NCBI GenBank assembly: GCA_022843585.1
Contig: JALHNJ010000001.1
Location: forward strand, 620,001 to 684,000
DNA from: Chitinophagaceae bacterium
GTDB lineage: Bacteria > Bacteroidota > Bacteroidia > Chitinophagales > Chitinophagaceae
Direction: 5' to 3'
Length of the DNA stretch: 64,000 bases
Shown here: positions 1-64,000 of the stretch, piece by piece
Layout: each line of letters begins with the position of its first letter
Numbering within the stretch: position 1 is the first letter of the stretch
Notes under the pieces: model-generated
What the model was told of the DNA's origin: nothing
Databases searched by the model: none
The model's input: only the letters and a program-made list of their open reading frames with translations
Program-made: the position numbers and the translations under genes

Positions 1-156
1 TTCAAAAATATATTTGATTTTAGCTTTTCTCTCATTGGCCAGTTCAAGGTATGCATCAATATCACGCAACGGGTCAATAACAGCAGCTTCGCCGTTGCTT
101 TCAATATAATAAGCGGCTTCGCTAAGGCAGCCGGTATAGAGTTGCTTAATGAACAT
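1..156 (-). CDS. MBL-fold metallo-hydrolase, persulfide dioxygenase-like (N-terminal part only)
   Basis: The first 52 codons of a gene that runs off the left edge. The peptide opens MFIKQLYTG and continues through AAVIDPLRDIDAYL, which matches the N-terminal strand pair of ETHE1/CstB-type metallo-beta-lactamase hydrolases. The HxHxDH metal motif would lie beyond the edge, so the metal site cannot be checked. Family members oxidise glutathione persulfide or handle sulfane sulfur, often with rhodanese domains. The ArsR gene lies just upstream on the same strand and a palindrome fills the gap between them, so sulfur-responsive control by that regulator is plausible but inferred. The family call is fairly secure; the substrate is not. 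Confidence 0.7.
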   Translation of the reverse strand, partial: MFIKQLYTGCLSEAAYYIESNGEAAVIDPLRDIDAYLELANERKAKIKYIFE

Positions 157-159
157 AAA

Positions 160-208
160 AAATGATTTAATCTTACACTTGTAGTAAAAGTGCAAAATTA
201 AATCATTT
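160..208 (-). promoter_or_regulatory. nested inverted repeat, candidate ArsR operator
   Basis: Two perfect 12-base arms, AAATGATTTAAT at 160-171 and ATTAAATCATTT at 197-208, enclose a second inverted pair, CACTT at 176-180 and AAGTG at 188-192. The element sits 3 bases upstream of the metallo-hydrolase start codon and just after the ArsR gene on the same strand. ArsR dimers bind palindromes of about this size. Binding is inferred, and a stem-loop in the RNA is an alternative. Confidence 0.45.
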
Positions 209-253
209 ACCGCCAATCTTTCGGAGAAAGGCTAAGGGTAAAAAACGATGTAA

Positions 254-634
254 TTAGTTTAACAACTCCGCTAGAAACTTATTTAGCTCCTCCATCCGGT
301 TGATGTTTACAGAGTAATAAATAAACTTTCCGTCCCGGTCCGTGTTTACAAAGCCAGCTTTCCGCAAAATGGCTAAGTGTTGGGACGCAACTGATTGCTC
401 AAGTCTTAGCTTGAGATATAATTCAGTTACCGTCATCCTGCCGTTTTCATCAATCAGGCGAAGAATTTGCTGGCGTAGTTTGTGATTAAGGGCTCTTAAA
501 ATGAGAGCCGCTTTTTTTACACCCAAAAGATCTACCTGCAAATCTGCCGTGCTACTTTCGGCAGGGTTGTTCAATGTTAGGGAATAATTGTTCATAGATT
601 GACTGGTTGGTGATAAAAAATCAGAGGTTGACAT
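254..634 (-). CDS. ArsR/SmtB family winged-helix transcriptional regulator
   Basis: A 126-residue protein with a winged-helix domain from about residue 40 to 118. The recognition-helix segment reads QSVASQHLAILRKAGF, typical of ArsR family repressors, followed by a wing around GKFIYYSVN. The protein has no cysteine at all, so it cannot be a thiol sensor of the BigR/SqrR/CstR kind and lacks the usual cysteine metal site. The first 35 residues are poorly conserved in character; the methionine at residue 14 is an alternative start. It precedes the persulfide-dioxygenase-like gene and probably regulates it. The inducer is unknown. Confidence 0.85.
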   Translation of the reverse strand: MSTSDFLSPTSQSMNNYSLTLNNPAESSTADLQVDLLGVKKAALILRALNHKLRQQILRLIDENGRMTVTELYLKLRLEQSVASQHLAILRKAGFVNTDRDGKFIYYSVNINRMEELNKFLAELLN

Positions 635-709
635 TACCTGTTTAAAATTTTGATATAAAACGTACGATTTCTGAGAGCCTTAACACCGTATGAGACGAAT
701 TTTTTGAAA

Positions 710-1378
710 TTACCTTGTGGCAGGATTATAAAATTCTTTTATATAGAGTGGTTCTGTATAGGCCAAATCTGCAAAATCATTTTTGTGGAAGGAAATTGCG
801 GCTAAATTGGCCAGGTGGGCGGCGTTGGCCACTGTATTACTGTAAGTTGTAAACGGGTTCGTGTAGTAAGCTTGCAGTTTCTTGCTACCATTCCCGCAAA
901 AGATTATTTTTTCATTAGAACCCAAGAGCTGGCTAAAATTTTCATCAACAATTACGGCTTTAGGTGCTATTTTTTCAATTAACAGTTGGTCGTAAACAGC
1001 CGTAAAAACTTCCATCCGGCGGGCATCGATCATAGGACAAATAACTGCATCCGGCACTTCATCTTTTACTGCAAAAGCCATCATCTTTAAAGTGCCGATT
1101 GCAATAAGCGGAATATTTAAAGCATAGCACAATCCCTTTGCGGAAGCAAGGCCAACCCGTAAACCTGTATAAGAACCCGGGCCAATGCTTACCGCTACCG
1201 CCTTTAAATCTGTAGGGGAGAAATTATTTTTTTTCAACAAAGAATCTATTGTTTCATGCAGCCAGCCGGCATGATCCTTTTGATTATTATTCACCAGCAT
1301 ATCTTCTAACCCTTCATTATTCTTGAGGCAAATAGAAGCAGTGCTGATTGAAGTTTCTATATTTAATATAAGACTCAT
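710..1378 (-). CDS. tsaB: tRNA threonylcarbamoyladenosine biosynthesis protein TsaB
   Basis: TsaB partners TsaD and TsaE in transferring the threonylcarbamoyl group to A37 of ANN-decoding tRNAs. The 222-residue length is normal for the family. The ASKHA fold opens with NIETS at residues 6-10, and the diagnostic GPGSYTGLR lies at 66-74. It starts inside the stop codon of the upstream gene (four-base ATGA overlap), so the two are co-transcribed. The neighbour is unrelated in function. Nothing looks truncated. The assignment is secure. Confidence 0.95.
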   Translation of the reverse strand: MSLILNIETSISTASICLKNNEGLEDMLVNNNQKDHAGWLHETIDSLLKKNNFSPTDLKAVAVSIGPGSYTGLRVGLASAKGLCYALNIPLIAIGTLKMMAFAVKDEVPDAVICPMIDARRMEVFTAVYDQLLIEKIAPKAVIVDENFSQLLGSNEKIIFCGNGSKKLQAYYTNPFTTYSNTVANAAHLANLAAISFHKNDFADLAYTEPLYIKEFYNPATR

Positions 1379-2001
1379 TGTAAAATCGCCTCTTTTGTTA
1401 ATAACGCAGCTGGTTGATAACGAATATTTTTTTTACTTAGTGTTGCAAGCAACTCCTGCACATTCCGAAGCCCAATTTTTTGGCCCCATTCAAATGGTCC
1501 GAAAGGGTAGTTAGTGCCGAGTTTCATTGCGGTATCAATATCTTCTTTGCTACTTACTTGTTCGCCTACCGTAAAATATGCTTCATTTATAATCATGCTG
1601 ATTATGGTAGCAGTAACAAAGCCAACTTTGTCCGGCACCCATTCGGTGGATTTGTTAAAACAGGAAAATATTTTTTCAACTTCTTTTTTTATTGATTCAT
1701 TAGCAGCAGTTGCTTCTACAATTGCCCGCTGTAAAAATCCTGGCCATCCGTTAATGCGAATAAAATTTTGTGGCAATGTTTCCGATGTAATAGTTACAGC
1801 GTTTATAATTACAATATTGGCTTGTGTTTTTTGCAAAGCTTCAATTCTTTCATTAGTACAATTGAATAATAGGTCAATGCAACAGTCGGCTGATGTTGAA
1901 GAGGGGATAGTAGCTTTCCAGTCAATATCGATATCGTCCTGCAATCCTTGTGCAAGTAATTCTTGTTTTAAATCATTATCTGCTACCACTAAAATCTTCA
2001 T
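1375..2001 (-). CDS. 3-hydroxyacyl-CoA dehydrogenase C-terminal-domain protein, NAD site degenerate
   Basis: A 208-residue protein whose second half (about 105-200) resembles the helical C-terminal domain of 3-hydroxyacyl-CoA dehydrogenases: DKVGFVTATIISMIINEAY, then GTNYPFGPFEW at 162-172. The N-terminal part looks like a shrunken Rossmann fold, MKILVVADN, without the GxGxxG dinucleotide motif. The region that normally holds the catalytic histidine reads RINGWPGFL. Activity as a dehydrogenase is therefore doubtful. It is co-transcribed with tsaB by a four-base overlap. It may be a structural or regulatory relative; no function is claimed. Confidence 0.7.
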   Translation of the reverse strand: MKILVVADNDLKQELLAQGLQDDIDIDWKATIPSSTSADCCIDLLFNCTNERIEALQKTQANIVIINAVTITSETLPQNFIRINGWPGFLQRAIVEATAANESIKKEVEKIFSCFNKSTEWVPDKVGFVTATIISMIINEAYFTVGEQVSSKEDIDTAMKLGTNYPFGPFEWGQKIGLRNVQELLATLSKKNIRYQPAALLTKEAILQ

Positions 2002-2011
2002 AATTCTATTT

Positions 2012-2042
2012 TTTGCAAAGAAAGTGTATAAAGCTAAATTCG
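2012..2042 (+). promoter_or_regulatory. Bacteroidota-type promoter for ridA
   Basis: TTTG at 2012-2015 is separated by exactly 19 bases from TAAATTCG at 2035-2042. This matches the TTTG / TAnnTTTG consensus of the primary sigma factor of this phylum with one mismatch. Transcription would begin near 2049, about 19 bases before the ridA start. Confidence 0.6.
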
Positions 2043-2067
2043 TTGAGCTGAATATAAAAAACTACCA

Positions 2068-2448
2068 ATGAGTAAAACAATTATCACCGCTTCAAATGCT
2101 CCCGCCCCTATTGGTCCTTATAACCAGGCAATATTATCCGGTAATATGCTGTTTATTTCCGGTCAAATATGTATTGACCCTCCAACCGGCGAATTACGCA
2201 ATAAAGATATACAGGAAGAAACCCACCAGGTAATGCATAATTTAAAAGCTATTCTTCAAAAAGCAGAAATGGGATTTGCCAATGTGGTAAAGACAACAAT
2301 TTTTCTTACTGATATGCACCAGTTTGGGCAGGTAAATGAAGTGTATGGAAAGTATTTCGACAGTGATTTTCCGGCCAGGGAAACTGTCCAGGTTTCAGCT
2401 TTACCAAAGTTTGTGAACGTGGAGATCAGTATGATTGCTGTTAAGTAA
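2068..2448 (+). CDS. ridA: RidA family reactive intermediate/imine deaminase
   Basis: RidA proteins hydrolyse reactive enamines and imines, such as 2-aminoacrylate, released by PLP enzymes. The length of 126 residues is standard. The key residues are present: Tyr18 in GPYNQ, the arginine at 104 in FPARETV (equivalent to Arg105 of the E. coli protein), and Glu119 in NVEISMIAV. It forms trimers in the cytosol. A good promoter lies upstream and the metallophosphoesterase follows 8 bases downstream, so the two probably share a transcript. Confidence 0.93.
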   Translation: MSKTIITASNAPAPIGPYNQAILSGNMLFISGQICIDPPTGELRNKDIQEETHQVMHNLKAILQKAEMGFANVVKTTIFLTDMHQFGQVNEVYGKYFDSDFPARETVQVSALPKFVNVEISMIAVK

Positions 2449-2456
2449 TAGATGTT

Positions 2457-3578
2457 ATGCGTAGGCTGCTCCGAATTATACTACTGCGACCTGTACTGTG
2501 GGTAGCAGCCAAATTCTCTTCCCGGCCTAACCGGCTGCGTATATTTGATGCGCTATCAAAACTTTTAGTACATATTCGGGAACATCCCGGCAAAAAGGGG
2601 TTAGTAATTCCTTTTGAACAACTGGCCGGAAAGTTCATCATCTTTTCTGACCAGCATAAAGGACGAAGAAATGGGGCGGATGATTTTACACAAGCTGAAC
2701 CAAACTATTTAGCTGCATTGGAACATTATGCTGCAGAAGATTTTTGTTTTATCAACTTAGGTGATAGTGAAGAACTGTGGGAGAACACCTTCTGGCAGGT
2801 AAAGAAAAAAAACAAAGCCACCTTTGAAGCGGAGAAAAAATTTATAGCCAATGGCAAATATGTAAAAATTGCCGGCAATCATGATCTGTATTGGAATACC
2901 AGTCCCTTAGCGGCTTTTGATCTGAAAATGATTTATGGAGAGAAAGTGGAAGTGTATGATGGAGTGGTGTTGAAGTCTTTAGTCCAGAGTCAGGAGTCGG
3001 GAGATAATACGCAGGACTCGGAACTCACTATCTTCCTCACCCATGGTCACCAGGGAGATGCGCAAAGTGATGGCAACTGGTTCAGTAAATTTTTTGTTGG
3101 TTGGATATGGGCACCGCTACAGGCATTGCTTCGCATTAATCCCAATACTCCGGCCTATGATGCCGAAAAGAAAACGCTGCACAATAGCATTATGTATGAA
3201 TGGTCTCATGCACAGAAGAAATTATTACTGATAACCGGGCATACACACCAGCCGGTATTTGCATCATTAACACATATTGAACGGTTGTATAAACAATTTC
3301 AGTTTGCCGGGAAGCAAAATGATGAACAGCAATTACAATTATTGTTAGACGAGATTAAAAAAAGAGAAAAAGAATTTACCGCCGTAGCATTGGATTATAT
3401 GAGTATGAAGCCTTCTTACTTTAATAGCGGCTGTTGTTGTTTTAGTGATGGCGATATTACGGGTATTGAAATTGCGGATGGCTGCATCCGGTTAATTAAA
3501 TGGACATTGGTAGAAGGAAAACCTGAACGGCAGTTATTGGAAGAAATGGAGTTGGGGAGGTTGGTGGGGGAGTTGTGA
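2457..3578 (+). CDS. calcineurin-like metallophosphoesterase
   Basis: A 373-residue protein with the metal-binding blocks of the family in order: FSDQHKG at 63-69, GDSEE at 102-106, GNHD at 140-143, THGHQ at 195-199, and GHTHQPVF near 261. An N-terminal basic, hydrophobic stretch (MRRLLRIILL) may attach it to the membrane. The substrate is unknown. Residues 174-190 (SLVQSQESGDNTQDSEL) are encoded by DNA resembling dispersed repeats and look like an in-frame insertion between core strands. It follows ridA by 8 bases. Confidence 0.85.
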   Translation: MRRLLRIILLRPVLWVAAKFSSRPNRLRIFDALSKLLVHIREHPGKKGLVIPFEQLAGKFIIFSDQHKGRRNGADDFTQAEPNYLAALEHYAAEDFCFINLGDSEELWENTFWQVKKKNKATFEAEKKFIANGKYVKIAGNHDLYWNTSPLAAFDLKMIYGEKVEVYDGVVLKSLVQSQESGDNTQDSELTIFLTHGHQGDAQSDGNWFSKFFVGWIWAPLQALLRINPNTPAYDAEKKTLHNSIMYEWSHAQKKLLLITGHTHQPVFASLTHIERLYKQFQFAGKQNDEQQLQLLLDEIKKREKEFTAVALDYMSMKPSYFNSGCCCFSDGDITGIEIADGCIRLIKWTLVEGKPERQLLEEMELGRLVGEL

Positions 3579-3635
3579 TTATTGCGACTTGCTTTCCATC
3601 GAGCAGATTTTATAAAGCTGCTATGTTGAGTATAG

Positions 3636-4262
3636 TTATTCTTTTTCAGATAAAAATTGTTCAAATCTTTTTTGACTTTCATTCCATTTCCATATTTCAG
3701 GATGGCAATAAGCACAATCATCATAAAAGCCCGTTGAGTCAGGGGGATTTACAATAACCAAAGTGCTATTGTTTTTAAAGTCATAGCCTAATGCTGACTC
3801 AGGTCCGTCATAAACTCTTCCATCTTGTAAATCTATAATTGCACTTTGCTTACAAGGTGAACCACAGCCCCACCAAACAAAGCAATAGTGTCCGGCGAAA
3901 TTTAAGCCTTGTTCCTGATAGATATTCGTTAAACGACCTTTATATTGCTTTGCAGTAACATTACTTTGATAATTTATTGCAGCTTTTTGTCCATTGAATA
4001 ATGCTTTTACCTTAAAATCATTAAATGATAGAAAAGGTTCAAATTTATATGAAGCATAATCAATTCTTGTTTTTCCATTTGAAGTATCACCCCAAATTTT
4101 TACATGATCAGTACTCCAAATAATTTGTGAATTGAATGTTTTACTGTTTTCTCGGCGGTGGGTCTGATTTATTAAAGTGTCTTCTAATACTTCTTGACTT
4201 TGCTTTTGTGTTGTAGTATTACAAGCAGATAATAGAAGAAATATAAAAGTCAAAACTCTCAT
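3636..4262 (-). CDS. hypothetical lipoprotein
   Basis: A 208-residue protein with a short signal peptide and lipobox (LLSAC, Cys14), so predicted to be lipid-anchored in the envelope. The mature part contains FAGHYCFVWWGCGSPC followed by a strand with DLQDGRVYDGP, and the later CAYCHPEIWKW. The four cysteines could form disulfides or bind a metal. I recognise this type as a small uncharacterised lipoprotein of Bacteroidota and Proteobacteria, without a known function. It is convergent with the metallophosphoesterase and appears monocistronic. Confidence 0.75.
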   Translation of the reverse strand: MRVLTFIFLLLSACNTTTQKQSQEVLEDTLINQTHRRENSKTFNSQIIWSTDHVKIWGDTSNGKTRIDYASYKFEPFLSFNDFKVKALFNGQKAAINYQSNVTAKQYKGRLTNIYQEQGLNFAGHYCFVWWGCGSPCKQSAIIDLQDGRVYDGPESALGYDFKNNSTLVIVNPPDSTGFYDDCAYCHPEIWKWNESQKRFEQFLSEKE

Positions 4263-4302
4263 TTTAATTACATAGATGCCGTCATTAGGCAGCTCCTTAT
4301 TT

Positions 4303-4310
4303 CAAATTTA
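4303..4310 (-). promoter_or_regulatory. candidate -7 element for the lipoprotein gene
   Basis: On the minus strand positions 4310 to 4303 read TAAATTTG, an exact TAnnTTTG match, about 40 bases upstream of the lipoprotein start. No TTTG is found at the expected 19-base spacing; the nearest is 13 bases away, so confidence is limited. Confidence 0.35.
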
Positions 4311-4427
4311 ATAGTTTCTAAGACAAAATAGAGTAGTAGTGAGAAACTTCGCAAATGCTCATCAGAATTACCGAACGATGAACAGTGCGACGCAACAGAA
4401 GATGCTAGTAGCAATGCAGCTGGCTCA

Positions 4428-4448
4428 ATCCTTCGACAGGCTCAGGAT
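4428..4448. repeat. dispersed-repeat-like element in the spacer
   Basis: The string CCTTCGACAGGCTCAGGAT at 4430-4448, with short ATCCT/AGGAT ends, matches a string I recall from spacers of many bacterial genomes. It sits beside a terminator in the 220-base gap between the lipoprotein and the peptidase. Membership of a repeat family is from memory; no second copy was noticed here. Confidence 0.35.
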
Positions 4449-4481
4449 AAAAAAACCCTTCGCTTTCACGAAGGGCTTTTT
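4449..4481 (-). terminator. rho-independent terminator for the M1 peptidase gene
   Basis: A seven-base stem, CCCTTCG at 4456-4462 and CGAAGGG at 4469-4475, encloses the loop CTTTCA. On the minus strand seven T residues follow the stem (4455 to 4449), directly after the peptidase stop codon. Five T residues follow on the plus strand as well, so it could work both ways. Confidence 0.85.
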
Positions 4482-4482
4482 A

Positions 4483-6441
4483 TTAAAATGCTTTTTTCTT
4501 CCAGGTATTATTTTCCCGGTTCCATTCAGGCAATTTTTTATCGGGGTCGAGTACTACTTCTTTTATTTCGCTGGTGGTAGGTACACCAAATGTCCATTGT
4601 GCGCCACGCTGCCATACTTCTACCGGTAAATTTATTTTATGTTCTTTACCATTGGTTTCTTTTACTAATACCGTTACGGGCATTACCATTTTTTCTAAAT
4701 TCTCAATAGTAATATCTGCTCCATTGGCAGGAGACTCTTTTACATACTCCACAGATTTTACAGTTTGGTCAAGCTTCCAGGTGTTTAATACCCATCCTCT
4801 CCAGAACCAACTGAGATCTTCTCCAGATACATTTTCCATGGTATGAAAAAAGTCCCAAGGTGTGGGATGCTTAAATGCCCAACGATTAATATACTCCCGG
4901 AAAGCTGCATCAAAACGATCTGGCCCTAATACTACATTGCGCAATGCATCCAGCATTTGTGCAGGTTTTAAATAAGCAACCACGCCTAAGTTATCTTGTT
5001 GTATTACTTCCGGCACGGTGTACAATCCATCCATATTATCATCAAAAACATATTTTACCATGAAGGAAGAATTTGGATCGCCAAAGAAACTTGTTTCTGC
5101 AAATTCTCCTTTATTAAAAGCTTCGGTAGAAAGTCCGTTTATAAAGGTGCAGAATCCTTCATCCATCCAGGCATATTTTCTTTCGTTGCTGCCAACGATC
5201 ATGGGGAACCAGGTATGACCAAATTCATGGTCAGTAACTCCCCATAAACTTCCACCTGAATCGCTATGACTGCAAAAAACAATTCCTGGATATTCCATAC
5301 CGCCTACAATACCTGCAACGTTAGTAGCAGCTGGGTAAGGATATTCGAACCATTTGTTAGAGTAATGCTCGACAGAACCTTTTACCATTTCCGTAGAACG
5401 CTGCCAGCCATTTTTTACAATGCTTTCAACAGGATACACACTGATGGCCATTGATTTCTTGCCACTTGGTAAATTGATCCTTGCTGCGTCTTGTACAAAT
5501 GCTTTGCTAGCTGCCCATGCTACATCTCTTGCATTGGTCATTTTAAATTTCCAGGTAGAGTTGGCTTGCTTGGGTCTTGATGAAGGATCATTCACTTCTC
5601 TGTCGCTTCTTATGATAACCGTTTTATCACTTGCTTTTGCTGCATTCCATCTTGTCATTTGTTCAGGTGTATAGCAATCCTGCGGATTTTGTAATTCACC
5701 AGAGCCAACGATTATTAAATTAGAAGGAGCGGTGATAGAAAAATCATAATCACCATACTCACAATAAAACTCTCCGGCACCTACATAAGGCAACGTATTC
5801 CATCCTTGTATATCATCGTATACACACATTCTTGGGAACCATTGCGCTACTTCATACACAATGCCATTTTTTGTTTTCAGTCTTCCCATTCGGTCGGTTC
5901 CATATTCAGGTACGGTAAAGGCGAACTTCACCGAAATTTTTACTTTGCCACCGGCACTCTTTAATGCATCCTGCATCCACACCTGCATTCTTGTATCGGT
6001 GATATTGTATTTGGGTGTAATTGTTTTTCCGTTGTATTCTATGGAAACGGATTTGATGTTGTAGCCGTCGGTGAATTTTGAATTAGCCCAACGTCCGCCA
6101 GTTTCGGTTGTGGTAGCTGAACCTCTTGAATCTTTTTTATAAATATTCTGATCTAATTGCAGCCAGAGAAATTTTAAATTATCAGGGCTGTTGTTGGTAT
6201 AAGTAATTTCTACATCACCACTTACTACATGTGAGCCTGTATCTAATGCTGCACTGATCTTATAATCGGCTCTGTTCTGCCAGTATTTAGGTCCGGGTTC
6301 GCCACTTGCACTGCGATAATCATTACCGGGGTACGGATAAAATTGAGGGTTGAAAGCTTCTTTGTGGTTATAAACTGATTGGGCAAACAATCCGCCAACC
6401 AAAAAAATTACCAGTACACTCAAAACTGATTTCTTCATCAT
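4483..6441 (-). CDS. M1 family metallopeptidase (gluzincin)
   Basis: A 652-residue zinc aminopeptidase-like protein with a signal peptide (first ~20 residues, ending at GGLFAQ), so exported. The exopeptidase loop appears as GGMEYPG at 380-386. The zinc site is HEFGH at 405-409 with the third ligand Glu428 in WMDEGF, exactly 18 residues on, as in the family. N-terminal beta-domains fill residues 30-250. It is followed immediately by a strong terminator and has its own transcript. The true substrate is unknown; a role in peptide scavenging in the periplasm is the usual guess. Confidence 0.93.
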   Translation of the reverse strand: MMKKSVLSVLVIFLVGGLFAQSVYNHKEAFNPQFYPYPGNDYRSASGEPGPKYWQNRADYKISAALDTGSHVVSGDVEITYTNNSPDNLKFLWLQLDQNIYKKDSRGSATTTETGGRWANSKFTDGYNIKSVSIEYNGKTITPKYNITDTRMQVWMQDALKSAGGKVKISVKFAFTVPEYGTDRMGRLKTKNGIVYEVAQWFPRMCVYDDIQGWNTLPYVGAGEFYCEYGDYDFSITAPSNLIIVGSGELQNPQDCYTPEQMTRWNAAKASDKTVIIRSDREVNDPSSRPKQANSTWKFKMTNARDVAWAASKAFVQDAARINLPSGKKSMAISVYPVESIVKNGWQRSTEMVKGSVEHYSNKWFEYPYPAATNVAGIVGGMEYPGIVFCSHSDSGGSLWGVTDHEFGHTWFPMIVGSNERKYAWMDEGFCTFINGLSTEAFNKGEFAETSFFGDPNSSFMVKYVFDDNMDGLYTVPEVIQQDNLGVVAYLKPAQMLDALRNVVLGPDRFDAAFREYINRWAFKHPTPWDFFHTMENVSGEDLSWFWRGWVLNTWKLDQTVKSVEYVKESPANGADITIENLEKMVMPVTVLVKETNGKEHKINLPVEVWQRGAQWTFGVPTTSEIKEVVLDPDKKLPEWNRENNTWKKKAF

Positions 6442-6538
6442 ACTAACGATTTATTTAAAGTGGGAAAGATAACGCAAAAGGATGCAAGGGCAGTACCGCT
6501 GGTAGGGTATTTGCAATACTTTATAAAAAAAGTGATTG

Positions 6539-6608
6539 CTCGCAAAGACGCATAGGCGCAATGAATACAATCTTGGGTCCTAAAGTTTTCGCTTTGCGTC
6601 TTTGCGAG
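6539..6608. repeat. inverted repeat pair, 14-base perfect arms
   Basis: CTCGCAAAGACGCA at 6539-6552 is repeated exactly in inverted orientation (TGCGTCTTTGCGAG) at 6595-6608 around a 42-base centre. It occupies the gap between the MurU-like gene's stop and the peptidase gene's start. There is no T-tract, so it is not a classical terminator. It looks like a dispersed intergenic palindromic element. Confidence 0.6.
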
Positions 6609-6613
6609 AGGTT

Positions 6614-7339
6614 TTATGCAAAAAGTAATTCTGCAACTGCTACAGAATCTGGTTTACCTACATCCACCAGTTTATCCCCGGTATGGTCGAAACCCATAAT
6701 GCGATGATCGGCTGCGAGTTTCAAGTACACATCGATCAATGAGAATTTGCCGCTAAAGCCGGCTTCATTCATTAATCGAAAAACTTCATATTCAAAAACT
6801 ACTACGCAGCTGTATGCTTTTTCAATAAATTTTTTACCGGGAATAGAAATCCTTTCTTCACCTTTACTATTATTTCTCCAGCCGCATAAGCGATTATTTT
6901 CATCAAATAAAAGATTGCGGGATGTTTTGCGGTCGGTAACAGCAAAAGAGATCAGGGCATTGTTTTGCTCATGAAATTTCAGCAGCTTGCTGATGTCGAG
7001 ATCGGTAAGAATGTCAACATTGCAAGTAATAAATTTTTCTCCGGGATTGAATAATTCTTCCGCTTTTAATAAACCGCCACCGGTATCCAACAGTTCATCT
7101 CTTTCATCACTCACTAAAAGATCACTTCCCCATCCATCATTTTCAACAATAGCATCTTCTATCTGCTCTGCAAAATGATGCACATTTACAATTACATCTT
7201 TTATGTTGTGTTGCTGTAAGTATTCAATATTACGTTGGAGTAATGGCTTGCCATTTACAATCGCCAAAGCTTTGGGATGTTTATCCGTCCATGGTTTGAA
7301 CCTTGTACCTAAACCAGCCGAAAAAATCATTGCTTGCAC
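6614..7339 (-). CDS. sugar-1-phosphate nucleotidyltransferase, MurU-like
   Basis: A 241-residue GT-A-fold nucleotidyltransferase. The nucleotide loop is AGLGTRFKP (8-16) with Lys23 in KHPKAL, the metal aspartate is Asp109 in CNVD, and DTGGG is at 85-89. Short single-domain enzymes of this type include MurU, which makes UDP-MurNAc from MurNAc-1-phosphate. The upstream gene on the same strand encodes an AmgK-like anomeric sugar kinase, the known partner of MurU in peptidoglycan recycling. That context is the main argument for the substrate; a mannose-1-phosphate enzyme remains possible. Confidence 0.8.
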   Translation of the reverse strand: MQAMIFSAGLGTRFKPWTDKHPKALAIVNGKPLLQRNIEYLQQHNIKDVIVNVHHFAEQIEDAIVENDGWGSDLLVSDERDELLDTGGGLLKAEELFNPGEKFITCNVDILTDLDISKLLKFHEQNNALISFAVTDRKTSRNLLFDENNRLCGWRNNSKGEERISIPGKKFIEKAYSCVVVFEYEVFRLMNEAGFSGKFSLIDVYLKLAADHRIMGFDHTGDKLVDVGKPDSVAVAELLFA

Positions 7340-7403
7340 TCTGTTCTAATTTATTTTTTGAAATAATAATGAATCTTCGGGTTGAAGAACTAAGAACCAT
7401 GAA

Positions 7404-8873
7404 CTATGAACTTTTCTCTATCGGATTTTGCCATTTTTTTTCATCCTGCACCCAATGATTCAATTCAATCTTCACTTTAAATTTATTTTTTAAATGCCTT
7501 ACCATTGCATCGGCAGCATATACACTTCGGTGCTGACCACCGGTACAACCAAAACTAACCATCAAACTTTCAAAACCTCTTTTAATATATTCTTCCACCG
7601 TTACATCCACAATATCAAATACACTGTTGAGAAACTCCGGCATTTTAGTTTGTCTTTCCAAAAAATCTTTTACTTCTTTATCTCTGCCGGTTTGTGTTTT
7701 CATACTATCCACACGACCCGGATTTAAAATACCTCTGCAATCAAAAATAAAGCCACCACCATTGCCGCTATCATCTGTTGGCAGTTGTTTGCGAAACGAA
7801 AAGCTGCACACTTTTACTACCAGCGGTGTGTTTTCATCTGCTTGTGTTGGTGTAAATTGGGCTATCACTTCATCACTCACACACATATCCAACACCTTTT
7901 TAAATTCCGGAACAGCAATACCCAGACTTTGATTTTGAAAAAAGTCTCTCAGGTTTCTCAATGCTAAAGGAATACTCGTAAGAAATTGTGCTTTTCTTTC
8001 AAATAAACCTCTGAAACCATACGCACCCAGCACTTGAAGTATACGTATCAATACATAACCATAATATTGGCTCCGAAAAATTGGACGGTCAATTGATTGG
8101 CCGACCACTTTTTCAAAAGCAGTCATATAATCTTCCAATAAATTAATTTTCCATTCATCGGTAAGATTAGCTCTTGCCTGCCAAAGCATTGAAGCCACAT
8201 CATATTGTGGTGCGCCTTTCATGCCACCCTGGTAATCTATAAAATGAACTTCATTATCTGGCGTTACCATAATGTTCCGGCTTTGGAAATCACGGAACAT
8301 AAAATATTTATACTCGGTATGCGTAAGATAATTGCTTAGGGCATCAAAATCTTCGATCAGCTTTTGCTTATCATACGGCTTTCGTAGTGCATCTAAAAAA
8401 TAATACTTAAAATAGAGAAGGTCAGATAATATTGCCTGCTTGCCAAATTCAATACTGGTAAGGCAGTATGTTTTATAATCAAGTTTCTCATCACCTTTTA
8501 CTTGTAGTGCGGCTAATGCTTCCAAACTCTTTTTAAAAAGTTCATATACTTCATCTGTAAAACCTTTTGCTTCCAGGTGATTTAGTAGTGACACAGTACC
8601 GAAATCTTCCTGCAGGTAAAACATTTTATCATCACTAATGGCCAGTATTTCCGGCGTAGCAAGATTTTTTTTCTTGAACTGGCGGGAGAAGTAAATGAAG
8701 GTTTCGTTCTCCGGAATATTGGCACCATACGCACCAATTACTGATTCATCTTTACCTTGTAATCGGAAATATCGTCGTTCACTGCCACTTTGTGGGAGTA
8801 CATCAACAGATGCTGGTTCCACGCCTTTCCATTGTTTGTATAAGGAGGATATAGATTCTACAAGTTGTTGCAT
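7404..8873 (-). CDS. AmgK-like sugar kinase fused to RapZ C-terminal domain
   Basis: A 489-residue fusion. Residues 1-320 form an aminoglycoside-phosphotransferase-fold kinase, with the catalytic loop FRDFQSRN (Asp195) and the metal aspartate Asp213 in IDYQGG, as in AmgK, the N-acetylmuramate/GlcNAc anomeric kinase. Residues 350-489 match the C-terminal domain of RapZ: IFDCRGILNP, TGRDKEVKDFLERQT and GCTGGQHRSV at 442-451. That domain binds glucosamine-6-phosphate in E. coli. The RapZ ATPase half is absent. The MurU-like gene follows 64 bases downstream. The two domains together suggest feedback from amino-sugar level to cell-wall recycling, which is inferred. Confidence 0.85.
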   Translation of the reverse strand: MQQLVESISSLYKQWKGVEPASVDVLPQSGSERRYFRLQGKDESVIGAYGANIPENETFIYFSRQFKKKNLATPEILAISDDKMFYLQEDFGTVSLLNHLEAKGFTDEVYELFKKSLEALAALQVKGDEKLDYKTYCLTSIEFGKQAILSDLLYFKYYFLDALRKPYDKQKLIEDFDALSNYLTHTEYKYFMFRDFQSRNIMVTPDNEVHFIDYQGGMKGAPQYDVASMLWQARANLTDEWKINLLEDYMTAFEKVVGQSIDRPIFRSQYYGYVLIRILQVLGAYGFRGLFERKAQFLTSIPLALRNLRDFFQNQSLGIAVPEFKKVLDMCVSDEVIAQFTPTQADENTPLVVKVCSFSFRKQLPTDDSGNGGGFIFDCRGILNPGRVDSMKTQTGRDKEVKDFLERQTKMPEFLNSVFDIVDVTVEEYIKRGFESLMVSFGCTGGQHRSVYAADAMVRHLKNKFKVKIELNHWVQDEKKWQNPIEKSS

Positions 8874-8941
8874 TCAGCAAATGTAATTAACCAGCTTCAA
8901 TCTCAATACCGGATCGGCTAACGGGCATTAGTTTTTTAAGC

Positions 8942-8949
8942 TAAATTTG
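8942..8949 (+). promoter_or_regulatory. candidate -7 element for icmF
   Basis: TAAATTTG matches TAnnTTTG exactly and ends 17 bases before the icmF start codon, giving a leader of about 10 bases. No TTTG was found 19 bases upstream. The short leader leaves no room for a cobalamin riboswitch. Confidence 0.4.
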
Positions 8950-8966
8950 CAGATTCTTATATTATT

Positions 8967-11900
8967 ATGAGCTATACACCTTCCAACAAAGTCAGAATTG
9001 TAACCGCAGCAAGTCTTTTCGATGGACATGATGCTGCCATTAATATTATGCGCCGCATTATGCAAAGCAAAGGCGCTGAAATTATACATCTGGGTCATAA
9101 TCGTTCTGTAAAAGATATTGTAGAAACCGCCATTGAAGAAGATGTACAGGGAATTGCTATTACCAGTTACCAGGGCGGCCATGTGGAGTTTTTTAAATAC
9201 ATGAAAGATCTGCTTGCAGAAAATGGTTGCGGCCATATTAAAATATTTGGCGGCGGGGGTGGAACTATTTTACCTGCTGAAATTGAAGAGTTGCATAATT
9301 ATGGTATCACCCGAATTTATAGTCCTGACGATGGACGTCATATGGGATTGGAAGGAATGATTGAAGATGTGATAAAACAATGCGACTATTCATTGAATGG
9401 CGATGGTGATTATAAAACACCAATGCAACTTGGCGAGGTAAAAGATGTGAGACAAATTGCAAGAAAGATTACGAATGCGGAAAACGGTACAGAGACCACT
9501 GTCAACGGTCAACAGGCCACAGCCATTATACCTGTGTTAGGTATTACGGGAACTGGCGGTGCAGGTAAGTCATCGGTTACGGATGAGATTGTTCGTCGCT
9601 TTCTCAACAATTTTACTGATAAAACAATTGCAGTTATTTCTGTTGATCCATCCAAGAAAAAAACAGGCGGTGCATTACTGGGAGATAGGATCAGGATGAA
9701 TTCCATCAATCACCCGAGAGCTTACATGAGAAGCCTTGCCACCAGGGATGATAATACAGCATTAAGCAGTGCTGTTCAAGATGCAATTGATATTTGCAAA
9801 GCAACTGGATTTGATTTTATTATTCTTGAATCGGCTGGTGTTGGACAAAGTGATGCCTCTATACTTGACTACTGTGATGTAAGTATGTATGTGATGACAC
9901 CGGAATATGGTGCTGCTTCACAATTGGAGAAAATAAATATGCTTGATTATGCAGACTTGGTTTGCATCAACAAATTTGATAAAGCTGGCGCATTAGATGC
10001 ACTGGCAGATGTGAAGAAGCAATACAAAAGAAACCATCAATTATTTACGGCGAAGGACGAAGACCTACCCATCATTGGCACCATGGCCAGCAAGTTCAAT
10101 GATGATGGAGTAAATCATTTGTTTGAATTAATGCTGAAAAAAATTCAAACAAAAACACAAACCACTTTTGGAGATTACAGTTTTGCGGAAACAGCTAAAG
10201 TATCACAGGCTGTTATTCCTGCTAACAGAACAAGATACCTGAGTGAGATCAGCGAAAACAACAGAGGTTATGATAAGTTGGTAAAAGAACAAGCAGCTAT
10301 TGCAACAAAATTGTACCAATTACATGGAGCCTTGGCAACATTAAAAGAGAAGGCAGATAAATCATTACAGGAGGCCATCCAACAACAAATTAATTTTTAC
10401 ACAGACCACCTTACTCCGGTAGCTAAAAAGTTAATCAACAACTGGCCAAACAAAGTAGCGGAATACCAGAAAGATTTTTATGAATACACGGTCAGGGACA
10501 AGGTGATAAAGCAATCCATGACTAGTAAAAGCTTAAGTGGAACAAGAATTCCAAAAGTTGTTTTGCCAAAGTATAAAGATTGGGGCGACCTTTTGCAATG
10601 GCAGGGACAAGAAAATGTTCCCGGTCATTTTCCATTTACTGCTGGTGTATTCCCATTAAAAAGAGAAGGAGAAGACCCTACCAGAATGTTTGCAGGTGAA
10701 GGCGGACCTGAAAGAACAAACAGAAGATTTCATTATGTAAGCGTAGAACAACCGGCAAAACGTTTATCAACTGCATTTGATTCTGTAACACTCTATGGCG
10801 AAGATCCCGATTCTCGTCCTGATATTTATGGCAAAGTTGGAAACAGTGGGGTTAGCATTGCAACCGTTGATGATGCAAAGAAACTATACAGTGGGTTTGA
10901 TTTATGCGATCCCAAGACTTCTGTTTCCATGACCATAAATGGACCTGCACCAATGCTGCTGGCCTTTTTTATGAATGCTGCTATTGATCAGCAATGTGAG
11001 AAGTATATCATTGCTAATAATTTAAAAGCTGAAGTAAATAAGATCATTGAAGCAAAATATAAGGCAGGAGAACTCCCAACTTATATTGGAACAGATGGTA
11101 AACCCATTGTTCCTAAAAATGGAGAATTAAAAGGAGCTTTACCAGCTGGTAACAACGGTTTAGGATTGCGTCTCCTCGGTTTATCCGGCGCAGATGTATT
11201 GCCTAAAGAAGTATATGAGAAAATAAAAGCTGAAGCATTATCACAAGTAAGAGGGACGGTACAAGCGGATATTTTAAAAGAAGACCAGGCGCAGAATACT
11301 TGTATTTTTTCTACTGAGTTTGCATTGAAGTTGATGGGCGATGTACAGGAGTATTTCATAAAAGAAAAAGTAAGAAATTTTTATTCTGTTTCCATCAGCG
11401 GTTATCATATTGCAGAGGCAGGGGCCAATCCAATTACACAATTAGCATTCACTTTATCGAATGGCTTTACATATGTAGAATATTATTTAAGTCGTGGAAT
11501 GAATATCGATGACTTTGCTGCTAATCTTTCATTCTTCTTTAGCAATGGAATGGATCCTGAGTATAGTGTAATAGGAAGAGTGGCGAGAAGAATCTGGGCC
11601 AAAGCGATGAAGTATAAATACAAGGCTAACAAACGCAGCCAGATGTTGAAGTATCATATTCAAACATCCGGAAGAAGTTTGCATGCACAGGAAATTGATT
11701 TCAATGATATACGTACTACACTTCAGGCATTATATGCTATTTATGATAATTGCAATTCACTTCATACCAACGCATATGATGAAGCGATAACCACACCCAC
11801 TGAAGAAAGTGTTCGCCGGGCAATGGCTATACAATTAATTATCAACCGGGAGTTAGGCACCGCTAAAAATGAAAACCCTAACCAGGGTTCTTTCCTGATT

Positions 11901-12350
11901 GAAGAATTAACTGACCTTGTTGAAGAAGCCGTTCTTAAAGAATTCGACAGAATAACAGAAAGAGGAGGAGTGCTCGGAGCCATGGAACGAATGTATCAGC
12001 GAAATAAAATACAGGAGGAGAGTTTATTTTATGAACATCAGAAGCATTCAGGCGAATTACCATTAATTGGGGTAAATACTTTTCTGAACAAAAAAGGAAG
12101 CCCTACTATTTTGCCTACCGAAGTAATTCGGAGTACAACCGAGGAAAAAGAAATGCAAATACAAAACTTGCGGACTTTTTGGAAGCGAAATGAAAGCAAA
12201 TCAGCCGAAATGCTGAAGCAGCTTAAAGCAGTTGCCATCAATAACGGAAACCTCTTTGCCGAATTAATGGAAACCGTAAAATACTGCTCACTCGGGCAAA
12301 TAACCCATGCTCTGTATGAAGTGGGAGGCCAATATCGACGAAATATGTAA
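8967..12350 (+). CDS. icmF: fused isobutyryl-CoA mutase IcmF
   Basis: A 1127-residue adenosylcobalamin enzyme fusing three parts: the B12-binding domain with DGHD at 19-22, a MeaI-type G-protein chaperone with Walker A GTGGAGKS at 195-202 and NKFD near 336, and the TIM-barrel mutase domain from about 530. The order is that of IcmF, not of two-subunit methylmalonyl-CoA mutase. Phe562 in AGVFPLK and Gln776 in DQAQNT occupy the positions that are Tyr and Arg in methylmalonyl-CoA mutase, which fits a butyryl/isobutyryl substrate. The cytosolic reaction interconverts isobutyryl- and n-butyryl-CoA. Confidence 0.95.
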
Positions 12351-12386
12351 CAGTAAACTGAAATTTGTTGCTAAACTGTTAATGGC

Positions 12387-12417
12387 TTTGTGGCAGTTTC
12401 ATTATACCTTAAATTGC
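12387..12417 (+). promoter_or_regulatory. possible promoter for the MG2/plug protein gene
   Basis: TTTG at 12387-12390 and TAAATTGC at 12410-12417 are 19 bases apart, the spacing preferred in this phylum, with two mismatches in the -7 element. It supports a separate transcript starting after icmF. Confidence 0.35.
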
Positions 12418-12450
12418 AATTTCTGTTCTATGCTAAAAATGAGGCCTGCA

Positions 12451-14835
12451 ATGAGTAAAAAAATAGCTGCGTTTTGTATTCTTTTTTTATCTGGCATTAT
12501 TTCCTTCGGGCAAAATATTGACTCTACCATTTATAAATATGGTAGCGAATTTGCACAGGAACGTACTTACCTGCACTATGATAAATCCAGCTATGCTCCC
12601 GGCGAAACAATTTGGTTTAAGGCCTACCTGATGGAAGGTACTTATCCGGCATTTGCAAGTAAAAACTTCTATGTGGACTGGACAGATGACAAAGGAAATC
12701 TTTTGCATCATACGGTGAGTCCAATGCAGGCAGCTACCACTAACGGTCAGTATGATATTCCGGCTGATTACAAGGGTAGTTATATTCATGTAAAAGCTTA
12801 TACCAAATGGATGCTCAATTTCGATTCTGCTTTTGTATATGAAAAAGACATCCGTATCATTTCAAATAAACCCATTTCTGCTCCTGCAGTAAAAAATGTT
12901 CCTCCAACAATTACCTTCTTTCCTGAAGGTGGAGATTTGGTGGAAGGCATCAGTAATAAAATTGCTTTCAAAGCAGCTAATCAATTTGGAAAACCAGTAA
13001 AAGTAAAAGGAGTAATAAAAAATGGCGAAGGAAAAATAATGGACAGCCTTCGTGTTTTGCATGATGGCATGGGATTTTTCTTCCTGCTACCAAAGCCAGG
13101 AGAAAAGTTTACTGCAAAATGGAAAGATGAAATAGGAATTGAATATACTACAGCATTGCCAGCAGTCAAATCCGAAGGTGTGACTTTACAAGTTTCTTTA
13201 GTAAGTGGCAGAAGAAACTTTGTAATATATGCAGACCCAACTATTGCAGAAAAACTCGGTAAAGTCAATGTGATAGGTACAATGAATCAATACCAGGCAT
13301 TTAAAGTTTCAAAAGACATTTCAAAGGGTAATGCACAAGGAACAATTCCCACACAAGATCTTCCATCAGGTATCTTAACCATTACTGTGTTTGATGGGCA
13401 ATGGAAACCTTTGGCGGAACGAATAACTTATATTGATAATGGAGAGTATAGCTTTAATGCCGAAATGAATGTGTTACATTGGGGGTTGAATAAAAGGGCT
13501 CGTAACGAAATTGAAATTGCAGTGCCAGACAGTTTATATGCCAATTTTTCTGTGGCAGTAACGGACGCAGCAATTGATACCGATAGTAGTAATAGTATCA
13601 TCTCCCATCTTTTATTAACCAGTGAAATAAAAGGACAGGTATACAACCCAACTTATTATTTTAATGCCGCTAACGATAAAAGGGAGCAGCATTTAGATTT
13701 AGTAATGCTCACTCACGGCTGGCGCCGGTTTAAATGGGAGGATGTAGTAAAAGGTAAGCTACCGGCTATTAATTTTGAAAGAGATACCGCTTATCTTTCT
13801 TTATCAGGAAAAATTTACGGAGTTACTCCCACACAATTGAGAGACAAGCCACACATCATAATTGTACTAAGCCAGAAAGAAAACAACGAAGGCAATAAAA
13901 TGATCTTTACACCCGTAGAGCCAAACGGAACATTTGGTGATCCTTCCACCATATTTTTTGATACGGCCAATGTCTATTACCAACTTTCAAAAGGAATAAA
14001 AGATGCAACAGTAAAATTTATGGAAAGCCGTTTGCCGGCATATAAGAATAGAATCCCGGCTGTTGGTTCATTTTATAACCAGGTTGGAGATACAACAGGA
14101 AATGCCCGGCACTTTCAATTATCTGATGAAATGACAAGACTGTTAGCTCAATACGAGGGAAAAACGTTAGAGAATGTTACACTAAAAGCAAAAACAAAAA
14201 CGCCTATTCAGATTTTAGATGAAAAATATACTTCCGGTTTATTTGGTAGCGGTGATGGATATCAATTTGATTTGGTGAATGATAAATTGGCAGGCATTGC
14301 ACAAAACATTTTTACTTATTTACAAAGCAAAGTGCCGGGGTTAAATATTACCATGTCTGGTCAAACACCTTCCGTACAATGGCGGGGCGGCACTCCTTTA
14401 TTTTATTTAGATGAAGTTCCTGCACAACCTGATTTTCTTAGTTCTATCAGTGTAAGTGATGTTGCTTATATAAAAGTATTTCGTCCGCCTTTTTACGGTG
14501 GAGCAGGTGGCGGAGCCGGAGCCATTGCCGTGTATACAAGACGTGGAAGTGATATACAAAATACACCAGGCAAAGGATTAGCCAACAGTAGTGTGAGTGG
14601 CTATTCCATGATCCGGCAATTCTATTCTCCGGTTTATAGCAGCTTTACTCCGGCCAGTCAATTAAAAGATCTGCGTACTACATTATACTGGAACCCCCAG
14701 GTGGTAACCACAGCAGAGAAAAATAAAGCTAAGCTTACCTTTTATAATAATGATGTAACAAAAGCTTTCCGTGTTATTATAGAAGGTATGACGAAAGACG
14801 GCCAGCTAGTACGTTTAGAACAAATAATGGAGTAG
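12451..14835 (+). CDS. secreted MG2-like / TonB-plug domain protein without beta-barrel
   Basis: A 794-residue protein starting at MSKKIAAFCILF, which gives a clean signal peptide ending near SFGQ; the longer open frame back to 12307 would overlap icmF and hide that signal. An alpha-2-macroglobulin MG2-like region follows (TYLHYDKSSYAPGETIWFKA). Residues around 610-700 resemble a TonB-dependent receptor plug (YLQSKVPGLNITMSG, then GAGAIAVYTRRG). No C-terminal beta-barrel follows. Such proteins are common in Chitinophagaceae and their role is unknown; an outer-surface position is inferred. Its stop is directly adjacent to the convergent CAP gene. Confidence 0.8.
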   Translation: MSKKIAAFCILFLSGIISFGQNIDSTIYKYGSEFAQERTYLHYDKSSYAPGETIWFKAYLMEGTYPAFASKNFYVDWTDDKGNLLHHTVSPMQAATTNGQYDIPADYKGSYIHVKAYTKWMLNFDSAFVYEKDIRIISNKPISAPAVKNVPPTITFFPEGGDLVEGISNKIAFKAANQFGKPVKVKGVIKNGEGKIMDSLRVLHDGMGFFFLLPKPGEKFTAKWKDEIGIEYTTALPAVKSEGVTLQVSLVSGRRNFVIYADPTIAEKLGKVNVIGTMNQYQAFKVSKDISKGNAQGTIPTQDLPSGILTITVFDGQWKPLAERITYIDNGEYSFNAEMNVLHWGLNKRARNEIEIAVPDSLYANFSVAVTDAAIDTDSSNSIISHLLLTSEIKGQVYNPTYYFNAANDKREQHLDLVMLTHGWRRFKWEDVVKGKLPAINFERDTAYLSLSGKIYGVTPTQLRDKPHIIIVLSQKENNEGNKMIFTPVEPNGTFGDPSTIFFDTANVYYQLSKGIKDATVKFMESRLPAYKNRIPAVGSFYNQVGDTTGNARHFQLSDEMTRLLAQYEGKTLENVTLKAKTKTPIQILDEKYTSGLFGSGDGYQFDLVNDKLAGIAQNIFTYLQSKVPGLNITMSGQTPSVQWRGGTPLFYLDEVPAQPDFLSSISVSDVAYIKVFRPPFYGGAGGGAGAIAVYTRRGSDIQNTPGKGLANSSVSGYSMIRQFYSPVYSSFTPASQLKDLRTTLYWNPQVVTTAEKNKAKLTFYNNDVTKAFRVIIEGMTKDGQLVRLEQIME

Positions 14836-15582
14836 CTAATATTTAAAATCAAGCACGGCGGTATTTTTATAAGTAATATGTGGCTGAATGGAAACTCCCA
14901 GTTTCTTATAGTCGCCCAGGCAAACATAGCGATGCCCCAGTGATGGCACATTTTCATCTATCAATAAAGAAAGTAAAATATCTATTGCTGTATTGTTTCC
15001 ATAATGGCAACATTCACCATTAAAATACTCTTCCTTTTTACATTTATCTGTAACCCGTTCATGCGAAACGGAGCCATTCTTACCTGTGGTAACAGCATGA
15101 CAATAGGCGCTTTTATAGCAAAGCGAATCAGGATATAATAATTTTAGCGGCTTCAAGTTTTGCAAGGTGTCCATCAATGAAATAAAGTAGCGGGAATTTC
15201 GATTTATAAACCATTTGCTTTTATCGGGATATTGATTCACTACTGTTTTTGCAAAAAGCGGGGGGTTCATTCTGGCCATATTCAGTATGTAGATGACATT
15301 CCTTTCTTCGGGTGTCATATAATACGCTTTGGCAGCCGTATTACATGTAAGGTATTTAGCATCATTCCACTCCGTAGAATAATCTGCCAGTGGAGAAGGA
15401 GGTGCTGCTTTTTCAACCAGATTTTTAACCGGTGTAAATGATATAACCAGGGAGGATAGAATTGCGGTAAACAAAACAGCTACTTGCATAAATGAGGTGG
15501 TAAACCTAATTACGTTGACAGGCCCAAAATATTGTAGCATATACTCTAAAAAACTGTGAAAGAAACTTCCCCCTAAATTCAA
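14836..15582 (-). CDS. CAP-domain (SCP/PR-1-like) exported protein
   Basis: A 248-residue protein whose residues 90-248 look like a CAP domain: ILNMARMNPPLFA (99-111), a histidine in YCHA (162), SHER (173-176), GECC (189-192) in place of the usual GEN, and GHRYVCLG (217-224). Six cysteines are present in the domain. A hydrophobic segment at residues 32-50 would be a signal peptide, so methionine 15 or 32 may be the true start. CAP proteins are extracellular and of diverse function. The stop codon abuts the stop of the convergent MG2/plug gene with no space. Confidence 0.75.
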   Translation of the reverse strand: MNLGGSFFHSFLEYMLQYFGPVNVIRFTTSFMQVAVLFTAILSSLVISFTPVKNLVEKAAPPSPLADYSTEWNDAKYLTCNTAAKAYYMTPEERNVIYILNMARMNPPLFAKTVVNQYPDKSKWFINRNSRYFISLMDTLQNLKPLKLLYPDSLCYKSAYCHAVTTGKNGSVSHERVTDKCKKEEYFNGECCHYGNNTAIDILLSLLIDENVPSLGHRYVCLGDYKKLGVSIQPHITYKNTAVLDFKY

Positions 15583-15613
15583 CTACCTTCGCCACTGTCT
15601 AAAAATATTTGAA

Positions 15614-16831
15614 TTGCGTTTTACAGAGTTTAATTTTCACCCCAATTTACTGGAGGGCATAGAAGCTTCTAATTACGAAAATGCCACACCCGTGCAAGAG
15701 CAGGTAATACCGCCGATAATGGCTGGTAAAGATGTAATAGCTTCCGCACAAACCGGCACCGGAAAAACAGCTGCTTTTTTATTGCCTGTAATGAATGGTC
15801 TGCTCTCTAATCATGTAGATGGAAAAGTAGGCGCATTGATCATTGTTCCTACAAGGGAACTAGCCATCCAGATTTCGCAACACATGGAAGGGTTATCCTA
15901 TTTTTCGAATCTTAGTTCTATAGCTATATATGGAGGCAATGATGCACAGAGTTTTGTAGCAGAGAAAAAAGCCCTGCAAATGGGGGCTGATATTATTGTT
16001 TGCACTCCGGGTAGAATGATTGCCCATCTCAACATGGGTTACGTTAATATGAAAGGCCTCCAATATTTAGTACTCGATGAAGCAGATAGAATGCTGGATA
16101 TGGGTTTCCAGGATGACATTAATAAAATATTGCAAACCTTGCCTGCCAAGCGACAAAACTTATTGTTCTCCGCTACGATGCCGCAAAAAATCAGGCAGTT
16201 GGCTAAGAAGATCTTACATGAGCCGGTGGAAATAAATATTGCTATCTCTAAGCCACCGGAGAAAATCATTCAAAAAGCCTATGTAGTATATGAGCCGCAG
16301 AAATTACCGCTCATTAAAAAACTGCTGAAAGAAACACCCTATAAAAATGCATTGATCTTTTGTAGCCGCAAGCAAACAGTAAAGCAGTTAACGAGAGAAT
16401 TAAAACACGGGGGCTTTACAATCGCCGAAATCCATAGCGACCTGGAGCAGAATGAAAGAGAAAGTGTATTGAGTGCATTTACAGCCGGTCGTATTCCAGT
16501 TTTAGTTGCAACGGATATTTTAAGCCGGGGTATAGATATTGATACGATTGATCTGGTAATAAACTATGATGTACCCGGTGACGGCGAAGATTATGTACAT
16601 CGCATTGGACGTACAGCAAGGGCAGAAGCAGATGGTGCAGCGTTTACGTTGATTGGAGAAAAAGAGCAAAATAAATTTGCAGCTATTGAACAATTGCTGG
16701 AGAAAGAAGTGGAAAAAGCACCTGTACCGGCAGAATTTGGTGCGGCACCACAGTACAACCCTCGCCACCGTACAGGGGGTAACAGAAACCCGCAACGAAA
16801 ATTTTACAAAGGCAGACCGAAAAGCCGTTAA
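15614..16831 (+). CDS. DEAD-box ATP-dependent RNA helicase, RhlE-like
   Basis: A 405-residue RNA helicase with the full motif set: Q motif TPVQEQ (25-30), Walker A AQTGTGKT (45-52), PTRELA, TPGR, DEAD at 155-158, SAT, and HRIGRTAR in the second RecA domain. The tail is short and basic with RHRTGGNRNPQRKF, as in RhlE-type cold-shock or ribosome-assembly helicases. No ATG suits the N-terminus, and the start is taken as TTG at 15614, giving the usual MRFTEFNF opening. It acts in the cytosol on structured RNA. Confidence 0.93.
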   Translation: MRFTEFNFHPNLLEGIEASNYENATPVQEQVIPPIMAGKDVIASAQTGTGKTAAFLLPVMNGLLSNHVDGKVGALIIVPTRELAIQISQHMEGLSYFSNLSSIAIYGGNDAQSFVAEKKALQMGADIIVCTPGRMIAHLNMGYVNMKGLQYLVLDEADRMLDMGFQDDINKILQTLPAKRQNLLFSATMPQKIRQLAKKILHEPVEINIAISKPPEKIIQKAYVVYEPQKLPLIKKLLKETPYKNALIFCSRKQTVKQLTRELKHGGFTIAEIHSDLEQNERESVLSAFTAGRIPVLVATDILSRGIDIDTIDLVINYDVPGDGEDYVHRIGRTARAEADGAAFTLIGEKEQNKFAAIEQLLEKEVEKAPVPAEFGAAPQYNPRHRTGGNRNPQRKFYKGRPKSR

Positions 16832-16874
16832 GCAAAATTCTTTACTACTTTAGCGTTTCATCAATTATTGATAC

Positions 16875-17693
16875 ATGAAGAATCTTTTTATTGTGTTCAG
16901 TGCTTTTGCATTGGCTACAATTATTTACGGTTGCTCACAGGGAAAATATACAGCCACTAATAAATCATATAAGAAGCAAGTTGAAGGATATGCAGCGTTA
17001 TTGAAAGAATATCCAATAAAAGATTCTGCCGGATTGCCCTATGCAGAAGAGTGGGTGGGTACTACCAACCTTTCGATGCGTCGTCCCAATTTTGTGATCA
17101 TACATCATACTGCACAAAATAGTTGCGAGCAAACATTAAAAACATTTACGTTACCCCGTACACAGGTAAGTGCACATTATGTTATTTGCGAAGATGGAAC
17201 CGTTTATCACATGTTGAATGATTTACTAAGGGCCCATCATGCCGGCGTAAGCAAATGGGGAAATACAACTGATCTGAATTCATCAAGTATCGGTATCGAA
17301 TTAGATAATAACGGCTTTGAACCTTTTGCCGAGGCACAAATGAAAAGTTTGGTGATACTATTGGATAGATTAAAGAAAGCATACAGCATTCCTACTTCCA
17401 ACTTTATTGGTCATGGTGATATTGCACCAACAAGAAAGAATGATCCTAACTGGCGGTTCAACTGGAAATCGTTAGCCGAAAAGGGGTTTGGTCATTGGTA
17501 TGATGATGCAACAAACGTTACACTGCCGATTGGCTTTAATCATTTGCAGGCATTAAGGGTTATTGGGTTTGATATTAAAGACACTACTGCCGCCATTGTT
17601 GGATTTAAGCGTCATTGGCTACAGGATACAACAAGAGGATTGAATAATGAGCAGTTAAAAGTATTGTATCAGCTTAGTAAAAAGTATCAGTGA
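16875..17693 (+). CDS. N-acetylmuramoyl-L-alanine amidase lipoprotein, AmpD/Amidase_2 type
   Basis: A 272-residue lipoprotein (lipobox IIYGC, Cys20) with an Amidase_2 domain at about 68-200. The zinc ligands are His77 in IIHHTAQ, His180 in FIGHGDIAP and Asp190 in KNDPNW. Glu142 and Lys188 fill the remaining catalytic positions known from AmpD. Residues 205-272 look like the three-helix peptidoglycan-binding tail of AmiD-type enzymes. It should cleave between MurNAc and the stem peptide from the envelope side, and fits the recycling theme of the murU/amgK pair without being linked to it. Confidence 0.92.
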   Translation: MKNLFIVFSAFALATIIYGCSQGKYTATNKSYKKQVEGYAALLKEYPIKDSAGLPYAEEWVGTTNLSMRRPNFVIIHHTAQNSCEQTLKTFTLPRTQVSAHYVICEDGTVYHMLNDLLRAHHAGVSKWGNTTDLNSSSIGIELDNNGFEPFAEAQMKSLVILLDRLKKAYSIPTSNFIGHGDIAPTRKNDPNWRFNWKSLAEKGFGHWYDDATNVTLPIGFNHLQALRVIGFDIKDTTAAIVGFKRHWLQDTTRGLNNEQLKVLYQLSKKYQ

Positions 17694-17695
17694 TG

Positions 17696-19240
17696 TTAGT
17701 TTAACTCGCCTGCCTTTTCATGATCATCGTATTCGTTCCGCAGTTTTAGTAATTCCAGTTTTAATTGCTTGATGGTAGCTTGCTGTGAAGCGAGGCTAAT
17801 CAGATTTTTTTGTTCCGCAGGATCTTTTTGCAAATCATATAGTTCCCATTCGTTTACTTCGTAAAAATAAATGAGCTTGTATTGGTCGCTTCTTATTGCA
17901 AGATGCGGTAATACTGTATGATCTTTACTGTATTCGTAATAATGGTAGTAGAGATATTTTCTTGGTAATGTTTTTTGTTTTCCGGTTGCTACAGTCTTAA
18001 AACTTATTCCATGCATCCATTCAGGAGCTTTGGCACCGGCAATATCAAGAAGGGTTGGAGCATAGTCAATGTTTTGCACCATCGTATTTGTTACCGTTCC
18101 CGGTTTAATTTGGCCCGGCCATTTCATTAATAATGGTGTACTCATTGAAACATCATAAGCGAAACGTTTATCAAACCAACCATTTTCACCAAGATAAAAA
18201 CCTTGATCACTCGTATAAATAACAGCCGTGTTGCCAGCCAGCTTATTGTCATCAAGATATTGTAACACTTCTCCCACACTCTCATCAATAGAAGCAATAC
18301 AAGCCAGGTAATCCTGCATGTACCATTGATATTTATACTTTAGTAATTCTTTTCCAGATGGTTTTTTATCACGGAGTACTTGTCCTCTTTCCGCATATAT
18401 TTCCTCAAATCTTTTTCGTTCTCCTTCTGGCATTCTTCTCATTATTGCATTGTAGGTGGCAATATCATTGGCATCGGGTTTCAATTCTGGAATGTCTAGT
18501 ATGTATTTGGGATCAACTTTCAGATCACCACATAGTCGCATATCTAACAGGATGCTCATGGTTTGTCTTTTCCATGCACTGCCCCGTCCAGTGGTGTCTG
18601 TAAACAATGTTGCAGGCTGCGGGAATTTTTTGGTATGAAATTCTTCCAGGTATTTTAATGCCGGAACAAAATTTCTATGTGGTGCTTTGTGATGAAAGAA
18701 AAGAGCAAAGGGTTTATTCTTGTCCCGGCTATTGAGCCAGTTAATGGCATCTTTTGTTAATGCATTGGCTGAATATCCTTTTTCAACAATTGTGTCGCCA
18801 TTCATAGTGATCATTCTTGTATCAAAGTATTGTCCCATGCCCGGTAATATTCTCCAGTAATCAAATCCTTTGGGATAAGAGTGTAAATGCCATTTTCCAA
18901 TTAATGCTGTTTGATAGCCAGCTTGGCCTAGCAAATGCGCAATAGTCGTTTTGGAAGAATCAAACCGTATAAAATTATTTTTCACGCCATTTTTATGTGA
19001 GTGTTGACCAGTTAATAAGGTAGCTCTTGCCGGAGAGCAGATGGAATTACCTACAAAAGCTTTATTGAATTTCGCTCCTTCTTTTGCAATTCTATCTATA
19101 TTAGGCGTTTTAATAAATTGCTTATTGTAAGCACTGATGGCATCATTATCATGATCGTCGCTCATGATGTAAAGAATATTTGGACGCTGTTGTGCAAAAG
19201 AAGTAATCGATAAAAAGAGGAAAGCAACAACTAATCGCAT
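17696..19240 (-). CDS. type I sulfatase (formylglycine-dependent), secreted
   Basis: A 514-residue sulfatase. The start MRLVVAFLFLSITSFAQ gives a signal peptide; an open frame continues upstream to 19444 but would overlap the divergent DUF72 gene. The catalytic block is CSPAR at 68-72, where Cys68 is the residue converted to formylglycine, followed by ATLLTGQH. The metal aspartates are in MSDDH (26-30). A C-terminal domain with YDLQKDPAEQKNL is typical of the family. It desulfates a sugar or aryl sulfate in the periplasm; the substrate cannot be read from sequence. Confidence 0.9.
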   Translation of the reverse strand: MRLVVAFLFLSITSFAQQRPNILYIMSDDHDNDAISAYNKQFIKTPNIDRIAKEGAKFNKAFVGNSICSPARATLLTGQHSHKNGVKNNFIRFDSSKTTIAHLLGQAGYQTALIGKWHLHSYPKGFDYWRILPGMGQYFDTRMITMNGDTIVEKGYSANALTKDAINWLNSRDKNKPFALFFHHKAPHRNFVPALKYLEEFHTKKFPQPATLFTDTTGRGSAWKRQTMSILLDMRLCGDLKVDPKYILDIPELKPDANDIATYNAIMRRMPEGERKRFEEIYAERGQVLRDKKPSGKELLKYKYQWYMQDYLACIASIDESVGEVLQYLDDNKLAGNTAVIYTSDQGFYLGENGWFDKRFAYDVSMSTPLLMKWPGQIKPGTVTNTMVQNIDYAPTLLDIAGAKAPEWMHGISFKTVATGKQKTLPRKYLYYHYYEYSKDHTVLPHLAIRSDQYKLIYFYEVNEWELYDLQKDPAEQKNLISLASQQATIKQLKLELLKLRNEYDDHEKAGELN

Positions 19241-19310
19241 AATAAAATGTATTATGTGAAAGGTACAAAAATTTCCTCCTAATTTTATTGTGTATATAAA
19301 TTGAGTGACT

Positions 19311-20228
19311 ATGGATTTTGGACGGGTATCAGCAAGTGAATTAGACAGTATTGATTTCTCTTTGCCAAAAGAACCTGCTTCTAATAAAGCAATATTAAAG
19401 GATAGGCCAGCAAAAGATGCTAAAGTATACATTGGCTGTGCCAAATGGGGCAGGCCTGAATGGGTAGGGAAAATCTATCCTCCCAAAACAAAGGAGAAAG
19501 ATTTTTTACAACACTATGTTCAACATTACAACTCCATTGAGTTAAATGCTACACATTACAGAATTTGGGGCGAAGCCGGGATAAGCAAGTGGGCAGAGAA
19601 GGCCAAAGGAATGGATTTTAAATTCTGCCCAAAAATGTACCAGGGTGTTACACATCGTGGAAGTTTAGCAGGAAAAGAATTTATAACCAGTGAATTTTTC
19701 CGGGGTATTGTAGCTTTTAAAGAACATCTTGGACCCATCTTCGTACAGGTAAGTGATAGTTTTTCTCCTAAGCGGAAAGATGAGTTGTTTACTTATTTGA
19801 AATCACTACCTATCGATTTACAATTCTTCTTGGAGGTTCGTCATCCTGACTGGTTTGCTAAAGAAAATATCAGGGAAGAAATGTTCGATTTTCTAAAAAC
19901 GAATAATATAGGTGCCGTAATTACCGACACTGCTGGCAGAAGAGATTGTGCTCACATGCACCTGACGATTCCCAAAACTTTTATCCGCTATGTAGGAAAC
20001 AGCTTGCATTCTTCTGATTATACAAGAATTGACGCATGGATAAAAAGAATGAAGCAGTGGTTAGATACAGGGATGGAAGAGCTTTATTTTTTTATGCATA
20101 TGCATGATGAAGCTACCTCGCCAGAACTCACCGTTTATTTAGTAGATAAGATTAATAAGGAATGTGGGTTGAATTTAGGAAAACCTGGCTTTTGGGATGA
20201 TGAAGATCCTCAGAGTGTTTTATTTTAA
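19311..20228 (+). CDS. DUF72 domain-containing protein
   Basis: A 305-residue protein of the DUF72 TIM-barrel family: YIGCAKWGRPEWVG, then SIELNATHYR, FKFCPKMYQ and FLEVRHPDWF. The family has no proven reaction. A GTG two codons upstream (19305) is an alternative start; the ATG is preferred. It ends one base before the umuC stop on the other strand, so the two are convergent with no gap. The N-terminal 40 residues are not part of the conserved domain. Confidence 0.85.
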   Translation: MDFGRVSASELDSIDFSLPKEPASNKAILKDRPAKDAKVYIGCAKWGRPEWVGKIYPPKTKEKDFLQHYVQHYNSIELNATHYRIWGEAGISKWAEKAKGMDFKFCPKMYQGVTHRGSLAGKEFITSEFFRGIVAFKEHLGPIFVQVSDSFSPKRKDELFTYLKSLPIDLQFFLEVRHPDWFAKENIREEMFDFLKTNNIGAVITDTAGRRDCAHMHLTIPKTFIRYVGNSLHSSDYTRIDAWIKRMKQWLDTGMEELYFFMHMHDEATSPELTVYLVDKINKECGLNLGKPGFWDDEDPQSVLF

Positions 20229-21509
20229 TCAACTCACTTCAAATAATTCATCCCATTGTGTTGTATAACGGTCGCTGATAAAATTCCGCTGCATTTTCCA
20301 GTTTCTGGTGGTGCCGACTGCAGCAAATTTCAACACATCATTCCGCTGGCTGAAATTTACATTGTCGATCATATCCATCAGCTTGCGTTCGCAATTTTTT
20401 GTGTCGGATAAAAACAAATTGCCTTGTATCGAATTATCCGGAACAATACCGCTCAGCATTACACCGGCTTTTTTATAAGAAGTTCCGTTTTTAAAGAGCT
20501 TATCTGCCAATGCAATAGCAGGTTTTATTAATTCATTAGTATAGGAAGTAGCAGTGGGTAGTGTAACAGAGTCGCCATGGGTAGCTCCTCTAAAATCTAC
20601 ATTATGATCTTCTCCTTTTGCAACTACAAACACACTAATAACTCTTGCCGCACTGTGTTGCCGCCTCAGCTTTTCCGCTGCTCTTGCTGTATAGGTTGCA
20701 ACCGCTTCTTTTATTGAATCAATATCTCCAACAGGGCTGCCAAACATTCTTGTGGTGGCAATCATTTTTTTACTCACCAGCTCTTCTTCCATGTCTTTTG
20801 ATGTAACACCTTTTAGCTCCCGAAGCAAGCGGCTACCTACAACTCCACCGAGATGTATTTTCCCAAATTCTTCGCTCATCTTACTTAATTGCAGCGCATC
20901 ATAAATGCAAAAATTCTCTTTTAATTTTTTTGCATATTGTCTGCCAATGCCCCATATATCGTCAATTGCTGTTTGTTTTAGTGCAGCATTAATTTCTTCT
21001 TCATTTGCTAATACCATTACGCCATTGTATTTGGATATCTGCTTTTTTGATAAGCGATTAGCTACTTTGGCCAGCACTTTTGTGGGGGCGACACCCACTG
21101 ACACTTTAATGCCTGTCCATAATTCAACAGTATCTTTTATTTCTTTGGCAATTTTTTTCAGTTCATTTTTCGAAAAAATGCTCAGATCTAAAAAGGCTTC
21201 ATCTACCGAATACACTTCTACATTCTTTTTGCCAAGCATTATCCGCAATGTTTCCATCACCCGCCAGCTCAAGTCGCCATATAAATTATAATTGGAAGAG
21301 AAAACAGCAACATCATTTTTTTCTACCACTGTTTTTGCCAAAAAATAAGGACCTGCCATTTCTACTCCCAGCTTTTTTGCTTCATTGCTGCGGGAAACAA
21401 TACACCCATCGTTGTTGCTTAGTACAACAACAGGTTTATTTTCCAGGTGCGGTTTGAATAAACGTTCACAAGAACAATAAAAATTATTACAGTCAACAAT
21501 TGCTTTCAT
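20229..21509 (-). CDS. umuC: DNA polymerase V catalytic subunit UmuC
   Basis: A 426-residue Y-family translesion polymerase. The metal ligands are Asp6 in AIVDCNNFY and Asp103/Glu104 in SVDEAFLDL, all intact. The helix-hairpin-helix region carries DDIWGIGRQ near 183. A sliding-clamp-binding motif QGNLF lies at 362-366. The umuD gene ends 14 bases upstream, so the pair is one operon. Since its UmuD partner appears unable to self-cleave, activation of this polymerase may not follow the E. coli scheme. Confidence 0.95.
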   Translation of the reverse strand: MKAIVDCNNFYCSCERLFKPHLENKPVVVLSNNDGCIVSRSNEAKKLGVEMAGPYFLAKTVVEKNDVAVFSSNYNLYGDLSWRVMETLRIMLGKKNVEVYSVDEAFLDLSIFSKNELKKIAKEIKDTVELWTGIKVSVGVAPTKVLAKVANRLSKKQISKYNGVMVLANEEEINAALKQTAIDDIWGIGRQYAKKLKENFCIYDALQLSKMSEEFGKIHLGGVVGSRLLRELKGVTSKDMEEELVSKKMIATTRMFGSPVGDIDSIKEAVATYTARAAEKLRRQHSAARVISVFVVAKGEDHNVDFRGATHGDSVTLPTATSYTNELIKPAIALADKLFKNGTSYKKAGVMLSGIVPDNSIQGNLFLSDTKNCERKLMDMIDNVNFSQRNDVLKFAAVGTTRNWKMQRNFISDRYTTQWDELFEVS

Positions 21510-21523
21510 CTGTCCATGTTATT

Positions 21524-21955
21524 TCATAATGGATGTATAACATACATTACCACTCCCCACACAGAAAAATTGCTAAACTCTGCCAGGTTTATATTCTTAT
21601 ACCGGCTGTTTTCCGGTATTAAAAAAGCTGAAGAAAAATTTTTATGAAACCGTCTCACCAATAATTCTCCATTCAGAATGGCAACGATTACTTTTCCATT
21701 CACCAGCTTAACAGAACGATCTACAATTAATATGTCCCCATCAAAAATGCCAGCCTCCTTCATCGCATCGCCTTTCATGCGAAAGAAATAAGTGGCAGGT
21801 TTATTTTTGACAAGCTGTTCATTCAGGTCAATGCCCCGTTCCATATAATCATCTGCAGCAGCACCAAAGCCGGTAGCGTTGGCGGTATTTACTTCCTGTT
21901 GGGTAAATTGTTTTGAGCCCTTATAAGCACTGCCGTAAAATTCATCTCCTTCCAT
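21524..21955 (-). CDS. umuD: UmuD/LexA-family S24 protein with lost Ser-Lys dyad
   Basis: A 143-residue UmuD homologue collinear with E. coli UmuD. The catalytic serine of GDSM is replaced: the text reads KGDAMKEAGI, Ala64 encoded by GCG. The catalytic lysine is also replaced: NGELLVRRF has Arg101 where E. coli has Lys97. The scissile pair at the E. coli Cys24-Gly25 position is Thr28-Gly29. The rest of the fold (IFDGDILIVDRS, then SVWGVVMYVI) is well kept. RecA-stimulated self-cleavage therefore looks impossible, yet the gene is intact and heads umuC. It may act as a constitutive or purely structural subunit. Confidence 0.9.
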   Translation of the reverse strand: MEGDEFYGSAYKGSKQFTQQEVNTANATGFGAAADDYMERGIDLNEQLVKNKPATYFFRMKGDAMKEAGIFDGDILIVDRSVKLVNGKVIVAILNGELLVRRFHKNFSSAFLIPENSRYKNINLAEFSNFSVWGVVMYVIHPL

Positions 21956-21992
21956 ATAAATAATTTTTCGGCTATAAAGGTGATAAAATTAA

Positions 21993-22023
21993 TTTGTAAA
22001 AACTAAATAATTTAGTAAGTTTA
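21993..22023 (+). promoter_or_regulatory. promoter with palindromic operator, umuD / 2H phosphoesterase divergent region
   Basis: TTTG at 21993-21996 and TAAGTTTA at 22016-22023 are 19 bases apart, one mismatch from consensus, pointing toward the 2H phosphoesterase gene. A perfect 15-base palindrome, ACTAAATAATTTAGT (22002-22016), fills most of the spacer and touches the first base of the -7 element. It lies 46 bases upstream of umuD. A repressor there would block the rightward promoter and could also control umuDC. Which protein binds is unknown. Confidence 0.5.
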
Positions 22024-22064
22024 TGCTAAGAAAATGGGTAAGCATTTTTTAACCTCAAAATCAG

Positions 22065-22685
22065 ATGGGTATGGAAACGATTATCAACACAATTCCCGGT
22101 TACCGGGTTTACGAGTATTTATTGGTACTCAGTCCGCATGAAGAATTATGGAACCGCATCATGAAAGTGAAAGAAAATTTTGCAGAACAGTACAAATCTG
22201 ATCATGCAAGATGGGGGAAACCACATGTCACCTTGGCAAATTTTCTCCAATATGAAATGAAGGAAGACCGAATTGTCAATCACTTAAAAAGAATTGCCAT
22301 GGGTTATCCTCCGTTCAAAGTTGAGTTAAAAGATTTCGGAAGCTTTCCATCACATACTATATATATTAATGTTACCAGCAAATTGCCGATTCAAAATTTG
22401 ATTAAAGAAATACGACTGGATGGTAACAGGCTGATGAAACTGAATGATGATAACAAACCGCATTTCATAATGGAACCGCATCTCACCATTGCGAGAAAAC
22501 TAAAACCCTGGCAATATGAAAAGGCCTGGCTGGAGTACAGTAACAGTCATTTCACCGGCCGGTTCATTGCCGATACTATGACCTTGTTGAAAAGACCTGC
22601 GGGTGAAATGAAATATCATATTGCTAAAAAATTTGAGTTTCAAAACCTACCAGTAGCAACAAGGCAGGGTGAATTATTTGGATAA
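22065..22685 (+). CDS. 2'-5' RNA ligase-like 2H phosphoesterase
   Basis: A 206-residue 2H-superfamily protein with the two catalytic HxT motifs, HVTL at 54-57 and HLTI at 139-142, about 85 residues apart as usual. Bacterial members open or form 2',5'-phosphodiester bonds or cleave cyclic nucleotides; the substrate here is unknown. It is divergent from umuDC across a region with a promoter and a palindrome, which suggests joint stress control. A GxxExxY nuclease cassette begins just behind its stop. Confidence 0.8.
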   Translation: MGMETIINTIPGYRVYEYLLVLSPHEELWNRIMKVKENFAEQYKSDHARWGKPHVTLANFLQYEMKEDRIVNHLKRIAMGYPPFKVELKDFGSFPSHTIYINVTSKLPIQNLIKEIRLDGNRLMKLNDDNKPHFIMEPHLTIARKLKPWQYEKAWLEYSNSHFTGRFIADTMTLLKRPAGEMKYHIAKKFEFQNLPVATRQGELFG

Positions 22686-22689
22686 TAAG

Positions 22690-22728
22690 TTGAACCACAG
22701 AGACACTATGACACAGAGTAGCACAGAG
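22690..22728 (+). repeat. left inverted repeat of the GxxExxY cassette
   Basis: A 39-base stretch beginning TTGAACCACAGAGACAC. It matches the reverse complement of the element at 23229-23270 at 32 of 39 positions. It starts 5 bases after the previous gene's stop and contains the ATG (22708) of the nuclease gene, so the first residues (MTQSSTE) are encoded by the repeat itself. Confidence 0.7.
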
Positions 22729-23121
22729 AAAATACATAAGCCACTAACAGAAAGAGAAAGATGGCTTACCTCGCAAGTAATGGATATAGCAATTACAATT
22801 CATAAATTTTTGGGCCCAGGTTTGCTGGAAGGTATATATGAGAAATGTTTTTGTTATGAGTTGGCAAAAAGAAATATTCGGTATGTAGTTCAAAAGAATG
22901 TAGAACTAATTTATGATAAGCTGGTAATTAGTGATGGCTTGCGAATTGATATATTAGTTGATGATTTAATAATTGTTGAGTTGAAGGCACAGGATATTTA
23001 TCATCCGGTTTGGGATGCGCAACTTTTAAGTTACTTGCGACTGACTCAAAAGAGACTTGGATATGTCCTTAACTTTCATGTGCCATTAATGAAAGATGGC
23101 GTTAAAAGAATGATTCTTTAA
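22708..23121 (+). CDS. GxxExxY protein, PD-(D/E)XK nuclease-like
   Basis: A 137-residue protein with the defining motif GLLEGIY at 38-44 and a nuclease-type core, RIDILVDD (Asp81) followed by VELKAQD (Glu91, Lys93), which fits the D...ExK pattern of the PD-(D/E)XK superfamily. Function in this family is not established. An open frame extends upstream to 22669, but the ATG at 22708 is preferred because the earlier codons overlap the previous gene. The gene is bracketed by inverted repeats on both sides, suggesting a small self-contained mobile cassette. Confidence 0.8.
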   Translation: MTQSSTEKIHKPLTERERWLTSQVMDIAITIHKFLGPGLLEGIYEKCFCYELAKRNIRYVVQKNVELIYDKLVISDGLRIDILVDDLIIVELKAQDIYHPVWDAQLLSYLRLTQKRLGYVLNFHVPLMKDGVKRMIL

Positions 23122-23168
23122 TTGCCTGGAAGGCAATTACTCAGTGTTTCTGTATTTAATAAGTTAAC

Positions 23169-23270
23169 TACTCTGTGCTTCCCCCTGTCGCTGTGTCTAT
23201 GTGGTTCAAACTATTCTGTGATTAATCATACTCTGTGCTTCTCCCTGTCGCTGTGTCTCCGTGGTTCAAA
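23169..23270 (-). repeat. two tandem right-hand repeats of the GxxExxY cassette
   Basis: Two 42-base copies, at 23169-23210 and 23229-23270, share TACTCTGTGCTTC, CCCTGTCGCTGTGTCT and GTGGTTCAAA and differ at about three positions. Their period is exactly 60 bases. They are inverted relative to the left repeat at 22690-22728. No protein-coding gene is supported in 23122-23309, although a short frame is open there. Confidence 0.75.
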
Positions 23271-23309
23271 ATACTCCAAGCGTCAATTCACTCCCAAATA
23301 TTTTTTATC

Positions 23310-24422
23310 ATGAACAATGATTTACAACAAGACCATTTTAAAGTAATACCTAAAAAGGAAGACCCAGAAAATCCAACTTATCTCGCAGGCCGTGGGGCAC
23401 AGATAAATACAAAAAATCGGTTTCAAAAAAACGAAGTTACAAGAGAACATATTGAAGGCATTGATGATTGGGAAGAATCAAATGTGCCAACCATCTACAT
23501 GGAACAGGAATCGAAGACGATCGTCAACAAAGTAGAAAGTAAAGATGTAGGTATGAGCTATAGCATGAACCCCTATGCCGGTTGCGAGCATGGCTGCATC
23601 TATTGCTATGCAAGAAATGTACATGAATACTGGGGCTACAGTGCCGGTCTTGATTTTGAACGAAAAATAATCATCAAGAAAAATGCACCACAACTGCTCC
23701 GTAAGTTCTTAATGCATCCAAAGTGGGATGGTACGCCTATCATGCTAAGCGGTAATACGGATTGTTATCAACCTGCCGAACAAAAGTATCGCCTGACAAG
23801 AGGCTTGCTGGAAGTATGTAATGAGTTTAATCAACCCGTTGGCATACTTACCAAAAACTCCTGGATACTAAAAGACAAAGATGTATTACAGGAAATGGCA
23901 AAGAAAAAATTAGTATCAGCCATGGTTTCTATTACATCTTTTAATGAAGACCTGCGCAGAATAATGGAACCAAGAACTACTACGGCCAAACAAAAGCTGA
24001 AAGTAATAAACGAATTAAGTAGTGCGGGGGTAAGAATGGGCATTATGATGGGGCCCATGATACCGGGATTGAATGAACATGAAATGCAACGCATCATGAA
24101 AGCGGCGGCAGATAACGGAGCCACCTTCACCGCCTACACTTTTATTCGCTTAAATGGTGCCATCAAGTTTCTATTTCATGATTGGCTATATAAAAATTTT
24201 CCTGATAGGGCCGATAAGGTTTGGCATTTGATAGAACAAAGTCATGATGGAAAAGTAAATGATACCCGCTGGGGTGTACGTATGCGGGGCGAAGGAAGTA
24301 TTGCGGAGATGGTAGCACAGCAATATAAAAAATACGGTAAGCTGTATAAAATGAATGCGGAAGAATGGAGTTTAGATACTTCCATCTTCCGCAGACCAGG
24401 TTCTCAGGGAAAATTATTCTGA
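23310..24422 (+). CDS. PA0069-family radical SAM protein
   Basis: A 370-residue radical SAM protein starting at MNNDLQQDHF; the frame upstream to 23235 runs into the repeat and is discarded. The iron-sulfur motif is CEHGCIYCYA with Cys92, Cys96 and Cys99 (CxxxCxxC), preceded by MSYSMNPYAG. MLSGNTDCYQPAEQKY and PMIPGLNEHEM are further family signatures. The family is related to spore-photoproduct lyase but its reaction is unknown. Its last 9 bases overlap the convergent META-domain gene. Confidence 0.9.
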   Translation: MNNDLQQDHFKVIPKKEDPENPTYLAGRGAQINTKNRFQKNEVTREHIEGIDDWEESNVPTIYMEQESKTIVNKVESKDVGMSYSMNPYAGCEHGCIYCYARNVHEYWGYSAGLDFERKIIIKKNAPQLLRKFLMHPKWDGTPIMLSGNTDCYQPAEQKYRLTRGLLEVCNEFNQPVGILTKNSWILKDKDVLQEMAKKKLVSAMVSITSFNEDLRRIMEPRTTTAKQKLKVINELSSAGVRMGIMMGPMIPGLNEHEMQRIMKAAADNGATFTAYTFIRLNGAIKFLFHDWLYKNFPDRADKVWHLIEQSHDGKVNDTRWGVRMRGEGSIAEMVAQQYKKYGKLYKMNAEEWSLDTSIFRRPGSQGKLF

Positions 24423-24833
24423 TGCAAACTCCAGCAATATCTTTTCACCCTGATATAAGGAAAGGATATTACCTTTTATTTCAAACCGGGTTGCTTTTTC
24501 TAATTGTTTAAAAAAACTGTCCTCTGTTTTCTGCACCTCTTCACAATACATCTTGGTAGAGAAAATATTTTTAAAACTTATTTCATTGTTGTTAATGGTT
24601 ATACTGCTACCAAAGCTGTTGCAACTTCCATTTCCACCGGCACTTTTATTCAACTCAACAAATTTGATAAAGGCTTTTGTGTGCACATTTTCCGTACCCG
24701 CATCTGTATAAATTTTCTTTAGCGACCATTTGGTTTCATATAGAGGAATTGCGGGAGTGCTAATTTTTTTGTTGGCTGTGCAAGATAAAAGTAGTGTTGT
24801 AATACCAATACTTAAGAGTGTAATCATTTTCAT
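24414..24833 (-). CDS. META domain (HslJ-like) lipoprotein
   Basis: A 139-residue protein starting MKMITLLSIG with a lipobox LLLSC (Cys18). The mature part is a META domain: YETKWSLKKIY, then GGNGSCNSFGSSITI and MYCEEVQKTEDSFF, the pattern of HslJ and related envelope proteins. An in-frame extension to 24932 lacks a signal peptide and is not used. Function is unknown; HslJ relatives respond to heat or antibiotic stress. It overlaps the end of the radical SAM gene by 9 bases. Confidence 0.85.
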   Translation of the reverse strand: MKMITLLSIGITTLLLSCTANKKISTPAIPLYETKWSLKKIYTDAGTENVHTKAFIKFVELNKSAGGNGSCNSFGSSITINNNEISFKNIFSTKMYCEEVQKTEDSFFKQLEKATRFEIKGNILSLYQGEKILLEFASE

Positions 24834-24930
24834 GTTATATTTTTTTTGTGACATGTACCAGATGCAGAAAGACGTTCTATTACACAATGATTGATTAGTA
24901 GGCGAAGCAAAAGTTTGTTGTAAAAAATGC

Positions 24931-24961
24931 AAAAAAGAAGACCTCTGTAGAAACAGAGGTC
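24931..24961 (-). terminator. rho-independent terminator of the 58-residue gene
   Basis: A perfect nine-base stem, GACCTCTGT at 24940-24948 and ACAGAGGTC at 24953-24961, with a four-base loop. On the minus strand it is followed by CTTCTTTTTT. It stands 46 bases past the stop of the small gene and before the META gene, so the two are separate transcription units. Confidence 0.85.
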
Positions 24962-25006
24962 GTAACCAAAACTAACTGCTTATGAGAAAAAGTTGAATTA
25001 AATATT

Positions 25007-25183
25007 TTATGCTGCTAACGTTTTGTAATTAAGGCTTCCAAAAAAACCGCCTTCTCTTTCTTCCTGCGCTGTAATTACAAAGTCTTCTTTATAGTTAGCA
25101 AATTTGAACTTCTTTAAAAGCTCTTTATGTAGTTTTATCTTTTTTAATGAAGAGCTTAATAATCTTCTTATAGGCTTTTTCAT
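25007..25183 (-). CDS. small basic protein of unknown function (58 residues)
   Basis: An open frame of 58 codons. The N-terminal half is strongly basic (MKKPIRRLLSSSLKKIKLHK), the middle has FANYKEDFVITAQEE, and the end is REGGFFGSLNYKTLAA. The dedicated terminator just downstream argues that it is a real transcribed gene. The plan, a charged helix followed by a Gly-Gly and a short tail, resembles precursors of modified peptides, but no maturation enzyme or exporter for one is nearby. I do not recognise the family. A small DNA- or membrane-binding protein is equally possible. Confidence 0.6.
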   Translation of the reverse strand: MKKPIRRLLSSSLKKIKLHKELLKKFKFANYKEDFVITAQEEREGGFFGSLNYKTLAA

Positions 25184-25252
25184 ATTTGTTGATTTAGTTC
25201 CGTCATCTAATAGCCAATTACTATGCCATTGGACGTACAGGCAGGATTTGAC

Positions 25253-25270
25253 TTAGTTAAGGAAAACTAA
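25253..25270 (-). promoter_or_regulatory. short inverted repeat upstream of the 58-residue gene
   Basis: TTAGTT at 25253-25258 and AACTAA at 25265-25270 form a perfect inverted repeat around six bases, 70 bases upstream of the small gene. No clear promoter was recognised. The remaining spacer to 25366 shows nothing else I can support. Confidence 0.25.
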
Positions 25271-25366
25271 AAATTGAGAATCAATAAGAAAGATATCTAT
25301 CGAAAGCAGATAATGTTTTATAGCCGGGAAATTCGGGGAAAATATTCTGCAAATGGGGAATCAGCA

Positions 25367-26518
25367 TTAAACCTTTACGTAGATTTTTTTCTTATCCATC
25401 CAGTAGCAAATAGCCCACATGAATAGAATAACGCAAATCGCATAAAGCAGTGAGCCGTTTTCCTTCGCTCCCGGCGTATGTATCAATACTTTTTTGTAAA
25501 GCCAGTTCCAGGGGTTAACACCATCCCCAAGGCGAATAAGACTAAGCCCTTTGGGTAAAAAAGCACTTAAGGCAAAAACAAAAAGAGCATTTTTGCCGAA
25601 CACATCGAAGAATTTGGCTAAACCTCCTTTTATATTTTTGAACTCGATCATGTAAATCATTGTAGCAATGGTGATCATAGCAAGGCCGGTAGTGTAAACA
25701 ACATAGGAGCTGGTCCATATTTTTTTATTAATGGGAAAAACAATATCCCAGCAAAAGCCTGCCAGTAGTAAACCAGTTCCGGCAACAAATAATCCTGTTA
25801 CCATTTCATAGGTCTTGCCTTTTTTAATAATGTAATCGCCTACCATGTATCCAAATATTACTTGCACAATGGCAGGGATAGTACTCATTAATCCTTCCGG
25901 GTCAAAGAGCATCCCTTCGCCTTTGTACATATGGGCAGCCCCTAATATCTTTTTATCAATATCATTTCCAAACCAACCAGCCATACTATACGGGTCATGC
26001 TGATCGCCTAATAATAAACAAAGTGCCCAGTAAAGTAAAAGCATGAGCATTCCAACAAAAAATGCTTTTCGAAGTTTTAGGTAATAAACAATAATGGCGG
26101 CGAAAAAATAGCAAATGGCAATTCGGGGGAGTACCCCTAATATGCGAACGCCTTGCGGATTTCCTTTATCATCTACATAAGACCAGGGTTTAAATACAAG
26201 ATCCCCATCCGCCCATTTTACAAAAGGCCACCAGGCAAGAAACAATCCAATGGCAAAAATTAAAATACTTCTTCTGATAACCTTTTTCCAAAATAATGCA
26301 TCACCCCCTGCCTCCAGTTTTGGCATTACAAAAGCCATAGCATTACCTACCGCAAAAAGGAAAAACGGGAATACCAGGTCAGTTGGAGTTAGCCCGTGCC
26401 AGGGTGCATGTTCCAGCGGGTCGTATATACTTCCCCAGGAGCCTGGATTATTTACCAGTATCATCAGGCAAACAGTAGCGCCTCGAAAAACATCGAGGGA
26501 GTAAAATCGTTGGTTCAA
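25367..26518 (-). CDS. DUF5009/HGSNAT-type membrane acyltransferase
   Basis: A 383-residue polytopic membrane protein. The N-terminus carries SLDVFRGATV, the hallmark of the heparan-alpha-glucosaminide N-acetyltransferase/NagX group, followed by NNPGSWGSIYDPLEHAPWHG and TPTDLVFPFFLF. About ten membrane segments follow. Family members are thought to transfer acetyl groups from cytosolic acetyl-CoA across the membrane to amino sugars. The likely substrate is an amino sugar from the envelope or the diet. It is divergent from the acetyltransferase at 26601. Confidence 0.85.
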   Translation of the reverse strand: MNQRFYSLDVFRGATVCLMILVNNPGSWGSIYDPLEHAPWHGLTPTDLVFPFFLFAVGNAMAFVMPKLEAGGDALFWKKVIRRSILIFAIGLFLAWWPFVKWADGDLVFKPWSYVDDKGNPQGVRILGVLPRIAICYFFAAIIVYYLKLRKAFFVGMLMLLLYWALCLLLGDQHDPYSMAGWFGNDIDKKILGAAHMYKGEGMLFDPEGLMSTIPAIVQVIFGYMVGDYIIKKGKTYEMVTGLFVAGTGLLLAGFCWDIVFPINKKIWTSSYVVYTTGLAMITIATMIYMIEFKNIKGGLAKFFDVFGKNALFVFALSAFLPKGLSLIRLGDGVNPWNWLYKKVLIHTPGAKENGSLLYAICVILFMWAICYWMDKKKIYVKV

Positions 26519-26600
26519 GAAAATTGGTATTAGTGTTTAAATGTAACAAATTCACCTTTATAAATTAGTGCTGAACTTGCAAATGAATTATTTTGGTGCT

Positions 26601-27182
26601 ATGATCGAGAATTCATTTTTTGTTCATCCCTCTTCAATTGTTGATAATGGTGCTGAAGTGGGTAACGGCACCCGCATCTGGCATTTTTGCCACCTGATGC
26701 CTACTTGTAAAGTGGGGGAGAATTGCATACTCGGACAAAATGTGTACATAGATAGTAATGTAGTAATTGGCAATGGAGTAAAAATTCAAAATAATGTATC
26801 TGTATATAACGGGGTAGTTATTGAAGATGATGTTTTTCTCGGACCCTCAATGGTCTTCACCAACGTCATCAATCCCCGCAGTTTTATTGAACGCAAAACG
26901 GAGTTTCAAAAAACGGTAATAGGAAAAGGAGCATCGATCGGTGCCAACGCCACTATTTTGTGTGGCATAAAAATTGGAAACTACGCCATGATCGGTGCCG
27001 GTGCCGTAGTTACAAAGTCAGTTCCTGGCTTTGCTTTAATTACGGGTAACCCCGGAAGGCAAACGGGTTGGGTAAGTAAAGCAGGATTAAAATTAGAATT
27101 TGATACAGAAAACAGGGCAAAATGTCCCCAAACCGGGGACATTTATACATTAGATAAATTTGTGGTATCCTTACTACAGTAG
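26601..27182 (+). CDS. left-handed beta-helix sugar N-acetyltransferase, WbpD/WlbB-like
   Basis: A 193-residue hexapeptide-repeat protein starting MIENSFFVHP; the frame also opens 11 codons earlier. The repeats run from 10 to about 150 (GNGTRIWHF, ILGQNVYIDS, IGANATILCGI). The order and the C-terminal CPQTGDIY motif are those of enzymes that N-acetylate 3-amino sugars of UDP-uronic acids. Its aminotransferase partner is not adjacent, but the DegT enzyme at 46840 belongs to the right class. It lies just ahead of the polysaccharide operon and probably serves it. Confidence 0.82.
   Translation: MIENSFFVHPSSIVDNGAEVGNGTRIWHFCHLMPTCKVGENCILGQNVYIDSNVVIGNGVKIQNNVSVYNGVVIEDDVFLGPSMVFTNVINPRSFIERKTEFQKTVIGKGASIGANATILCGIKIGNYAMIGAGAVVTKSVPGFALITGNPGRQTGWVSKAGLKLEFDTENRAKCPQTGDIYTLDKFVVSLLQ
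27120..27144. other. ten-base hairpin inside the end of the acetyltransferase gene
   Basis: AAATGTCCCC at 27120-27129 and GGGGACATTT at 27135-27144 form a perfect stem with a five-base loop, encoding the CPQTGDIY motif. No T-tract follows. It may simply reflect coding, or it may slow transcription before the operon. Confidence 0.4.
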
Positions 27183-27229
27183 TTATCAACTCTTGGGGGT
27201 AAATCCTTCAAAATCTGCACATTTTATTC

Positions 27230-27259
27230 TTTTACCACTCAGATCTTACCCTATATTTG
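27230..27259 (+). promoter_or_regulatory. promoter of the polysaccharide operon
   Basis: TATATTTG at 27252-27259 matches TAnnTTTG exactly; a TTTT at 27230-27233 lies 18 bases upstream in place of TTTG. Transcription would start near 27266, leaving a leader of about 113 bases before the antiterminator gene. Confidence 0.55.
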
Positions 27260-27268
27260 CAAGCAAAA

Positions 27269-27367
27269 TTGGGGGTATATTTCGTGTTTGCCCCAAATCT
27301 TTAGTCTAATTCAATGAAAACCAGTCATATAGTAGAACTATTATGTGATTGAGATGGCGAAGCCATC
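27269..27367 (+). promoter_or_regulatory. structured leader with two hairpins, candidate antiterminator target
   Basis: Within the transcribed leader, TTGGGG (27269-27274) can pair with CCCCAA (27291-27296). GATGGC (27353-27358) pairs perfectly with GCCATC (27362-27367) around a GAA loop, ending 11 bases before the UpxY-like start codon. NusG paralogues such as LoaP and UpxY act through the 5' leader of the operons they control, so these are candidate recognition elements. Confidence 0.45.
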
Positions 27368-27378
27368 CGTAAAACTAA

Positions 27379-27885
27379 ATGGCACAACCCCGTAAATGGT
27401 TAGCCGTATATACCCGGCCACGTTGGGAAAAAAAAGTAAACCAGCTTTTACAAGAGAAGGGAGTCGAAAGTTACTGTCCGCTGAATAAAGTAAGGCGAAA
27501 ATGGAGCGATCGGGTCAAAGTAGTAGAAGAGCCGCTATTCAAATCCTATGTTTTTGTAAAAGTGAGTGAGAACGACCGGGCTGCAGTGCGGATGACATCC
27601 GGTGCCATTAATTTTGTTTACTGGAATGGTAAGCCTGCAGTAATAAAAGAGAAAGAAATTAATGCCATCAAGCGGTTTTTGGATGAGTACGAAAATGTAG
27701 AAGCTATGCCGGTGGAGCTAAAAGTAAACCAACGGGTACGTATTACTAATGGCAGCATGATGGACCAGGAAGGAAAAGTACTGGATGTAAGGCACAAAAC
27801 AGCCAAGATAGCTATTGACAGTCTTGGGTATATTTTGGTGGCCTATTTTGACAGAAGTAAATTAACTTCGGCACAGCCGAGGTAA
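27379..27885 (+). CDS. NusG-family transcription antiterminator, UpxY-like
   Basis: A 168-residue NusG paralogue with an NGN domain (about 5-110; WLAVYTRPRWEKKV, PLFKSYVFVKV) and a C-terminal KOW domain (VRITNGSMMDQEGKV). It stands first in a plus-strand run of surface-polysaccharide genes that continues to the right edge, more than 36 kb. This is the position of UpxY proteins in Bacteroides, which let RNA polymerase read through long capsule operons. Binding to RNA polymerase and to its own leader is expected by family and not shown here. Confidence 0.9.
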   Translation: MAQPRKWLAVYTRPRWEKKVNQLLQEKGVESYCPLNKVRRKWSDRVKVVEEPLFKSYVFVKVSENDRAAVRMTSGAINFVYWNGKPAVIKEKEINAIKRFLDEYENVEAMPVELKVNQRVRITNGSMMDQEGKVLDVRHKTAKIAIDSLGYILVAYFDRSKLTSAQPR

Positions 27886-27936
27886 AATAGAACCTTATTT
27901 AAAAGCGTTACTGCTTTTTCAATTAAAGATGTATCA

Positions 27937-28704
27937 ATGAAGTTCACCCGGATCTTGTTATTGCTTGCACTACCTATTTATTTATTTTCCTGCCGCACAC
28001 AGCAAAAAATTCCATACTACCTGGAAAATGTAAACGACTCTACAGGTAAAGGAGATGTAAAAATCAATCCGTTACTTATTCAAAAAAACGACTTGTTGTC
28101 TATTCAGATTTCCAGTTTAAGTACAAAGCCGGAGGCAGATTTAATTTATAATCAACCTACAGCAGGAGGTTCTACAGCCGCCGGGTATTTGGTAGATGTA
28201 AATGGAAATATTGACCACCATCGGCTTGGAACCATACATGCAGAGGGATTGACCAAACAAGAATTAGCAGCAGAAATAAAAAAAAGGCTTACACAACCTG
28301 TGGAGCTATTATCAGACCCCACAGTTGTAATTCGGTTTTTAAGTTTTAGCGTAAATGTTTTAGGGGAAGTAGGAAAACAGGGGCCTGTAACTATTCAGGG
28401 GGAAAGTCTAAACATTTTACAGGCAATCGGTTTGGCAGGTGGCGTAAATGATTTTGGTAAAAGAAATAGTGTCAAGGTAATGCGGGAAACCAACGGCAAG
28501 AGAGAGACAGGTATAATTGATCTTTCTTCAAAAGATATTTTTGAATCGCCCTATTATAACCTGGTGCAAAATGATTTAATAATTATTGAACCAACAAAGC
28601 AAAAGCTAAAAGATGCTGACCAGGTACGCACCTTTCAAAAAGTATCATTTGCTTTTGGCGTCATAACAATTATTGCTACACTAGCCAATATTTTTATTAA
28701 ATAG
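27937..28704 (+). CDS. polysaccharide export outer-membrane lipoprotein, Wza-like
   Basis: A 255-residue lipoprotein with lipobox YLFSC (Cys19). A Poly_export domain (LIQKNDLLSIQISS through PVELLSDPTVVIRF) is followed by an SLBB-like segment (VNVLGEVGKQGPVTI). A hydrophobic C-terminal helix (VITIIATLANIFIK) is typical of the Bacteroidota type. It is expected to form the outer-membrane channel for the polymer together with the Wzc-like protein encoded next. Confidence 0.9.
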   Translation: MKFTRILLLLALPIYLFSCRTQQKIPYYLENVNDSTGKGDVKINPLLIQKNDLLSIQISSLSTKPEADLIYNQPTAGGSTAAGYLVDVNGNIDHHRLGTIHAEGLTKQELAAEIKKRLTQPVELLSDPTVVIRFLSFSVNVLGEVGKQGPVTIQGESLNILQAIGLAGGVNDFGKRNSVKVMRETNGKRETGIIDLSSKDIFESPYYNLVQNDLIIIEPTKQKLKDADQVRTFQKVSFAFGVITIIATLANIFIK

Positions 28705-28737
28705 TAGTAGACAAAGATTTAATCTTCAGTCAATAAA

Positions 28738-31149
28738 ATGGACGAACAGCAAAACCCAACAAGTAACAATCACAGAAGCGAACTCTGGAGTTTAAGTTTG
28801 CGGGATCTATTTTATAAATATGTCCGGTTTCTACCCATATTTATTTTATCAGTATCAGTAGCATTGCTGGGAGCCTATGCTTATTTACGATATGCTACTT
28901 CAATTTATAGTACAAACGGAACCTTAATAATAAAATCAGAGAATCAGAACAGCAAGGGGGGTGATAAGTTTGATGATATTTTTGGGGGAGGTAAATCACA
29001 GAATATATCCGGGGAGATAGAGATTTTAAAATCGAAGGGATTGATGGAAAGAGTGGTGGCCAAGCAAAATCTGCAGTTCAGCTATTTTGTAAAAGGAAAG
29101 TTTAAAACCATTAATATTTATAAATACGGGCCTTTTATTATTGATGCGGCTCAGCTAACCGATTCATTCCGGTCATTTACGCTTAAGATTAAATTTGTAA
29201 ACGATAAAGAGTTCAAGGTAAATGAGGATAATACACTTGTTCAGTTTGGAAGATATTTCAAAAACAATTACGGAACGTTTCGGCTTTTACGTAATCCTTC
29301 CAGTGGAGTTGCTAAAGATTATGTAGTAGAGTATAAACCGTTGGCAACTGCGGCAGCAAGCTATGCTGGAATTGTGCAGGTTTCCCCTAAGGCAGCAGGC
29401 TCTGGTATTCTGAATATTGGTTTGCAAAGCACCAATCCTAATATGGGGGCTGATATTGTTAATCAATTGATGGCGGAGTATGGTGATTATACCAAGGAGC
29501 TGAAAAACAAAACAGCCGACCAGATGATTGACTTTATAGACAATCGCCTGCGGGTAGTAAGTAAAGAGCTGGATAGCGTACAGAATAATATGCACCGTTA
29601 TGCAATTGATAACAATCTGATTGATATAGAAAAACAATCGTCTAACTATTTTGATAATATTAGCTTATCTGATAAAGCTATTAATGAGCAGCAGATGCAA
29701 ATAGTGATTGCGGAGAGTATTGAGAGCTACCTGAAAAATAAAAGAAACGAATTTGACCAGGTAATCGTTCCTTCTTCGTTTTCGTTGAGTGATGTTACCT
29801 TGAATGAAATGATTGGTGGTTATAACGAAGCTCAAATGCAACGGCAGCAATTAAAAGATGGCAATGTTCCGGAAGGAAACCCATTGGCCGTGGAAAATAA
29901 ACAGCAGATAGAAAAACTGCGGCAGAGCATCCTGGAGAATCTCTCCAACATTAAAAATTCGTATGCAAAAACAATAAATTCTTTACGGCGGAACAGCGGC
30001 GAGTCGCAAACTCAGTTAAAATTGATGCCGCCAAAAGCCAAAGAATATTATGAATTAAAACGGCAGGTAGATTATAAGCAGGGATTATATAATGTATTGC
30101 AGGAGAAAAGAGAAGAAACGGCCATCTCAAGAGCATCTACAATTTCGAATGTCCAAATAGTAGAAAAAGCCTATATTTCTAATACCCCAGTAAAGCCTAA
30201 CCGACGTTCAATACAAATAATGGCAATTTTGGCCGGTCTTGCAATTCCTGCATTGTTTGTATTTGCCGGTGAGGTATTAAATGATAAAGTAAGTACCCGT
30301 TTTGATATTGAAAAAATAACTACGGCTCCTATACTGGGAGAAATAGGCCACTCTTACTCAGATAAAGTGCTGATGGTAAATAAAACTACCCGCAGCATGG
30401 TGGCGGAGCAATTCAGGATCGTACGGTCCAATCTTCAATATATCATTGGCAAGGCTGATAAATTTACCTTACTTGTTACCTCTTCTTACAGCGGCGAAGG
30501 AAAATCATTTGTAAGTACTAATATAGGAGCAGTATTAGCATTAGCGGGTAAAAAAACAGTGATCTTGGAGTTTGATATCCGTAAACCTAAAGTATTGTCC
30601 GGGCTGGAAATGTCGAAAAGGCCGGGTATTACCAATTACCTCGTAGGCAAATCAGAAAATTTACAGGAGTTAGTTGCACCCGTACCTGACCAGGAGAACT
30701 TATTTGTGCTAGCCTGCGGACCTATTCCTCCTAATCCATCGGAACTTTTGTTGGGAGCAAAGGTGGATGAAATGTTTGCCTGGTTAAAAAATAATTTTGA
30801 TGTAATAATTATTGATACAGCACCGGTGGGTATGGTAAGTGATGCGCAAACATTAAGCAAATTTGCAGATGCTACTTTGTACTTAGTACGGCAAGGGCAT
30901 ACGTTTAAAAAACAAGTAGTACTGATCGATGAATTTTACAAGGAGAAAAAACTACCTAAAGTTTCCATCATCATCAATGATGTGAAAATGAAAGCCGGCT
31001 ATGGTTATTATGGCTATGGCCGCTATGGCTATGGCTATGGCTACGGATATGGAAGTTATTATGAGGAAGAACATCCTCCTAAGAATTTTCTAGACAGGGC
31101 TGTTGCATGGCTCGACTTCCGTCGTTTCTTTAAGAAATCAAACAAGTAA
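28738..31149 (+). CDS. Wzc-like polysaccharide co-polymerase and tyrosine autokinase
   Basis: An 803-residue inner-membrane protein. A Wzz-type chain-length domain with flanking membrane segments fills residues 25-510. The BY-kinase domain follows with Walker A SSYSGEGKS (582-590), a Walker A' ILEFDIRKPK in which Glu replaces the usual first Asp, and Walker B IIIDTAP (Asp693). The tail at 755-775 is a run of Tyr-Gly pairs, the autophosphorylation cluster, encoded by a TATGGC-type tandem repeat. It should control polymer length and export with Wza. Confidence 0.93.
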   Translation: MDEQQNPTSNNHRSELWSLSLRDLFYKYVRFLPIFILSVSVALLGAYAYLRYATSIYSTNGTLIIKSENQNSKGGDKFDDIFGGGKSQNISGEIEILKSKGLMERVVAKQNLQFSYFVKGKFKTINIYKYGPFIIDAAQLTDSFRSFTLKIKFVNDKEFKVNEDNTLVQFGRYFKNNYGTFRLLRNPSSGVAKDYVVEYKPLATAAASYAGIVQVSPKAAGSGILNIGLQSTNPNMGADIVNQLMAEYGDYTKELKNKTADQMIDFIDNRLRVVSKELDSVQNNMHRYAIDNNLIDIEKQSSNYFDNISLSDKAINEQQMQIVIAESIESYLKNKRNEFDQVIVPSSFSLSDVTLNEMIGGYNEAQMQRQQLKDGNVPEGNPLAVENKQQIEKLRQSILENLSNIKNSYAKTINSLRRNSGESQTQLKLMPPKAKEYYELKRQVDYKQGLYNVLQEKREETAISRASTISNVQIVEKAYISNTPVKPNRRSIQIMAILAGLAIPALFVFAGEVLNDKVSTRFDIEKITTAPILGEIGHSYSDKVLMVNKTTRSMVAEQFRIVRSNLQYIIGKADKFTLLVTSSYSGEGKSFVSTNIGAVLALAGKKTVILEFDIRKPKVLSGLEMSKRPGITNYLVGKSENLQELVAPVPDQENLFVLACGPIPPNPSELLLGAKVDEMFAWLKNNFDVIIIDTAPVGMVSDAQTLSKFADATLYLVRQGHTFKKQVVLIDEFYKEKKLPKVSIIINDVKMKAGYGYYGYGRYGYGYGYGYGSYYEEEHPPKNFLDRAVAWLDFRRFFKKSNK

Positions 31150-31165
31150 CAGAGAATTAATTTAT

Positions 31166-32131
31166 ATGAGAGTATTGGTAACCGGGGGTGCCGGTTTTAT
31201 TGGTTCCAACCTGGTTGAAACTTTATTGCAGGATGAGAGGGTAGCATTTGTAAGAGTGCTGGACAATCTTGCTACCGGCTCTTTGCAGAATATCAGCTCT
31301 TTTTTAGACAATAAAAAGTTTGAATTCATTGAAGGCGATATAAGAAGCTATCAAACTTGTGTAACAGCCTGTGCAGGTATTGATCGTATTTCTCACCAGG
31401 CTGCATTAGGTTCTGTTCCCCGTTCTATCAACGATCCGCTTACTACCAACGAGGTGAATATTACCGGTACGTTGAATATTTTTACAGCCGCCAAAGAGAA
31501 TGGTGTAAAAAGAGTGGTGTACGCAGCCAGTTCCTCCACCTATGGGGATCATCCGGGTTTACCAAAAGTAGAAGATACAATTGGCAAACCACTATCGCCG
31601 TATGCCGTTACTAAATATGTAAATGAGTTGTATGCAGGTGTGTATGCAAGTTTATACAATATCGAATTGATAGGTCTTCGTTATTTCAACATCTTTGGTC
31701 CAAGGCAAAACCCCAACGGGCCTTATGCTGCAGTGATACCCCTTTTTGCAGAGGCATTGATCAAAAACAAACCGCCAACCATTAATGGTGATGGTAGTCA
31801 CAGCCGGGATTTTACCTATGTTGCCAATGCGGTACAGGCTAATATTCTTTCATTGTTCACGGATAATAAAGAAGCCGTTAACCAGGTGTACAATATTGCC
31901 TGTGGCGAACAAACATCTTTGCTCCAATTATTCAACGGTTTGAAAATGGAAGCTAATAGTAGTCTTGAACCGATACATGGCCCCGAAAGAAAAGGTGATG
32001 TAAAACACAGCCTGGCAAATATTGATAAGGCAACAAAATTATTGGGATACGATCCACTAATTACAGTAAAGGAAGGGTTGAAGAAAACATTTCAATGGTA
32101 TAGCAAGCGGGAAGCGCAGGCCGGAAGTTGA
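31166..32131 (+). CDS. NAD-dependent epimerase, UDP-HexNAc 4-epimerase (WbpP)-like
   Basis: A 321-residue extended SDR starting [15 protein letters not shown]. The active site shows AASSSTYG and SPYAVTKYVNE (YxxxK). The segment YGDHPGLPKVEDTIGKPL resembles WbpP/TviC and related UDP-N-acetylhexosamine C4 epimerases. It would interconvert the gluco and galacto forms of a UDP-sugar. The frame upstream to 31103 overlaps the kinase gene and is not used. It is followed by a nuclease cassette that separates it from rmlB. Confidence 0.85.
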   Translation: MRVLVTGGAGFIGSNLVETLLQDERVAFVRVLDNLATGSLQNISSFLDNKKFEFIEGDIRSYQTCVTACAGIDRISHQAALGSVPRSINDPLTTNEVNITGTLNIFTAAKENGVKRVVYAASSSTYGDHPGLPKVEDTIGKPLSPYAVTKYVNELYAGVYASLYNIELIGLRYFNIFGPRQNPNGPYAAVIPLFAEALIKNKPPTINGDGSHSRDFTYVANAVQANILSLFTDNKEAVNQVYNIACGEQTSLLQLFNGLKMEANSSLEPIHGPERKGDVKHSLANIDKATKLLGYDPLITVKEGLKKTFQWYSKREAQAGS

Positions 32132-32158
32132 TAAAGGAAAAGTGTCAATCTTGACTTT

Positions 32159-32180
32159 GTCACCCCGACGCAGGAGGGGT
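32159..32180 (+). repeat. left palindromic repeat of the GIY-YIG cassette
   Basis: GTCACCCC at 32159-32166 begins a hairpin in which ACCCC (32162-32166) pairs with GGGGT (32176-32180) across the nine-base loop GACGCAGGA. The octamer recurs inverted (GGGGTGAC, 32574-32581) exactly across the nuclease stop codon. The form GTCACCCCGACGCAGGA is like intergenic palindromes I recall from other Bacteroidota genomes. Confidence 0.65.
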
Positions 32181-32232
32181 CTCCCATAATAATCGGTATT
32201 TTTCTATACTATCGGGCAATTAACAGCAGCTC

Positions 32233-32580
32233 ATGTTTTTAAACAACAGAGAATATTACGTTTACATAATAACAAATCTCAATAAAAAAGTACTTTATAC
32301 AGGAGTCACAAATAATCTCCCGCAGCGTTTGGTGGAGCATTATTTACAAAGTGGGAACCCTGTTTTTTTTGCAGGTAAATATCATGCTTATTACTTGCTT
32401 TATTATGAGGTTTCAGCCTATATCAACAATATGATTGAAAGAGAGAAGGAAATCAAAGGCTGGCGAATGAGTAAGAAAGAGGCGTTAATAAATGAATTTA
32501 ATCCTGACTGGAAGTTTCTGAATGAGGAAGTTTGTGGAAAATGGCCACCGGATAATATGTTTCATAGAAAAGAGGGGTGA
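32233..32580 (+). CDS. GIY-YIG nuclease domain protein (UvrC/UPF0213 type)
   Basis: A 115-residue single-domain nuclease. The GIY-like strand is YYVYIITN (8-15) and the YIG-like strand is LYTGVTNN (21-28), followed by the arginine in QRLVEH and MIEREKEIKGW. Such short stand-alone GIY-YIG proteins are often multicopy in Bacteroidota and their function is unsettled. It interrupts the polysaccharide operon between an epimerase and rmlB and is bracketed by inverted palindromic repeats, so it looks like an inserted element, not part of the sugar pathway. Confidence 0.85.
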   Translation: MFLNNREYYVYIITNLNKKVLYTGVTNNLPQRLVEHYLQSGNPVFFAGKYHAYYLLYYEVSAYINNMIEREKEIKGWRMSKKEALINEFNPDWKFLNEEVCGKWPPDNMFHRKEG

Positions 32581-32621
32581 CGGGAGTCTTGTAAGGCAGA
32601 TGCCTCGTTCCTCGGCAAGAC
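32574..32621 (-). repeat. right palindromic repeat of the GIY-YIG cassette
   Basis: After GGGGTGAC (32574-32581), GTCTTG (32586-32591) and CAAGAC (32616-32621) form outer arms, with AGGCA/TGCCT inside. Read on the minus strand it contains TGCC, a nine-base loop GAGGAACGA, GGCA, then TCT. This is the same stem / nine-base loop / stem / TCT-like layout as the left repeat, in opposite orientation. Confidence 0.6.
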
Positions 32622-32692
32622 AAGATACGAGAGGCTTTCATTTTTCATCAGGCAGTTTTGACCATTGTTTATTAAATAATATCCATACATAA

Positions 32693-33772
32693 ATGTCCAG
32701 AACAATCATCATCACCGGCGGTGCCGGATTTATCGGTTCACATGTAGTAAGGTTGTTTGTTACAAAATATCCCGAATACACAATCATCAATCTGGATGCA
32801 TTAACCTATGCAGGTAATCTCGAAAATCTCCGTGATATTGAAAATGCACCCAACTATATTTTTGAAAAAGTAAATATTCTGGATACTGCTGAATTAGAAA
32901 GAGTATTCAAACAATATAATCCTGATGGTGTCATTCACCTGGCAGCAGAAAGTCATGTAGATCGTTCCATTCTTTCACCGCTTGATTTTGTTTATACCAA
33001 TGTAATTGGAACTGTAAACCTGTTGAATGCAGCCAAGCAACAATGGAGTACAACACTCAAGCCCTCAACTCCAAACAACTCAACCCTCAACCGTTTCTAC
33101 CATGTATCTACCGATGAAGTGTATGGCGCATTGGGTGAAACAGGCTTTTTTACTGAAGAAACAAAATACGATCCGCATTCACCATATAGTGCATCCAAAG
33201 CCTCCAGCGATCATTTTGTACGAGCCTACCATGATACATTTGATTTGCCCGTTGTTATTACCAACTGTTCTAACAATTACGGGCCTTATCATTTTCCGGA
33301 AAAATTAATTCCGCTGTTCATCAATAATATAATTACTAAAAAGCCATTGCCGGTATATGGCGACGGGCAATACACAAGAGACTGGTTATTTGTAAAAGAC
33401 CATGCAGTAGCTATTGACCTTGTTTTTCATGAAGGGAAAAATGGCGACACCTATAATATTGGCGGCTTTAACGAATGGAAAAATATTGATCTTGTAAAAC
33501 TGCTTTGCAAATTGATGGATGAAAAACTAGGAAATGCAGCAGGTACCAGCGAAGCGTTGATTACGTATGTAAAAGACAGGCCGGGGCATGACAGACGCTA
33601 TGCCATCGATGCCTCAAAAATAAATAAAGAGCTTGGCTGGAAGCCTTCTGTCACATTTGAAGAAGGATTGGCCCAAACTATTGATTGGTATTTAGAAAAT
33701 ACAGAATGGTTAACACATGTTACATCTGGCGCATATCAACAATATTACAATCAACAATATTCAAAAGGATAA
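32693..33772 (+). CDS. rmlB: dTDP-glucose 4,6-dehydratase
   Basis: A 359-residue SDR with GGAGFIGSH (9-17), the catalytic STDEVYG (139-145) and YSASK (165-169), and the [16 protein letters not shown] block unique to RmlB. It makes dTDP-4-keto-6-deoxyglucose, the entry to many deoxysugars. Residues 119-133 ([15 protein letters not shown]) form a Ser/Thr/Pro/Asn-rich insert just before the catalytic strand, where most RmlB proteins have only a few residues; the DNA there is a CTCAA-rich near-repeat. It is paired with rmlA downstream. Confidence 0.94.
33047..33091 (+). repeat. CTCAA-rich degenerate repeat inside rmlB
   Basis: The 45-base segment carries ACTCAA, CCTCAACTCC, ACTCAA and CCTCAAC in loose tandem array and is read in frame. 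Its composition differs from the rest of the gene and matches simple intergenic repeats. It accounts for the insert in the protein. Confidence 0.5.
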
Positions 33773-33815
33773 ACCACAGCGACACAAAGTAGCACGGATC
33801 TGTGTTCGCCGTGTT
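33773..33815 (+). repeat. solitary repeat of the GxxExxY-flank type
   Basis: The segment begins ACCACAGCGACACAAAGTAG and continues to GCACGGATCTGTGTTCGCC. It resembles the left repeat of the GxxExxY cassette (ACCACAGAGACAC, then GAGTAGCACAGAG), but no nuclease gene is attached. It fills the gap between rmlB and rmlA. Confidence 0.55.
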
Positions 33816-33828
33816 TAAATTCAACAGT

Positions 33829-34689
33829 ATGAAAGGAATCATTTTAGCAGGCGGCTCAGGCACCCGTTTATACCCAATAACCAAAGCCATTAGTAAACAG
33901 CTAATGCCCGTTTACGATAAGCCAATGATCTATTATCCGCTTTCCACCTTAATGATGGCGGGCATAAAAGAAATTCTGATCATCACTACTCCGGAAGACA
34001 ATGCCTCATTTGTTCGTTTACTGGGCGATGGTAGCCAGGTGGGTTGTCGTTTTGAATATGCAATACAGGAAGTGCCCAATGGGTTAGCCCAGGCATTTGT
34101 AATTGGCGAGTCTTTTATCGGGAATGATAAAGTGGCATTGATACTTGGCGATAATATTTTTTATGGCAGCCGGATGGGAAAACAATTAAAAGAACTTGCC
34201 AATGTAGAAGGCGGATATGTATTTGCGTACCCCGTGGCAGATCCGGAACGCTACGGAGTGGTTGAATTTGATGCACAATTTAATGCATTGAGCATAGAGG
34301 AGAAACCAGCAAAACCCAAATCCAATTACGCCGTTCCGGGCTTATATTTTTATGATAATAGTGTTGTACAGATCGCCAAAGAATTAAAGCCATCCGCAAG
34401 AGGAGAGTATGAGATCACCGATGTAAACAAAGTGTACCTGGAAAATGGTACATTAAAAGTGGCACTTTTGGATAGGGGAACAGCCTGGTTAGATACCGGT
34501 ACTTTCGATTCGCTGAGCGATGCCAGTGAATTTGTACGGGTTATTGAGAAAAGACAAGGCACTAAGATCGGCTGTATTGAAGAAGTAGCGTATTGGAATA
34601 AATTTATTACCAAAGAGCAGTTGTTACAAACAGCCAAAGCCTTAGGCAAAAGCGGCTACGGTGTTTACCTGGAAAAATTAATCAGCTAA
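33829..34689 (+). CDS. rmlA: glucose-1-phosphate thymidylyltransferase
   Basis: A 286-residue nucleotidyltransferase with GGSGTRLYP near the N-terminus, [26 protein letters not shown] with the metal aspartate, and LDTGTFDSL. It makes dTDP-glucose from glucose-1-phosphate and dTTP, the step before RmlB. The start MKGIILAGG gives the usual length; nine extra upstream codons derive from the repeat. The set lacks rmlC and rmlD here; RmlC- and RmlD-like genes occur 5 kb downstream inside the CDP-sugar block. Confidence 0.95.
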
Positions 34690-34696
34690 TTTAATT

Positions 34697-35524
34697 ATGA
34701 ATAATCGAATAGTTATAGAACCGGGCCGCACCGAAAAAAATTATTGGAAAGATCTGTGGAGGTACCGGGAGTTGTTTTACATTTTAAGCTGGAGAGATGT
34801 AAAAGTAAAATACAAACAAACTGTACTGGGAGTTTTGTGGGCCATCCTTCGGCCATTGCTTACCATGATCGTTTTTACCTTTGTATTTGGGAGGGTTGCA
34901 AAAATGGATACCAATAGCAGCGTACCCTATTCCATAATTGTTTTTGCAGGGTTATTGCCCTGGCAGTTTTTCTCCAATGCACTTACGGAAAGCAGTAATA
35001 GCCTGATCGGTAATACCAATCTTATTACCAAAGTTTATTTTCCAAGGCTTATTATCCCGGCTAGTTCGGTAATTACCAGTTTTATTGACTTCTTTATTTC
35101 GTTTGCTATATTACTGCTCCTATTCCTGGTATATGGATATATGCCCCCGGCAGAGATCTTTATGATGCCGCTTTTCTGGATACTGGCTTTCTTTGCTTCA
35201 TTCGGCCCCGGTCTATATTTAACGGCATTGAATGTAAAGTATCGTGACTTCCGGTATATCATACCTTTTATAGTTCAGTTTGGATTGTTCATTTCCCCGG
35301 TAGGATATAGTAGTTCTCAAATACCGGAAAAATGGCAATGGGCATATTCTTTAAATCCGATGGTAGGAGTAATTGATGGATTTCGCTGGTGTATTGTAAA
35401 AGATGCACCGAACCCTTTAATGCACTATCCTTTTTATATTTCATTGGCGGTAACTATTTTAATGGTGTGGCTCGCCATTTATCAGTTTAGAAAAATGGAA
35501 AAGAATTTTGCTGATTTGATATAA
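34697..35524 (+). CDS. wzm: ABC-2 type polysaccharide exporter permease, Wzm-like
   Basis: A 275-residue membrane protein with about six helices. The N-terminal LSWRDVKVKYKQTVLGVLW is the interface signature of Wzm/TagG-type permeases, followed by GLLPWQFFSNAL. It forms the exporter with the ATPase encoded 17 bases downstream and moves a finished lipid-linked glycan across the inner membrane. Presence of this exporter next to Wza/Wzc genes is discussed in the findings. Confidence 0.92.
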   Translation: MNNRIVIEPGRTEKNYWKDLWRYRELFYILSWRDVKVKYKQTVLGVLWAILRPLLTMIVFTFVFGRVAKMDTNSSVPYSIIVFAGLLPWQFFSNALTESSNSLIGNTNLITKVYFPRLIIPASSVITSFIDFFISFAILLLLFLVYGYMPPAEIFMMPLFWILAFFASFGPGLYLTALNVKYRDFRYIIPFIVQFGLFISPVGYSSSQIPEKWQWAYSLNPMVGVIDGFRWCIVKDAPNPLMHYPFYISLAVTILMVWLAIYQFRKMEKNFADLI

Positions 35525-35541
35525 GAGCTAATACAAAAAAT

Positions 35542-36816
35542 ATGAGTGATTCTATAATAAAAGTTGAGGGGTTAGGTAAAAAATATATTATCTCCCACGA
35601 GGGGCAGGAACGGTACACAGCTTTGCGGGATGTAATTTCTCGCAATACTAAAGGAATCTTTAAAAGAAACGTAGCATCTGTTTCATCAAAGGAAGAATTT
35701 TGGGCACTAAAGGATATAAGATTTGAAGTGAAGCAAGGTGAAGCGGTGGGGATAATTGGACATAATGGGGCCGGTAAAAGTACCTTATTAAAAATATTAA
35801 GTCGAATTACTGAACCTTCTACTGGACGACTTGAAATAAATGGGCGAGTAGCCTCATTGCTTGAAGTAGGAACAGGATTTCATCCGGAACTAACAGGACG
35901 GGAAAATATTTTTTTAAACGGAGCCATTTTAGGAATGACCCGAACTGAAATTCGTAAAAAATTTGATGAAATAGTTGACTTTAGTGGGGTAGAAAAATTT
36001 CTCGATACACCGGTCAAACGTTTTAGTAGCGGCATGTATGTAAGACTTGCTTTTGCAGTTGCTGCACATCTTGAGCCTGAGATACTGGTAGTAGATGAAG
36101 TACTGGCGGTGGGTGATGCAGAATTCCAGAAAAAGTGTTTAGGGAAAATGAATGCAGTAAGCAAGGAAGAAGGTAGAACAGTAATATTTGTCAGCCATAA
36201 TATGGCTGCCATTCGTGAGCTAACATCAAAATGTGTTCTTTTAAAGAAAGGTCAGGTAGTTAAATTTGATAGTACAACTGAAGTAGTAAATCATTACATG
36301 ACTGCTTATTCAGAAGATTATTCAAAATTGTACTATGAGATAGGTCATCAGAATATAGTAAAGCTGGGACATTTATTAAACGAAGTATCAATTAAGTCAG
36401 CTGAAATTACTGACAGGCCTAATAATCAAATAACAACTGGAGAAGATGTGCATTTTAAATTGGTTATTAATGGTAATGAAGACAAAGATTTTGAAAAGAT
36501 GGTGATTGGAGGTAGGATTATGACCATTGACGAAACCCCAGTAGGTGCATTTTTTAGTTCTCCATTTGTTAGCGTAAAGAAAAATGGTCAGGTTGAAGCT
36601 AAATTCTATTGTAAAAATATTCGGCTTGCGCCAGGTAAATATTATTTTACATTTTGGCTTGGAGAAGGTGATTATAGAGTTTATGGAAGGGATTTTTGTT
36701 CCGTTGACAGAGTTTGTTATATTGAAGTTATTGCAGACAACAAAGGAGGAGTTGCGCCTAAATGGTATAATCATTCTTGGGGCTCAGTCATTTTTGATAA
36801 TTGCGAATCAAATTAA
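35542..36816 (+). CDS. wzt: polysaccharide exporter ATPase with glycan-binding tail, Wzt-like
   Basis: A 424-residue ABC ATPase. Walker A is GHNGAGKS (73-80), the signature is FSSGMYVRLAFA (161-172), Walker B is ILVVDEVLAVGD (181-192) and the H-loop is VSHN. Residues about 270-424 form an extra beta-rich domain, as in Wzt proteins that recognise the modified end of the O-polysaccharide. That tail makes export depend on a terminal sugar cap, here possibly the dideoxy or methylated sugar. The rfbF gene begins 1 base after its stop. Confidence 0.92.
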   Translation: MSDSIIKVEGLGKKYIISHEGQERYTALRDVISRNTKGIFKRNVASVSSKEEFWALKDIRFEVKQGEAVGIIGHNGAGKSTLLKILSRITEPSTGRLEINGRVASLLEVGTGFHPELTGRENIFLNGAILGMTRTEIRKKFDEIVDFSGVEKFLDTPVKRFSSGMYVRLAFAVAAHLEPEILVVDEVLAVGDAEFQKKCLGKMNAVSKEEGRTVIFVSHNMAAIRELTSKCVLLKKGQVVKFDSTTEVVNHYMTAYSEDYSKLYYEIGHQNIVKLGHLLNEVSIKSAEITDRPNNQITTGEDVHFKLVINGNEDKDFEKMVIGGRIMTIDETPVGAFFSSPFVSVKKNGQVEAKFYCKNIRLAPGKYYFTFWLGEGDYRVYGRDFCSVDRVCYIEVIADNKGGVAPKWYNHSWGSVIFDNCESN

Positions 36817-36817
36817 A

Positions 36818-37588
36818 ATGAAAATAGTAATTCTTGCAGGCGGCTTTGGTACAAGGTTATCAGAAGAGACTTCCCTGAAACCAAAACCAATGGTTGAAAT
36901 TGGTGAAATGCCAATACTTTGGCATATCATGAAAATCTACTCAGCGCATGGGTTTAATGAATTCGTTATCTGTTTGGGTTATAAAGGTTATATAATCAAA
37001 GAGTATTTCGCCAATTATTTTTTACATAAGTCAAATGTTACCGTTGATCTTGTCAATAACTCACTTGATTTTCATAACTCCAATGCTGAGCCTTGGAAAA
37101 TAACACTTGTAGATACAGGGAATGATACAATGACAGGCGGACGTATTAAACGTATAAAGGATTATGTTAACAATGAAACATTCATGCTTACCTATGGAGA
37201 TGGGGTTGGTGATGTGGATATTAAAGGGTTGCTGCAATTTCATAAACAGCATGGAAAACTATGTACTGTTACTTCTGTTCAGCCATCTGGAAGATTTGGT
37301 GCCATAAATATGGGAAACAATAACGAAGTTGTTGCATTTACTGAAAAACCAAAAGGAGATGGCTCTTGGATTAATGGCGGTTTTTTCGTGTGTGAACCAG
37401 AAGTTTTTGATTATATAGATGGCGATGCTACTTTTTGGGAAAAAGAACCAATGGAAAAGTTAGCAGCGCAAGGGCAGATGACTGCTTACCAACATGAAGG
37501 TTTTTGGAAACCTATGGATACACTACGTGACAAATTTGAACTCGAAAAAGAATGGCAAAGCGGTAATGCCCGCTGGAAGAAATGGTAG
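36818..37588 (+). CDS. rfbF: glucose-1-phosphate cytidylyltransferase
   Basis: A 256-residue enzyme (RfbF/DdhA) that makes CDP-glucose, starting MKIVILAGGFGTRL directly after wzt. The signatures are KPKPMVEIGEMPILWHIMK, LTYGDGVGDV with the metal aspartate, and FWKPMDTLRD near the C-terminus. The frame runs back into wzt, but that part is a shadow. It starts the CDP-deoxysugar pathway; rfbG follows by one base. Confidence 0.95.
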   Translation: MKIVILAGGFGTRLSEETSLKPKPMVEIGEMPILWHIMKIYSAHGFNEFVICLGYKGYIIKEYFANYFLHKSNVTVDLVNNSLDFHNSNAEPWKITLVDTGNDTMTGGRIKRIKDYVNNETFMLTYGDGVGDVDIKGLLQFHKQHGKLCTVTSVQPSGRFGAINMGNNNEVVAFTEKPKGDGSWINGGFFVCEPEVFDYIDGDATFWEKEPMEKLAAQGQMTAYQHEGFWKPMDTLRDKFELEKEWQSGNARWKKW

Positions 37589-37589
37589 T

Positions 37590-38663
37590 ATGAACTTAAC
37601 AGCAAATTACACAGGAAAAAAAGTATTTATAACTGGTCACACTGGCTTTAAGGGCTCATGGCTTATAGCATGGTTGAACCAACTTGGTGCTATTGTAAAA
37701 GGATATGCACTAAATCCGGAAAACGACTATGATCTTTATAATGCGATAAGAGGTAATGAAATATGTGAGTCAGTAATTGCGGACATCCGTGATAAGCAAA
37801 GGATTAAAAAAGAGGTACTCAACTTTCAACCAGATTTTATTTTTCACTTAGCTGCACAGCCGTTGGTGAGACTTTCGTATGAACAACCATTAGATACATT
37901 CGAAATAAATGCTCAAGGCACAGCGAATCTTTTGGAGGCACTCCGTTTTTTAGACAAGCCTTGCGTAGCCGTAATGATTACTACAGACAAAGTATATCAT
38001 AACGTTGAAACCGGCCATTATTACAAGGAGGAAGATCGTTTGGGAGGATATGACCCATATAGTGCTTCAAAGGCTTGTGCAGAGCTATTAATTGATTCTT
38101 ACCGGAAATCTTTTTTTAACCCAGCTAGTTTTCAACAGCATCAGAAATCAATTTCTGTAGCCAGGGCCGGAAATGTAATTGGGGGTGGAGATTGGGCAAA
38201 AGATAGAATTATTCCTGATATAATACGGGCACTTTCCATTGATAAACCAGTAGTTGTTCGAAATGCAGTTTCTGTTCGCCCATGGCAACATGTACTAGAG
38301 CCACTCCATGGATATCTTATACTAGCAGCACATCAACATACTAACCCTGTAGAATTTGCAGAAGCATTTAATTTTGGGCCATTAAAAGAAGATAATCTTA
38401 CCGTAGGAGAACTCGTAAAAAAAGCAATACTATATTGGGGAAAAGGAAGTCAGGTTGCTGATACTATTATTCATAAACAACATGAAGCTGGGTTGTTGAG
38501 ATTGGATATTACCAAAGCGACAACAACACTTAACTGGAAACCTAAATATAATGCTGAGATAGCAATTCTTAAAACTATTGACTGGTACAGGATGTGGAAG
38601 AATAATGGTAATGTAAAAAATTATACAGATTCACAGATACGGGCATTTATGCAAACCGCATGA
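37590..38663 (+). CDS. rfbG: CDP-glucose 4,6-dehydratase
   Basis: A 357-residue SDR (RfbG/DdhB) with GHTGFKGSW (16-24), the active-site segment TTDKVY (131-136) and DPYSASK with Tyr157 and Lys161. RAGNVIGGGDWAKDRIIPD is diagnostic for the CDP-glucose enzyme. It yields CDP-4-keto-6-deoxyglucose. The start is taken at the ATG one base past the rfbF stop. Its stop overlaps the next start by four bases. Confidence 0.94.
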   Translation: MNLTANYTGKKVFITGHTGFKGSWLIAWLNQLGAIVKGYALNPENDYDLYNAIRGNEICESVIADIRDKQRIKKEVLNFQPDFIFHLAAQPLVRLSYEQPLDTFEINAQGTANLLEALRFLDKPCVAVMITTDKVYHNVETGHYYKEEDRLGGYDPYSASKACAELLIDSYRKSFFNPASFQQHQKSISVARAGNVIGGGDWAKDRIIPDIIRALSIDKPVVVRNAVSVRPWQHVLEPLHGYLILAAHQHTNPVEFAEAFNFGPLKEDNLTVGELVKKAILYWGKGSQVADTIIHKQHEAGLLRLDITKATTTLNWKPKYNAEIAILKTIDWYRMWKNNGNVKNYTDSQIRAFMQTA

Positions 38664-39199
38664 TACAATTTAAAAAGCTGGAAATAGAAGGGGTTTATCT
38701 GGTTGAAAATTTTGTTTCTCGGGATCATAGAGGAGTTTTTGTTAAAACTTTTCATGCAGATAAATTCATAGACCTTGGCTTTAAAGAAATGTTTAGGGAA
38801 AGTTATTATTCCCAATCATCAAAAGGGGTGCTTAGAGGAATGCACTTTCAGCTTCCGCCTCATCAGCATGATAAACTTGTTTATGTAACGGCAGGTGCAA
38901 TCTGTGATGTGATATTGGACTTACGGGCTTCTTCTCCAACATTTGGCCAGTATGCAGCAATCGAATTAATGGAATTTGGCAATTCGGTGTTGATACCAAA
39001 AGGATGTGCTCATGGATTTCTAACTCTTAGCGAATCGGCTACAGTTGTATACAATGTAACAACTGTACATAATGCAGAAGCAGATAGAGGTATTCACTGG
39101 AATTCGTTCGGTTATAATTGGTTAATTAAAAACCCGTTGCTTTCAGAGAGAGATAGAAATTTTCCATCTTTTAGCAGAGAAAAAATATTTTTTGAATGA
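38660..39199 (+). CDS. RmlC-type sugar-nucleotide epimerase (AscE-like or RmlC)
   Basis: A 179-residue cupin epimerase. The catalytic His62 is in RGMHFQ and Lys72 in KLVYV, with GCAHGFLTL further on, all as in RmlC. Two roles fit: the 5-epimerase (AscE) on a CDP-4-keto-3,6-dideoxyhexose, because it lies between rfbG and rfbH, or the 3,5-epimerase of dTDP-rhamnose synthesis, because rmlB and rmlA upstream lack a partner. It overlaps both neighbours by ATGA junctions. Confidence 0.88.
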   Translation: MIQFKKLEIEGVYLVENFVSRDHRGVFVKTFHADKFIDLGFKEMFRESYYSQSSKGVLRGMHFQLPPHQHDKLVYVTAGAICDVILDLRASSPTFGQYAAIELMEFGNSVLIPKGCAHGFLTLSESATVVYNVTTVHNAEADRGIHWNSFGYNWLIKNPLLSERDRNFPSFSREKIFFE

Positions 39200-40089
39200 A
39201 ATTCCTGATTGTTGGCGCTTCTGGGCTTGTCGGTAGCAATTGTATGGTTTATACAAAATCACTTGGTCATGAAGTAGTAGGGACACATTTTTCTTTTCCA
39301 ACTAAAGACACTATTTATTTTAATTCAACTAATCTTACGGACGAAGCGAATGAAGATGTAATGAAATTACGACCAGATGCAATTATTCATTGCGGTGCTT
39401 TAACAAATGTAGATTTTTGCGAAATTAATCCACAGCAAAGCTATAATCAAACTGTTCAATCTGCTACTAATGTTTCGGAATTTGCGAAACGCTGGGGTTC
39501 AAAGCTTATCTACATATCCACTGATTATGTTTTTGATGGCGTATCTGGGCCATATACAGAAGACGCAACGCCAAGACCTATTAATGTTTATGGGAAACAT
39601 AAACTTGAAGCCGAGAATATAGTCCGGAAAAACTCAGATAATAACATCATCGTTCGGGTAACAAATGTATACGGTGATGAAATTCGGAATAAAAACTTCA
39701 TTGCAAGGATCATTAATAATATCTATGAGGGCAAGGAGATGAATCTTTTGTTACCGTTCGATCAATTTGCTACACCAATAAATGCATTAGATATTGCAAA
39801 GGGAATAATTCTTTTGCTTGAGAACGAATGTAAGGGACTCTATCATTTTGGCTCAACTGACTTTTACAGCCGTAGTCAATTATTTTATAGGGTAATCAAA
39901 CATTTTCCAGAATGTAAGACATTTAATGTTCGTTTAACATCTACAAAAGAATTGAATCAGTCAGCAAAAAGGCCTTTGTTCGGCGGATTAATCTCAAGAA
40001 AATTATCATTTGAATATCCGCATTTCCAATTTTCAAATGTTGATGATTATTTAACTACAATTATTAAATCAACCAAAAGTGAATTTTAA
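39196..40089 (+). CDS. NDP-4-keto-deoxysugar reductase (AscF-like or RmlD)
   Basis: A 297-residue SDR of the RmlD group: GASGLVGSN at the N-terminus, STDYVFDG (108-115) and YGKHKLEAE with Tyr132 and Lys136. It reduces a 4-keto sugar nucleotide to the final deoxysugar. In the CDP branch this would be the last step (AscF); in a dTDP branch it would be RmlD. Its last 11 bases overlap rfbH, tying it closely to the CDP enzymes. Confidence 0.85.
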
Positions 40090-41389
40090 AAATATTAATA
40101 ATGAGCTTGCAGAAATTTTAAAAAAAGCTGCTGCATCAAATATTTCGCAATTTATTCTTCCTGGGAAGGATTATATCCCTGTTACAGGAAAAGTACTTGA
40201 TGAGGATGATATTTTACACGGAGTAGATGCTGTTTTAGACGGATGGCTAACTACAGGAAGATTTGGAAATGCATTTGAGAGGGAATTTGCACGGTATTTT
40301 GGTAGCCGGTTCTCTGCACTCGTTAATTCGGGATCATCGGCCAACCTTGTGGCTTTTTATTCACTTACTTCTCCAAAATTAGGAGACCGGGCCTTAAAGC
40401 CCGGTGATGAAGTAATAACTGTAGCAGCAGGTTTTCCCACTACAGTAAATCCTTTGATTCAATTTGGTTGTATTCCTGTGTTTATTGATGTGGATATTCC
40501 AACATATAATATAAAAGCTGAATTAATTGAAGCTGCTATCTCCTCAAAAACAAAAGCCATTATGCTGGCCCATACGTTGGGCAACCCCTTTAACTTGGAT
40601 ATAGTAATGGAAATTGCGAAGAGGTATAATTTGTGGGTGATTGAAGATGACTGTGACTCACTTGGGGCTACTTATAATAACAAAAAAACAGGAACCTTTG
40701 GCGATCTGGCTACAGTATCATTTTATCCTGCACACCATATTACAATGGGCGAAGGCGGGGCTGTCCTCATCAATAACGCTTCTTTAAAGAAGATAGTCGA
40801 AAGTTTCCGGGACTGGGGAAGGGATTGTTGGTGTGAGCCTGGTAAAGACAATACCTGCGGAAAAAGATTTGATTGGCAATTGGGAGAGCTTCCCTGCGGC
40901 TACGATCATAAATATACATATTCTCATATCGGCTTTAATTTGAAAGTAACGGATATGCAGGCGGCAATCGGATTAAGCCAGTTGAAAAAAGCGGATCAGT
41001 TTGTAGAAAAACGTAGGGATAATTTTAAGATACTCTATTCAAAAATGAAACAATTAGAGGAGCATTTTATCTTACCTGAACCAACTTTGAACAGTAACCC
41101 TAGCTGGTTTGGGTTCTTACTTACTTTAAGAGAGTCGAGCCCTGTCGACAGGAATGAATTAGTTCGTTTTCTTGAAGACAACAAAATTGGTACACGGCTT
41201 CTTTTTGCCGGTAATCTAACTAAGCAGCCTGCTTATGCCAATGTTGAAAAAAGGATATATGGAGATTTAAGTAACACGGATATAATTATGACCCGGTCAT
41301 TTTGGTTGGGTGTCTGGCCAGGACTAGAAGAAGCCCACTATGATTATATTATTGAAACCTTAAAGAATTTTCTTAAAAAATATGCTTAA
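40079..41389 (+). CDS. rfbH: CDP-4-keto-6-deoxyglucose 3-dehydratase (E1), RfbH
   Basis: A 436-residue PMP-dependent [2Fe-2S] enzyme (RfbH/DdhC), starting from GTG. The active-site lysine of aminotransferases is replaced by histidine in [14 protein letters not shown] (His220), the hallmark of E1. Cysteines at 250, 252 and 260 ([13 protein letters not shown]) give the CxC-x7-C cluster pattern, with a further one in LPCGYD. It removes the C3 hydroxyl to make a 3,6-dideoxy sugar and needs an electron-donating reductase (E3), for which no gene is present in this window. Confidence 0.95.
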
Positions 41390-41448
41390 TCTGAACAACA
41401 AGTTACTTTCAATTAAAATAATAGGGCAGTTATAAAATTTATTACTCT

Positions 41449-42372
41449 GTGAAATTACTATCAATAGTTATTCCAACATATAACAGAGCAAAACTTGTAG
41501 ATGCTCAAATTAAATGGGTAGTTGAGGAAGCAGAACATTATTGGAGTGAGATTGAATTCCTTGTACTTGACAATAATTCTTCTGACGAAACAGAAGCTGT
41601 TTGTGTTAAGTGGATAAAATTGCTAGGTAATAAAATTACCGTTTTTAGAAATGATAAGAATATAGGCTTGGTTCCTAATTGTATAAAAGGTCTGCAGGCT
41701 TCAAGTTCATCTTTTGTGTGGTTGATTGGTGATGATGACCCTATCGAAACTGGATTGCTGGGTAATGTACTTTCAATTATAAAAAAGCATAAGGAATCGC
41801 TTAATTTATTACATCTGAACCACAGATGTGTTAAAGGTTACAACGGTGAAGTTGTTATTAAGTCGTTTTATAAATCAGATGGAGATTTGTATAGTGAAAA
41901 AGATGGTTGTGGCGTTGTCAACACTTTACTTGAAACAGCCTATACAGGAGGGTTTATGTTTATAACGGCAAACATTTTCAATAGGGCGAAGGCATTGGAT
42001 GTTCTTGAGTCAAGTGCCGAAAATCATAAATCATTTCTTGCTTATCCAATGTACCTCAATATAAGACTAGCCTGTACAGGAGGATTTTATTATTATAATG
42101 ATATAAAACTTACTTGTGTTTATGGCGAATCAACTTGGATGGAAGACTCTAATGAACTAAGTTATTTTCAGATTCCGCTATTCTGGATGAAATTGAATAA
42201 GTATGGACTTGATAAAAAAAAGATTGTTTCCTGGTTGAGTAAAAGTATTCCCGGTGTGGGGGTTGATTTTTTAAGATTTGTATACCATAGTAAAAAAGCT
42301 AGTTCCATTTTTCGTTTAATTGCCTTAAAATTCAAAATTCTTTATTGGAGAGTATCCACTTATAAACAATAA
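41449..42372 (+). CDS. family 2 glycosyltransferase
   Basis: A 307-residue GT-A enzyme, start GTG. It opens SIVIPTYNR, continues with LVLDNNSSDET and has the metal-binding triad in LIGDDDP. About 59 bases separate it from rfbH, one of the larger gaps of the operon. A basic tail with hydrophobic residues may hold it to the membrane. Donor and acceptor cannot be told; a role in adding the CDP-sugar is only suggested by position. Confidence 0.85.
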   Translation: MKLLSIVIPTYNRAKLVDAQIKWVVEEAEHYWSEIEFLVLDNNSSDETEAVCVKWIKLLGNKITVFRNDKNIGLVPNCIKGLQASSSSFVWLIGDDDPIETGLLGNVLSIIKKHKESLNLLHLNHRCVKGYNGEVVIKSFYKSDGDLYSEKDGCGVVNTLLETAYTGGFMFITANIFNRAKALDVLESSAENHKSFLAYPMYLNIRLACTGGFYYYNDIKLTCVYGESTWMEDSNELSYFQIPLFWMKLNKYGLDKKKIVSWLSKSIPGVGVDFLRFVYHSKKASSIFRLIALKFKILYWRVSTYKQ

Positions 42373-42385
42373 TCTAATTCTTTTA

Positions 42386-43378
42386 ATGACTCCAGATATA
42401 GCTATTATTATTTGCACCTATAATCCCGATATTAGAGTTTTAAGCAGATGCCTTAATGCAGTCGCGGCTTTAAAAAAAGCTCACCTAAGCATTGAATGCA
42501 TTTTAGTGGATAATAATAGCAACCCTGCTATTATTGATTTAACAATTGTTCAAAATTTTCTTTCTGAAAATACTTTTGCAAAATTATTAATAGAAAAGAA
42601 GCAGGGTCTTACTAATGCTCGTATATGCGGGTTTAAAAATAGCAGAGCACCATGGCTTATTTTTTTTGATGATGATAATGAACCAGACGAGAACTACCTA
42701 ATCGGAGTTGCAGATTTTGTTTCACGAAACTCAGATATTGGAATGTTCGGGCCGGGACATGTTTACGTTAGGTACATGGATAAGGTGGAACCTTATTTAG
42801 AAAAAAACAAAGCTTGGTTTCAAGATGCTCAACTAGATGAAGAACTTAAAAGCACCGCTAAGGATGCTTCATTCTACCCTGCCGGAACCGGAATGATAGT
42901 AAAAAGAGAAGTAATGAGTGTGTATGCAGAAAAATTTCTTACAGGTGTTTTGCAAACAAAAGACAGAAGTGCTAATAATCTTGGCGGGGGTGGAGATTCG
43001 CAAATATTATGGACAGCACTTTCAAATGGCTATTCAGCGGGCCGCACACCTCTGTTAAAACTTAATCACCTTATTAGTGAAAGCAAAACTAAAATGCCAT
43101 ACTTGAAGAATATTGCATTTTATTCGGGATTTGCAGCTTTACCATCAAGAATTGATTTTTATCCGGAAGAAAGAAATATTGTTAAAAGTACAGGTTGGGA
43201 GATTTCTAAATTTTTATACAGAGCTACTAAAATTATAGTACTTAATTTTTATAAGCCTCGGTACGTTTATTTTAGCCTTCTTTGGCAGTTAGGGTATATA
43301 TGCGGTATCTACCAGGTAAAAGAAAAGCCCACACCAGTAGTTCTCAGTTGGGTAAAGCGTCAGCAAGGAATTAAATAA
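42386..43378 (+). CDS. family 2 glycosyltransferase
   Basis: A 330-residue GT-A protein with AIIICTYNPD at the N-terminus, LVDNNSNP, and the acidic triad FFDDDNEPD. GQGLTNARICG-like spacing (KQGLTNARI) and a PAGTGMIVKRE segment are typical of this group. It is closely spaced after the preceding transferase. Specificity is unknown. Confidence 0.86.
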   Translation: MTPDIAIIICTYNPDIRVLSRCLNAVAALKKAHLSIECILVDNNSNPAIIDLTIVQNFLSENTFAKLLIEKKQGLTNARICGFKNSRAPWLIFFDDDNEPDENYLIGVADFVSRNSDIGMFGPGHVYVRYMDKVEPYLEKNKAWFQDAQLDEELKSTAKDASFYPAGTGMIVKREVMSVYAEKFLTGVLQTKDRSANNLGGGGDSQILWTALSNGYSAGRTPLLKLNHLISESKTKMPYLKNIAFYSGFAALPSRIDFYPEERNIVKSTGWEISKFLYRATKIIVLNFYKPRYVYFSLLWQLGYICGIYQVKEKPTPVVLSWVKRQQGIK

Positions 43379-43398
43379 TATTTTTTTAGTCAGTTAAT

Positions 43399-44106
43399 AT
43401 GTCTACAGCTAAAGATTTTAATCCTACCATCTCTCACCGTTTCTATTTTATGCGCAAAGGACTTTTGTCCTCCATCAAAAAAAATGCTTTCTCATTAAAT
43501 GGGAAGCTTCTCGATTTTGGATGCGGAAGCAAGCCATATCAATCATTGTTTACAGTGGAGGAGTATATTGGTTTGGATTATGAAAAGACAGGGCATGATC
43601 ATCGTAATGAACAAATAGATGTTTTTTATGATGGAAAAACAATTCCTTTTCCCGATCAATATTTTGACAGCATTCTTTGCAGCGAGGTGCTTGAGCATCT
43701 CTTCGATCTTAATGCTGTCCTTAGTGAAATGAACCGGGTGTTGAAAGACAAGGGAAAATTATTAGTAACCTGTCCATTTGTATGGACCGAGCATGAAGTT
43801 CCATATGATTTTGCCCGGTATACACAGTTTGCATTGAAAGATATATTTGAAAAAGCAGGTTTCCGGATACTAGAATATAGCAAACAAGGAAATTTTGTGG
43901 AGGCTATTACTCAGTTAAGAGTACTGTATTTTCTTGAATGGGCAGAACCAATTTTATCAAAGCTTTCTTTTCCAGGTAGATGGCTGCAACAGACAATAAT
44001 ATTTTTAATGAATGGCTGGGGTGTATTGAAAAGTAAGATATTGCCTGTTAAGTATGATCTATATCTTTCCAACGTATTATTAGTTGAAAAAGTAGGGAAC
44101 CAATAA
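43399..44106 (+). CDS. class I SAM-dependent methyltransferase
   Basis: A 235-residue methyltransferase with motif I LLDFGCGSKPY, the acidic end of beta-2 at LDYEK, and ILCSEVLEHL. The C-terminal half has hydrophobic helices. In this operon it probably methylates a sugar hydroxyl, perhaps the chain-terminating residue recognised by the Wzt tail; that link is inferred. The glycosyltransferase at 44110 starts 3 bases later. Confidence 0.82.
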   Translation: MSTAKDFNPTISHRFYFMRKGLLSSIKKNAFSLNGKLLDFGCGSKPYQSLFTVEEYIGLDYEKTGHDHRNEQIDVFYDGKTIPFPDQYFDSILCSEVLEHLFDLNAVLSEMNRVLKDKGKLLVTCPFVWTEHEVPYDFARYTQFALKDIFEKAGFRILEYSKQGNFVEAITQLRVLYFLEWAEPILSKLSFPGRWLQQTIIFLMNGWGVLKSKILPVKYDLYLSNVLLVEKVGNQ

Positions 44107-44109
44107 CAA

Positions 44110-45312
44110 ATGCCTTCTCAAAAAAAAATCCTTCTTTTCAGTACCCTTAATCCTTATCCATTTTGGGCAGGCTCAGAAAATTTTTGGTACGACTTCGTTA
44201 AAGACAGTAGAGTTAAAGAAGCCTTTAGCTTTCATATTTGTCTTGCTGATAGTCCTGTAACAAGAAAGAAAGCTGCAACTATAGAAAATGAAGCTGTAAT
44301 AGTAGAGTTTTATAAACATTTCAACGTAAGTTTTACCCGGCGTAATTTATATCGCATCAGCGATAAAGTAAGTGGCCGGAATAATCGTACACTGCCCTGG
44401 TACGATGTAATAAAAAAAGATAAGTATGATCTGGTTTGGTTCAGCGTAGCTGCACTGGCCGATCTGGAAGATCTTGCTTATCCAATACAACTTTGTAAAA
44501 AACAAGGCATACCCTATTCACTCATTTTGCAACATGGGGATGAAGATTTTTTTCTTTCATCTGCACAACAAATCGATATTGTTGCTGAAGTTGCAATGTC
44601 GGCCAAGCGATTCATCTTTATTGCCGAACGTAATCGTCGGTCGCTGGAAAGAGGCATTGGTCAAAAACTTTCAAATGCAGTGCATTTAGTAAATGCGTTG
44701 CCGGCCTCTACCATTGCAACAGTAAAAACTACTGGTCTAAAAAAAACTCCTGCTGCCACCGGCACGGCAAAGTTTTTTAACCTGGGTCGCTTTTCACCAA
44801 AAGACAAAGCCCAGCATTTATTACTGGAATTGTTTGCAGATCACCAATGGAATGAACGGGATTGGCAATTAAGCTTTATCGGCGTTTCGGAATTTGGAGA
44901 ATTTTACCTGCAAAAACTAGTTGCTTATTATGGATTAAACAGCGACCGCATAATAACTAAGCGGCATACAGAAAATGTGTTAGAAGAAATTGCAGATAAT
45001 GATGTGTTGCTGATGCCTTCTTTGGCAGAGGGAACTCCCTTTGCCATGATCGAATCGATGGCTTGCGGCCGCCCGGCTTTGGGCACACCTATCGGTGGTA
45101 TACCCGAATTAATAATTGATACTAAAACCGGCTGGTTGAGTCGTACTGTGCAGGTACAGGATATTGCTGAAAAAATGGAACAGGTATGGCAAGATCGGAG
45201 CCGCTGGCATGTAATGGGCCAGGCTGCTCAACAGCATATTGAAGAAAATTATAACCAGGATACCATATTTGCCCGGTTGCTAAAATTGTTTATGGAAGAT
45301 ACGCAAGCATGA
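44110..45312 (+). CDS. family 4-like glycosyltransferase (GT-B)
   Basis: A 400-residue GT-B enzyme. The donor-site signature appears near residue 310: PSLAEGTPFAMIESMACG, followed by IGGIPELI. The N-terminal half opens LLFSTLNPYPFWAGSENFW. Retaining transfer from a nucleotide sugar is expected. Its stop overlaps the next gene's start by four bases. Confidence 0.87.
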   Translation: MPSQKKILLFSTLNPYPFWAGSENFWYDFVKDSRVKEAFSFHICLADSPVTRKKAATIENEAVIVEFYKHFNVSFTRRNLYRISDKVSGRNNRTLPWYDVIKKDKYDLVWFSVAALADLEDLAYPIQLCKKQGIPYSLILQHGDEDFFLSSAQQIDIVAEVAMSAKRFIFIAERNRRSLERGIGQKLSNAVHLVNALPASTIATVKTTGLKKTPAATGTAKFFNLGRFSPKDKAQHLLLELFADHQWNERDWQLSFIGVSEFGEFYLQKLVAYYGLNSDRIITKRHTENVLEEIADNDVLLMPSLAEGTPFAMIESMACGRPALGTPIGGIPELIIDTKTGWLSRTVQVQDIAEKMEQVWQDRSRWHVMGQAAQQHIEENYNQDTIFARLLKLFMEDTQA

Positions 45313-46298
45313 GCCCGGCATTTGATATAAGCATTGTTATTTCATCATACAATAGAGAAGATAAAGTTTTTAAAACAATTGATTCTCTTTTCAAAAGTGA
45401 TCTTACTGTTTTTACTGCCATTGAGCTCATCATTATTGATGATGGTTCGCCAAAGCCAGTTGAAAATGTGCTGCATCGTGTTGGTGATAAACCTGCTTGT
45501 ATCAGCCTGCGTTTATTACAACAAAAAAATGCAGGTATCGGTGCTACCCGCAACCGGGGTTACCGGGAAGCAAGATCACCGGTTGTATTGTTTATAGACG
45601 ATGATATAATTTTATATGAAGACACGGTAAAAAAAATATTTCTTGCACAACAAGAAAATATTGGCCCGGTAATTTTCGGCAGTTATCCTTTTATTACACA
45701 CCAATCTCCGGGGTTGGAAAAATTTGCGCAGCATTTGTACGGTTATAATGATATCACCAAAGAGCCGTCCTATCAGCAAGTAGAAGGAATTACCAGCGGA
45801 TTATTATGTGTGAACAAAGCGAAACTACACCTGCCTGATTATTTTTACCGGGATGATCTGACAGTGCCAGCCGCAGAAGAACATGAAGTGATTGCCCGTT
45901 TTTACCGGGAGAATATTCCAATTTTTCATGCCCGGCATATAGTGGCTATTCATAATCATCATTTAAAGTTGGACTGGCTTATTATACAACAGTATAAGTA
46001 TGGATTAGGAACGGCTGAAGCATTTATTAAATATCCCTCTATAGCGGAGATGGCAAAATATGCGGAATTGAAACGAACAATGGATACTACTTCTACCGGC
46101 GGATGGAGGGGAGTTATAAAAAACGTTGCCGCATCATTGCCCGGCAGAAAACTTTTATTGCTGTATGCAAGTCTTGCGGATAAACTATTGCGCAACCGAA
46201 ATCATAATTTCATCTTTGGGTTGTTGACAAGTGCCTATTACCGGGCTGGTTATCGGGACGGACTAAAAAAATTTAGCAGCGAAAATTCACCTCACTAA
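45309..46298 (+). CDS. family 2 glycosyltransferase
   Basis: A 329-residue GT-A enzyme with DISIVISSYNRE, IIDDGSPKP, the run GIGATRNRGYREA and the metal site VLFIDDDI. A second acidic/His region (PAAEEHEVIARF) lies near 190. It is locked to its neighbours by a four-base overlap upstream and a one-base overlap downstream. Confidence 0.88.
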   Translation: MSPAFDISIVISSYNREDKVFKTIDSLFKSDLTVFTAIELIIIDDGSPKPVENVLHRVGDKPACISLRLLQQKNAGIGATRNRGYREARSPVVLFIDDDIILYEDTVKKIFLAQQENIGPVIFGSYPFITHQSPGLEKFAQHLYGYNDITKEPSYQQVEGITSGLLCVNKAKLHLPDYFYRDDLTVPAAEEHEVIARFYRENIPIFHARHIVAIHNHHLKLDWLIIQQYKYGLGTAEAFIKYPSIAEMAKYAELKRTMDTTSTGGWRGVIKNVAASLPGRKLLLLYASLADKLLRNRNHNFIFGLLTSAYYRAGYRDGLKKFSSENSPH

Positions 46299-46843
46299 TG
46301 GATAATTCTAATTTGATTTTATCTTTAACCGGTCATACTGACTTCCGGTTAAGATCAATTGGCAAACAGGATATTGAAAACCTGCGTACCTGGAAAAATG
46401 ATAATAAAACTTCGTTCTTTCTAAACCAGGACATCACCCCGGAACAACAAGAGAAATGGTATGGCAATTTTGTTAACCGGCAGAACGACTATATGTTTGT
46501 GGTTGAACAAAAAACAGCGGGAGAGTGGGAAAAGATTGGCTGTATGGGTTTTCGCAAACTGGAAGAGGAGGGATGTATTGATGCCTATAATATTATTCGC
46601 TCCCGGAAGATAGAACCTGCCTCCTTTACAATGAGTGATGTATTTAGAACCATGTTGGCGTATGCCGCATCTGTTTTTCCTGATCTGCCAATTCGTTGCA
46701 AAGTGTTATCAAAAAATCCGGCGGTAGAATGGTATAAAAAAAATAGCTTTTCAATTGTAGCTCCGGTAGATGATTATTATTTAATGGAATTAGCAAAAGA
46801 CACTATAAAGAATCTTGATTGGTCAATTAAAAAAACAATATGA
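46298..46843 (+). CDS. GNAT family N-acetyltransferase, possibly sugar-modifying
   Basis: A 181-residue GNAT-fold protein (RLRSIGKQDIENLRTWKND at the N-terminus, VLSKNPAVEWYKKNSF near the C-terminus). Its stop overlaps the start of a DegT-type aminotransferase. Such pairs make acetamido-dideoxy sugars, as WecE/WecD do with dTDP-4-keto-6-deoxyglucose, the product of RmlB. The pairing supports acetylation of a 4- or 3-amino sugar; other acceptors cannot be ruled out. Confidence 0.8.
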   Translation: MDNSNLILSLTGHTDFRLRSIGKQDIENLRTWKNDNKTSFFLNQDITPEQQEKWYGNFVNRQNDYMFVVEQKTAGEWEKIGCMGFRKLEEEGCIDAYNIIRSRKIEPASFTMSDVFRTMLAYAASVFPDLPIRCKVLSKNPAVEWYKKNSFSIVAPVDDYYLMELAKDTIKNLDWSIKKTI

Positions 46844-47949
46844 TAACTGTATTTGGTTCAAAAGTAGGCAAAGAAGAAATTGCCAATGTATCTGCTGTGC
46901 TGGAAAGTCAGTGGATGGGCTTTGGAAAAAAAGTAACAGAGTTTGAAGAAGGTTTTGCAAAGCGACTCGGCCTGCAAAACTTTGCGATGGTGGATAGCGG
47001 TTCCAATGCATTATTTCTGGCGGTTACACTTTTAAAATTGCCTCCCAATTCTGAAGTAATTGTTCCCGCATTTACATGGGTTTCCTGTGCGCAGGCTATT
47101 TTGATGGCGGGACATACACCAGTATTCTGCGATGTAGAGTTGGATACATTGAATGTTAGTCGTGCCACTATAGAGCCCTGTATCACAAAAAATACAGGCG
47201 CAATAATGGTGGTCCATTTTGCTGGTAAGCCTGTGGATATGGATCCGATATTAGAACTCGGTCTGCCTGTGATCGAAGATGCTGCACATGCGGTTGATTC
47301 AACTTATAAGGGCAAACCTTGTGGTGGAATTGGCGATGTAGGAATTTACAGTTTCGATGCTGTAAAGAATTTAACTACTGGCGAAGGCGGTGGTATTGCC
47401 ACCCGTAATAAGGAGTTAATCGACAGGGCGAAAATTCTGCGTTATTGTGGTATCGGAAAATCAGGATTTGAGGCAGCCGCAGCAACCGCCAGTCAAAAAA
47501 ATAGGTGGTGGGAGTATAATATTACCGAACCCTTTATCAAAATGCTTCCCACCAATATTGCCGCAGCCATTGGATTGGCACAGTTAGAAAAAATTGATGA
47601 CCTGCAAGCCTGGAGAAAGAAGATCTGGGATATTTATCAAACAGAATTCCGTGATGTGTCCTGGATAATAACCCCACCAGATCCGGAAGAATATGAAAAG
47701 CACTCTTACTTTACATATGTTATACGGGTGCCCAACCGTGACAAACTGGCCCGTTATCTTTTTGATGCAGGCATTTATACTACATTAAGGTATCACCCAC
47801 TGCATATGAATGCGCTGTATAAAAGCAAGGCAGTACTTAAGAATTCCGAAATACTAAATGAAGATTCACTAAGTATTCCTCTTCATCCAAACCTGACCCT
47901 GGAGCAGGTATCATTAATTGTTGATACGATTAAGAAATTTGAAAAATAA
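46840..47949 (+). CDS. DegT/DnrJ/EryC1 sugar aminotransferase
   Basis: A 369-residue PLP enzyme of the sugar-nucleotide aminotransferase family. The Schiff-base lysine is Lys176 in SFDAVKNLTTGEGGG and the cofactor aspartate lies in VIEDAAHAVDS. It would aminate a 4-keto or 3-keto sugar nucleotide, most likely derived from dTDP-4-keto-6-deoxyglucose. The neighbouring GNAT and cupin genes make a compact amino-sugar module. The position of amination is not readable. Confidence 0.9.
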   Translation: MITVFGSKVGKEEIANVSAVLESQWMGFGKKVTEFEEGFAKRLGLQNFAMVDSGSNALFLAVTLLKLPPNSEVIVPAFTWVSCAQAILMAGHTPVFCDVELDTLNVSRATIEPCITKNTGAIMVVHFAGKPVDMDPILELGLPVIEDAAHAVDSTYKGKPCGGIGDVGIYSFDAVKNLTTGEGGGIATRNKELIDRAKILRYCGIGKSGFEAAAATASQKNRWWEYNITEPFIKMLPTNIAAAIGLAQLEKIDDLQAWRKKIWDIYQTEFRDVSWIITPPDPEEYEKHSYFTYVIRVPNRDKLARYLFDAGIYTTLRYHPLHMNALYKSKAVLKNSEILNEDSLSIPLHPNLTLEQVSLIVDTIKKFEK

Positions 47950-47981
47950 TTGCTTAAGAAGATCTCAAAAAAAGTACAACT

Positions 47982-48422
47982 ATGAGTATCAGAACTGCTT
48001 CGCATAAAAAATATATAACCAAAAATGAAGAGGGACAGGCCAATGGTTTCCTGGTACCCCTTTACAATATCCATGAGCAATTTTTTCAGCCTGGAAAAGA
48101 ACCGCAACAGGTTTACCTTACAACTATATTACCCGGATTGGTAAAAGGACCTCACCTTCATTTTATTCGTACCGGGTTCTTTACTTGTATAAAAGGAAAT
48201 GTGCGGATCGTTTTAAAAGTAGGGAATGAGTACCAGGTATTCTTTAGTGGAGAAGATCATGAGTACACTTCTATTGAAGTGCCAACAGGAGTTCCGGCGG
48301 CCATCCAGTGCCTGGGAAACGAAGAAGCCTATATGTTGAATATGCCCAACCCCGCATGGACACCAGAGATGAATGATGAGCACAGTGCAGATTTTAGTGA
48401 CTTTGATTTTAATAGTAAATAG
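47982..48422 (+). CDS. cupin-fold sugar-nucleotide isomerase/epimerase-like protein
   Basis: A 146-residue cupin. LPGLVKGPHLHFIRTGFFTCIKG and VRIVLKVGNE form the conserved barrel strands, with the histidine pair in GPHLH, as in RmlC/FdtA/WxcM-like proteins of polysaccharide clusters. A 3,4-ketoisomerase role would direct the adjacent aminotransferase to C3. The usual HAHK motif of FdtA is not present, so the reaction stays open. Confidence 0.7.
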   Translation: MSIRTASHKKYITKNEEGQANGFLVPLYNIHEQFFQPGKEPQQVYLTTILPGLVKGPHLHFIRTGFFTCIKGNVRIVLKVGNEYQVFFSGEDHEYTSIEVPTGVPAAIQCLGNEEAYMLNMPNPAWTPEMNDEHSADFSDFDFNSK

Positions 48423-48486
48423 AAACGGCTAACCCGTTTCACTGAAATAGTATCCTGATAAAACCCAACGTTAAGTTCAATAGCAG

Positions 48487-49422
48487 ATGTCCCCTCAAGA
48501 GAATAGAAAAGTGTCCATTTGTATGATTACCTATAATCATCAGGAGTATATCGGCCAGGCCCTGGATAGTATACTGAATCAAAAAACTACATTTCCGTTC
48601 GAGATCGTTATTGGCGATGATAACAGTAAGGACGATACACAAAAAATTTGCCTGTCGTATGCTGCAAAATTTCCTGAAAAAGTCAAATACCATCGTCGGG
48701 AAAAGAATATGGGAATGATGCCAAACATGATCGATATTCTCAGCAAATGTGATGGAAAATACATCGCCTTATGCGAAGGAGACGATTACTGGACTGATGA
48801 GAACAAGCTTCAAACCCAGGCCAATTTTTTGGATGACCATCCAGATGCTTCTTTGTGCTGTCATAATCATTTTGTGCTTACCAATAATCAATTCATTCCT
48901 GCAAATAAGGATGCTGCACAAAAGCTGAGTTTCTTAACTACAGAAGATTATTTGCTTGATCCTTTTTTTCATACATCAAGTTATTTCTTCAGAAATTCGG
49001 CACAACCGACCGTTTACCCGGAATGGTATAATAATGTATTGGCCGGGGATCATTTTTTGGTTTTGTTTTTATCGATGAAAGGAAAAATCGGATACATTGA
49101 TAAGAAGATGTCGGTTTTCCGTAATCATGGAAAGAGTGTGTCCTTTACAAGAGCTGCGTTGGATATAAAGGAAAATTTTGTTTACCACCTGGAAAAATTC
49201 GATCAGTATTCAAACGAAAAGTTTCAACAGACAATCCATAGGGTCATACAAAAATGGAATGTGCTGTATAAGGTATATGAGCCAGTAGGATATTTTAAGA
49301 AATTAGGTTACCTGTTTGGCAAAACGAAGTTTTATATGCAAAACTTTAAAGCCGTTGGGGGATTAAAATTATTAATTAAGTACCTGGTGCCGGGCAGTGT
49401 TTTGCGGCAGATAAGAGGTTAA
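48487..49422 (+). CDS. family 2 glycosyltransferase
   Basis: A 311-residue GT-A protein with SICMITYNHQEYIGQALDSI, VIGDDNSKDDT and the metal-site run LCEGDDYWTD. This GDDYW type is common among O-antigen and capsule transferases of Bacteroidota. It is followed after one base by the next transferase gene. Confidence 0.9.
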   Translation: MSPQENRKVSICMITYNHQEYIGQALDSILNQKTTFPFEIVIGDDNSKDDTQKICLSYAAKFPEKVKYHRREKNMGMMPNMIDILSKCDGKYIALCEGDDYWTDENKLQTQANFLDDHPDASLCCHNHFVLTNNQFIPANKDAAQKLSFLTTEDYLLDPFFHTSSYFFRNSAQPTVYPEWYNNVLAGDHFLVLFLSMKGKIGYIDKKMSVFRNHGKSVSFTRAALDIKENFVYHLEKFDQYSNEKFQQTIHRVIQKWNVLYKVYEPVGYFKKLGYLFGKTKFYMQNFKAVGGLKLLIKYLVPGSVLRQIRG

Positions 49423-49423
49423 T

Positions 49424-50563
49424 ATGATGGAACAAAAGAATCGGCGCAAGGTAGTCTATATCATATCTCATATTGATAAAGCTATCGGGTTTGAATGGAT
49501 AACGGAGAACCTGGATAAGTCAAAATTTGAATTATCGTTTATTTTATTGAACGATAAGCCATCTTATTTAGCCAACTATTTGCGGCAAAATAAAATTCCT
49601 GTTTATGAGCTTCATCTTACTGGCAAGTGGAGCATGCCTTCTGCTTTGTTGAAAGTGATTGCTGTATTACGAAAAATAAAACCCGATGTAATTCATACAC
49701 ATATGTATGGGGCTGACATAATAGGTCAGTTAGCAGGCAAAATATTGCGGATAAAAACAAGAGTATATACCCGGCACAGTTCCAACGAAAACAGGAAGTA
49801 TCATAAGAAAAGTAAGATCGATAAGTTCGTTAATTCAATGGCCACTCATATACTCGCCATCAGCGAGAATGTAAAAAATATTCTGATCACAGAAGAGGGT
49901 GTAGCTTCCCAAAAGATCAGGTTGATCCATCATGGCTTTGACCTCGAAAGATTTACCAAAGTGCCACAGCAGGAAGTTGAAAGTTTGCGGGCAAAATATA
50001 ACCCGGCACAGAAAAAACCGGTGATTGGGGTAGTAGCCAGATACTCCCATTGGAAAGGCATTCAATACACCATCGAAGCTTTCAAAAAAGTGCTGCAGGA
50101 TTATCCTGACGCACTATTATTGCTTGCCAATGCAAAAAAAGGCGACTACAAAGACGAATTGGCAAAGCTTTTATCAGCACTTCCGGCAGGTAGTTTTTAT
50201 GAAATTGAATTTGAGCAAAATTCATTTGCCTTGTTTCAACTCTTCGATGTATACGTACACATTCCAATTGATGAGGAGCTGGAAGCATTTGGTCAAACAT
50301 ATGTTGAGGCTTTAGCCGCAGGAATACCATCTGTATTTACTAACTCGGGTGTAGCCCGGGAATTTATCAGGCATGAAAAAAATGCATTGGTAGTCGATTT
50401 TCAAAACTCCGAACAGGTGTATCACTCGGTACTGAAATTACTGCGCAATTCAGGCATGCGGGAAATATTGACCAAGAATGGCCGGGCAGACGTTCAGGAA
50501 ATGTTCTCTTTAAAAAAGATGATCGGAAACCTCGAAGATCTTTATATGGAACAAGCATCTTAA
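49424..50563 (+). CDS. family 4 glycosyltransferase (GT-B)
   Basis: A 379-residue GT-B enzyme. The N-terminal domain contains VIHTHMYGADIIGQL, a motif frequent in lipid-linked-sugar extending enzymes; the C-terminal domain has GVVARYSHWKGIQ and EAFGQTYVEALAAGIPS. Two ATG codons are consecutive at the start. A 72-base gap with a 12-base palindrome (50572-50583) follows. Confidence 0.9.
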   Translation: MMEQKNRRKVVYIISHIDKAIGFEWITENLDKSKFELSFILLNDKPSYLANYLRQNKIPVYELHLTGKWSMPSALLKVIAVLRKIKPDVIHTHMYGADIIGQLAGKILRIKTRVYTRHSSNENRKYHKKSKIDKFVNSMATHILAISENVKNILITEEGVASQKIRLIHHGFDLERFTKVPQQEVESLRAKYNPAQKKPVIGVVARYSHWKGIQYTIEAFKKVLQDYPDALLLLANAKKGDYKDELAKLLSALPAGSFYEIEFEQNSFALFQLFDVYVHIPIDEELEAFGQTYVEALAAGIPSVFTNSGVAREFIRHEKNALVVDFQNSEQVYHSVLKLLRNSGMREILTKNGRADVQEMFSLKKMIGNLEDLYMEQAS

Positions 50564-50635
50564 TTTATTCCATGCAATTGCATAAATACCAACAATAAAT
50601 TTTTTTTACGATAACATTTTAATTAAATAACAAAC

Positions 50636-52342
50636 ATGAAAATTCTCGCTATCTATCCCTACATTCATCTCTCCTCTGCCGCATTATTAATTGACGGTGA
50701 AATTGTAGCTGCATCACCTGAAGAAAGATTTGACCGGCAAAAGATGAGCACTAGTTTTCCAAGTAAATCTGCGGAGTGGTGTTTGAAAAGCCAGGGTTTG
50801 AAATGGGAAGACCTGGATATGATTGTAGTTCCCTGGAACCCGATGCGCAATGTTAATCATGCATCAAAAAGATGGGTATCAGAAATGAACTGGCGGGGCC
50901 AATTGCTTTCGCATGTACCCATCCAGGTAATGAGAGCTATTGATGGACCTATGGAAAATGAAATGGAAATTCGCTGGGGCAAAACAAGGATCATTTATAT
51001 GAACCACCACGAATGTCATGCCGCCAATGGATTTTATTTATCTCCATTTGAAGAAGCAGATATTCTAACTATTGATGGACACGGGGAAGATGAAACTTGT
51101 TTCTTTGGGTCAGGTAAAGGAAGTGTAATAACTCAGCGTAGTAATGTCATTTATCCTCACTCAGTTGGTTTATTCTACGGGGTGTTTACAGATTTTCTTG
51201 GTTTTACTCCCGATGTGGATGAGTGGAAAGTAATGGCCATATCATCTTACTCCCAAGAGAAAAATGAATACGATGAAAAAATAAGAAGTCTTATTAATTT
51301 AACGGATAAAGGATTTGAATTAGACCTCACTTATTTCGATTACTTTTCGTTTGATCGCCGACCTCACTTCTATCATCAAAAATTAATTGACCTTATTGGT
51401 GAGCCAAGAAAAAAGAATGATCCGATCACCAGCCGTCACCAGGCTATTGCCGGAGCTATGCAAAGAGTGTTCGTAGAAACAGTTACTCACTTGTTGAAAT
51501 TGTCTGAGAAACACGGAACCAAGAGCGGTAATATTGTTATCTCCGGAGGGGCAGCCATGAACTCTGTATTTAATGGCCTTCTTGATAATATGGATATTTA
51601 TAAAAATAGCAGCATCTCCAGTTGTCCTGATGATTCAGGTGTGGCTATCGGTGCTGCATTATTGGCATGGCACCGCTATAGTAACAAGCCAAGAAAAATA
51701 CAGGAGCAAACACATAATTTTTGGGGGCCCTCTTACTCTGATGATGAAATAAGAGACACCCTACAGAAGTTTAAAATACATTACGAAGAACCGGCTAATC
51801 TTACCGAACAAATAGCCAAAGAAATAGCCGATGGTAAATTGGTGGGTTGGTTCCAGGGGGCAATGGAGTTTGGTCACCGGGCATTGGGTAATCGTTCTAT
51901 TCTTGCTGACCCACGAAAAGAAAGTACTAAAGATGTAGTAAACGCAGCGGTAAAATACCGTGAATCATTCCGCCCCTTTGCACCAGCCGTATTAGAAGAA
52001 AGGGCCGAAGAAATTTTTGAGCTTCGTCCGGGAAGAAAAGTGAGATTTATGGAACGGGTAGTTCCTATCAAACCTGAATGGACCGATAAACTCGGAGCTG
52101 TAAACCACGTAGATGGAACAGGAAGGGCACAAACAGTGGAGAGAAATTTAAATCCACGCTACTACGATTTGATCAAAGCGTTTGGAGAAATTACAGGAGT
52201 TCCTGTTTTATTAAATACTTCTTTTAATTTGAATGGGGAACCAATTGTAATGACTCCGGAACATGCAGTCCGTACTTTTTTCTCTTGTGGTTTGGATATG
52301 CTGGTAATTGGAACATGCGTTGTTCGTAAGAATAAACTCTGA
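50636..52342 (+). CDS. O-carbamoyltransferase, NodU/CmcH/TobZ family
   Basis: A 568-residue carbamoyltransferase. The N-terminal Kae1-like domain carries MNHHECHAANGF (His124, His125, His128) and LTIDGHGED; the C-terminal domain has GAMEFGHRALGNRS and RESFRPFAPAV. These enzymes place a carbamoyl group from carbamoyl phosphate on a sugar hydroxyl through a carbamoyl-adenylate. In this operon it should decorate the repeating unit or its precursor. Confidence 0.92.
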   Translation: MKILAIYPYIHLSSAALLIDGEIVAASPEERFDRQKMSTSFPSKSAEWCLKSQGLKWEDLDMIVVPWNPMRNVNHASKRWVSEMNWRGQLLSHVPIQVMRAIDGPMENEMEIRWGKTRIIYMNHHECHAANGFYLSPFEEADILTIDGHGEDETCFFGSGKGSVITQRSNVIYPHSVGLFYGVFTDFLGFTPDVDEWKVMAISSYSQEKNEYDEKIRSLINLTDKGFELDLTYFDYFSFDRRPHFYHQKLIDLIGEPRKKNDPITSRHQAIAGAMQRVFVETVTHLLKLSEKHGTKSGNIVISGGAAMNSVFNGLLDNMDIYKNSSISSCPDDSGVAIGAALLAWHRYSNKPRKIQEQTHNFWGPSYSDDEIRDTLQKFKIHYEEPANLTEQIAKEIADGKLVGWFQGAMEFGHRALGNRSILADPRKESTKDVVNAAVKYRESFRPFAPAVLEERAEEIFELRPGRKVRFMERVVPIKPEWTDKLGAVNHVDGTGRAQTVERNLNPRYYDLIKAFGEITGVPVLLNTSFNLNGEPIVMTPEHAVRTFFSCGLDMLVIGTCVVRKNKL

Positions 52343-52504
52343 TACTGCAATTTAAAAAACACCGGTATCGTAATTCTACGTTTTTAAACAGGGTTATACT
52401 ACGCAATTTTTAAAGTTTAAGCTTTAGATAGATATTGATTAAGGTTTTAACAGGTAGCTTAGCATCGTTATACAATACCTGAAGAACCTATTTGACCAAT
52501 ATCT

Positions 52505-53428
52505 ATGAAGAAATTGTTTTTTGCCTTACAGTTACCGCTGTTTGTTGCATTTAATTTTTTTGTTTTTACAGCAGTGCTGGATATAACCACTGAGGAGTCG
52601 TCTGCGTATAGTAGTACCGCTTCAATACCAAAATATAATGGCAAAGAAGACTTCGATCCATCTTTACTTCGGATCAATTCTTTCCAAAAATTTGAAGATT
52701 ATTGTGACAGTATTTATGCCGTAGAAAGTGCTACGAAAGAAAATATCTATTTTGAGGAAAGCTATCCCGAAATAGTTGTTTCAGCAGTACGGCAAAGATT
52801 CTATCATGGTTATTCCAGATTCTCATTAAACAACAATCTTCCGGCCCTTTTATTTGAGCCTTTTACTGGAAAAGATTTAAGTGCTATTGTACTACCCGAT
52901 GATATTTTAAAATATCCCTATGGTGCTTGTAGCCAGCAGTCAATTGTAGTAATGGATTTATTACGGAAAAAAGGGTTTACAACAAGAGTAGTTGGTTTTA
53001 ACGGCAATTCAACAGGGCATTTTGGGTTTGAGACTTTTTATAATGGCACCTGGCATTTCTTTGATCCCAATATGGAGCCTGATCAAACCGTTTTGAAAAA
53101 ATATAATCAGCCCGGCATAGCATTTTTGGCAAGTAATCCGGCAATTCTAACAGCGGCTTATAAAAATATACCAGCAGATGTAGCAATGGATATTTTTACT
53201 ACGTATAAATATAGAAGAGCCAACGCTACTGTTGCGCCATGGGCTACCCTTTATCAGAAAGTAACTAAGTTTTTATCATACACATTATGGATATTTTTCT
53301 TAATGGCCTTTATTTGGGCAAGAAGAAAATATCGTCGCTTAAGCAAAATACAGCATGTGCGGAATAGCAGGATTCATCTCCCCCAATTACAAACAACAGC
53401 ATCTCCAGCGTATAACATCGGCTATTAG
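52505..53428 (+). CDS. transglutaminase-like membrane-anchored protein
   Basis: A 307-residue protein with an N-terminal membrane segment (about 5-25) and a second one near 265-280. A transglutaminase-like core lies between: the catalytic triad can be read as Cys142 in YGACSQQS, His172 in STGHFGFE and Asp187 in WHFFDPN. Its role in polysaccharide clusters is unknown; related proteins occur beside amidotransferase genes. Its last 74 bases overlap the asparagine-synthase gene, so translation is probably coupled. A 162-base gap precedes it, without a promoter I can defend. Confidence 0.78.
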   Translation: MKKLFFALQLPLFVAFNFFVFTAVLDITTEESSAYSSTASIPKYNGKEDFDPSLLRINSFQKFEDYCDSIYAVESATKENIYFEESYPEIVVSAVRQRFYHGYSRFSLNNNLPALLFEPFTGKDLSAIVLPDDILKYPYGACSQQSIVVMDLLRKKGFTTRVVGFNGNSTGHFGFETFYNGTWHFFDPNMEPDQTVLKKYNQPGIAFLASNPAILTAAYKNIPADVAMDIFTTYKYRRANATVAPWATLYQKVTKFLSYTLWIFFLMAFIWARRKYRRLSKIQHVRNSRIHLPQLQTTASPAYNIGY

Positions 53429-55217
53429 TCATAGAGGCCCGGATGCAGAGGGCTTCTTTTTTGATGAAACCGACCAAATAGGGTTAGGCCATAGAAGGTT
53501 GAGCATTATTGATCTTTCTGCGGCAGCTAACCAGCCGTTCTATTCGCATAATGGCCGGTATATTATGATATTTAATGGCGAGGTATATAATTATAAAGAG
53601 TTAGCTGTAAAATATAATATACAAACCCGTACTACTTCTGATTCAGAAGTTATTTTGGAAGCCTTTGCGAAAGTCGGTATTGCATGTGTCAATGATTTTA
53701 ATGGCATGTTCTCGCTTGCTATCTGGGATAAGGAAGATAAGAAGCTTTTTATTATACGGGATAGATTTGGAGTAAAGCCGTTAGTATATTATCATAAAGA
53801 CAGTGACTTTGCTTTTGCATCTGAGCTAAAAGCTTTATTGCAATTGCCAATAGAGAAAAAAATTAATATGGCCGCTTTGCAGGATTATTTTTTCCTGGAA
53901 TATGTGCCGAACTCTCAGTCAATACTTGAAGGGTTTCAGAAACTTCCAAACGGACATTATTTAATTGCTGAAAAAGGAAAAATTGAAGTAAAGTCATATT
54001 ATAAATTCACGGAAAAGATAATTGCCCGTCCACTGGCACCAAGAAATGAAAAGGATGTGCTGGATGAGTTTGAAGAGTTGTTAGCTTCTTCTGTAAAGTA
54101 CCGGCAAATAAGTGATGTGCCTATTGGTGCATTTTTAAGTGGTGGAACGGATTCTTCATTGATTTGCGCATTGTTCCAAAAACAAAATGTAAATCCCGTA
54201 AATACTTTTACGATCGGCTTTGATGTAAAAGGATATGATGAATCGGGCTATGCATCGCAAGTAGCAAAAATTCTTAAAACCAATCATAGCGAAACACATC
54301 TTTCGGATAAGAGTTCCATTGCTATTGTAGATAAAATCGTTGATTTTTATGACGAACCTTTTGCGGCACCTTCTACTATTCCTAGCTATCTTGTTTGTAA
54401 TGTTGCCCGTAAGAATGTTACGGTAGCAATGAGTGGCGATGGTGGCGACGAATTGTTTATGGGCTACGGGTATTATGATGTGTACCGGAAAGTAAAAACT
54501 TTATACAGGATGGATTTGGGAGTAGGTCGCCACCTTGTCCATTCGTTATTTAAAATGCGTGGCCCCCGCTACGAAAGGGCTTCACGACTTTTTGATCTTC
54601 CGTCTAAAGATTTGTTTGCACATTTATGGTCAGAGCAGCAATATATGTTTTCTGAAAAAGAGATTGGTTCGTTGCTCAATCTTTCTTCTACTGATTTATC
54701 TATAAAGGATAACTGGCGTAAGATTGAAGGAATGAATCTTTCTGATTTTGAAAAGATTTCTTTGTTTGATATTGACCAATATCTTACGCATAACTTATTG
54801 TATAAAATGGATGCGGCTTCCATGGCTAATAGCCTCGAAGTTCGAAATCCATATCTCGATTACCGGGTGATGGAGTTTTGTTACAATCTTCCGCAGGAAT
54901 TTAAGATCAAAAATGGTACTCCCAAATATTTAATGAAGAAATTACTGCAACGTTATTTGCCGGATGAATTGGTGTATCGGCGTAAGTGGGGCTTTCCGGC
55001 TCCTATTGGTAATTGGCTAACCAGGGAATTATCGTACATGATCGATAAATGGCTTGATCCGCAACGTATCAAATCACAAGGGCTTTTTAATGAAAAGCAG
55101 GTGGCTCATTACGTAACCGCTTTTCGCAACGGAAAGAATTTTCACGACAAACGAATCTGGTCATTGATATTCTTCCAGATGTGGCATTATAAATACCTGG
55201 AAGGCAATGTTGATTAG
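53355..55217 (+). CDS. asparagine synthase-like amidotransferase (first copy)
   Basis: A 620-residue glutamine-hydrolysing amidotransferase. Cys2 of MCGIAGF is the glutaminase nucleophile, with HRGPDAEG and NGEVYNYKE following; the ATP loop is LSGGTDSS (261-268) and the synthase domain has MSGDGGDELFMGY. In surface-polysaccharide operons such enzymes often amidate sugar acids (WbpS type) and do not supply asparagine. A second copy at 61595 is divergent in sequence. The gene starts within the preceding transglutaminase gene. Confidence 0.88.
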   Translation: MCGIAGFISPNYKQQHLQRITSAISHRGPDAEGFFFDETDQIGLGHRRLSIIDLSAAANQPFYSHNGRYIMIFNGEVYNYKELAVKYNIQTRTTSDSEVILEAFAKVGIACVNDFNGMFSLAIWDKEDKKLFIIRDRFGVKPLVYYHKDSDFAFASELKALLQLPIEKKINMAALQDYFFLEYVPNSQSILEGFQKLPNGHYLIAEKGKIEVKSYYKFTEKIIARPLAPRNEKDVLDEFEELLASSVKYRQISDVPIGAFLSGGTDSSLICALFQKQNVNPVNTFTIGFDVKGYDESGYASQVAKILKTNHSETHLSDKSSIAIVDKIVDFYDEPFAAPSTIPSYLVCNVARKNVTVAMSGDGGDELFMGYGYYDVYRKVKTLYRMDLGVGRHLVHSLFKMRGPRYERASRLFDLPSKDLFAHLWSEQQYMFSEKEIGSLLNLSSTDLSIKDNWRKIEGMNLSDFEKISLFDIDQYLTHNLLYKMDAASMANSLEVRNPYLDYRVMEFCYNLPQEFKIKNGTPKYLMKKLLQRYLPDELVYRRKWGFPAPIGNWLTRELSYMIDKWLDPQRIKSQGLFNEKQVAHYVTAFRNGKNFHDKRIWSLIFFQMWHYKYLEGNVD

Positions 55218-56130
55218 GAATTTTCTTTTTCACCGGGTAACTGATGAAGTGGATGCTATGTGGCCACCAATGAAGCCGGAACTGTTTTCAAAAATTATAC
55301 AATACCTCGGTAAAAACTATACCGTTGTTGCACTTGAACATTTTTTAGAAAATCCTGCTTCATTTAAAACTAAAAAACAAATTGCAACAATTTCTTTTGA
55401 TGATGGCTATAAGGACAATATGGAAATTGCGGCACCAATTTTAAAGAAGTACAACTGTCCCGCATCTTTTTATATTGTAACAGACTGTATTGATAAAAAT
55501 ATCCCTACCTGGACTTATCTGGTAGATAGAGTTTTTCAACAAACTCAAAAAAATCATATTGAATTTATATATGATTTTGTTCCGGCGAAGTTTAAAAGCA
55601 TTCAGGTTAAAGCTGCGGCTGTTTCTAATCCTTTACTAAAAGAAATAAAGCCCTGGATGAAGAGCTTGTCTAACCCACAACGGGTGGCTATAACAAATGA
55701 AATCTTACAGCAATGTAATGATGTACAACTTCCTCAGAATAAAATGATGAATTGGGATGACATTCGTCAGCTAGATTCAGCTGGATTTATAATCGGATCT
55801 CATTCACATACACATCCAATGTTGGCATCTCTTCAACAGGAATCAGAAATTACTGACGAGTTAAAAATTTCTGCTGACAGGATTAGGGCGGAAATTGGCA
55901 AAATGCCAATGACAATATCATACCCGATAGGCAGCTTTGATGAAAGAGTAATGCGTTTGTCGCAGCAGCAAGGCTATAAGTATGGATTGGCAGTAGAGCA
56001 AAAATTTTTTACCTACCCGGCTAATAGCATGGCAATACCAAGAGTGGAGTTATACCAGGAGGGATGGTGGAAGGTAAATCTTCATCTTACAGGTAATTAT
56101 TGGAACAGGCTACGAAGAATGATAAAGTGA
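55207..56130 (+). CDS. polysaccharide deacetylase family protein
   Basis: A 307-residue NodB-type esterase-4 family protein. The metal site is ISFDDGYKDN with Asp65/Asp66 and SHSHTHP (198-204) with histidines 199, 201 and 203; a late motif SYPIGSFDERV follows. No signal peptide is visible, so it may act on a cytosolic precursor. It overlaps the upstream gene by 11 bases. It could deacetylate an amino sugar that the neighbouring formyltransferase-like enzyme then modifies. Confidence 0.87.
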   Translation: MLIRNFLFHRVTDEVDAMWPPMKPELFSKIIQYLGKNYTVVALEHFLENPASFKTKKQIATISFDDGYKDNMEIAAPILKKYNCPASFYIVTDCIDKNIPTWTYLVDRVFQQTQKNHIEFIYDFVPAKFKSIQVKAAAVSNPLLKEIKPWMKSLSNPQRVAITNEILQQCNDVQLPQNKMMNWDDIRQLDSAGFIIGSHSHTHPMLASLQQESEITDELKISADRIRAEIGKMPMTISYPIGSFDERVMRLSQQQGYKYGLAVEQKFFTYPANSMAIPRVELYQEGWWKVNLHLTGNYWNRLRRMIK

Positions 56131-56930
56131 CAAAGCGAATAGTAATATGGTGTGGTGATGCGCCTAATCAACGGGCATTAGCAGCAAAAATTGCAAAACA
56201 TTTCCCGATAGCAGGAATTGTAATAGAGCAAAAAAAAGTAGCAGTTGCAAAAAGTAATCTATTGCACTTGCCGGTTAAAATTTTGGACAGGTTTCGATTT
56301 GCTTCTATTTACAAGGCCTGGAAGAATATGCAGCAATGGTATAGTGCCAATTTTCCTGAATGGCCTGCTGCTAAGATTCTTAAAACTGATTCTATTAATA
56401 GTAAAGAGGCAGAAGATTTTTCAAAAGCATTAGCACCCGATATTATTATTGTATCAGGAACAAGTCTTATCAAAGAGCCTCTCTTAAGTATTCCTGCAAG
56501 TATTGGTATTATTAATCTTCATACCGGATTATCTCCTTATGTAAAGGGTGGTCCCAATTGTACAAACTGGTGTATAGCGAACAATGACTGGCATTTAGTA
56601 GGAAACACAATTATGTGGATTAATGCTGGGATTGATACGGGGAACATTATTACAACAGAAGCTATAGATATCCGGCAAACAGCTACATTAACCGATGCGC
56701 AAAGACTGGTAATGGAACAAGCACATAATCTTTATCTGAAAGCCCTTCAATACCTTTCAAATAATCAGGCTCCTTATATCTCAATTAGCCAAGCGGATTT
56801 TCCAAAAGGGAAAACATTTTATACAAAAATGTGGACGGCTGAGAAACGTTCGGCTTTATTGCGTAACTGGGCTAAAAGAAAAGCGGCAGTATTAAACGAA
56901 ACGCCAAAAACAATTTCTCTTCCTTCTTAA
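56127..56930 (+). CDS. formyltransferase-fold protein, sugar N-formyltransferase-like
   Basis: A 267-residue protein with the formyl_trans_N core: GIINLHTGLSPYVKGG carries the Asn-x-His pair and WINAGIDTGNII the catalytic aspartate. The start is taken as GTG at 56127 in a four-base overlap with the deacetylase stop; a TTG further upstream is less likely. Family members use N10-formyltetrahydrofolate, and sugar N-formyltransferases of this fold occur in O-antigen clusters. An amino group exposed by the upstream deacetylase would be a fitting acceptor. Confidence 0.8.
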   Translation: MTKRIVIWCGDAPNQRALAAKIAKHFPIAGIVIEQKKVAVAKSNLLHLPVKILDRFRFASIYKAWKNMQQWYSANFPEWPAAKILKTDSINSKEAEDFSKALAPDIIIVSGTSLIKEPLLSIPASIGIINLHTGLSPYVKGGPNCTNWCIANNDWHLVGNTIMWINAGIDTGNIITTEAIDIRQTATLTDAQRLVMEQAHNLYLKALQYLSNNQAPYISISQADFPKGKTFYTKMWTAEKRSALLRNWAKRKAAVLNETPKTISLPS

Positions 56931-56944
56931 GAATTGCATTAACC

Positions 56945-58174
56945 GTGAGCAAAAAAATACTTTACATATCTTATGATGGAATGACTGATCCACTGGGTCA
57001 ATCGCAGGTAATACCCTACTTACGGGAATTAACAAAGTTGGGCTTTCGATTTACATTGTTGAGTGTAGAGAAGAGTGATCGAATGGCTACGAATGGCGAG
57101 CATGTAAAGCAGGTGCTGGCATCTGCAGGAATTAAATGGGAGACATTGCGGTTTACTTCTACGCCGCCTGTTCTTTCAAAGCTGTATGACCAGATTCAAT
57201 TAAATGCTAAGGCATCTCAATTGCATAAGAGGGACAAGTATGACCTTATACACTGTCGTAGTTACGTAGCTGCTGAAGCCGGATTAAAGTTATTTAAACG
57301 ATTTAATGTCCCTTTTCTCTTTGATATGCGTGGTTTTTGGGTGGATGAAAGAGTGGATAGTGGTTTGTGGAAACTGAGTAATCCATTGTATAAATGGGTT
57401 TACAAAATATATAAAAGAAAGGAAAAGGAATACTTTGCTAAATCAACCCACATAATTTCATTAACCAATAAAGGGAAGGAAGAATTAGTGAAAAACTACC
57501 GGGTTGTGGCGGATAAAATTTCTGTAATTCCCTGTTGTGCAGATTTACAGCATTTTGATTACAGGTTAATTACTGAAGAACAAAAGCAACAGGTCAGGAG
57601 TAAATTAAATATTGATTCCTCAAAAAAGGTATTGACTTATCTCGGTTCACTGGGAGGTTGGTACATGACCAATGAAATGCTGGATTTTTTTGCCGTACTG
57701 AAAGTGAAAATTCCCGATGCCATTTTTTTATTTATTACTCATGATAAACCAGCTGGAATTATAAAAATAGCAGCAGATAGAGGAATTAGTACAGAGTATA
57801 TACGAGTTCAGGCTGCTGCCCGTAATGATGTTCCGCTATATTTATCAATCAGCGACTGGAGTATATTTTTTATTAAGGATGTCTATTCTAAAAAAGCATC
57901 TTCGCCAACCAAACAGGGAGAAATTATGGCTATGGGGATACCAATTATTTGTAATGATATTGGAGATACCGGATCTATTGTTAGTGAATCTGGTGTAGGG
58001 TTGGTAAATCAAAAATTTGATGAGATCAACTATTCTGAAATTACATCGCAAATGAAAGAGCTTTTACAAATAGATAAAAAATTAATACGCCAGGCTGCCG
58101 AAAAATATTATGATCTGCATTCTGGTGTTATAACTTACAATAATGTCTATCAACAAATAAGGAGTAGCTACTGA
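56945..58174 (+). CDS. family 4-like glycosyltransferase (GT-B)
   Basis: A 409-residue GT-B protein starting from GTG. It opens KILYISYDGMTDPLGQSQV, a motif typical of transferases in such operons, and has LLFDMRGFWVDERV and YLGSLGGWYM. The region KKASSPTKQGEIMAMGIP is the donor site equivalent, with Glu in place. Specificity is unknown. Confidence 0.85.
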   Translation: MSKKILYISYDGMTDPLGQSQVIPYLRELTKLGFRFTLLSVEKSDRMATNGEHVKQVLASAGIKWETLRFTSTPPVLSKLYDQIQLNAKASQLHKRDKYDLIHCRSYVAAEAGLKLFKRFNVPFLFDMRGFWVDERVDSGLWKLSNPLYKWVYKIYKRKEKEYFAKSTHIISLTNKGKEELVKNYRVVADKISVIPCCADLQHFDYRLITEEQKQQVRSKLNIDSSKKVLTYLGSLGGWYMTNEMLDFFAVLKVKIPDAIFLFITHDKPAGIIKIAADRGISTEYIRVQAAARNDVPLYLSISDWSIFFIKDVYSKKASSPTKQGEIMAMGIPIICNDIGDTGSIVSESGVGLVNQKFDEINYSEITSQMKELLQIDKKLIRQAAEKYYDLHSGVITYNNVYQQIRSSY

Positions 58175-58178
58175 ATTT

Positions 58179-59084
58179 ATGATTAGAGAACAACAACAAC
58201 CCGCAAGTATTATTAAATCCGGTACTCATACTATTAAATGCTATGATGAGTTAGGCGAAAATATAGATTTAACAACGGTACATTCATTTGGTGAGGAATG
58301 GAAGGCGTTTCACCAGTTTAAAGATGATGAAATAAAAAAAATTGGGGATACATATTTTGATATTGTCGCCGATAAAATGACTGGGTTGGATAAAATTGCT
58401 GCAGATTTTGGATGTGGTACTGGCAGGTGGTCAAAATATTTTCATAGCCGTGTAGGTGCTGTAGCGGCGATTGATCCAAGTGAAGCTGTACTCGCTGCAG
58501 GAGAACTGTTAAGCGGGATAGAAAATATTCATTTATACAAAGCCTCCATTGACAATCTTCCATTTTCCGACAATTATTTCGATTTTGGATTTAGTCTCGG
58601 CGTTTTACATCATATTCCTGATACGCAAAAAGCAATGAATGCCTGTGTGAAAAAAATAAAGCCTGGCGGTCATTTCCTGGTTTACCTTTATTATAGTCTG
58701 GATAATCGGGGATTTTTATACAAAACATTGTTTTCTCTTTCTAATCTTATTCGCCGGGTAGTAAGCCGGATGCCGGATACATTAAAAAGAATTGCCTGTA
58801 ATATAATGGCCTTAATTTTTTATATGCCATTTGTTCTTTTCAGCCGGTTTCTTAAAATACTGGGTGTATCAAAAAAAATACGTTCCCGTGTACCCTTACA
58901 TTCGTACGAAAGCACTTCATTTTATATTATTCGTAATGATGCGTTGGACAGATTTGGTACCCCGCTTGAACAACGATTTTCTCGCCAGCAGATTCAGCAA
59001 ATGATGGAAACAGCAGGACTTACTAATATTATTTTCTCAGAACAAGCTCCTTATTGGCATGCAGTCGGACAGAAAAAAAAGTAG
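58179..59084 (+). CDS. class I SAM-dependent methyltransferase
   Basis: A 301-residue methyltransferase with AADFGCGTGRWSKYF as motif I, AIDPSE after beta-2, FSLGVLHHIPD as motif IV and KPGGHFLVYLY. A hydrophobic stretch at about 205-225 (IMALIFYMPFVLF) may associate with the membrane. The last 26 bases overlap the next transferase gene. Target is likely a sugar or lipid intermediate of the pathway. Confidence 0.85.
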   Translation: MIREQQQPASIIKSGTHTIKCYDELGENIDLTTVHSFGEEWKAFHQFKDDEIKKIGDTYFDIVADKMTGLDKIAADFGCGTGRWSKYFHSRVGAVAAIDPSEAVLAAGELLSGIENIHLYKASIDNLPFSDNYFDFGFSLGVLHHIPDTQKAMNACVKKIKPGGHFLVYLYYSLDNRGFLYKTLFSLSNLIRRVVSRMPDTLKRIACNIMALIFYMPFVLFSRFLKILGVSKKIRSRVPLHSYESTSFYIIRNDALDRFGTPLEQRFSRQQIQQMMETAGLTNIIFSEQAPYWHAVGQKKK

Positions 59085-60153
59085 AAAAAAAGCTATATAT
59101 TTCATTGTTCCCGCCCCTTTGGGTATTTCTCCTGGCCAACGTTTTAGGTTCGAACATTATCTATCATTATTACAGGTGAACAATATAAAATATAAAGTCA
59201 GTAGTTTTTATACATCTACTGGCTGGAAAAATTTATATACACCCGGTAATAAGCTTAAAAAAATTGCTTCTGTTCTGGCAGGTTTTTTACGACGTTGCGC
59301 AGATGTATTTAAATTAGTAAGCTATTCTCATATCTATATATACCGGGAAGCAGCACCAATTGGCCCGCCTTTATTTGAATGGGTCATTTCTAAAGTGCTG
59401 AGAAAAAAAATTGTTTACGATTTTGATGATGCCATCTGGATACCCGTTAGTTCACAGTATAATAAAACGATTTCCAGGTTGCGAAATTTCGGTAAAACAG
59501 CAAAAATTTGTAAGTGGGCCTGCAAAATTTCTGTAGGTAATAAATTCCTGGCTGATTACTCTTCTCAGTATAATACACAGGTTAATATTATTCCTACAGT
59601 TGTTGATACCGGGCATGTGCACAATAAATTACAGCAGCAAATGACAGATATGCCATCAATAGGATGGACGGGTACATTCAGTACGCTAAAATATCTTGAT
59701 ATTATTTTACCGGTTTTGCAAGAGTTACAGGCATCACATGCTTTTAAATTTGTGGTAATAGCGGATAAAGACCCCCAATTGAGCTTGCATAACTACCAGT
59801 TTATTAAATGGAATAAAGAAACTGAAAGTAATGATCTTTTAAGTTTTCATATTGGCCTTATGCCACTATATAATGATGAAATCTCAAAAGGAAAATGCGG
59901 CTTTAAAGCAATACAGTATATGTCCCTGGGCATTCCTGCAGTGGTATCACCTGTTGGGGTCAATTCGGAAATTGTTGATCATGGAGTAAGTGGTTTTATT
60001 TGTGCAACTGAGCAAGAATGGAAAGAACGACTCTTGCAATTATTAACGCAAGCTAAACTGCGGGAGCAAATGGGTATAGCAGCCCGAAAGAAAATCCAGG
60101 AGCACTACTCTGTGGAGTCATCGGTAGCTCTTTTTATTAATTTGTTTGATTAA
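59059..60153 (+). CDS. family 4-like glycosyltransferase (GT-B)
   Basis: A 364-residue protein. The N-terminus is basic and then hydrophobic (KKAIYFIVPAPLG), followed by SPGQRFRFEHYL and YDFDDAIWIP, a signature of this subfamily. The donor region GKCGFKAIQYMSLGIPAVVS is recognisable. It overlaps the methyltransferase gene by 26 bases, suggesting coupled translation. Confidence 0.85.
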   Translation: MQSDRKKSRKKAIYFIVPAPLGISPGQRFRFEHYLSLLQVNNIKYKVSSFYTSTGWKNLYTPGNKLKKIASVLAGFLRRCADVFKLVSYSHIYIYREAAPIGPPLFEWVISKVLRKKIVYDFDDAIWIPVSSQYNKTISRLRNFGKTAKICKWACKISVGNKFLADYSSQYNTQVNIIPTVVDTGHVHNKLQQQMTDMPSIGWTGTFSTLKYLDIILPVLQELQASHAFKFVVIADKDPQLSLHNYQFIKWNKETESNDLLSFHIGLMPLYNDEISKGKCGFKAIQYMSLGIPAVVSPVGVNSEIVDHGVSGFICATEQEWKERLLQLLTQAKLREQMGIAARKKIQEHYSVESSVALFINLFD

Positions 60154-60188
60154 ACGCATCATATATCCCATTGTGAATATTAAAAAGC

Positions 60189-61586
60189 ATGCTTCTCCTT
60201 ACTCGTTTTTTTTCACCAGCTGATTTATTTTACTTTCCGGTTTGTTTTCTTATTTTATTTTTTATAATAAGGGCCAAAGCAAAAAAGTATAAAGATGAGC
60301 GGATTAAAATGCTTTATTTCCGGGCATTTTACTTTAAGTTGATATGTGTACTTGCATTTACCCTCCTTACAGAGTTTTATTTCAAGGGGGGGGATACTGG
60401 TTTATTCTATCAGGCAACTAAAAATCTAAGGGCAGCAATTGCTGATAATCCAAATAACTTTTGGGTGGCATTGGAGTCGCAAAAGCTTACTTATAAAAGT
60501 CCGTTGTTTGATTATTTCTATTACGATAATTATGAATTTGATCTTACGTATAACTATATGTTTGCCAGTGCTAATTTTTTCCCCGGAAAACTGGCATTAA
60601 TACCTTCATTCATTTTCGGGAATAGCTACATATGTATCAACATGATTTTTGGTTTTTTTGCTTTGGGTGGAGCTATTCGTTTATTTAAAACATTCTATTA
60701 TTATTATCCCAAGCAATGGAAAGAAATTGCTTTTGCCTGTCTTTTTCTTCCTAGTGTTTGCTACTGGAGTTCGGGGCTGCTCAAAGATCCAATTTGCTTT
60801 GGGGCAGTTGGATATATTACTTATGCCTTTCTTAATATTTTTGTAAAAAAGAAAAAGATATTAGTTTCACTAGCTCTGATTATTGGTTGCGGTTTATTAG
60901 TATACTTTATCAAAGTATATATTCTCTTAGTTTTGGTGCTTAGCCTTTTAATATGGCAGTTTGCTGAGTTTAATAAGTTAATTGAAAACAAAACGCTTCA
61001 ACGAATTTTTGCGGGAATGACCTTTGCTGGCAGTTTGCTTATAGGCTTGTTATTACTAAACTATTTAACCTCAACAGAGGCAGGTCAGCAATATCAATTG
61101 GATAAAATTGCCGGTAATGCTGAGCATCAACGGGAAATGTTTGCGGTCATTAACCAACAGACGGGAGGTACTGATTCTCATTTTGAGATTAATACTTCTA
61201 ATCCTGTATTGATGGTATTTGGAGGTATTACAGCTACATTTTATCGTCCTTTTATTTGGGAGGTTAACTCTCCAATTATGTTATTATCTGTATTGGAGTC
61301 TTCAATTTTTCTTTTTATAACTCTTTTCTTTCTATCCAAAAAGGGGGTGAAAAATTTTTTCCGACTTTCTTTTTCTGAGCCAAGAATATTAATGTGTTTT
61401 ATTTTTGCTTTTGTATTTGCTGTTGCAGTAGGTATTTCATCAGCCAACTTTGGAGCTTTGTCAAGATATAAAATTCCTTGTATGCCATTTTATCTGATCA
61501 TGATGATATTATTGTATCAGAAAAGTAATTTGCCATATCCGAAGTGGTTCAATAAAATTTTAAATTTCGCTGTTCCTTCCAGATAA
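60189..61586 (+). CDS. polytopic membrane protein, possible polysaccharide polymerase
   Basis: A 465-residue protein with about ten predicted membrane helices and a long soluble loop (roughly 290-340, DKIAGNAEHQREMF). The EFYFKGGDTGLFY and LPSVCYWSSGLLKDPI motifs resemble uncharacterised proteins of Bacteroidota surface-polysaccharide loci. Topology and position fit a Wzy-like polymerase, but no sequence signature proves it, and an ABC-exported polymer would not need one. It is followed 8 bases later by the second amidotransferase. Confidence 0.7.
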   Translation: MLLLTRFFSPADLFYFPVCFLILFFIIRAKAKKYKDERIKMLYFRAFYFKLICVLAFTLLTEFYFKGGDTGLFYQATKNLRAAIADNPNNFWVALESQKLTYKSPLFDYFYYDNYEFDLTYNYMFASANFFPGKLALIPSFIFGNSYICINMIFGFFALGGAIRLFKTFYYYYPKQWKEIAFACLFLPSVCYWSSGLLKDPICFGAVGYITYAFLNIFVKKKKILVSLALIIGCGLLVYFIKVYILLVLVLSLLIWQFAEFNKLIENKTLQRIFAGMTFAGSLLIGLLLLNYLTSTEAGQQYQLDKIAGNAEHQREMFAVINQQTGGTDSHFEINTSNPVLMVFGGITATFYRPFIWEVNSPIMLLSVLESSIFLFITLFFLSKKGVKNFFRLSFSEPRILMCFIFAFVFAVAVGISSANFGALSRYKIPCMPFYLIMMILLYQKSNLPYPKWFNKILNFAVPSR

Positions 61587-61594
61587 CTCATTGT

Positions 61595-63436
61595 ATGTGT
61601 GGTATTGCAGGCTCCATTAATTTTCGACTAGATATTCCCCGTCTCACTAAGGATTTGTATCATCGGGGACCCGATGAACAAACCACATTTGAGGAAGGTT
61701 CATTGCTATTACACCATCACCGGTTAGCCATTCTTGATATTGCTGAAGGGCACCAACCGATGCATCATGATGAGCTCAGCATAATTTTTAATGGAGAAAT
61801 TTATAATCATAGTGAGGTAAGAAAAAAACTGAATCTGCAGTGCAAAACAAATTCAGATACAGAAACTATTCTCCATGCTTACCAAAAGTCTGGCCCAAAC
61901 TGCCTGAATGAGTTTGACGGAATGTTTGTCATTGTGATTTTTGATCGAACCAAAAACGAATTATTTGTTGCCAGGGACCGTGCAGGAAAGAAACCAATTT
62001 ATTACTATTGTAATAAAGAATCGTTTGTTTTTGCCAGTGAGTTAAACGCCTTGCAAGGACAGGTAAAGGAAACAATTAATGAACAACATTTGCAGCAATA
62101 TATCCGTATGGGGTATTTTTATAAATCATCAACTCCCTATAATAATGTGTGGGAGTTGCCAGCCGGTTCTTATGCTACCGTTTCACTAAATAATCCCGAA
62201 GTAAAAATTACTAAGTGGTGGGATATACATACTTATTATCAACGGAAATCGACTGTAAATTTTGAGGAAGCTCTTCATACCGTTGATACCCATATTCATG
62301 CTGCAGTGAGACGAAGGGTGGAGTCGTCGGACCTGGAAGTTGGTTCGTTCTTGAGTGGTGGCATTGATAGCGGTGTAGTAAGTGCCATTGCAAAGCAATA
62401 CAATTCTTCGCTTAAAACGTTTACAGTATCATTTGCCGGTGAGTATAATGAAGCTCCACTAGCTAAGCTGGTAGCGGATAAGTACAATACTGAACATCAT
62501 GAAATAGCGATTTCTTATGGTAATTTAAAAGATGATGTAGAGGAGATACTGGCTAATTACGGCGAACCCTTTATGGACAGCTCTGCTATACCAAGTTATT
62601 ATGTAAGCAGGGAAGCTAAGAAGAGTCTCACAGTTATTCTTAATGGAGACGGGGGCGATGAAATTTTTGGCGGTTACAGGCGATATGTTCCATTTGCAAA
62701 ATATGACTTCTTTAATGCAGGCTTTCTAATTAAGAAATCAGCAACCATTGCGCACACATTACTACCGGTTCCACATAATAAAAAAAGCAAGTATAACTAT
62801 TTATACAGGCTAACAGATCTTGCAAGAAAAGATAGCCTGCGTACTTACTTATCAGCAACAATCGACAGTTTTGAAGGATTTGAAAAGAATATAATAACCA
62901 GTTCTGGTATTTTGAAACAGGTAAAGGATGATTTTGACAGAATTAATAAATCTTCACTTTCCGGGTTGCAAAAAATCATGAATCTTGATTTTGATAATAT
63001 TCTCAATGGAGACTTACTTGTAAAAATGGATATAGCCACTATGGCTCATTCTTTAGAAGGAAGAAGTCCATTGCTCTCCAAAGAGTTATTAGAATTTATA
63101 CCGGGATTGCCAGATAGTTATAAAATTAAAGGTGGTCAAACAAAATATTTGTTGCGTAAACTGGCAGAGAAATATTTGCCAAAAGAATTAATAAACCAGC
63201 CTAAACGGGGGTTTGAAATTCCATTAAAGAAATGGGTGGATAATGAATTACGAGATTTGATCGCATCGTATATATTGCCAAATGATGCTTATTGTCAACA
63301 GTTTGTCGCTAGCGGTTTTATAGATAATCTTTGGAATAGAAGAATAAAATCAGGAGATGAGAAAAGAGCCAAAATGATATGGACTCTTTTTGCTCTTGAG
63401 GTTTGGTATAAGAAATGTTATTTAAAACATGCCTAA
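61595..63436 (+). CDS. asparagine synthase-like amidotransferase (second copy)
   Basis: A 613-residue glutamine amidotransferase: Cys2 in MCGIAGS, YHRGPDE, NGEIYNHSE, LSGGIDSG at 253-260 and LNGDGGDEIFGGY. It is clearly a paralogue of, and not a duplicate of, the enzyme at 53355 (the N-terminal segment is shorter and the motifs differ). A sugar-acid amide is the likely product in this context. Its stop overlaps the next start by 8 bases. Confidence 0.88.
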   Translation: MCGIAGSINFRLDIPRLTKDLYHRGPDEQTTFEEGSLLLHHHRLAILDIAEGHQPMHHDELSIIFNGEIYNHSEVRKKLNLQCKTNSDTETILHAYQKSGPNCLNEFDGMFVIVIFDRTKNELFVARDRAGKKPIYYYCNKESFVFASELNALQGQVKETINEQHLQQYIRMGYFYKSSTPYNNVWELPAGSYATVSLNNPEVKITKWWDIHTYYQRKSTVNFEEALHTVDTHIHAAVRRRVESSDLEVGSFLSGGIDSGVVSAIAKQYNSSLKTFTVSFAGEYNEAPLAKLVADKYNTEHHEIAISYGNLKDDVEEILANYGEPFMDSSAIPSYYVSREAKKSLTVILNGDGGDEIFGGYRRYVPFAKYDFFNAGFLIKKSATIAHTLLPVPHNKKSKYNYLYRLTDLARKDSLRTYLSATIDSFEGFEKNIITSSGILKQVKDDFDRINKSSLSGLQKIMNLDFDNILNGDLLVKMDIATMAHSLEGRSPLLSKELLEFIPGLPDSYKIKGGQTKYLLRKLAEKYLPKELINQPKRGFEIPLKKWVDNELRDLIASYILPNDAYCQQFVASGFIDNLWNRRIKSGDEKRAKMIWTLFALEVWYKKCYLKHA

Positions 63437-64000
63437 GTTAATCCGCATCACCACCAGCCCGTTATCGCTAAAATCACTTTTGGCAAACCAAATGCGATAC
63501 ATGAATGAAAATGGCTTTGACGTAATTATGGTAAGTAGTGATGGGAAAGAGTGGCCCGATTTGATTAAAAATGAAAGATGCGGTTACCGAAAAGTTCCGA
63601 TGGCAAGGCAAATAGCACCATTTCAAGATTTAAAATCTCTATGGAGGCTTTATAAGTTATTTAAAGAAGAGAAGCCAGATATTGTGCATTCTCATACCCC
63701 GAAGGCGGGATTACTGGCTATGCTGGCTGCAAAATTTGCCGGTGTAAAAATTAGAATACACACTATTGCGGGGTTGCGTTTTATGACGGCACAGGGAACG
63801 TCAAGACGTATACTTGTATTGATGGAAAAGCTTACGGGAAAAGCTGCGCATCATGTATGGCCCAATAGCTATTCCTTACTTAAGTATATCCGGAAGAAAA
63901 AATTAGTGAATGAAAAAAAACTGCATGTAATTGGTGCTGGTTCGAGTAATGGGGTCGATCTGAATCGGTATTCAATAAGTGCGTTAAGACCCGAAAAGCT
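63429..64000 (+). CDS. family 4 glycosyltransferase, truncated by the window edge
   Basis: The first 190 codons of a GT-B transferase, starting MPKLIRITTSPLSLK. IVHSHTPKAGLLAMLAAKFA is the typical N-terminal motif of enzymes such as PglA and WbpX-like transferases, and VIGAGSSNGVDLNRY begins the linker to the donor domain. The donor domain lies beyond the edge, so the operon continues to the right. Confidence 0.87.
   Translation, partial: MPKLIRITTSPLSLKSLLANQMRYMNENGFDVIMVSSDGKEWPDLIKNERCGYRKVPMARQIAPFQDLKSLWRLYKLFKEEKPDIVHSHTPKAGLLAMLAAKFAGVKIRIHTIAGLRFMTAQGTSRRILVLMEKLTGKAAHHVWPNSYSLLKYIRKKKLVNEKKLHVIGAGSSNGVDLNRYSISALRPEK

What the first reader, a model, noticed from the sequence alone, without database searches (positions are those of the whole stretch)
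21524..21955. UmuD that has lost both the catalytic serine and lysine
Seen: collinear alignment with E. coli UmuD puts Ala64 (GCG codon) at the Ser60 position in GDSM, Arg101 at the Lys97 position in GEFTVK, and Thr28-Gly29 at the cleaved Cys24-Gly25. Known: Ser60 and Lys97 form the dyad needed for RecA-stimulated self-cleavage to UmuD'. Inference: this subunit cannot cleave itself, so polymerase V here would be always on, controlled only by transcription, or dependent on another protease. The rest of the protein is intact and the UmuC active site is kept, which argues against simple decay.
Basis: partly seen in the sequence, partly recalled or inferred. Interest (0 to 1): 0.7.

Follow-up and report, generated by a model that had tools for sequence, protein, structure and literature searches.

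The report
UmuD that no longer cuts itself
In a large group of environmental bacteria, the helper protein of an error-prone DNA-repair polymerase has lost the self-cutting step that activates it in E. coli, yet it is carefully preserved with a rebuilt tail, so the polymerase is probably controlled only by switching its genes on.

Summary
Confirmed, and larger than reported. The minus-strand umuD at 21524-21955 has Ala64, Arg101 and Thr28-Gly29 where E. coli UmuD has Ser60, Lys97 and Cys24-Gly25. It is not a lone mutation: in 118 clade members read from genomes of the same family, Lys is Arg in 118 and Ser is Ala in 107 (Ser 9, Thr 1, Cys 1). Of 59 other-family genomes with a match, the 45 read are all Ser/Lys. 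Named members include Lacibacter, Terrimonas and Sediminibacterium (Chitinophagaceae). Substrate features changed too: P1 Ala to Thr, hydrophobic P3 to Asn/Asp, and the hydrophobic-Pro-hydrophobic arm motif (E. coli FPLF) in 0 of 92. A new conserved arm motif replaces it. The gene is under purifying selection (omega 0.10), keeps an exact SOS operator in 115 of 118, and usually sits beside umuC. The window's genome has no other UmuD; its other S24 protein is a phage-type repressor that keeps Ser, Lys and an Ala-Gly site. Best reading: a Pol V without the UmuD self-cleavage gate, controlled by SOS transcription, with uncleaved UmuD as the working form. Loss of self-cleavage is well supported; activity of the uncleaved form is inferred, untested.

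The parts
21524..21955 (-). umuD, 143 aa, S24-fold small subunit of Pol V without the Ser-Lys dyad
   Evidence: NCBIfam NF007621 132.2 bits against a cut-off of 110
21872..21955 (-). codons 1-28: N-terminal arm with the clade's own motif YxG[ST]Kx[FY]xQ and TANAT before Gly29
   Evidence: conservation by column, arm comparison, alignment A1
21869..21874 (-). Thr28-Gly29, the position of the Cys24-Gly25 bond cleaved in E. coli
21764..21766 (-). Ala64 (GCG) at the Ser60 position
21653..21655 (-). Arg101 (AGA) at the Lys97 position
20229..21509 (-). umuC, 426 aa, 14 bp behind umuD; Asp/Glu at E. coli positions 101/102 kept
22003..22015 (.). exact SOS operator CTAAATAATTTAG (CTAA-N5-TTAG), 47 bp upstream of umuD and 49 bp upstream of the divergent LigT-like gene
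   Evidence: motif from PMC8565304 (passages)
22065..22685 (+). divergent 2'-5' RNA ligase-like (LigT) gene that shares the operator; neighbour, role in the system unknown
   Evidence: PF13563 8.5e-24; on the opposite strand in 58 of 80 named loci

Best explanation
This is the small subunit of a DNA polymerase V that has lost the UmuD self-cleavage gate, in a clade spread through one family of bacteria (Chitinophagaceae by its named members). DNA damage induces umuDC through the Bacteroidota SOS repressor, a phage-type HTH-S24 protein that keeps Ser, Lys and an Ala-Gly site, acting at the CTAA-N5-TTAG operator. The UmuD made cannot cut itself: the nucleophile (Ser to Ala), the base (Lys to Arg) and the P1 and P3 residues have changed. 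The uncleaved protein, with a rebuilt arm, works directly with its co-inherited UmuC, roughly as UmuD' does in E. coli. Shown from sequence: these changes, their conservation in a clade, purifying selection, the operator, and a co-inherited UmuC with its catalytic residues. Inferred: no cleavage in the cell, an arm that is free rather than docked, an active polymerase with uncleaved UmuD, and the arm as a contact with UmuC.
For: Arg for Lys in 118 of 118 clade members and Ala for Ser in 107 of 118; 79 of 80 named loci Ala/Arg and 1 Ser/Arg (overlapping set). One clade of 92 rows, SH-aLRT 100, on a tree built without the two dyad columns. P1 Thr 84 of 92 against Ala 55 of 56 in Ser/Lys rows; P3 Asn/Asp 89 of 92 against Ile/Val/Leu 55 of 56; [hydrophobic]-Pro-[hydrophobic] arm motif 0 of 92 against 46 of 56. 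omega 0.10, arm 0.18. Exact SOS operator in 90 of 92 and 25 of 26 and 79 of 79 named loci. umuC directly behind in 76 of 92; Asp101/Glu102 in 65 of 65 clade UmuCs examined, which form one clade, SH-aLRT 99. The genome has two S24 proteins only: this one and the HTH-S24 repressor with two operators of its own. 100 of 116 clade genomes have no further UmuD-like match at E 1e-5.
Against: No protein or expression data. In E. coli a non-cleavable arm-shortened form (UmuD 8 S60A) gives greatly reduced UV mutagenesis, and S60A forms sensitise cells to UV (PMC5342242, passages). The arm is not rebuilt at every site: the position of E. coli F18 (P7) is still Val/Ile in 90 of 92 and that of T14 (P11) Thr/Ser in 66 of 92, so docking may survive in part. 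Nine of 118 members keep Ser. The arm is unresolved in the model. 16 of 92 have umuC not directly behind, and in four of those genomes no close UmuC was found.
Confidence: 0.68

Rival explanations
1. The uncleavable UmuD keeps UmuC in the non-mutagenic, checkpoint-like UmuD2C form known from full-length E. coli UmuD, so the module slows replication or protects forks rather than doing mutagenic bypass.
For: Full-length E. coli UmuD is the less mutagenic form; non-cleavable UmuD 8 S60A gives little UV mutagenesis (PMC5342242, passages). The arm is kept and conserved rather than removed.
Against: UmuC keeps its catalytic Asp/Glu in 65 of 65, not needed for a pure checkpoint; the arm differs strongly from the canonical one.
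Confidence: 0.15
2. Another protease cuts this UmuD in trans (the HTH-S24 repressor, or Clp or Lon), so a UmuD'-like form is still made.
For: E. coli UmuD S60A arms can be cut in trans by an active UmuD (PMC5342242, passage). Gly29 is invariant in the clade and TANAT-G is well conserved. Three of the genomes' second copies that were read are Ser/Lys UmuDs (L095, L104, L111).
Against: P1 and P3 are no longer what S24 proteins of this class cut; 100 of 116 clade genomes, the window's included, have no second UmuD-like match.
Confidence: 0.12
3. The protein is a decaying remnant or has a role unrelated to UmuC.
For: In 16 of 92 loci umuC is not directly behind, and four of those genomes have no close UmuC; two such members (L093, L098) have lost the whole arm motif.
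Against: omega 0.10, an exact operator in 115 of 118, umuC directly behind in 76 of 92 and a 58-64% identical UmuC elsewhere in 12 of the other 16 genomes.
Confidence: 0.03
4. Self-cleavage survives with a substitute catalytic pair.
For: Ser81 (0.99) and Lys52 (0.98) are nearly invariant in the clade; nine members keep Ser beside Arg.
Against: Ser81 is also common (0.89) in Ser/Lys relatives, so it is no replacement; P1 and P3 changed at the same time. Geometry was not testable: the tools gave no coordinates.
Confidence: 0.02

Closest known systems
E. coli UmuD/UmuD' (Pol V small subunit)
   Same: Descent, S24 fold (Foldseek 8gmt rank 2, 1umu rank 3), place before umuC, SOS-type induction
   Different: No Ser-Lys dyad, no Cys/Ala-Gly site, different N-terminal arm
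HumD of phage P1 (recalled as a natural UmuD'-like protein) and the UmuD genes found here that start at the UmuD' end
   Same: UmuD kin that need no self-cleavage
   Different: Those lack the arm; this clade keeps and conserves one. HumD model NF051876 scores 67.2 against a cut-off of 120
UmuDAb of Acinetobacter
   Same: UmuD kin changed in its regulation (PMC8565304 and PMC11332147: passage and abstract start seen)
   Different: UmuDAb has a DNA-binding N-terminus and still cuts itself
HTH-S24 SOS repressor of Bacteroidota (PMC8565304)
   Same: S24 domain; the probable regulator of this gene, L002 in the same genome
   Different: Keeps Ser, Lys and an Ala-Gly site and has an HTH domain
Phage 186 repressor domain and Streptococcus SipA
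   Same: Weak Foldseek matches of the wider fold (E 0.04 and 0.08); recalled as fold members without the usual active site
   Different: Not polymerase subunits

Membership tests
UmuD, Pol V small subunit (by descent) | Sequence and fold of UmuD | tested here: met
   NF007621 132.2 bits, cut-off 110; PF00717; phmmer 1umu 2.3e-22; Foldseek 8gmt, 1umu
UmuD, Pol V small subunit (by descent) | Encoded with umuC | tested here: met
   umuC 14 bp behind; directly behind in 76 of 92 clade loci
UmuD, Pol V small subunit (by descent) | SOS operator upstream | tested here: met
   CTAAATAATTTAG 47 bp upstream
UmuD, Pol V small subunit (by descent) | Supports translesion synthesis with UmuC and RecA | not testable with these tools
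   needs biochemistry or genetics
Autoproteolytic S24 peptidase | Ser-Lys dyad | tested here: not met
   Ala64/Arg101; Arg in 118 of 118 clade members
Autoproteolytic S24 peptidase | Ala-Gly or Cys-Gly cleavage site | tested here: not met
   Thr28-Gly29 in the window; P1 Thr in 84 of 92 clade rows
Autoproteolytic S24 peptidase | RecA-stimulated self-cleavage | not testable with these tools
   needs purified protein
HumD | Score above the model's cut-off; no arm | tested here: not met
   67.2 bits against 120; arm of 28 residues present
UmuDAb-type repressor | N-terminal DNA-binding domain | tested here: not met
   only PF00717 found; 28 residues before Gly29

The most novel reading that the evidence does not exclude
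A bacterial family runs a Pol V whose small subunit is active without proteolysis: the cleavable pro-arm became a permanent polymerase-binding arm, leaving transcription as the only switch. In other UmuD lineages of the same family the gate was lost by another route, by starting the gene at the UmuD' end, again with Lys turned to Arg.
Probability: 0.45. Interest if true: 0.75.

Novelty: new variant of a known kind. Interest (0 to 1): 0.62.

Why it matters
RecA-driven self-cleavage of UmuD is the textbook gate on mutagenic repair by Pol V. Bacteria that keep the polymerase genes but have dropped the gate are a natural test of what the gate is for, and of whether uncleaved UmuD can be an active subunit. 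The automatic name 'autoproteolytic subunit' (NF007621) is misleading for these proteins. Because non-cleavable E. coli UmuD supports little mutagenesis (PMC5342242, passages), the changed arm is a concrete candidate for compensation.

Tried and rejected
Lone mutation or sequencing error: rejected. A second umuD that supplies the protease: none in this genome. Viral origin: no relative confirmed in viral contigs (that scan used two peptide patterns of this clade only). Phage and plasmid records: 9 and 42 matches, all under 60% identical, none covering 80% of the query. The Synechocystis plasmid UmuD, 49.5% identical, is Ser/Lys. Decay: rejected by omega. Loss of SOS control: rejected.

Lost arm against lost UmuC: of four clade members without a close UmuC, two (L093, L098) differ at all 7 conserved arm sites, the other two at 1 of 7 each; the permutation value of 5e-05 rests on those two rows, whose bodies have diverged too (11 and 15 of 47 sites), so I give it little weight. 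Structure model: the body matches UmuD and LexA, the arm is unresolved, and no canonical control was modelled. Literature: no paper on a naturally dyad-less UmuD turned up in the searches and 75 of an open-access library; subscription journals are mostly missing, so this is weak evidence.

Rows left out or altered: L293 reads Thr/Arg but has a run of undetermined bases inside the gene and is not in the 118. L032 was cut to its last 143 residues for alignment and holds undetermined letters. L001, L003, L113 and L114 were dropped as repeats. omega used 158 of 172 sequences. The UmuC alignment used 65 of 76 clade UmuCs. Of 80 named loci 21 have umuD DNA identical to an unnamed-genome locus, so the sets overlap and are not added. 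Of the matches above E 1e-45 only those were read; of 59 other-family genomes with a match, 14 were not read. Second copies of six clade genomes (G045, G051, G058, G138, G164, G223) were not read.

Full report
What is there. The gene lies on the minus strand at 21524-21955 and encodes 143 aa; umuC (20229-21509, minus) follows after 14 bp. Pfam finds Peptidase_S24 (1.3e-25), NCBIfam the UmuD model NF007621 above its cut-off (132.2 against 110 bits), and phmmer the E. coli UmuD' and UmuD structures. In an alignment with K-12 UmuD fetched from NC_000913, Thr28-Gly29, Ala64 and Arg101 stand at Cys24-Gly25, Ser60 and Lys97.

It is a clade. A search of 244 genomes of the same family found matches in 149, 116 of them at E 1e-45 or better. 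I read the residues in all 116 and in two diverged members, L093 and L098: 92 rows. Arg stands at the Lys position in 118 of 118; the Ser position is Ala in 107, Ser in 9, Thr in 1 and Cys in 1. On a maximum-likelihood tree of 156 rows, built without the two dyad columns, the 92 rows form one clade with SH-aLRT 100 on a stem of 1.54; it is a quick tree without bootstraps, and its program warns of few columns for so many rows. Parsimony needs at least 4 changes between Lys and not-Lys and 8 between Ser and not-Ser. Outside the clade, 65 of 73 loci read are Ser/Lys (56 of 63, 9 of 10, L293 set aside); these include 45 of 45 read from other families, out of 59 other-family genomes with a match. 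A scan of named genomes kept the 80 best of 287 relatives: 79 Ala/Arg, 1 Ser/Arg. Titles that name a genus give Lacibacter, Terrimonas, Sediminibacterium, Segetibacter and Flavitalea; the first three were checked to be Chitinophagaceae. Two MAGs are titled Sphingobacterium thalpophilum and one Sphingomonadales; whether those titles are right was not checked. That the window itself is from Chitinophagaceae is my inference from these relatives.

The substrate side changed as well. Counting back from the cleavage-site Gly: P1 is Ala in 55 of 56 Ser/Lys rows but Thr in 84 of 92 clade rows; P3 is Ile, Val or Leu in 55 of 56 but Asn or Asp in 89 of 92; a hydrophobic-Pro-hydrophobic motif (FPLF in E. 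coli) is found in the last 16 arm residues of 46 of 56 and 0 of 92. The clade has its own arm motif, with Tyr11, Gly13, Lys15 and Gln19 at 93-97%. In E. coli the variant T14A L17A F18A has arms that bind the body weakly and is called a UmuD' mimic, while non-cleavable UmuD 8 S60A gives greatly reduced UV mutagenesis (PMC5342242, passages). In the clade the L17 position is polar (0 of 92 hydrophobic), but the F18 position stays Val/Ile in 90 of 92 and the T14 position Thr/Ser in 66 of 92. So the idea that the arm has left the protease groove is an inference with evidence both ways. The AlphaFold model has a confident body (blocks from residue 61 on average 83-93) and an unresolved arm.

It is maintained. 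Nei-Gojobori omega over 26 disjoint pairs is 0.10 (arm 0.18, body 0.085). umuC lies directly behind in 76 of 92 loci. Of the other 16 genomes, 12 hold a UmuC 58-64% identical to the window's elsewhere, two only a 43-44% type, one a 29% match and one none. E. coli UmuC positions 101/102 are Asp/Glu in 65 of 65 clade UmuCs examined and position 6 is Asp in 64 with one gap; those 65 form one clade, SH-aLRT 99.

Control. PMC8565304 (passages, not the whole text) reports that Bacteroidetes lack LexA homologues and use HTH-S24 repressors, one group binding CTAA-N5-TTAG, Chitinophagaceae among them, with umuDC as a target; the passages I saw do not mention a missing dyad in UmuD. The window has an exact copy, CTAAATAATTTAG, at 22003-22015, 47 bp before umuD. 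The genome has 40 such sites in 4.49 Mb, against 129 for the reversed control pattern, so the motif is not over-abundant. Of the first 15 site loci, others stand before a gene I read as recA, twice before the HTH-S24 gene, and before one I read as a DNA polymerase III alpha homologue (those two labels are my reading of the protein). The exact operator lies within 250 bp upstream of umuD in 90 of 92 and 25 of 26 clade members and in 79 of 79 named loci with enough upstream DNA, against 4 of 11 Ser/Lys umuDs of the same family and 6 of 56 Ser/Lys umuDs overall. The HTH-S24 protein keeps GDSM, a Lys in YKR and an Ala-Ala-Gly stretch. So the transcriptional switch seems to have kept its protease while the post-translational switch lost its own.

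A parallel in the same family. Seven UmuD genes outside the clade start at the UmuD' end (L097, L105, L107, L108, L109, L110; L283), each with a stop in frame upstream. All seven have Arg for Lys; five keep Ser. L106, with a short arm, is Ser/Arg. Six of the seven sit in genomes that also hold the clade's UmuD (handles); the window's genome has no such gene.

How it most likely works. Damage, through RecA, inactivates the HTH-S24 repressor; umuDC is made; uncleaved UmuD joins UmuC. AlphaFold studies by others put one UmuD' arm into the UmuC cleft near the active site (PMC11791011 and PMC12926913, passages); I propose that the rebuilt arm serves this purpose untrimmed. Loss of self-cleavage is very likely from sequence; the active-uncleaved model is the best of several, at about 0.68. 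The main rival is a permanent checkpoint form.

Limits. No protein or expression data; a quick tree; root and order of losses not tested; the place of the arm unknown.

Noticed in passing
L097, L105, L107, L108, L109, L110 (first codons as) and L283: umuD genes that start at the UmuD' end (MGFPSP, MAFPSP, MLFPSP), all with Arg for Lys97; six of seven lie in genomes that also hold the window's type of UmuD.
   Followed up: partly
window 22065-24422 (+): A LigT/2'-5' RNA ligase-like gene, a PD-(D/E)XK protein and a PA0069-family radical SAM protein run divergently from the shared SOS operator. The LigT-like gene is on the opposite strand in 58 of 80 named loci and the radical SAM gene in 54 of 80, so they may be part of the SOS response here.
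   Followed up: partly
L002:1174-1962, own genome: HTH-S24 protein with two CTAA-N5-TTAG sites 6 and 29 bp before its start: the likely SOS repressor, probably autoregulated.
   Followed up: yes
window 20229-21509 (-): Clade UmuCs share residues that differ from those of Ser/Lys systems, for example Cys12 (64 of 65) next to the recalled steric-gate position, Met255 (63 of 65) and Arg389 (62 of 65); possible counterparts of the changed arm.
   Followed up: no
L043, L045, L054, L074, L084 and others: In 16 of 92 clade loci umuD is not directly followed by umuC; two tandem LigT-like genes stand divergently in several of them, and umuC is elsewhere in 12 of the 16 genomes.
   Followed up: partly
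window 19305-20228 (+): A DUF72 gene convergent with umuC, matched in 36 of 80 named loci.
   Followed up: no
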